Below, in pieces: positions 1 through 64,000 of a stretch of DNA of 64,000 nucleotides. The stretch spans positions 1,178,001 to 1,242,000 of the forward strand of contig NC_134368.1 in NCBI RefSeq assembly GCF_035582795.1, read 5' to 3'. This stretch comes from Mycteria americana. Taxonomy: Eukaryota > Chordata > Aves > Ciconiiformes > Ciconiidae. The notes under the pieces were generated by a model that ran no database searches, was not told the DNA's origin, and saw nothing but the letters and a program-made list of their open reading frames with translations. How positions within the stretch are numbered: position 1 is the first letter of the stretch; every line of letters begins with the position of its first letter. Both the position numbers and the translations under genes were made by a program.

Positions 1-1845
1 GGGAAGGGTCTCATCGCCACATCGCAGCCGCGCACCGGTTCACCCAGTAACTCGGACGAGGAAGAAAGCCGCTTTTTTTAGAGAAGGAAATGAAGCCGAT
101 CTCATCAAAGCAGACTTTGGCAAAGCGCTCGCCGTGGTGGCTGGTGGGGAGTTGTGAATGAAACCGGAGCGAAAGATGAGTAGAGAACTCATCGCAGCGT
201 GGAGGAGAAGCTGTGGTCGAGGGGAGGTGGCGGAGGATATCGCTGAAAGACGAAGGATCGAGGCTGGAGGGAAATTGCTCAGGGACTTGTCAAGGGCTGC
301 GTCTGGCTGAGCTTGTTTACATCTCCAGTGATAGGGACTCAGGGCTTGATCATAATGGAGGATGAAAAGGACAGATCTCCTAATTAATGACAAGCTCTGC
401 ATGAACTTTAGCCACGAAGGCGAATGCGATCCTGCTCATCTGATATGTCACCGGTGCAGATGGGGAAGAGCTCGTGTCAGTCTACGAGGCATGAGGAAAC
501 CTTATTTAGCAGAACATGTTCAGCTTGGGCCATGGTGTTCAAGGGTGATGGGCGCAGAGAGGAACCGCAGAGGTGGGTCGAGGCCGGGAGAACCTCCTGC
601 AAGAGGATCCGAAGGCAGGAAGGGCTACGGAAAGCTTCTCTCTCCACCTATAAATGGAGGTGCGATCATCACCGAGGGCATCAGCCAGCCTTAGCGAAGG
701 AGTGAGAGCAGAGGACATCCAGGCTGGGAGCGAGGAGGTGCTGGGACGGGAAGGAGGAACCCAATGGGTCCTCTTCCCCTGAGGACCATGTTGCCACCCT
801 TCCCCAGCTGAACCCCACGTCAGGACTTTTGAGACCGGTGTCACCTCCACCCTTTCTCCCTCCTGTCCTTTAGCGTTTCCCCTCACCTCCCCAGCGGTGT
901 GGAACTGGGTTTCAGCACCAGAAATTCATGCCCGTCACTATCCGCTTCAGTTTTTATCGATCTTTTTATTGGAGTCGCCCATCTGTATTGCTGTGAATTG
1001 TTGGTATTCGGCGTCGTACCCAGGCAGATGACTGCTGCCCCTGCAAAGTCCCTCCCCGGCTGACCAAGAGCTCCCAGGAGAGGCAGGAGCACGGATCCCG
1101 CACAGAACAAAAGCCAAAACACCCGGGAAAAATGAGGTCCCACGGGAAGCCAGAGGTGGAGGGGGAATCGAACGGACGCTGGAGACCCTGACGAGGGCCC
1201 TTTGCTTTTATTGAGCTGTCTTTGTTTTCCAAAACCTGTAGAAGACCACCAGAACGTAAGAGCTGACCGTAGGGGACACCAGGGCTGAGGAACCTGTCTC
1301 TACTGGTGGCCAGTGGTGGAGGAGTAGAGAAAAGAGTACGTGGGGTGTAAAGTGGTCCCGTCCTTGCCGTGTCTTTCCAGCGTCTTAGGGAGCGCTCACC
1401 ACGAGGAGGTACCCAGATCATCATGTTAAATCTTGATGGCTCTGTTCTCCCGGGGGTTTTTCGAGCCTCTTCTTCAGCCCACTTGCATTTTGGCTTCCAG
1501 GGCACCCCGCGGCAGGGACTAACACCGTCTGTGCTGCCCAAGGAGGCTCTGCCTCCTGCCTTGCTCACGTTTCCAGCCGCGACCCGGTGACCACACCTGA
1601 TGCCTCCTCGTCCTTGCGTTAGGAAAAACCCTGACTCCCCCGGGCTGCACCGGCTGCGATGCTGGAGCCTCATCCCTTGGGGCTTGGCCCTTCCTTCTGC
1701 AGGATGCTCCCGTCTCTCTGCTTGCCCTTCTCTGGTGTGCGGTGACGGGGCTGTGCCCCCGCTCAGGTTGCTTGCTCCAAGGTGAGTGAGAGTGGTAACC
1801 GACCGACCGACACCCTGCCCTGGCTAGTGCTGCTCAGCCTCAAGT
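1..1845. other. VAX2: VAX2 intron 2, unassigned unique sequence
   Basis: No exon or repeat family was recognised. The first 700 bases are less GC-rich and more complex than the rest. Short open frames on both strands resemble no family I know. The missing homeodomain exon was looked for here and not found. Confidence 0.5.
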
Positions 1846-2072
1846 CAGACTAGATATAAAGAAGAAATCTGTTACGCTGAGGGTGGTGAAACGCTGGCCC
1901 AGGTTGCCCAGAGAGGTTGTAGATGCCCCATCCCTGGAAACATTCAAGGCGAGGTTGGACGGGGCTCTGAGCAACCTGATCGAGTGGCAGATGTCCCTGG
2001 CCATTGCAGGGGGGTTGGGCTGGATGATCCTTAATGGTCCCTTCCACCCCAAACCACGCTATGGTTCTGGGA
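1846..2072 (+). mobile_element. CR1-type LINE, 3' end fragment
   Basis: The sequence shows the characteristic 3' region of avian CR1 elements: TAGATATAAAGAAGAAATCT, then GGTTGCCCAGAGAGGTTGTA, GATGCCCCATCCCTGGAAAC, and a closing GGTCCCTTCCACCCCAAACC. Only the last about 230 bases are present, with no reverse transcriptase, as is usual for 5'-truncated copies. It lies in VAX2 intron 2. Confidence 0.9.
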
Positions 2073-4541
2073 TTCAGCGTCCCGCAGCCTCCTCCTGCCG
2101 CGTTAGGAGCTGCGATTCCGAGCGCTTTGCGGTGCAGAGAGCTTTGCAGGGGCTGTCCGTGCCTCAGTTTCCCTTCGCGCTGCAGTCCGTGTGAGCTGGG
2201 AAGTGGGGGGGGAAGCTGGCGCTGGGTTCCCAGCCCCGGAGCGGCAGCGGGCAGCGGGGCTCAGACGGGTGCCGGGCTGAAGGAAGCAGGGTTCGGGTTG
2301 GGCTCGTGGCAGCGGGGCTCTGGAGCACCCTGGTTTGGGGGCTCGGGGACGGGGATGGTCCTCGGCCGGGAGGATGGCCTCCAACACATCCCTCCATCTC
2401 CGTCCTGCCCGGCACAGCGAGGCGAGGCCGGGACTGGGCTGCTGCACCCAGGAAAGGCCAGGAGATGCTGGGCCCGATCCGCGGGCGGCGGTGGTGGGCG
2501 TGGGAAGGGTGGGTGCTCCCTGCCAAGGAGACGAGGAGCCCGCTGCCACCTCCCGCCGTACGCCCAGCTGGGCTTGGAAAATGCGGCTTGTGGGCAGCTC
2601 CTGGGCGCTTCGTGCCCATCCTCGAGGACAGAACCACGCTGACGGGGTTTTTTTTTGAGGTCTTGCTCTTCCAGAGTCGGTTGCTTGAGGGATGCTTCGA
2701 GCGGAGAGCGCTGGGGCCGTGCGTTTCTGGAGGGACTTACGCCAGACTTTCGTTAAGACGTCGATAACGACGCGGGGCTGCGGGGCTGCGGGAGGCCCAT
2801 TCGGCCCCGCCGCCGCTGCTGGGGGGGCTCGGTGCTCCCCAGAATCCGGCAGCTCGAGGGGGTCCCCGCCAGAAAAGCTGGTGGGCTGCTAATTCTGCGT
2901 CAGGTCGCCGTGCCCCGGGAAGCGGGACCGTGGGAGCGCTCAGCCCTGCCCAAACCCGTCCCGCTTGCCGGCACGGAGGGACCGACGGGGACGGTGGGGA
3001 GGGGACGTCAGCCCTGGGGACCCGGCTGGGCCGTGACGTGGGCCCAGCGGTCCCGCTGGCAATGAGGGATCGGGGGTCCCCGTGCGGGGCCGAGGCGTGC
3101 GTGGGCAGGGACCGTCCTCAAGAGCTTCCACGTGGGACCCTGCGGGTACGGGGGGGTAGGACGTGGGCTGGCAGCGGCCCGGCGTCCCAGGAGGTTTCGG
3201 CTGGGGGATGTTAGCTCAGCCCCGTGGTCCCGGTGTCCCCCCCATCCCGCGGGAGCACCTCCCGTCGCTCCTCCCCGAGCATCCCCAGCCTCCGGCCGGC
3301 TTCGCCCGGACGTCGGCTCCACTATTATGTCCCTGGAAAGGGGCCGGGGGGCTGAGACCTCCTCCGCCCCCACGCTCCATTAGCTCCGTACTGTGCGTCT
3401 ATTGTGCCGGAGGACGCGCGAGGGCCGTGTCAGTGAGCGACTGTCCTGGCCCCAGCGAGCTTCTGGTGACTTGGATGAGTTCGAGACCCGCTGGCCCCGG
3501 AGCAGACGGGGACGAAGCCTGTGCCGATGGGCTGGGGTTTACTCCCGGGGTCCCGGCCAGCGCCCGACTCGTCCGTTCCCGTCCGCCACGCTCTAATCCG
3601 AGTGTCTTCCCATCCGTCTCCTTCCCTCACCTCCATCTCCGTCCATCTGTCTGTCCCTCATGCCTCTCTCTGTCTCTCTCTCTGCCTCTCCTACCCCTCT
3701 GCTCTGCCAGGGAGGGACAGAAGCGGGGGGCTGCCCTCCCAGGGGAGAGGTTAGGGGGTGCGGGGGCAGCCGCAGGGGGACCGGAGCCGTGGGCTGGGGA
3801 CCGGGTCCACGTCCCGGCCGGGTGAGTCAGGTGCAGTTTTGGGGCAGGGGGGTCCCACGGGGCCTCAGCCCGGACTCGCTCCTTACTTCGGCCAGAGGCA
3901 GGTGGGGTGGGGACGTCCCCAGCTGGGTTCGGGCACAGAAGCGGGTCTGTGGCCAGCGATCCAGGGCCACCGGAAGCCATCCTGTCCCCTAACGTGGTTC
4001 CCCTGCGCCGTAGCAAGGCCAGGGACCCTCCACCCTGCTCGTGTCTTGGTCCGGCGAGGGAAGGGTTTGCAGGTGGGGACACAAACTTGGGTTCCATGAC
4101 CATGACAGAGGAGAACCCAGCACATCCCGTAGCTCAGCTCCCCCGGGAGAGCCAGGGCAGAGCCGGGCAGCGGCGGGGGGGCTCGGCCCCGGGCGCCGGG
4201 CTCCTGTCCCCAGGCTCCCATCCCCGGGCTCCCAATCCCGGGCTCTCGTCCCCAGGCTCTCGTCCCTGGGCTCCCATCCCCGGGCTCCTGTCCCGCTCCC
4301 TCCTGGCACCTGCAGGAATTCGCCATTTCCCTGGAAGCGGCAGGCGGGAGCGACTTCTCCGCAGTCCCTGTGGCGGGGGGTGGATCTCGCTTGGGTGTTT
4401 ATTTTAATACGTCTCTTTCTCTCTCGTATCTCTCACTCTCTCCTGGTTCTCGCCTCTCTTTCCCCGGCCCCCCCGCGCTCTCTTTCCATCCGTCCGTGCC
4501 TTTCTGTCCCCCTGCCCCGTCCCCCCCGCTCCCTCCCCCAG
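2073..4541. other. VAX2: VAX2 intron 2, GC-rich sequence without recognised genes
   Basis: This stretch runs up to the VAX2 exon acceptor. It contains a degenerate 14 bp repeat (GGGCTCCCATCCCC-like) at about 4198-4300 and a pyrimidine tract of over 100 bases before 4541. No coding exon was recognised. Confidence 0.5.
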
Positions 4542-5033
4542 GTCAAGGTCTGGTTCCAGAACCGACGCACCAAGCAGAAGAAGGACCAGAGCAGGGACTC
4601 TGAGAAACGTTCCACCGCCACCTCCGAGTCCTTCGCCACCTGCAACATCCTCCGGCTGCTGGAGCAAGGCCGGCTCCTCTCCGTCCCGGCCCCCCCCAGC
4701 CTCCTCTCTCCCACCTCCAACCCCATCGGCAGTCCGACGGGCGACGGATCCGGCTTGGCCACCCCGGGAACCACCTCTCCCGGGCTCGGCGGTGGAAGCA
4801 GCCCCCCGGGGCCGGGAGCCTTCAGCCTGCAGGTCCCTTCTCTCGCCTCCTCCTCCTCCTCCTCCTCCTCCTCGCCCAGGCTGCCGGCCGCCCCGCTGTG
4901 TTTTGGGGGGCCGCTCCTGGGCAGCCTGCACGACCTCCCGGGCGCTTACGGACTGGGCACTTCTGCTTTTGAGCCTTACACGCGCCTGGAAAGGAAAGAC
5001 AATTCTATACCCAGCAAGAAGCCGAGCCCTTAA
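4542..5033 (+). CDS. VAX2: VAX2, last coding exon (partial gene)
   Basis: This is the 3' terminal coding exon of ventral anterior homeobox 2, a nuclear homeodomain transcription factor that patterns the ventral eye. A CAG acceptor ends at 4541 after a long pyrimidine tract, and translation starts at the family's conserved exon junction with VKVWFQNRRTKQKKD, which is homeodomain recognition helix 3. The following block SESFATCNILRLLEQGRLLS and the C-terminal FEPYxxLERK motif match VAX2. The exon encodes 163 residues before TAA at 5031. A run of nine serines comes from a CCT microsatellite at about 4847-4873. I looked for the preceding exon (first part of the homeodomain) in 1-4541 and did not see it, so the upstream exons lie outside the window or in a gap. 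VAX2 rather than VAX1 is chosen because of this C-terminus and the adjacent ATP6V1B1 and TEX261. Confidence 0.95.
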   Translation, partial: VKVWFQNRRTKQKKDQSRDSEKRSTATSESFATCNILRLLEQGRLLSVPAPPSLLSPTSNPIGSPTGDGSGLATPGTTSPGLGGGSSPPGPGAFSLQVPSLASSSSSSSSSPRLPAAPLCFGGPLLGSLHDLPGAYGLGTSAFEPYTRLERKDNSIPSKKPSP

Positions 5034-6295
5034 ATCAAAATGAGTGTCAAAAAGTCTCCCTCCTCCCCGTCCCCGCGGTCCCCACGCACCCCGCGCCCCG
5101 CACCGGGGTTTGATTTGGCAAGTGGGCTGTGGAAGGCGGTTTTACCGCCCGTCGGGGCGTGGGTGCGAGTGTGCGCGCACGCGTGCGGGCGTGCACGCCT
5201 GGCCCCCGCCCCAGACGCACCGATGCAGCCGTGGATGACACCCTGCGACTCCTCTCCCTCGGGCTGATGCTGAACCCGGTCACGTCTGGGGGGGGGTCCC
5301 TGCGTCACCGGCGCTGTCCCGTCCCTCGCAGACACCGCTGGATCTGCCAGGGCCACGTCCCCCCTCCAGGTATCGCCCGTTCGGGGTCTGGAAGACGATG
5401 CTGTGGTCTTGCTGTGCGGGCTGGGAGAGGAGCAGCTCCAGGGGGGGATGTTGGGGGGTTGCTGATGCCCCGTGGTCTTTCGGTGCCTCTTACGGGTGGG
5501 ACCACAGAGCCCCGGTCCCTCTGGACCGTCACCCCGGGGCCCGCGGTGCTGGCGTCACCGCCGAAGCCCCGGGGAGCGGGAGGGCACCCTGAAAGGGAGA
5601 GCGCAGGGCGGCGCCGGGCTCTGTCCCTGCCTGGCCACGGTGTCCTCGGGCAAGTGTCGGGCCTCAGTTTCCCCACCTGCGTTTGTGTTCTGGCTGAGGT
5701 TGTCTCGGAGCGTCCCGGTGGCCGGGGGGTCCGGGTCCCCTCTGCCGGCGGGGAGCACCGCCTCCATGGGATGCTCGTCCTCCCGGACCCCCGGCCCGGG
5801 GCCAGGGGAGGTGGGGAGGTCTGGGGGCACTGATGGTGCTGGCGATGTCTCCGGCCCCCCCGCACCAGTGGTCCCCGTGCTCAGGAGCGAGCGGCCGCCC
5901 TGACTCACGAAACATCCCCAGGCTCCTCCGCGCCTGCTCCTGCGGAGCCAAACCACCGTCCCGGACCCTGTTTTGGTGCCGTCCCACCCCGGCAACCCCC
6001 CGGGGATGCTGGAGGAGCCTCCGACCTCCCGGGGGGGTTTGTGGTGAGCCGGGGCCAGGCCGGTGTCTGCCCCCCACCAAGGAAACCCCACCCAGGGGGG
6101 GATGCGGACGTGTGGGCAGTTGTGACGCTAGGATCGGTCCCTCTAGGGTTGATGGTGGGCTTGGAGCCCCGCCGGCGGCAAAAACGAGAGGGGCATTGCA
6201 TGAGGTGGCCCTTGGGGAAAGGGGCAGCCTGGCCGCCCTGGCATCTGCTGAGGGAGGTCTACGCTGGGCAGAGTCTGGCCCTTCTGTGCTGTGAG

Positions 6296-6725
6296 CATCT
6301 CCTTGGCAGGATGCTCTGTGGTGGCATCTCCTTGGCAGGGTACCCTGTGGTGGCATCTCCTTGGGAAGATGCTCTGCAGTTGCATCTCCTTGGCAGGATG
6401 CTCTGTGGTGGCATCTCCTCGGCAGGGTACCTTGTGGTGGCATCTCCTTGGCAAGATGCTCTGTGGTGGCACCTCCTCGGCAGGGTACCCTGTGGTGGCA
6501 TCTCCTTGGCAAGATGCTCTGTGGTGGCACCTCCTCGGCAGGGTACCTTGTGGTGGCATCTCCTTGGCAGGATGCTCTGTGGTGGCACCTCCTCGGCAGG
6601 GTACCCTGTGGTGGCATCTCCTTGGCAGGATGCTCTGTGGTGGCATCTCCTCGGCAGGGTACCCTGTGGTGGCATCGCCCTGCCAGGATGCTCTGCGGGC
6701 ACAGCCCTGGCAGGACACCCTGCAG
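6296..6725 (+). repeat. 30 bp minisatellite, alternating as 60 bp dimers
   Basis: About 14 copies alternate between a GGCAGGATGCTCTGTGGTGG form and a GGCAGGGTACCCTGTGGTGG form, joined by CATCTCCTTGG or CATCTCCTCGG. The unit is a multiple of three, so every frame stays open. It lies in the probable VAX2 3'UTR. Confidence 0.9.
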
Positions 6726-7009
6726 GGACATCGCTGTGGCAGGAGGAGCTGACACCCCGAGCCCCCTCCCAGCGCCCAGGAGCTGCCGTGGGGCTCCTCC
6801 CCCCCGCACACCCCCAAACCGAGGGGCTCCCGCGCCCTCCCGCTGCGCTTTGATGTCTAATGACGATAATTACGGCCCAGCCTGGCCCGGCCGAGCATCG
6901 CTGCGGGGCGGCAGCCCCCGCCCAGGCTGCTGCTCTGCAGGGCCCGGTCCCTAAGGGGGACACAGCCGCTGGCCCGCGTGTTGCCAGGATTTTGCAGGGA
7001 AATATTTAA

Positions 7010-7015
7010 AATAAA
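7010..7015 (+). promoter_or_regulatory. Poly(A) signal AATAAA, likely VAX2
   Basis: AATAAA lies in an AT-rich pocket inside GC-rich DNA and is followed by a GT/T-rich stretch (about 7030-7060), the usual arrangement of a cleavage site. It is the first canonical signal after the VAX2 stop. Confidence 0.55.
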
Positions 7016-7030
7016 TGCTTTTATGAAAAG

Positions 7031-8828
7031 GTTTCGGTGATTTTTATTTTTCCTTTAAATCGAGCGTTTCTATGAAATAGTATTTATTGTTCACCTCACG
7101 TCTGGAGCACTTTATGGGAGCGAGCCCTTAGGTCTCGCGCTGCTCTGCGGAGCTCAGGAGGGGTCGGCGTCCCCCGGCCGCAGGTGGGGAAACTGAGGCA
7201 GGGTTTGCCCGGGGATGCGGAAAGCAGGGACAGAGTTTGGTTCACGGGGACGAGCTCCCCTCTCCCGGCCCGGCTCAGACCACAGCTCGCTGCCAACACC
7301 TCCGTACCGCTCCCTAAATGTGGTATTTGCCGGATCCTCCCGGGGTGCTCAAACCCCGACACCCCGACGACGTGTTTGACTGAGGTTTGGGATTTTTGAC
7401 AGGACGATGACCTTCTCCCTTCCCCTCGTCACTTAATTTATATTTATATTGCCGTTCTTCATCCTTCCCCGGTCTGCAGACGTGGTATTTAAAGACAGCG
7501 AGCCGAGGCGGGCAGAGCGGGCAGCGGGGAAGCCGTGCCCACCCGGCTGTGCCCGTACGGAGGGACGCTGCCCGCAGGTAGGACCGCCCGCAGACCTCCC
7601 CGGGGACTTGTTCCGCTTTGGTTTTCCCTCTTTTCCCCGGGAGCGGGAATTTCCCGAGGTTATCGGACCCCCGTTCCTCCCACCCTGGGCTCACTGGGAG
7701 GAACCTTGGTCTGGTTCGATGGCGAGGTGACCCCCCCCTCGCACCTTCACAGGTGGAGGAGCTTTGGGGGCATTTCAGAGAAAGCAAGGTCCAATTGTGT
7801 TTTCAAAAGAGCCCCCAAAGCCTGGGAGTTTCGGGGGGTCCCCGGTGTGTTTGCCCAGCTTGGGGCATCCTTGCGGGGCTCCCGCGTCCTCCTCCCCCTG
7901 CTCAGAGGGAGAAGCGGAAAGCGAGGCAGGGAGGCCACGGGCTGCCCTGCAATGAAATGGCAAGCCCCTTCCGCAAAATTAAACCCAAATGCTGCTTTCA
8001 CAAAGGCCCCAAATCCCATCCAAAGCTGCTGCTTCTCCAAAGTTTCTTCTCCCAAAGCAAACATCCCCAGCGAAGCCGTCCCGGGGGGGTTAGGAAGGTC
8101 CCGCGGGGAAGCCGGCTCGCTGCCAGCCCGCCCCGCTCTGCTCGCCTCCAGCAGCTCCTCCGGACTCGTACAGTTGGGAAGAAAAAGTAAAAAAAAAAAA
8201 AAAAAAAAAAGAAAAAAGTACTGGATGTAAAACTTAAACGCATAACGTGGTTTCTAATAGTTAATAAAAGTTATGTCCTGCCTCCTGCCTGCCTCCTCCT
8301 CCTCCATCGCCTTCGGGAGCTGCGGCTGAGCCGCTCTCCACCACGGCTCTCCCCGTAGCAGCAGCCTTCGGCGCTGGCTTTGCAGGGAGGTATTTGGAAG
8401 CCCATCGTTGCCTGCTCTTCCTGGCCTCCGGGCATCTCAGAGCCCCCTCCGTGCCTGCACCCTCAGAGACACCTCCACTACAGCCCCCGCCCGCCCAGCA
8501 GCACCCCCTGCCCCCCCCCGACACCCCCCGCCCCGGCAGGCACGGGGCTGCCCTGGGCCCAGGCCCCCGTCCCAGGCGCCGTGCCACCACCCATCACACC
8601 CGCCACGAGCCCCCGCGCCATCCCAGCCCTGCTCTGCCTCTGCACCGGCACCCAGAGCCTGCAGCGGGTGGGGGGTGCAGACCCTTCACCCCACCCCTAC
8701 CCATAACCCCACCCCTACCCCAGCCCCCCCCGACATATCCCCACCCTGCCCCTCCACTAACGCTGCCCCAAACGCCAGCTTTACCCCAGCCTTGTCCCCA
8801 CAGCTCCCCCAGACGTGTCCCATCCTAA
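7031..8828. other. Intergenic sequence between VAX2 and ATP6V1B1
   Basis: No gene was recognised. It starts AT-rich (7031-7110), has a second AT-rich pocket near 7430-7455, and holds a 22-base A tract at 8189-8210 and an unused-looking AATAAA at 8263-8268. Confidence 0.5.
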
Positions 8829-9193
8829 TTCCACCCCATCCCTACCCTTATCCCTATCGCTATCCCTATCATCTCTACCCCATCCCTATCCCTATCCCTA
8901 TCCTTATCCCTATCCCTATCCCTATCCCTATCCCTATCCCTATCCCTATCCCAACCCTATCCCACCCCATCCCACCCCAATCCCACCCCAATCCCATCCC
9001 CATCCCCATCCCATCCCATCCCATCCCATCCCATCCCACCCCACCCCACCCCACCCCAATCCCATCCCATCCCATCCCATCCCACCCCAATCCCACTCCA
9101 ATCCCATCCCATCCCCACCCCACCCCACCCCACCCCAATCCCATCCCATCCCAATCCCAATCCCAATCCCAATCCCAATCCCAATCCCAATCC
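8829..9193 (+). repeat. CCCTAT hexamer array grading into CCCAT/CCCAC/CCCAAT
   Basis: A run of CCCTAT hexamers at about 8845-8956 grades into CCCAT and CCCAC pentamers and ends as CCCAAT hexamers at 9146-9193. It lies 180 bases upstream of the ATP6V1B1 start codon. It resembles, but is not, the CCCTAA telomere repeat. Confidence 0.9.
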
Positions 9194-9194
9194 C

Positions 9195-9372
9195 ACCCCA
9201 CTTTAGCCTTCCCCCCCCGCCCCGCCGAGGGCCCGGGGGCGGCTCCCGCCGCTCCCTCCCGCGGTCACGGCGCACACGGGGCTGCGGGCGGGGCGGCCCC
9301 GACGGGCCGGGACCGGCTGGGGCCGGGCCGGGGCTACAAAGCCCGGGGCTGCCGCCCGCGCCCAGCCCCGCC
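9195..9372 (+). promoter_or_regulatory. Putative ATP6V1B1 promoter and 5'UTR, CpG-rich
   Basis: The 180 bases before the ATP6V1B1 start codon are rich in CpG and GC-box-like GGGCGG motifs and have no clear TATA box. They sit between two tandem arrays (8829-9193 and 9457-9870). The transcription start was not determined. Confidence 0.45.
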
Positions 9373-33740
<24,368 letters not shown>

Positions 33741-33887
33741 CCCCCCCCAGCTTTGGGGTCAGCTTTGGGGAACAGCCTTGCCCCCCCAACCCTCTACGGC
33801 CCATCCAAAGGTCCGACCGGTGGGGCTGGCCGGGGTTGGCAGAGGGCTGCGGGTCCCAAAGCGGTGAGAAACCTCTTCTCCTTGCTC

Positions 33888-33893
33888 AATAAA
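33888..33893 (+). promoter_or_regulatory. Poly(A) signal AATAAA of ATP6V1B1
   Basis: AATAAA lies 148 bases after the ATP6V1B1 stop codon and is followed by GTGGTC. It implies a short 3'UTR ending near 33910, leaving about 0.8 kb before the next gene. Confidence 0.8.
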
Positions 33894-34227
33894 ACCAGCG
33901 TGGTCACCAAACCCCCCCCTGCTCCAGTGCTTCCCACCCTGGCCGTTTCCTCCCGGCCCCTGGTCCGTTCCCATCCTCCTGCCCGCACCCTGCGGCGGCA
34001 GCGCTCCCTGCCCGGGCTGCCGGGGGCAGGCAGGGCTCCTCGCCTGGCAGGGCGGGGGTGCGGGAAGCTGCCCGAGCTCCGGCCAACACAGCCGGCATCT
34101 CCTCAAACCACGGCGTTTGTCAATTTTGAGATGACCTGGGAGGTGTAAAAGCCGTGAAGGGGGGGGGGGGGGGGGGTGTTTGCTGCAGAGCTGCACGGGG
34201 AAGGACCCGGTGGAGTTGGCAGCGGAA

Positions 34228-34290
34228 GGTTTGCAGTTGGGCTCGAAGATCTTAAAGGTCTTTTCCAACCGAAATGATCCCGTGACCTGA
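34228..34290 (+). mobile_element. CR1 LINE, terminal fragment
   Basis: The motif TTGGGCTCGAAGATCTTAAA followed by GGTCTTTTCCAACCGAAATG is the extreme 3' end of a CR1 element. Only about 60 bases remain. Confidence 0.75.
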
Positions 34291-34417
34291 GCATCTCCCC
34301 GGGTAAAAGCAGCTCGCGGCCAGGGCAGAGGGAGTTTCGGTTCCCAGTGCCTTTTGCACCAGCACTTCTCCCCTGCACAGCCCCTGCTGTGAAAGCCGTC
34401 CCGCTCCGCTGGGTCTG

Positions 34418-34530
34418 GCTTTGCATCCGCACCACGGCTCGGCCAGGTCTGGCTTTGCACCCCCACCACGGCTCGGCCAGGTCTGGCTTTGCACCCCCAC
34501 CACGGCTCGGCGCGGTCTGGCTTTGCACCC
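34418..34530 (+). repeat. 34 bp direct repeat, about three copies
   Basis: Three tandem copies of a unit containing GTCTGGCTTTGCACCCCCAC followed by CACGGCTCGGCCAG, lying just upstream of the putative shootin promoter. Confidence 0.85.
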
Positions 34531-34539
34531 CCACCGAGA

Positions 34540-34747
34540 GCTCCCTCGCTGCTGCGGATCCCCATCCTGCCCGGGTCGGGGTGCTCAGCCCGCGCTGGAG
34601 CCGCTGGCGGCGGTGCAGCCACCGAGCCTGCACCCAGGCCGCGTGGTTTCACTTCCCTGCGGCGGGCGGGGAGGGCGAGGCGAGCGCCGGGGTGGGGGCA
34701 GGCACCCTGCCGAGCTCGGGGTGCCGGGTGCCAGCGGCCCCGCCGCC
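34540..34747 (+). promoter_or_regulatory. Putative promoter of the shootin-family gene
   Basis: This is a CpG-rich, repeat-free stretch directly before the Kozak ATG at 34748, with several GC-box-like GGCGGG motifs. It begins right after the 34 bp repeat at 34418-34530. The transcription start was not determined. Confidence 0.35.
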
Positions 34748-37700
34748 ATGGCCTGGGCGGGGGACGGCGCCGAGCAGCTGGCAGGTAAGGTCCCCCGCGC
34801 GCGTGCCAGGACGCGGTGGGCTCACGCGTCCCTGCACGCCTCGAGGCAGGGTGGCGGGGGTGTCCCCTGTGACCGTCACCGTGGCCTCTGGGCGGAACGA
34901 GATGTTTACAGGGCGTGAAACCAGCCCAGAACCGGGCCTGGAGGGGGATTATTTGTGTCGTGTGTCCCCCCCCGCTCAGCCCTGCGTCGCGGAGGGGCGA
35001 GTGGCCGGCGCATTGCATTTAGATGGACTGCCAGCTCCCAGGCATGATGTGCGTCTGCCCGCCTGTCCGTCCGTCCGTCCCTCTGCCGCTGCCCCCAAGC
35101 CCCCCACCCCGGAATGACGGGGGGACCCCGGAGCACCCGGGGACAAGGGAGCCTGGGTGCATCCCCCGCCGAGCTCCCCGGTTCCGACCGCCAGCCCCCG
35201 CCGGTGACCGTCCCCGGGGACACGCTCCCCGGCACGTGCCCGTGCGCGCTCCGTGGGGTCTCGCACGTGGGTCCCCCCACGGGGCTGGCTCGACGGGGGA
35301 AAGCTCGGCGGTGCCGGGGAGCGCCCGGCCCCCCCCGTGTCACCCCGGTGTCCCCTCACACCCGCGGCCACCAGCCGAGCCCGGCGAGGGCACAGCTCTG
35401 CAGTGGCACCTCTCGGGAGAGCCGTGGGCCAGGGCGTGCCGGGGCGGCGGGGTGCTCCGGGACGGCTTTTCCCTCGCCCGGCATCGCTCGCTGGGATTTT
35501 TCCCGGCTGCGCTCCCACCTCCTCCGAGCAGCCCTTGACTCCGACGCCCTCCGCTCCTCTGCTGCCGCTGTTAAAGAGGCGGTCGCTACCGGCTCGGATT
35601 TTTGGGGGCTGTTCCTGCCGTACGGACTTTCCCGTTTTCCGTAGGAGGACGCGGCTCCAGCGGCCGCAGAGCCATCGCCAGCCCCCCCCGCCCACGGCGC
35701 CGGGGGTGCTCAGCCCCCCCGCTCACGGAGCAGCACGAGACTGAGGAAAGCCAAAAGGGGTTGAAACACGTCCCGGGGTTCCGCCCGCACTGGTGACCCT
35801 CTGTCTGTCGTGCTTTTGCTTCCCCCGCAGCCGTCCTGGAGTCAGAAGGCAGCGAGGAGGAGGAGGAAGAGGAGGAGGAGGAGGATGAAGAGGCAGCTAT
35901 GGCGCAGGTATCGCTCGCCGGCTCATATTCGGTTTTGTTTCTTCCTCCTGCCTGTGTAAATCTGAGGTGATGAAGGGCCGGTCCCCCCCTGCCCTCCCCT
36001 CCAGCCGCAGCTGCGTGCCGTGGCACCGGGGTGCTGGTCGCTGGGGTGTCACGGTCACAGCGTCAGTCCCCGTGTGGCTGGCAGCGTCCGGGCGGCTCGG
36101 GGCTCACCAACGCCATGCCGTGCCGAGGCAATGCCACGCCAAGGCAATGCCACGCCAAGGCAATGCCGTGCCGACGCAATGCTACGCCAACGCAATGCCA
36201 CGCCAAGGCAATGCCACGCCAACGCAATGCCACGCCAAGGCAATGCCACGCCAACACAATGCTACGCCAACGCAATGCCACGCCAAGGCAATGCCACGCC
36301 AAGGCAATGCCGTGCCAAGGCAATGCTGTGCCAAGGCAATGCCGTGCCGACGCAATGCTACGCCAACGCAATGCCACGCCAAGGCAATGCCACGCCAAGG
36401 CAATGCCATGCCAAGGCAATGCCACGCCAACGCAATGCCGTGCCAAGGCAATGCCGTGCCGACGCAATGCTACGCCAACGCAATGCCACGCCAACGCAAT
36501 GCCACGCCAAGGCAATGCCACACCAAGGCAATGCCATACCAACGCAGTGCCGTGCCAAGGCAATGCCACGCCAAGGCAATGCCGTGCCGACGCAATGCCA
36601 CGTGCGCGTCTCTTCCCCAGCAGCATCCGACCCTCGGCCAGGAGGCGGACGAAGCGGAGGAGCGGCTGGCCGAGCTGGAGCAAGGTGAGCCCCGGCCCGC
36701 CCCGGTGTCACATCCCGGCACGGTCCCGCGTGGGGACTCGGGGGCGGCTTCGACCCCTCACCAGGGTCAGCGGGACGGTCAGGTGGGAAAATCCCTGTCG
36801 CGGTGCGGAGCCGAGTGCCGTCCCCGGCGCTGGGTGACCCGGCAGGGCTCTCCCGGCCGCTCGGCAGCGGTGGCTGTGGGCAGGGAGGAGGGCAGGGCAC
36901 CGGCCGGGACCCCCACCGGGCACCGAGGGCCGGACGGGCGCCTGAATCCGGCCTCCGCCCCTGCCAGCGTCGCAGGCGCTGCTGGCCGAGCTCTCGGCGC
37001 TGGAGACGGAGTTTGAGATCGAGAGGACGTGCCGGCAGCGAGCTGAAGCCTACGCGGCCCAGGTAGCCCTTGAAGGGTGCGAGGGTGCCGGCGCATCCCT
37101 CCCCGGTGCCCCCGGCGCGGCGACGCGGTAGAAACCCCGGTGTCCGTCCCACCGCAGGTGAAGCAGGAGAACAGGCAACTGAAGCAGCTCAGCCTGGCCC
37201 GGCCCGAGAGCGAGCCCCCCGAGGAGGACCCCGACCCTGCCCAGCGCTACGGGCAGCAGCTCGAGGGTGAGCTGGGCTGGGCTGGGGGGTCCCGGCTAAG
37301 CCCCAGCCAGAAATGGCGGAGCCAGAGGCAAAGCACCGGCCCCCGTCCCGCTCTCCCCTAAGCCCGGCTCAGCGTGGCCCCGTGGTTTTCGGTCGCGCCT
37401 GGGCCTTGTTCCGGGTAAACACCGAGAAAGCGATACTAAAACCAAATGAAGAAAAGGCGAAGTGAAAGCGCTGCTGCCCCTGCTTCCTCCTTTCCCATCC
37501 TGTTTTCCCACGTCGGCAATTTCGGCCGCGCTTGCAGCCTGGTGCTCCCTCTGCTTGTCAGTACCGGGGGGTGTCCGGGGGCTGCACCCCTTTGGGGGCT
37601 GCACCCCTGGGGAGATGCACCCCTGGGGAGGTGCACCCCTGGGGAGGTGCACCCTTGGGGGACGCCCCACGCCAGCCAAACCCCCCTCGTCCCGGTGACG

Positions 37701-40700
37701 TTGTGACTTTGCCCATGGGCTGACCCTCGGGGGATGCCCGGGGGCAGCTTTGGGCAGGGCGAAGGGCGCTGAGCGCGGCCCCCGGCGTCCCGCGGGTCGC
37801 GAGCCCACCCCGCCGCCGCGCGCCTGTCCCTCTGCGTCACCTCCCGGAACCGGCTTCCAGCAGGGACGCTGGTGACACGGCCAGGCCGGGGGTGAGCTGG
37901 GGAGGGGGCTGCTGTAGCACCACCCGCCTGACCTCAGGGACCGGCTCCGGGGGGGCTGCGCTCCCCTTGCCCACCCCTCGCTCCCCCCTTCTCTCCCAGA
38001 TCTGCAGGAGAAGATCTCCTGGCTGCTGGCGCAGCGGAAGGACCTCACCGTCCAGGTCCAGGAGCTGCAGAGGCAGAACCAGGACCTGCAGGACCAGGTA
38101 CCTCCTGGGACCCCCCCACCGGGACCCCCCTCCCCTCCCCGAGCAGGGTCTCCCTGCGTCCCCCTCCTTGCTCCGCTCCTTCCCTGGCTCCTGCTCATCC
38201 TTGCCGCTCCTTGCGGAGCTCAGGACGGGTTTTTGGGGAGGAAAGACCCCGCTCCGCGGCCCCTCGCCGTCTCCCTGATGTCCTGGGGGGGGTGGGCTGG
38301 GCAGGGCGGGACCCCCCGGCCGAGCCCGGGGCTGAGCGGGGGCTCGTCTGCTGCAGCTGGAGATGGGGCAGGGGGAGCGGCAGCGTCTGCGGGCGGCCCT
38401 GGGCACCAGCCAGCGGGCACTGAAGTCCTTCAAGAGAGGTGAGCCGGGTGCGGGGTCCCCACGGCCACGTCCCCTGTCCCGCCGGCAGCCCCGGCGAGCC
38501 GGCGACGGAGCGGCCGGCAGCTCCCCAGTGCCACCAGTGCCACCCGGTCCGGCGAACCGGCGAAGCCAAAGGCAACGGTGCGGCACTGGGAGCCGCAGCT
38601 GGATCGCCCGGGGGTCCCTGTCTGCAAGAGGCGGCTAAGCCCAGACCCCTGGGGTGGCACGCACCCCCCGTAGCGGTGCCGGCCCCCCCCCCGAGCCCCC
38701 GCTTTCCCCGGCAGTGTCCCAGATTGTCACCCAGGATTACTGCGAGGCGGTGCAGCGGCTGGAGCTGGAGCAGGACCTGCGCCTGCACGCCGAAGCCTTC
38801 GCCCACGAGGTGTGGCCGGGCCCCGGGTGCCGGGGGGGGACGCAGGCACCCACGGGGGGTGGGAGGGCGGAGGGGGGGGCTGTTTGCTCTCAGCGCAAAC
38901 ACCCCGATACTCATCCCGCTGCTGAGATCCCGAGAGGACGAGGATGCTCCCGGGCGCCCGTCACGGTCCCCCGGCACCCCAGGGGTGAGGTCGGATGGGT
39001 TTTGCTCCCAGCCTCCCCGGAAAGGGTTTTATTTTTTTATTTTTTTCTCTCGCGGGGGCGAGCCTGGGGCCTCGGTCCCTCCCCGACCCCCGTCCCCGTG
39101 GGCAGATGCTGGTGCAGAAGAACGAGGCGAACAGGCAGAGCACGATCCTGCTGCAGGGCGGGGGGCCCAGCGCCCAGCTGCTGGCAGCCCTGCAGGAGGT
39201 GGGACGCCTGAGCCGGGCGCTGGAGGAGGCCAGGCGGCAGCAGCAGCAGCGGGTGAGGAGCCGTTGTCCCCGAGGGCGGGTGACGTGGCTGGGGGGCAGC
39301 AGGGCTGGGGCACGGCACGGCTCCGGGGCCGGCGTGCGGGAACCCGCTGCGGGCAGGATCAGACCCCTCCCTGCCCGTCCCACGCTGCGTGCCCAGCCTG
39401 CAGAGGTTGTTCTTCCGTGGATTTCCACTAGCGCGTTTCGGGTGCCAGGCAGAGGGTCCCACGGCTGGGCTACCCCCCGCACCGGGCTAGCAGCCCTCCA
39501 GGCCGCCGTCGCCCAGCCGAGAATTGCCCTAAAATGAGCAAGCGGCCAATTTGTGGGGCTGGGGAGCATCCCCCTCCCTGGCAGGGATGGCACCGGGGGT
39601 CCCCGCTCCTGGGCTGCACCCGACTCCCCCGTGTCCCCGCTCCTGCAGGTGAAGGCGCTGGAGGAGCAGCTGGAGCTGGCCCGAGCTGCCCTGGCCGCGG
39701 CGGAGGACGAGAAGCTGCAGCTGAAGAAGCGGCTGCAGGAGGCCGAGGGGCGGCTGGCGGGGCTGGAGGAGGAAGGTGGGTGGTTTCACCCCTGCCCGAC
39801 GCCGGCAGGAGCCCGCAGCCGTGCCGGAGGGACGCCCACGGCCCGGGTGGGCTCAGACGTGGGGGGGGCACCGGCCCCTCACGCAGCCCCCGCCGCACCC
39901 CGTTGCAGTGGGGTTGCTGCAGGAGAAGCTGGCCCGGGACCCGCCGCCGCAGAGCCGGACCCCCGAGCCAGCTGCGCCCGAGCCGCCGCCGCCGCCGCCA
40001 CCGCTGCCACCGCCCGCACCCACTGTCCCCGTGGAGTAAGTGACACTGCCGGGCGTCCCGGTCACCTGCCGAAAGCAGCTCCGGCAGCCCAGGGGCTTCC
40101 ACAAGCCGGGCTGGGGGCAAACCCTTCTCCCCCCCCCCGCCAATGCCACCACTCTCGCCCGCCGTGCCAGGCTGTCCCCGAGCCGTGCCCGGGCATCGTC
40201 CCCGGCAGGAGATGCAGGGTGGGGGGCAGAGCTGGCCGCAGGGGCCAGACCCCAGCACCGGGGAGGGCGAGGTGGGCCTGGAGCCGAGCGGGGGGTGCAG
40301 GCAGCTCCTGGCGCGGAGGCGGTGGGCGCGGTGGGCGCGGTGGGCGCGGTGGGCATCGCGCCTGGCTTTTTGCGGGCGAGGGGCGCAGCTCGGCCGGGCT
40401 CTCACCTCCCCTCTCCCTTCCAGCCCGCTCTTGGCCATCAGGCAGAGGAAGGGGCTGGCAAACGCCCGGCGCAGTAAGTCCCCCCACGCTGTCCCGCTGC
40501 ACCCTGGGGGGGGGGCTCCTGGTGCCACGGGGGGGTCCCCTGGGGACGGGAGAGCCCCTAGAGCACAGGGAGGACGGGCTCTCTCCGGGGCGGAGGTTTG
40601 CCAACGCCGCACCGCTGCCGGTTCAGGCATCTCCCACCCAGCCGAAAGCGTTTGTCCGAGGTCCCGTTGGGGGGTGACGGGCACCCTGCCACCCCCCCGC

Positions 40701-42085
40701 TCCCCAAAGGAGGGTGCTCGGGCCCCAGCACCCCTGTGCTGCCCGGCCCGCGTGGCTGTGCCAGCGATGCGCCCCGGCACGGGTGGGAGATGAGCCCCGG
40801 CAGGGTCATACCTGGCTCTGGGTGACGGCCGGGCTTGGTCTCACGGGAGGGACCTGGCACGGGGTGGGGGGGGGCTGCAGGGAGGTGGCAGTTCCCCACC
40901 CCCCGCCCCAGCGGGGACTGAGCCCTGTCACGAGCGCGTGGGGTCTCAGCGCGGTGCTCCCTGCGCAGCCAAGCCAGACGCTGACGACGCTAAAGCTCGA
41001 GCCGTGCAGGAGATGATGGAGCGGATAAAGAACGGGGTGGTCCTGCGGCCGGCGAAGGAGCGGGTGCCCCCGCACCAGGTAGGCAGGGACCCGGGCTCGG
41101 CCGCTGCCAGACCCCCCCCGTCCCCTGGGGGAAAGTCCCCGGGGAGCCCTGGGACTGGGGGGGGATTCGGGGAGCGTCGGCAGCCCCCGGGAGCTGCAGG
41201 GCCGGCAGGATGCGGCCGCATCTCCTCCCCGCCGATCCCGCAGGGTCCGGACGCGACGGCCGACAAGCGGAGGAGCGCGGTGCTGGAGCTGCAGGGCATC
41301 CTGGTGAGCAGCCCCGTCCCCAGTCGGGGGTGACGCCAGGCCATCGTGTGGGGACCCGGGTGCCATCGTCCCCAGCTGCAGCCGTCCCGCGTGGGGCCGC
41401 GTCGGGGCCGCCCCGGCTGGCTGGGAGCACGGCCCCGGGGGTCCCGGCGCCTGGATGCGGCCCCTCAGCATCTCGGCCGTGCGCGGTGTTTCCTAGGGTG
41501 CCGTGAGGAGGGCGAGCAGGAGGTCCAGGGGTCGGCGAAGCAGCCTGAAGGGCAGGGACGGGCAGCTGGAGTCCATCCTGCAGCGGCGGCGGCGGGCGGT
41601 GGATGGGTCCCTGCCCGCCCCCCCCGGCCCCCCGCAGCAGGACCGCGAGGATGCCGGGGCTGCGGGGAGGCCGGATCCCGGTACGGAGCGGGGCTGGGTG
41701 GGGCGGGAACGCGGGGGGCTCGCACCCCGCAGCGAGAACGTCCCCAGGGACCGGTGCAGAGGTGACACCCACGCGTGTCCCCTCGCCGCCCCGCTGCGAG
41801 CCCGAGTGACGCTCTCTGGTCCCCTCCCATCACCGCTCCCAGGGACACGCTGGCGGGCGATGGCGCGGGTCCCCACGGGCTCTGCTCTTGCTCTCACCCT
41901 GCTCCACGTCCCCTCTCCGTCCATCCGTCCGTCTCTCCCCAGGGGACAAGGACGTCGGCACGGCTCCAGCCAGGCGCTCACCGGGGAGCGAGGAGGGGGT
42001 CCCGTTCAGACCCCGGGCAGCGGGCGGCCTCCCCAGGACCCGGCCCCTCGCCCGCCTGGCCAGAGGCAGGGGCGAGCCCGGGTAG
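34748..42085 (+). CDS. Shootin-family coiled-coil protein, SHTN1 paralogue (16 predicted exons)
   Basis: Predicted paralogue of shootin-1, which links actin flow to L1-CAM adhesions in growth cones. Exons: 34748-34784, 35831-35907, 36621-36684, 36968-37062, 37158-37266, 38000-38097, 38357-38438, 38715-38809, 39106-39252, 39649-39775, 39909-40035, 40424-40473, 40969-41078, 41244-41303, 41497-41680, 41943-42085. All splice in frame to about 534 residues. The first ATG has a perfect GCCGCCATGG context. Layout: an acidic Glu run (20-33), coiled coil from about 46 to 320, polyproline (335-348), a conserved MMERIKNGVVLRP block (385-397), and a basic QLESILQRRRR block. Residues 46-80 (DEAEERLAELEQ... 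to EIERTCR) align directly with SHTN1. The first about 40 residues do not resemble SHTN1, and one N-terminal exon may have been missed. Exon 3 has a tandem CAGCAG acceptor. It follows ATP6V1B1 by 0.8 kb. Confidence 0.85.
36111..36603 (+). repeat. 16 bp minisatellite in shootin intron 2
   Basis: About 31 copies of CAATGCCACGCCAAGG and variants, ending about 18 bases before the exon 3 acceptor. It produces spurious open frames on both strands. Confidence 0.95.
37575..37660 (+). repeat. Short GCACCCCTGGGGAGGT repeat in shootin intron 5
   Basis: About five imperfect copies of a 16 bp unit (GGGGAGGTGCACCCCT). Confidence 0.8.
40311..40354 (+). repeat. 10 bp GGTGGGCGCG repeat in shootin intron 11
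   Basis: Four tandem copies of GGTGGGCGCG, the last one diverged. Confidence 0.8.
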
Positions 42086-42190
42086 AGGCAGCTGCCCCCG
42101 CGGCAGGGCAAGGAGCGGGCACGGCGGCGGGGACGGCAGCGGCAAGCTCTCACCCTCCTTTTCCAGCAGTTTGCATCCTCTCGCGCTTTA

Positions 42191-42196
42191 ATTAAA
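42191..42196 (+). promoter_or_regulatory. Poly(A) signal ATTAAA, likely of the shootin gene
   Basis: ATTAAA lies 105 bases after the stop codon, in a small AT-rich pocket followed by GGGTTG. It would give a very short 3'UTR. Confidence 0.5.
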
Positions 42197-42200
42197 GCGA

Positions 42201-45200
42201 GGCGGCACCGGGTTGACAACCCGCACCCTGCGTCGTCACCGGGGCGGCACGTCTGCCGGGCGAGGGTGGCAGCGGGACGGGGCTGGGGCCGGGGTGGGCG
42301 GCAGCGGAGCTGCTGCAAACCGGTCCCGGCAAGAGACCTCGCCGGAGGGGAGCGGGGCACCCACCCTCCTGCCACCCTAGGGTGCCCGGCCGCCGGGCAG
42401 GGACACGCGTGACGTGGCCCTTGCCTGCCGCGAGGAGATATTTGCGTCCCCCTTCACCTTTGCAGTCTGAAATCTCCACGTTTAAGCGGGTAAACGGCAC
42501 CCAGAGCCCTGAACGAGGGGACCTGGACTTGTGCCAGGGCAGAATAAGCTGCCCCCCCCCCCCCCCCCCCGCCCTGGTGCCGGCCCCGCTCTGCCGGAGA
42601 TGCCCCACCACGGCACAGGTAGCCGCCGCATACCGCCGGTGCCGGCCAGGGGCTGCGAGACCCCTCTTGGTGCCAGCGGAGCCCCCGGGAAAGCTCTGAG
42701 CCCCGACTGGCGGCATGGGGGGGCTGGGACCCCCACGGTCACCCCCCTCTGCAGCTTTTGGCTGGGACCCTGGGGAGCGAGACCTAAACCTCTCCTGGTG
42801 AAGGAAAAGCCCCAGACCCCTGAAGGTCTCGGGTTTTCCGTGGGAGGCCGGTTGAGCTGCTACAGCCCCCCAGCTCCCCCCCCAGGGATCCCCATCTCCG
42901 AGGGATCCCCGAGGGATCTCCCCCCCCCGAGGGATCCCCATCTCCGGCCGAGCGGCCGTGGAGGGGCTGCGGGGCCGTTCCCAGCCCGGGGAAAGGCCTC
43001 GGTGTATCTGGGTACTCGGAGGTGAGGAGCACGGCTCTGCTCCGAGGGGTGCCGTGGTCCCAAGGCACCCGCCCTGCCGGGGCACCCTTAGGGGTGGCAC
43101 CCCCCCCCCCCATCCCCTCTCCCTGCCCCAGGCCGCGGCAGGGGCGTTTGGGGGGCTCCGAGGCAGCCCCTCGCGCGCGGCAGGAAAGCGAGCAGCTTCG
43201 TACAGCCGAGCTCCCACCTCGCCCACCGCAACGCCAACAAGAGCGGGACCCCGGCACCGCCGGAATACGCTGGGAGAGGGGGATGCGGGGGTTCAAGGGC
43301 TGGTTTCGGTGACAGCGGCTCCCATCCCTCCCTCCGGCCCGAGGAGCTCTCAAGCCACGGCTCTTCCTTTCAAATCTAAAAAAACAACAAAACCTGAATT
43401 TAATGGGGGTTTCTCCAGCTCGGCCGCCTTGTTGGGGGCAGGAAACACCGGGCCAGGGGAAAGCAAAGCATCCTCACCCCTGGCACCAGATGCTTAATTA
43501 GCCAGGGCCATTCCCTTTCTCCTCTCGGGGCGTCTGCAATTATTGCAATTAATACTGCACAAAATACCTGCAATTATTGCCCCGTTCAGGCCCCGAACTT
43601 GGGGCAGGGAGGACGGGCTGGGCCTGGGAGAAAAACCTGGGAGAAAAACCTGGGAGCCCGCGGCAGCGGCTCAGCCATCAGCACCCCCCGGAGCACGGTT
43701 TTGGGGGGAAAGCCACGTGCCAGGGCTGGCTGCTGGGTCCCCAACCGTCCCTTCCCCGGGCGGAGGGGCCACCCCTTCCCCGGGACGATGCCGCAGGGAT
43801 GCGGAGGGCGTCGGGACAGGTTTGCAGGGTGGGGTCAGGCCCCTATAGAAGCGGGCACGTACGTCCGGCATCCCCTATAGAGGGCTAAGCCAGGGCTGCT
43901 GAACCCTGGGGAGGGGCAGGATGCGGGCAGGACCCTTCCTTTCTTTTCTAAATAGTTAGGAGCCAGGACCTAACTATTTTTAGCTCTAAAATCGGAGCCA
44001 GGACGGCGGCTGCTGCCCAGCGTCCCCCCTTCCGCACCGCCTCGCCTTCCAGGAGTTAATTATTCTCCCCGTTAAAGATGCACGCCTGCCTTGTAGCCTG
44101 GCTTTATGTACCGGCCAACGATCTCCTGCTGCCTTTTTGCAATAATTAAAGAGCTGTCTGGGATCAGACTGAACGGCCCAAAGGAGTAAGGACGTGCCAG
44201 GAAACCCGCTCCGCTGGCATCGCAGAGGGGACGGGCTGCTTCCCACGCATCCCAGGAGGGGACAGGTCCCTTCCCGGGGGACTGGCGGTGGGGACTTCCG
44301 CAGGGACAGCCAGAACACGTCACTGTATTACAGCACTCCGTCCCTTTCTTTTTTTTTTTTTTTAAATACATTTTCTTTTTCCTTCTCAAAGGCGTAGACA
44401 ACTTGAACTAAAATATTTAAGGCAAGGAGCTTATCTTTCTAATTACCGAGCCTTTCTCGTCCTGGCCTTTCGATTCTCCAGGCACCTGAGGGCTGCCATG
44501 TGGAAAGCAGACAAGGAAAGGCTGCTCGCGAGCCGTACGAGCTCACCAGACTGAAGGATGAATGTCAGCTTGGTGAACAGATCCTCTTACTGGAAAAGAA
44601 AGCAAGAGCCGCGGGGACCACAGCGCTGGGACCAGCTCAACCGGTTCAGCCCCCCCCCCCCTCCGTTCCTCCTTCCCTGGCCAAAGCGGAATTTCTCCAA
44701 ATCCAGCTTTTCGGGCGATTCCCAGCGCAAGGGACCCAGCACCACCTGGCTCTTGCGTTTCCATCCCCGCCGAATTCGGCCTCCCCGCGCACCCGCTCGG
44801 CGCCGTCGGGGGAAATGCCACGGCCCGAGCGCGGTTACTCATCGGCAGCCTGCCCTTTCCCACCGCCGCGCTGCCTGCGCTCTGCCCGCTCCGTATCGAG
44901 TGAATTCCTCTCCCCTGATTACACCCTCCAAACACCCATGAAAATCAATGCCGGCTCCGCTCCCGCGGGACGGGAAAGCCGTGCCACACCGACCGCACCG
45001 TCCCCAAGCCGCCGGAGCCACCGCGGCCAGGGGAGAGCTGCCGAGAGCCGCCGAGCAGAGTGGCTTGGGAGGACAGCCGCATATTAATATATATGACTTC
45101 TAAATACTTAATCAAAGCAGTAATTCACACTTCTTCTTAAGCCGGAGCTTCTCGCAAACCCTCTGCGGGTGGGACTCCGGAGCATCCTTGCCTCAGCCCT

Positions 45201-46740
45201 GTGAATAACGAGAGATTTTGTGTCTTATTCATCGGATTTCCCGGGGTTCCCGTGTTTCGGGGCAGGGAACGGGGTGCTTTGACCCAAGCCGGGCTCCTGC
45301 GAGAGGGTGCGTTTTCAGGACCGAGCCCCAAACCTCTCTGCCTACAGCAGGAGCCGAGAGCCCAGCCGGGGAGCCGAGCACGGTCCTCGCAGCCGTAGCC
45401 TTCGGTGGGGCTTTTTCTGCTGCTCACCTTTTAAATATTTATAGGGTTTCGCTCGCTCTCATCCAGTTACGCGACTTATCTGAATGTGGTTCAGCTCAAA
45501 AGAAATGTGTGTCATTAACATCTTAAACACCCGACGATCACAAGCAGCACTCGGGGAAAAATGGATTTGTCATCTGGAAAAATACAAAGTAATCTACCCT
45601 CGCTTTCTGGCGAAGTGAACAGGAAAACGAGGATTAAAGAGACTCGGTAAAAGGGACATTAAAAGCTACTGATCTTCCCCGTTTACACCCTATCCACTGG
45701 TTCAGGGGCGGAGGAGTCCTGGGGCTCTGCTTTTCCTGCTGTACCCGGCAGAAAGAGCCCTCCACCGTGCCTCGCTCCCCCCGTCGCGGCACTGACAGCT
45801 CTCACGGAGGTTTCCATCCCTCCTACATCACGTTCAGAGAGACAAAACTCAATTTACAACCTGACCCGAGGCTGGCGAGGGGCACGGCGCTTGCCCTGCC
45901 ATCCTCGCCCGTGCCCCGCACGTCACGCAGCCCCAGCCCGGGGAGGATTCGCCTCGCCGGCCGCCCACGGCCAGCGGATCTCCAGCGGATCTCGCCTGCC
46001 CCGGCCCATCTGGCTGCACCCGCGGCGATGGAAACTGTTAAACACAGTTTGGAGCAGAGCTGTGAACACACATCCAGGAGCTTCGCGGCAGCCTGCTGCC
46101 CTCCCCGGTGCCACCCCCAGCGCTGCCGGCATCCGCCTCCCTCCTCCGTGGCTGGAAAGCTATTTTTCAGCCTAAATTTAGTCAAGCTTAAACCTCTCCA
46201 TCAGGGAACCTCTCCATCAGGGAAGGGAGCAAAAGCCTCCGGCTCGTCCCGCTGCTCGCCCAGGCAGCAGCGAGCCGGGGCAGGGGACAGAGCAAGGGCC
46301 CGGCGTCCCCCACCCTGTGGCCTTGAAGCAAAATTACAGCCCGTCACCCAAGCTGGGGAGCAGCTTTCCCAGGAGCTTCCCAGCGCTACGGGCGAGGCGG
46401 ATGGTTTTCTCCCACCCATGCCCTCGCATCTTCTTGCGTGCTTTGCCTGCTACTAATCGCTCCGCTTCCAGCGCTTTCGCCTTCATTTCTCTGACTCCCC
46501 GATAACAGAGCGCTCTGTGCTGAAAATACACACCTCCTGCTAACCCCTCTCAGCGATTAACCTCTCCCTCAGGTCCCCTCGATAGCTCTCTCGTCCTCCA
46601 CTATTTCTCTAACAAAATAATAATTAAAAAACCCCCCACCATCGGCATGCACAGAGGGCGATTCCCCCACGCGACACGGCCTCAACACCGGAGCCCAATG
46701 CTTGTGAACCGGAGGGACAACACCGCATCCAGCCTCTCTA
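42201..46740. other. Intergenic interval between the convergent shootin and TEX261 genes
   Basis: No coding exon was recognised on either strand. From about 43350 the sequence becomes clearly less GC-rich, non-repetitive and full of TAATTA-type motifs (43490-43585, 44050-44170, 45080-45140, 45430-45680). It contains an 11 bp-arm inverted repeat at 43950-43979 and a T tract at about 44348-44363. It may be distal TEX261 3'UTR, regulatory DNA, or both. Confidence 0.45.
43950..43983. promoter_or_regulatory. Inverted repeat with an overlapping MEF2-type site
   Basis: AAATAGTTAGG (43950-43960) and CCTAACTATTT (43969-43979) are perfect reverse complements around an 8-base loop. CTATTTTTAG (43974-43983) fits the MEF2 consensus. 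The core GGAGCCAGGAC is repeated at about 43994-44004. Confidence 0.4.
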
Positions 46741-48012
46741 ATAAGGCAAACTTCATCTACAGCCTTTATTAGACAAGCAGCTCTCAAACACAAACCACGC
46801 TTCTATGAAATCAGCATCAAAACACGCCGGCGTTAGCGGGCCCTGAACAAACCCAGGGGCAGGGAGGGGTGGGACCGCGTGCCTCACCTTCACCTTCACT
46901 GGTCACAAAATGAGCCATTTTCCTCAGAAACTCCTCAAAAAGCCTTCCCGAACCGTGAAACCGCGCTGCCGAGCGGGGCGGTCCTGCGCTACGGCCGCGT
47001 GGGAGAGCACGGGGAGATCTAGTTCTGGCACAGGCTGAAGGTGACCAACGACGAAGCAAAAAAAGGGGGGAAAAAAAACAGGGTTTTTTTTATGATTACA
47101 AGGAACAAGAACAAAGGGTTCACCTCCTTCTCAGTACGATTGGTTTTTTTTTTCCCCTTTAGGAAAGGAGACCTGGTGAGTTTAGCAGCACTGGGAAGCC
47201 GAGGTGATTCGCTCAGCGTCTCACTCCCCTCACGCCCACGCACGTGGAGCCGAGAATCGCTCTCTGTGAAACGGCTTCCCGGGGCCTCGCTCGGCCAGCC
47301 AGCGCTGCCGCAGCATCCCGGCCGCTCAGGGAGGCTTCTAGCGAAACCAGAGAAGGGAAAAGTGGGTATTTCCAACATTAAAATCAAACAAGAAGCAACA
47401 TCGAGTCCTTCCAGGTCACCTCCCCGCAGCTGCGGGGCGCAGGAGAGGCCCCCAGCCTCACACTCCCCTCCCGACGCGTGCTGCGTGGGGGGACACCGGC
47501 ATCCTCCGGCGCTGGCAGGCTCCCAGCGGGAATACGGGGGAGTTCGACAGTTTGGTTACTTTTTTTTTTTTTTTTTTTAATTAATGGCTCTCTGTAAACC
47601 TCACTTAAATGTCAAATGCGTTCTGCTGCCGCACCGAGGGAACGGTTCCCTCCCGGCCAAACTACACCACACGCAAAATCCTGGCTTTAAACCCCAGCCG
47701 ATGATAACACCTCCCAGGTCCCCGAGAGGCCGGCCCCTCCTCGCGCTCGGCTGGAGCCAAACATCCTTCTCGCACACAGTCCCGGGGGATCAGCAGAGCT
47801 GTATAAAAAGGCGCGAGCCCTCCCCGCACGTCTGTCCAGCGCTGCTGGCACCTCCGGCCATCGCCCGGTTTATATGTTCCTAGCAAAATCCCTTTGAGAG
47901 ACATGGAGGAGGGTTTGAGCGAGGCCTGGAGACAGCGCTGCCTCGCAGCCCTCTGCACAGTTTGGGTCTGCCCCGCTCCTTCACCGCGGCCAACGCCGGC
48001 TGCATCCGGGGC
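46741..48012 (-). other. TEX261: Probable TEX261 3' untranslated region
   Basis: The sequence between the TEX261 stop and the candidate AATAAA has no other gene features. It contains a 20-base T tract (47559-47578, plus strand) followed by TTAATTAATGG. The exact end is uncertain. Confidence 0.45.
46765..46770 (-). promoter_or_regulatory. Candidate poly(A) signal of TEX261 (AATAAA on minus strand)
   Basis: TTTATT on the plus strand reads AATAAA on the TEX261 strand, about 1.25 kb beyond its stop, and is followed by a GT-rich stretch (GGTGTTGTCC). A nearer ATTAAA lies at about 47576-47581, but a 20-base A tract directly follows it on that strand, so it could be mistaken for a tail. Which signal is used is unknown. 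Confidence 0.45.
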
Positions 48013-53898
<5,886 letters not shown>

Positions 53899-54060
53899 GG
53901 CGGGGACGGGCCGGGTCGGGCCGGGCCCCGCCGCTCCCGGTTCCTGCTCCCGCTGTGGCGGCGGCGCGCGGCTCTGACCACGCGGCGCCGGAACAAGAGA
54001 GACGCTCCCGGCCCGGCCCGGCCGCCGCCGCCAGGCGCTACAGCGACCCCTGCAGGCGTG
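53899..54060 (-). promoter_or_regulatory. Putative TEX261 promoter, CpG-rich
   Basis: The sequence just upstream of the TEX261 ATG (minus strand) is CpG-dense with GC-box-like GGCGGCGGCG runs and no TATA box. It ends where the 54140-55060 repeat region begins. Confidence 0.4.
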
Positions 54061-54139
54061 GAGGGCTCCCGCGTCGCGCTCCGCCGCCGCGGGTGGAGGC
54101 GGGGGGAGCCGAAACGCGGGGGGGGGGGGGGACACCCCG

Positions 54140-55060
54140 AAACGCACAGGGACCCTCAAAACTGTACAGGGACCCCGAACCGCGGGGGGGCCTAGAAACG
54201 CCCAGGGACCACCCCAAACCGTATGGGAACCCCCCAAACTGTGCAGGACCCCGAACCATACAGGGACCCCCCGAACCATACACGGACCCCCCCAAACCGT
54301 ACAGAGACACCCCGAAGTACACAGGGACCCTCCCATACTCTACAGGGACCCCGAACCGTACAGGGACCCCTCAAAGTGCACAGGGACCCCCCAACTGTAA
54401 AGGGACCCCCAAAACCGTATAGGGACCCCGAACCACACAGGGACCCCCCCAACTGTACAGGGATGCCCCAAAACCGTACAGGGTCCCCAAGACGCACAGG
54501 GAACCCCAAACCACACAGGGACCCCCCCAAACCATATAGGGACCCCGAACTGTACGGGGACCCCCCAAAACCATTCAGGGACCCCCAAACCACACAAGAA
54601 CCCCCCCAAACCGTGCAGGGACCCCAAACTGCACGGAGACCCCCCCAAACTGTACAGGGAACCCCCCAAACCTGTGTACGGGGACCCCCTGCAACCATAT
54701 AGAACCCCCCCCACCTATAGGGACCCCCTCTGCACCCGCGCAGGGACCCCAAATGCTGTATAGGGACCCCTGCACCCATTCAGGGGTTCCTCTGCACCCA
54801 TATAGGGACCCCTCACACTCACATAGGGACCCCAGCACCCATATAGGTACCTCTGCACCCATATAGGGACTCTCTCCATCCATATAGGGACCCCTACATC
54901 TACCGAGGGGCCCAGGGCTGGGACCCCAGCACCCATATAGGACCCCTTCCACCTATATGGGCACCCTCTGCATCCATATAGGGACTCCCTGCACCCATAT
55001 CGGGATCCTTGCACCCACATGGGGACCCCAGGCTGGGACCCCCTGCACCCACATAGGGAC
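54140..55060 (+). repeat. ACAGGGACCCC / ATATAGGGACCCC minisatellite
   Basis: Irregular units of about 16-20 bp based on CATACAGGGACCCCC shift after about 54720 to CACCCATATAGGGACCCC. The array starts just beyond the TEX261 promoter. Confidence 0.9.
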
Positions 55061-55084
55061 CTCACGGGGACCCCCACCCCAGCA

Positions 55085-55225
55085 CCCCATGCTGGGCCGA
55101 ACCCTGACCCACTGTGTGCCTGGGCTGTACTGGGTTGGTACTGGGCTGCACTGGGTGTCACTGGGCTGCAGTGGGGCTGCACTGGGATGCACTGGGCTGC
55201 ACTGGGTTGGTACTGGGCTGTTGGT
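55085..55225 (+). repeat. CTGCACTGGG-type 10 bp repeat
   Basis: About a dozen imperfect copies of a 10 bp CTGCACTGGG unit, with GTTGGTACTGGG variants. Confidence 0.8.
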
Positions 55226-55498
55226 ACACGCAGGTGCCCCCCGCGGCCCGGGGACAGCGGGGACGGAGCTGGGGACCCCGCTCGGGGCCGCCGCTGCCCC
55301 CAGCGGGGCTGGAGGGGGCGGGCGGGGGGGGCGGGCAGGGGGCTGGCAGGAGGGGGAGGGCAGGGGGCTCGCAGGGGGGGCGGGCAGGGGGCTGGCAGGG
55401 GTGGGAGGGCAGGAGCCCTTGGCCCGCACCGGGCCCCCCCCCGCCTGGCACCGCCCGCCTCGCTCTCACCTCCCCGGGGCTGCAGCTTTGGGGCACGC

Positions 55499-56335
55499 TT
55501 AGCACCCCCCTGCACCCCCCTGCATCCACCGGGCACCCCCCTGCATCCCCCCACGTCTCCCCGCATCCCCCTGCACCCCCTGCACCCCCTGCACCCCAAA
55601 TCCCCCTGCACCCCCTGCACCCCTCTGCACCCCCTGCATCCTTCCTGCATCCCCATGAATCCCCCCGCACCCCCCGCACCCCCCTGCATCCTTCCTGCAC
55701 CCCCTGCACCCCCTGTATCCCCCCTGCACCCCTCTGCACCCCCCTGCACCGCCCTGCACCCCACTGCATCCACCGGACACCCCACTGCATCCCCCCATGT
55801 CTCCCTGCATCCCCCGGCATCCCCTGCACCCCCTGCACCCCCCTGCACCCCCTGCATCCTTCCTGCGCCCCCCTGTATCCCCCCACATCCCCCTGCACCC
55901 CTCTGCACCCCCTGTATCCCCCTGCACCCCCCTATATCCCCCCTGCACCCTCCCATATCCCCCCTGCATCCCCCTGCACCCCCTGTATCCCCCCTGTACC
56001 CCCTATATCCCCCCTGCGCCCCCCTGCACCCCCATATCCCCCCTGCACCCCCTATATCCCCCCTGCACCCCTCTGCACCCCCCCTGCACCCTCCCATATC
56101 TCCCCTGCATCCCCCTGCACCCCTCTGCACCCCCTGTATCCCCCCTGTACCCCCTATATCCCCCCTGCACCCCCTGTATCCCCCCTGCACCCCCCATATC
56201 CCCCCTATATCCCCCCTGCACCCCCTGTATCCCCCCTGCATCCCCCTGCACCCCTTGTATCCCCCCTGAATCCCCCTGCACCCCCCTATATCCCCCCTGC
56301 ACCCCCTGTATCCCCCCTGCCCCCCCTGCCCCCCC
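55499..56335 (+). repeat. CCCCCTGCA/CCCTGTATC C-rich minisatellite
   Basis: More than 800 bases of CCCCCTGCACCCC, CCTGCATCC and CCCCCTATATCC units. They yield proline-rich frames on the plus strand and glycine-rich frames on the minus strand that are not genes. Confidence 0.95.
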
Positions 56336-56736
56336 CGCTCCGCAGGCGCCGCCCCTCTCCCCCATCTCCCGTCTCCCCCGGCCCGCGGCTCTCTGGGTGC
56401 CCGGAGCACCCCCAGGAGAGGGGGTGCAGCCCAGCCCCCCCCCGCGGGCCCGGAGCGGGGAGACCCCGGGGAGAGGCAGCGGGGCCGGGGGGGGAAGGGG
56501 GGCGGTGGGGGGAAAGGGGGTGATGGGGGGAAAGGGGGTGCTGGGAGGGAAAGGGGGGGCCGGGGGGGGGAAAGGGGGTGCTGGTGACGGACGCTGCTCC
56601 CGCCGCGGTGCGGTGGGGTTGCGCGAGGTGGGCTGTTTACCCCCGGCGCGGGCGCGGGGTTGTGAGAGAGGGGGCTCGGCCCCCCGAGCCGGTACGGCAG
56701 GGTCGCACGAGCGCCGAGCTTTGTACCTGACCCGTT

Positions 56737-57960
56737 TGTTTTTGTAGGGTTGCCCGAGCGCCGGGTTGTGTACACGGCCTGTTTGTTATTGTAGGGTTGC
56801 ACGATCTCTTTGTTATTGTAGGGTTGCACTAGCATCATGCTGTATACACGACCTGTTTGTTATTGTAGGGTTGCACAGGCACCGAGCTGCGTACCTGACC
56901 CGTTTGTTATTGTAGGGTTGCACAGGCACAGAGCCCCCTACCTGACCCGTTTGTTATTGTAGGGTTGCACGATCTCTTTGTTATTGTAGGGTTGCACTAG
57001 CATCATGCTGCGTACACGACCTGTTTGTTATTGTAGGGTTACATGAGCACCGGGTTGTGTACACAACATGTTTGTTATTGTAGGGTTGCACCAGCACCAT
57101 GCTGCGTACACGTCCTGTTTTTGTAGGGTTGCACGACCTCTTTGTTATTGTAGGGTTGCACGAGCGCTGTGCTGCACACCTGACCCGTTTGTTATTGTAG
57201 GGTTGCACGATCTCTTTGTTATTGTAGGGTTGCACTAGCATCATGCTGTATACACGACCTGTTTGTTATTGTAGGGTTGCACAGGCACCGTGCTGCGTAC
57301 CTGACCCGTTTGTTATTGTAGGGTTGCACAGGCACAGAGCCCCCTACCTGACCCGTTTGTTATTGTAGGGTTGCACGATCTCTTTGTTATTGTAGGGTTG
57401 CACTAGCATCATGCTGCGTACACGACCTGTTTGTTATTGTAGGGTTACATGAGCACCGGGTTGTGTACACAACATGTTTGTTATTGTAGGGTTGCACCAG
57501 CACCATGCTGCGTACACGTCCTGTTTTTGTAGGGTTGCACGACCTCTTTGTTATTGTAGGGTTGCACGAGCGCTGTGCTGCACACCTGACCCGTTTGTTA
57601 TTGTAGGGTTGCACGATCTCTTTGTTATCGTAGGGTTGCACTAGCATCATGCTGTATACACGACCCGTTTGTTATTGTAGGGTTGCACAGGCACAGAGCC
57701 CCCTACCTGACCCGTTTGTTATTGTAGGGTTGCACGATCTCTTTGTTATTGTAGGGTCACACGAGCACTGAGCTGCGTACACGACCTCTTTGTTATTGTA
57801 GGGTTGCACAGGCACCGAGCTGCACACCTGACCCGTTTGTTATTGTAGGGTTGCACGATCTCTTTGTTATTGTAGGGTCGCCCGAGCACCATGCTCTGTA
57901 CCTGACCCGTTTGTTATTGTAGGGTTGCACGATCTCTTTGTTATTGTAGGGTCGCCCGAG
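56737..57960 (+). repeat. 47 bp satellite with a 406 bp higher-order repeat
   Basis: The core TTGTTATTGTAGGGTTGCAC recurs at 47 bp spacing, with shortened 29 bp copies ending GATCTCT. A block of several variants recurs almost identically 406 bases later (about 56960-57250 against 57366-57656). It is AT-richer than its surroundings and I do not recognise the family. Confidence 0.9.
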
Positions 57961-58399
57961 CGCCGCTGCCACCCCGAGCCGTTACCGCAGGGTTCCCGGT
58001 GCTGCCCCCTCCCCTGGAGCCCCCACCCCAGGGTGGCCGGGGCAGCACCCGCAGGCGGGGGCAGGGCCGCGGGCTCCGGTGCTGCCGGGGCTCCCACCGA
58101 GGCGTCCCCGTGTCGTGTCCGTCCCCCCCCCCCGCCGTCCCCTCTGGGTGCACCTCGGGGCGCGTGAGGGTGGGGGTCCCCGCCGAGGTGGGGGTCCCCG
58201 CGGGTGACGGGGGGCGCAGCGCCCTCCGCCCGCCCGCCAGCCCTGGGAGCGGGGACGGGGGTTGCTCCCCCAGGGTGGGTGGGCGCCGGGCCGCGGCACC
58301 CACGGGTGTCCCCCACCCTCAGGCGGGGGTGCCCCCTGCGCCTCGGCCCCAAACCTGGCGGGGGGGGCGGGGGAGGGCGGGGGGGGTGGGAGTGCAGGG
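57961..58399. other. GC-rich unassigned sequence between two arrays
   Basis: CpG-rich, mostly unique sequence with no recognised exon, promoter pair or RNA gene. Confidence 0.45.
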
Positions 58400-58880
58400 G
58401 GGGGGTGGGGGGGCGTGGGGGTGGGGTGTAAGTGCACGGGGCTGCACTGGGGGGTGTGCACGGAGGGTACGTGGGGGGGTGCGTGGGGGGGGTGTGCATG
58501 GGGGGTGCATGGGGGGTGCATGGGGGGGTGCATGGTGGGGTGCGGGGGGGTGAGTGGGGGGTGCGCGTGGGGGGGTGTGCATGGGGGGTGCATGGGGGGG
58601 GTGCATGGGGGGTGCATGGGGGGGTGCGGGGGGTGCATGGGGGGGTGCATGGGGGTGTGCATGGGGGGTGCATGGGGGGTGCATGGGGAGGTGCAGGGGG
58701 GGTGTGCATGGTGGGGTGTGGGGGGTGTGCATGGGGGGTGCATGGGGAGGTGCAGGGGGGGTGCATGGGGGCTGCAGGGGGGGGTGCGTGGGGGGGTGCA
58801 TGGGGGGTGCATGGGGGGTGTGCATAGGCGGGGTGTGCAGGGGGGGGTGCACGGGGGAGTGCGTGGGGGGTGCGTGTGGG
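58400..58880 (+). repeat. GGGGTGCATG G-rich minisatellite
   Basis: Units of 10-12 bp such as GGGGGGTGCATG, with longer GTGTGCATGG variants. It is strongly G-rich on the plus strand. Confidence 0.95.
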
Positions 58881-59751
58881 TGTGCGCAGAGGCCAGGCCC
58901 GCGCTCCCCACGCCGCTGTGGCGGCACAGCCGGGTGCTGATGCACCCTGGCGCGGCTGGCGGCGGCTCTCGGTGCCGGCGCGGACCCCGGGGGCTCGGTG
59001 ACCGAGCGCTGATCCCCGCGCAGGGGCTCCAGCGCAGCCCCCCCAGCCCCGGCCCCGGGGCCGCCCCGGGCAGGCAGGAGCTGGGGGGGGAAAGGGGCCG
59101 CGGGGCCCCTGCGGGTGCGGGTGCGGGTGCGGGTGCGGGTGGGTGCTGCCATGTCCCCTGGGATGCCCCTTCTGCTCCTCGTCTCCCATCCCGGCCTCGC
59201 TGGGGGCAGAGCATCCCTGCGCTCCCCGGAGCATCCCCGGCCGAGCCCCTCGCCTGGCTCCTGCCCCCCGAGCTCCTGCCCGCCGTGCCCATACAGCAGC
59301 GGCAGGACCCGAGGGGCTCAGCTCCCCAGCGAATCCGGGGGTTCGGGGTGCGAGGCACCTTCTCCCCCCTCCAAAAGTGCCGAAACGCCGCGTGCTTTCC
59401 GTTGCAGAGTAGCTGGTTTTCTCCAAACGGCGCTCGGCCTCTGGGGGTTGCCGGGACGGGCGGGTTTTCACATCGGTTCTGGAAACATCTGCCAAAAAAA
59501 CGGTCACTGAAAGCTGCTGGGAAGCTCTTTGGAGAGACGGCGACCTGGATTTAGGGGGGTTCGTGCCGGGAGCGGTGGTTGGCAGAGCCGGCTGTGCCCG
59601 GTCTTCCTGGGCCGTTGCCCTCTCCCCATGTCCCCCACCCCGAGGTTTCCCGTTTTCCCCGCAAATCCCCCTTTTCTCCCCCTTTGGGGAGCCGCCGATG
59701 CTGCGGGGGCCGCTCACGCACTCGGCCGGTGGCTGCCCGCGCCCGGGGGAG
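58881..59751. other. Unassigned sequence between two arrays
   Basis: Unique GC-rich sequence with a short GCGGGT hexamer run at about 59110-59140 and an AT-richer pocket near 59395-59560. No gene was recognised. Confidence 0.45.
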
Positions 59752-60335
59752 CACCCTGGGCACCCCCGGCACCCCCAGCACCCTGGGCACCCTGAGTACC
59801 CCTCAGCACCCCGAGCACCCCAAGTATCCTGGGCACCCTGAGCACCCTGAGCATCCCAGGCACCCCAAATATCCTGGGCACCCTGAGGACCCCCAGCACC
59901 CTGGGCACCCCAGGCACCCTGAGCACCCCAAGTATCCTGGGCACCCCAAGCACCCCCAGCACCCTGAGCACCCTGGGCACCCTGAGCACCCCAAGTATCC
60001 TGGGCACCCTGAGCACCCCAGGCACCCCTGGCACCCCCAGCACCCCAGGCACCCTGGGCACCCTGAGCACCCCAAGCACCCCAGGCACCCCTAGCACCCC
60101 AGGCATCCTGGGCACCCCAAGCACCCTGGGTACCCCCAACACCCCAGGCACCCTGGGCACCCCGAGCACCCCAAGCACCCCAGGCACCCCCAGCACCCCA
60201 AGCACCCTGAGCACCCTGAGCGCCCTGAGCACCCCAAGCACCCCAAGCACCCCAGGCATCCTGGGCACCCCCAGCACCCCGAGCACCCCAGGCACCCTGA
60301 ACACCCTGGGTACCCCAAGCACCCTGAGCCCCCCC
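59752..60335 (-). repeat. GGGGTGCY-type minisatellite, inverted copy of the intron 9 family
   Basis: CACCCCAAGCACCCTGGGCA units include CACCCCAAGTATCCTGGGCA, the reverse complement of the block in ATP6V1B1 intron 9 (31008-31610). Confidence 0.95.
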
Positions 60336-60892
60336 CAAGCACTCGTTCTGCCGGTGGGTGGGTGGCCGCGGCCCCACGCTGTCTGCGGGGCTGGGTTGCG
60401 TGGGGGCTATTTTTTTTTTTTGGGGGGGGGTGGGGTTCCCCTTTTTTTTCCCCAGTTCAACCCGACACCAAAACGGCCGCGAGGCTCATCTGGGTGCCCC
60501 GCTGGGAGCTGCCTGCCCTGCCCGCGCTGCCGGGGCACCCGGGCGCGATTAACGTGCGAGCGCGGCGCGGGCGGCGGCGTGGGCGGCGGCGTGGGCGGCT
60601 TCCCCCTCCTCCTGCCGAGCCTTCACGTGTCTGACAGCTTTGGGCTGCTTCCCCCCCCCCCGCCTCCCCCTGCGCCCGTGGCACCGGGCCCCCCGCCTCC
60701 CGCTCCCCCGGCCCCCCGGCATCCCCGGGCGTCCCCAGGTATCCGGGTGTCTCGCTCGCCCCCGGCCCCTCTGCGGCCCCACGGAGCGGGGTGGGGGGCT
60801 CTCCCTCATCCCGTGGGTCCCCGCGGATCCTGCCCGCCACCCCCCAGCCCTGAGCGTCCCCACGGGCTGCGGGGTCTCGCCCTCCCCGGCCC
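60336..60892. other. Unassigned CpG-rich sequence
   Basis: Contains a T tract at about 60411-60421 and a repeated GGGCGGCGGC motif near 60570-60600. No exon was recognised. Confidence 0.4.
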
Positions 60893-61512
60893 CGCTCATC
60901 CCCACGGATGGGATTTTCCCCCCAAGCCCCACACATCCCCATGGATGGGATTTTGCCCCCCAAGCCCCACACATCCCCACGGACGGGATTTTGCCCCCCA
61001 AGCCCCACACATCCCCACGGACAGGATTTTCCCCCCAAGCCCCACACATCCCCATGGACGGGATTTTGCCCCCCAAGCCCCACACATCCCCACGGACGGG
61101 ATTTTGCCCCCCAAGCCCCACGCATCCCCACGGATGGGATTTTCCCCCCAAGCCCCACACATCCCCACGGACGGGATTTTGCCCCCCAAGCCCCACACAT
61201 CCCCACGGACAGGATTTTCCCCCCAAGCCCCACACATCCCCATGGACGGGATTTTGCCCCCCAAGCCCCACACATCCCCACGGACGGGATTTTCCCTCCA
61301 AGCCCCACACATCCCCATGGCTGGGATTTTCCCCCCAAGCCCCACACATCCCCATGGCTGGGATTTTCCCCCCAAGCCCCACACATCCCCATGGCTGGGA
61401 TTTTCCCTCCAAGCCCCACACATCCCCATGGACGGGATTTTGCCCCCCAAACCCCACACATCCCCACGGACAGGATTTTGCCCCCCAAACCCCGCACATC
61501 CCCACGCATGGA
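60893..61512 (+). repeat. 37-38 bp minisatellite
   Basis: About 16 copies of a unit with CCCCACACATCCCCACGGAC followed by GGGATTTTGCCCCCCAAG. Variants differ by ATGG/ACGG and by TTCC/TTGC. Confidence 0.95.
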
Positions 61513-61664
61513 GCTTTCTCAGCCCCCCCCCACCCCCCCAGACACATCTATTACCCCCATCCCCACAGACACCCCCCCCCCCATACCTCACCCCACGCAT
61601 CCCCCCGCCCTCCGGCTCTGGGGGGCAGGTGGGAAGGGGGGGCAGCGGCCGCGCGGGGCCGAGC

Positions 61665-61905
61665 CCCATTCCTTATGCATCCCTGCCCTGATGCAGCCTG
61701 ACAGGCCGGTTGCCTTTGGTACCTCGCACGGCGGCGGCCGGAGCCGCCTGCTATTTTGGTTGATGCTAATTTGCTCCGTGTTGGGCCGCGGTTCAGGCTC
61801 CGGTCAGCCTTGCCTGATACTATATTCCCGTTATTCCCGTTTGTTCCGCTAAAGGTTTTCCTGTCGGCTCCCCTTAGCCTTGACGTGCTCCCCGAACCGT
61901 GAATG
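61665..61905. promoter_or_regulatory. Candidate noncoding regulatory element
   Basis: A unique, AT-richer island between two arrays. It has overlapping POU-type sites ATGCTAAT (61763-61770) and ATTTGC (61769-61774), plus TTATGCAT near its start. No exon was seen. Confidence 0.3.
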
Positions 61906-62215
61906 CAACGCGGTCGGGGATCTGCCGCGTGAGCCCGTCAGCTCGGCTCTGCTCAGCGCCCGGCCGGCGCTGCGGGCACCCCGGGGTGGGGGGCACCCCG
62001 GGGTGGGGGGCACCCCGCTTCCTTCGCCCCCGGATCGCCCCGTCTTGGGGAGGGGAGAGGCCGTGGGGTGAGGGAGGAGCGGGGTTAGGAGCCCCAGCGC
62101 GAAGGGGGAGGTATGGAGGCTATAGGTGCCGGTGTGATATACCCCCCGCAGCCACCCGGGAACCTGCTGCCCTGCCCCAGCATCGCTCCAGTGCACCCCA
62201 GCTGGGCCCAGCGCC

Positions 62216-62600
62216 TCCCCGTGGCGTGGCAGGGGAGCCCAGCACGTCCCCGTGGGGTTCTAGGGGGGCCCAGCACGTCCCCGTGGGGTTCTAGGGGAGC
62301 CCAGCACATCCCCGTGGGGTTCTAGGGGAGCTGAGCATGTCCCCATGGGGTGGCAGGGGAGCCCAGCACGTCCCCATGGGGTGGCAGGGGAGCCCAGCAC
62401 ATCCCCATGGGGTGGCAGGGGATCCCAACATGTCCCCATGGGGTTCTAGGGGAGCTGAGCATGTCCCCATGGGGTGACAGGGAAGCCCAACATGTCCCCG
62501 TGGGGTTCTAGGGGAGCCCAGCACATCCCCGTGGGGTTCTAGGGGAGCCCAACATGTCCCCGTGGGGTGGCAGAGGGGCCCAGCACATCCCTGTGGGGTG
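62216..62600 (+). repeat. 32-34 bp minisatellite
   Basis: About 11 copies of GGGGAGCCCAGCACGTCCCC followed by GTGGGGTTCTA, or by ATGGGGTGGCA in the second type. Confidence 0.9.
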
Positions 62601-63477
62601 GTGCAAGAGGCCACTGCCCCACCCTGGTCCCATGCAGTGCCACCAAGGTCCCCAGCCCGTGGAGGCTCCTCCTGGCGGGATCCCACGGGGGCAGAGGAGG
62701 TGGCCAGAAGCCTGGCGGGGCTGGTGAGATGCCCCAGGGACCCCCGCCCTGGCTGTGCGCTGTGGGGTGCTGGGCCTCGGGGGACCCCCAGCAGGAGAGC
62801 TCAGCCGCCCGTTGGGGGGTGCAAGGGGCCCCCCACCACGGCCCCAGCTCCCCATTGCCCCACGGTCCCCAGGCGGTGACAAAATCTGTGCCTTCGGGTG
62901 CTCCCCCGGTCTTGGGGTGCCCACCTGGATTTGGGGTGCTCCCCTGACCCTGGGGTGCTCCTCATCCCTCACGGCCCTCTCTCTCTGCTCCGTCTCCCGC
63001 CCCTGTCCCTGCCGCTCCCGGGGTGTCTCTGCCCTCAGCGGGGCTTGGGGGTCCCGTCTCCCCTCAGACGGGGTTTGGGGGTCCCACCTCCCCTCGGGGG
63101 GGTGCACAGCCACCGCTCGCCTGCCCGGGCTCTTCCCGAGACCCCCACGGGGGTGTGTGTGTGTGTGGGGGTGTTGGGGCTCATCCCGCACACACCCCAC
63201 GGCTCAGCCCCCAGCACCCAGCACCCACCAGCACCTCGTGCAGTGGGGGGGGGGACCCCAAGTGCCCTGGAGGGAGCGCGGCCCCGCAGCCCGCGGCGCT
63301 GCACGCCCGGGGCACACCCGCACTGCACCCCGTCGCCCGCACACAGCACCCCACCGCACCCCCGTGCCACATCAGCGCCCGCGTGGTGCAGCCCCACTGC
63401 ACCCACAAAGCCCCCACCGCACCCACAACCCCCCCACCGCTTCCATGTGGTGCCTCGCTGCATCAACACAGCACCCC
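62601..63477. other. Unassigned sequence between two arrays
   Basis: Unique GC-rich sequence with a short GT microsatellite near 63152-63166. No coding exon was recognised. Confidence 0.45.
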
Positions 63478-64000
63478 ACTGCGCGCCAGCACCCGTCTGA
63501 CCCACCAGCACCCATCCAGCACCCATCTGACCCACCAGCACCCATCCAGCACCCGTCTGACCCACCAGCACCCATCTGACCCACCAGCACCCCTCCAGCA
63601 CCCACCCAGCACCCGTCTGACCCACCAGCACCCATCTGACCCACCAGCACCCATCCAGCACCCATCTGACCCACCAGCACCCATCCAGCACCCGTCTGAC
63701 CCACTAGCACCCATCTGACCCACCAGCACCCATCCAGCACCCACCCAGCACCCATCTGACCCACCAGCACCCATCTGACCCACCCAGCACCCACCCAGCA
63801 CCCATCTGACCCACCAGCACCCATCCAGCACCCGTCTGACCCACTAGCACCCATCTGACCCACCAGCACCCATCCAGCACCCACCCAGCACCCATCTGAC
63901 CCACCAGCACCCATCTGACCCACCAGCACCTATCCAGCACCCACCCAGCACCCATCTGACCCACCCAGCACCCACCCAGCACCCATCTGACCCACCAGCA
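63478..64000 (+). repeat. AGCACCCATCTGACCCACC minisatellite, runs off the window
   Basis: Units of 19 bp (AGCACCCATCTGACCCACC) mix with 11 bp AGCACCCATCC and AGCACCCACCC units. The array continues beyond the right edge. Confidence 0.95.

What the first reader, a model, noticed from the sequence alone, without database searches (positions are those of the whole stretch)
34748..42085. A second shootin gene sits next to VAX2-ATP6V1B1
Sixteen in-frame exons encode a clear paralogue of SHTN1. In human, SHTN1 lies beside VAX1 and is read in the same direction (VAX1 then SHTN1). Here VAX2 is followed in the same direction by ATP6V1B1 and this gene. Human 10q25 also has SLC18A2, while SLC18A1 lies next to ATP6V1B2 at 8p21. 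An ancestral VAX, shootin, V-ATPase B and SLC18A cluster duplicated in early vertebrates explains all three. I know of no such gene in the human VAX2-ATP6V1B1-TEX261 interval, so it may have been lost in mammals.
Basis: partly seen in the sequence, partly recalled or inferred. Interest (0 to 1): 0.85.

Follow-up and report, generated by a model that had tools for sequence, protein, structure and literature searches.

The report
Second shootin gene beside VAX2 (shootin2)
This stretch of an unnamed, bird-like genome carries an intact second copy of the shootin gene, whose product in other animals links the cell's moving actin skeleton to its surroundings; such a copy is already known from fish, frogs and a marsupial but is reported missing in placental mammals.

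Summary
A 16-exon chain (34748-42085, +; 533 residues; all 15 introns GT-AG) encodes a paralogue of SHTN1. The same genome also holds SHTN1. All 15 shared introns have the same phase in both genes and 7 of 16 exons the same length. Gene order agrees: VAX2, ATP6V1B1, shootin here; VAX1, a dead ATP6V1B exon, SHTN1 on another contig. Gene and origin are already published: Urasaki 2019 named shootin2 (fish, frog, Tasmanian devil; not placental mammals), and a 2013 medaka paper described the duplicated shootin, Slc18a, Gfra and atp6v1B segments. So the loss is reported for placental mammals, not all mammals. New here is an intact, apparently avian member. Its assignment to shootin2 rests on locus and taxonomy: no fish or frog sequence could be compared, and a phosphorylation site reported missing in zebrafish shootin2 is present here. 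No transcript was available, and the SLC18A argument was not settled.

The parts
34748..34784 (+). shootin2 exon 1 (start codon; context CCGCCGCCATGG)
   Evidence: intron phase 1 as after SHTN1 exon 1
35831..35907 (+). exon 2 (codes an acidic run)
36624..36684 (+). exon 3 (61 bases, same length as SHTN1 exon 3; the start could also be 36621, a NAGNAG acceptor)
36968..37062 (+). exon 4 (95 bases, same as SHTN1)
37158..37266 (+). exon 5; serine matching SHTN1 Ser101 at 37191-37193
38000..38097 (+). exon 6 (98 bases, same as SHTN1)
38357..38438 (+). exon 7 (82 bases, same as SHTN1)
38715..38809 (+). exon 8 (95 bases, same as SHTN1)
39106..39252 (+). exon 9 (147 bases, same as SHTN1); serine matching SHTN1 Ser249 at 39139-39141
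39649..39775 (+). exon 10 (probable coiled coil, by comparison with SHTN1)
39909..40035 (+). exon 11 (proline-rich run)
40424..40473 (+). exon 12
40969..41078 (+). exon 13 (110 bases, same as SHTN1); WH2-like motif AVQEMMERIKNGVVLRPA at 41001-41054
41244..41303 (+). exon 14
41497..41680 (+). exon 15
41943..42085 (+). exon 16 (stop codon TAG)
42191..42196 (+). candidate polyadenylation signal ATTAAA
4539..5027 (+). 3' coding part of VAX2 (second homeobox exon onward); the first homeobox exon lies about 13 kb before the window
21536..33740 (+). V-ATPase B subunit gene, called ATP6V1B1 by its place beside VAX2 and its STAL end; polyA AATAAA at 33888
   Evidence: overall identity does not separate B1 from B2
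48016..53898 (-). TEX261, on the opposite strand

Best explanation
This is the shootin2 gene (SHTN2) of a bird-like genome: an intact copy left from the early vertebrate genome duplications, still in the ancestral order VAX, ATP6V1B, shootin. Its protein most likely works as a clutch, like shootin1. The N-terminal coiled coil would bind the tail of an L1-type adhesion molecule. The central coiled coil and proline run would bind cortactin, and a WH2-like motif would touch actin. Two conserved serines could let a Pak-type kinase tighten the link. Shown here: gene structure, paralogy, age and synteny. Shown by others for zebrafish shootin2: it moves with F-actin retrograde flow. Inferred: the shootin2 name, and expression, adhesion partner and kinase control in this animal.
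For: Intact 16-exon frame. Codon-position bias and alternative-frame stops. Homology to SHTN1 far above shuffles. Same phase at 15 of 15 shared introns, 7 of 16 equal exon lengths. Equidistant from bird-like and human SHTN1: 31.9% and 30.6% over 520 columns, while these two share 78.5%; at the 112 columns where they differ the window matches only the first at 22 and only human at 15, p=0.32. VAX2, ATP6V1B1, shootin2 all +. A VAX gene and SHTN1 both + on C6 with a dead ATP6V1B exon between them. Two shootin loci found in the genome. Both Pak1 serines, the polyproline run and the WH2-like block kept. Published shootin2 range and F-actin coupling.
Against: No shootin2 or shootin3 sequence from another species could be fetched, so the name rests on locus and taxonomy. 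Urasaki 2019 reports the Ser249 site absent in zebrafish shootin2 but present in shootin1 and shootin3; here it is present. The arginine before the first Pak site is lost (KQLS, not KRIS). The L1-binding part is only about 30% identical to SHTN1 and residues 143-204 only 15-18%. Pfam shows no shootin family, and no model, WH2 included, passed its cut-off. No transcript evidence.
Confidence: 0.85

Rival explanations
1. It belongs to the shootin3 group (or is another shootin left from the genome duplications) that survived at the VAX2 locus, while true shootin2 is lost or was missed.
For: The Ser249-type site, reported absent in zebrafish shootin2 and present in shootin3, is present here. The neighbour list of the published shootin2 locus (Supplementary Fig. 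S3b) was not read.
Against: Urasaki 2019 finds shootin3 only in fish and shootin2 in frog and marsupial, so shootin2 is the simpler match for a tetrapod. A single serine can be lost in one lineage. Two shootin loci were found in this genome, though a diverged third could be missed.
Confidence: 0.08
2. It is a recent, lineage-specific copy of SHTN1 that has diverged fast in GC-rich DNA.
For: The window is 67% GC, so fast change is plausible; the 22 to 15 count leans slightly, not significantly, to the bird-like SHTN1.
Against: At sites where bird-like and human SHTN1 differ, a recent copy should match the bird-like protein almost only; it matches 22 against 15. It lies beside VAX2 and ATP6V1B1, paralogues of genes or gene remnants at the SHTN1 block. 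All shared introns are kept, which excludes a retrocopy.
Confidence: 0.03
3. A decaying or silent gene whose frame is open but no longer used.
For: No transcript data. Several stretches are weakly conserved and exon 2 holds a low-complexity acidic run.
Against: All 15 introns keep GT-AG junctions and the whole frame is open, with strong codon-position bias and a favourable start context, after a separation older than the bird-mammal split. A neutral gene would have broken.
Confidence: 0.04

Closest known systems
shootin2 (Urasaki et al. 2019, PMC6704158; zebrafish, frog, Tasmanian devil)
   Same: Second shootin at a locus distinct from SHTN1; similarity to shootin1 along the protein, proline-rich region, Ser101-type site; absent from placental mammals according to that paper.
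   Different: Zebrafish protein is 561 aa and is reported to lack the Ser249-type site; the window protein is 533 aa and has it. That paper names birds for shootin1 only.
SHTN1 / shootin1 (same genome, C6:8633207-8699789)
   Same: Same phase at 15 of 15 shared introns, 7 exons of equal length, polyproline run, WH2-like block, both Pak1 serines.
   Different: 32% identical; SHTN1 has a 17th exon and a longer tail; it spans about 67 kb in a region of 40% GC against 7.3 kb here.
shootin3 (fish only, PMC6704158)
   Same: Shootin family member with the Ser249-type site.
   Different: Reported only from fish; sequence not available for comparison.

Membership tests
shootin family | significant, collinear similarity to SHTN1 along the protein | tested here: met
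   E=6e-53 over residues 42-469; 156 bits against at most 25 in shuffles
shootin family | exon-intron structure of SHTN1 | tested here: met
   15 of 15 shared intron phases, 7 of 16 exon lengths; SHTN1 has one more exon
shootin family | Pak1 target serines (Ser101, Ser249) | tested here: met
   both serines present as S102 and S230; the arginine of the first site is lost; phosphorylation not tested
shootin family | WH2-like motif with MM in place of LL | tested here: met
   AVQEMMERIKNGVVLRPA, 60% identity over a 25-column block; motif described for shootin-1 in PMC4314737. The Pfam WH2 model is not listed for it, nor for SHTN1
shootin family | couples F-actin flow to adhesion | not testable with these tools
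   published for shootin1; for zebrafish shootin2 the paper shows movement with F-actin flow
shootin2 subgroup | groups with fish, frog and marsupial shootin2 in a tree | not testable with these tools
   no such sequence reachable
shootin2 subgroup | locus distinct from the SHTN1 locus | tested here: met
   C4 beside VAX2-ATP6V1B1, SHTN1 on C6 beside another VAX gene
shootin2 subgroup | lacks the Ser249-type site (stated for the zebrafish protein) | tested here: not met
   the serine is present; stated for zebrafish alone, so it may not define the group

The most novel reading that the evidence does not exclude
Birds kept a second actin clutch with both Pak1-type serines, unlike the published zebrafish shootin2. 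It would be either a shootin3-type or further shootin left from the genome duplications, or a shootin2 that still answers netrin-Pak1 signals, giving birds a clutch control that placental mammals lost.
Probability: 0.12. Interest if true: 0.5.

Novelty: new member of a known kind. Interest (0 to 1): 0.35.

Why it matters
It extends shootin2 to what is most likely a bird, where a published survey names only shootin1, and so helps place its loss (reported absent in placental mammals, present in a marsupial). The VAX, ATP6V1B, shootin order on both contigs, with a fossil ATP6V1B exon on the SHTN1 side, is a clean picture of one ancestral triplet duplicated in early vertebrates. It also offers a second clutch gene to test in a chick embryo, if chicken has it.

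Tried and rejected
Pfam listed 9 families for the whole protein at E up to 10, all below their cut-offs; the best, Mito_fiss_reg (18 bits, cut-off 26.3, residues 262-389), is read as composition of the coiled-coil and proline stretch; sub-stretches and SHTN1 gave nothing above a cut-off either. The PDB gave 4 chains at E up to 10, best 0.054. Rfam gathering scan: 0 matches. ARAGORN: 0 tRNAs. An ankyrin consensus search for an ANKRD53-like gene in the window found only an 11-residue chance match; recalled NAGK gave no hit in the window at E 0.01. A paper search for SHTN1 peptide strings found none. The main texts of two papers on missing bird genes gave no hit for SHTN, VAX2, ATP6V1B1 or TEX261. 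SLC18A: the genome search did not complete; locally none in the window (best E 0.73) or in 180 kb around SHTN1 (best E 1.4). I tried to confirm the B1 identity of the V-ATPase gene by overall identity: its C-terminal half is 91% identical to recalled B2 over 199 residues and 87% to recalled B1 over 212, equal bit scores, so this does not decide; the name rests on VAX2 next door, on the STAL end (B1 ends DTAL, recalled) and on HGD in one exon, where the C23 gene reads HAD. Structure prediction was not run.

Full report
No tool named the organism; I infer a bird from genome size and protein similarity. The window is 67% GC.

Observation. GC by codon position is 0.79/0.47/0.89 in the exons and flat in the introns, and the other two exon frames hold 10 and 5 stops. 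The start context is CCGCCGCCATGG. An ATTAAA signal lies about 105 bases after the stop, and the polyA signal of ATP6V1B1 (33888) lies 860 bases before the start, so this reads as a separate gene.

Homology. It has 631 residues and its KRIS and KRQS serines fall at 101 and 249, the positions named in PMC6704158. Because recall is not evidence, I then took SHTN1 from the same genome: C6:8633207-8699789, 17 exons, 626 residues, 73% identical to the recalled human protein. Against this, the window protein gives E=6e-53 at 32% identity. The real protein scores 156 bits; 198 of 300 shuffles gave a hit, the best 25 bits; the reversed protein gave 19.6.

Structure of the gene. The window chain was fixed before the SHTN1 exons were placed, though both were placed by eye, with the recalled human protein in mind. 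All 15 shared intron phases agree, and exons 3, 4, 6, 7, 8, 9 and 13 have equal lengths. Of 200,000 permutations of the phases 2 matched fully, and none of 200,000 permutations of lengths reached 7 matches. This excludes a retrocopy and confirms the exon chain.

Age. Over 520 columns the window protein matches bird-like SHTN1 at 31.9% and human at 30.6%, while these match each other at 78.5%. Where they differ (112 columns), the window matches only the first at 22 and only human at 15, p=0.32. A copy made on the bird line should match the first almost exclusively. So the split is older than the bird-mammal split. This is a three-sequence argument with one recalled sequence, not a tree.

Synteny. 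VAX2 (first homeobox exon C4:1165165, before the window; second at window 4533-4685), the V-ATPase B gene and the window gene are all on +, with TEX261 beyond on -. The other close VAX match is at C6:8578407-8580368 (+), about 53 kb before SHTN1 (+); I call it VAX1 from its place and its lower match to the recalled VAX2 stretch (71% against 82% in the second exon). Between it and SHTN1, at C6:8626150-8626254, lies a 105-base stretch matching the ATP6V1B exon IYPPINV...SNQL, with an inner stop. It is the best of about 360,000 ungapped offsets (both strands of 180 kb) for each of two related query exons, 54 and 55 of 105 bases; next best on the same strand 50 and 48, on the other strand 52 and 48 (the second query is shifted by one codon). 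At protein level it is weaker: E 0.048, then 0.037 and 0.012 in the 53-kb interval alone, 29.3 bits against at most 26.9 in 61 scrambled or reversed controls, which were searched with a different word size. Other expected exons were not convincingly found. PMC3827601 describes such Ba remnants in coelacanth, turtle and human (passages). ATP6V1B matches at E up to 1e-5 were found at two places only, C4 and C23 (24 matches). The C4 gene is called B1 by place and by its STAL end; overall identity does not decide.

Other shootins. With the window protein, 63 of 63 candidates scored, matches at E up to 0.01 lay at C4 and C6 only. With SHTN1, 70 of 109 candidates scored, there were also 9 weak matches on other contigs, E 0.013 to 0.585, all over query residues 278-413, which hold the end of the coiled coil and the polyproline run; they were not examined further.

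Published knowledge. PMC6704158 (abstract, passages, introduction and identification sections; [quoted passage not shown] birds are named for shootin1. PMC3827601 (passages, figure legends and table) states that shootin, Slc18a and Gfra occur in several copies, most of them confined to the same paralogous segments as atp6v1B (human 10q26, 2p13, 8p22; some in 5q31-33), consistent with the vertebrate genome duplications. In the listings of searches for shootin2 or bird shootin I saw no description of this gene in birds. Gene databases could not be checked; birds may well have such a gene annotated as shootin-1-like (recalled, not checked).

Mechanism. In shootin1a, residues 1-125 bind L1-CAM, 261-377 bind cortactin, and Pak1 phosphorylation at Ser101 and Ser249 strengthens L1 binding (PMC6080949, passages). 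The window protein is about 30% (111 columns) and 42% (108 columns) identical in these two parts, keeps both serines (S102, S230) but has KQLS instead of KRIS at the first. A WH2-like motif in shootin-1, with MM for LL, is published (PMC4314737, passages; rat 402-417); the same block is the best conserved of those measured, 60%. Zebrafish shootin2 moves with F-actin flow. I therefore infer a clutch role. Expression and partners here are unknown.

Doubt. Zebrafish shootin2 is reported to lack the Ser249-type site, which is present here, so a shootin3-type identity is not fully excluded; the supplementary figure with gene order was not read.

Noticed in passing
C6:8626150-8626254 of the same genome (in L018, between VAX1 and SHTN1): Dead single exon of an ATP6V1B gene (105 bases, inner stop), on the SHTN1 side of the duplicated block; best of about 360,000 offsets for two related query exons, modest at protein level.
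   Followed up: partly
36107-36602: 31-copy, 16-base tandem repeat (CCAAGGCAATGCCACG) inside intron 2 of the shootin gene.
   Followed up: no
29493-30016: About 520 bases of CTC/CTT repeats in an ATP6V1B1 intron; many other long arrays fill the window, e.g. 17056-17938, 52711-53611, 56699-57961.
   Followed up: no
35854-35893: Run of GAG-type codons in exon 2 coding an acidic stretch; SHTN1 of this genome has no such run in its exon 2.
   Followed up: no
window as a whole: The GC-rich, repeat-rich window begins 1.18 Mb from the start of a 92.9 Mb contig.
   Followed up: no
21536-33740: The C-terminal half of this V-ATPase B gene is as similar to recalled human B2 (91% over 199 residues) as to B1 (87% over 212), with equal scores.
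   Followed up: partly
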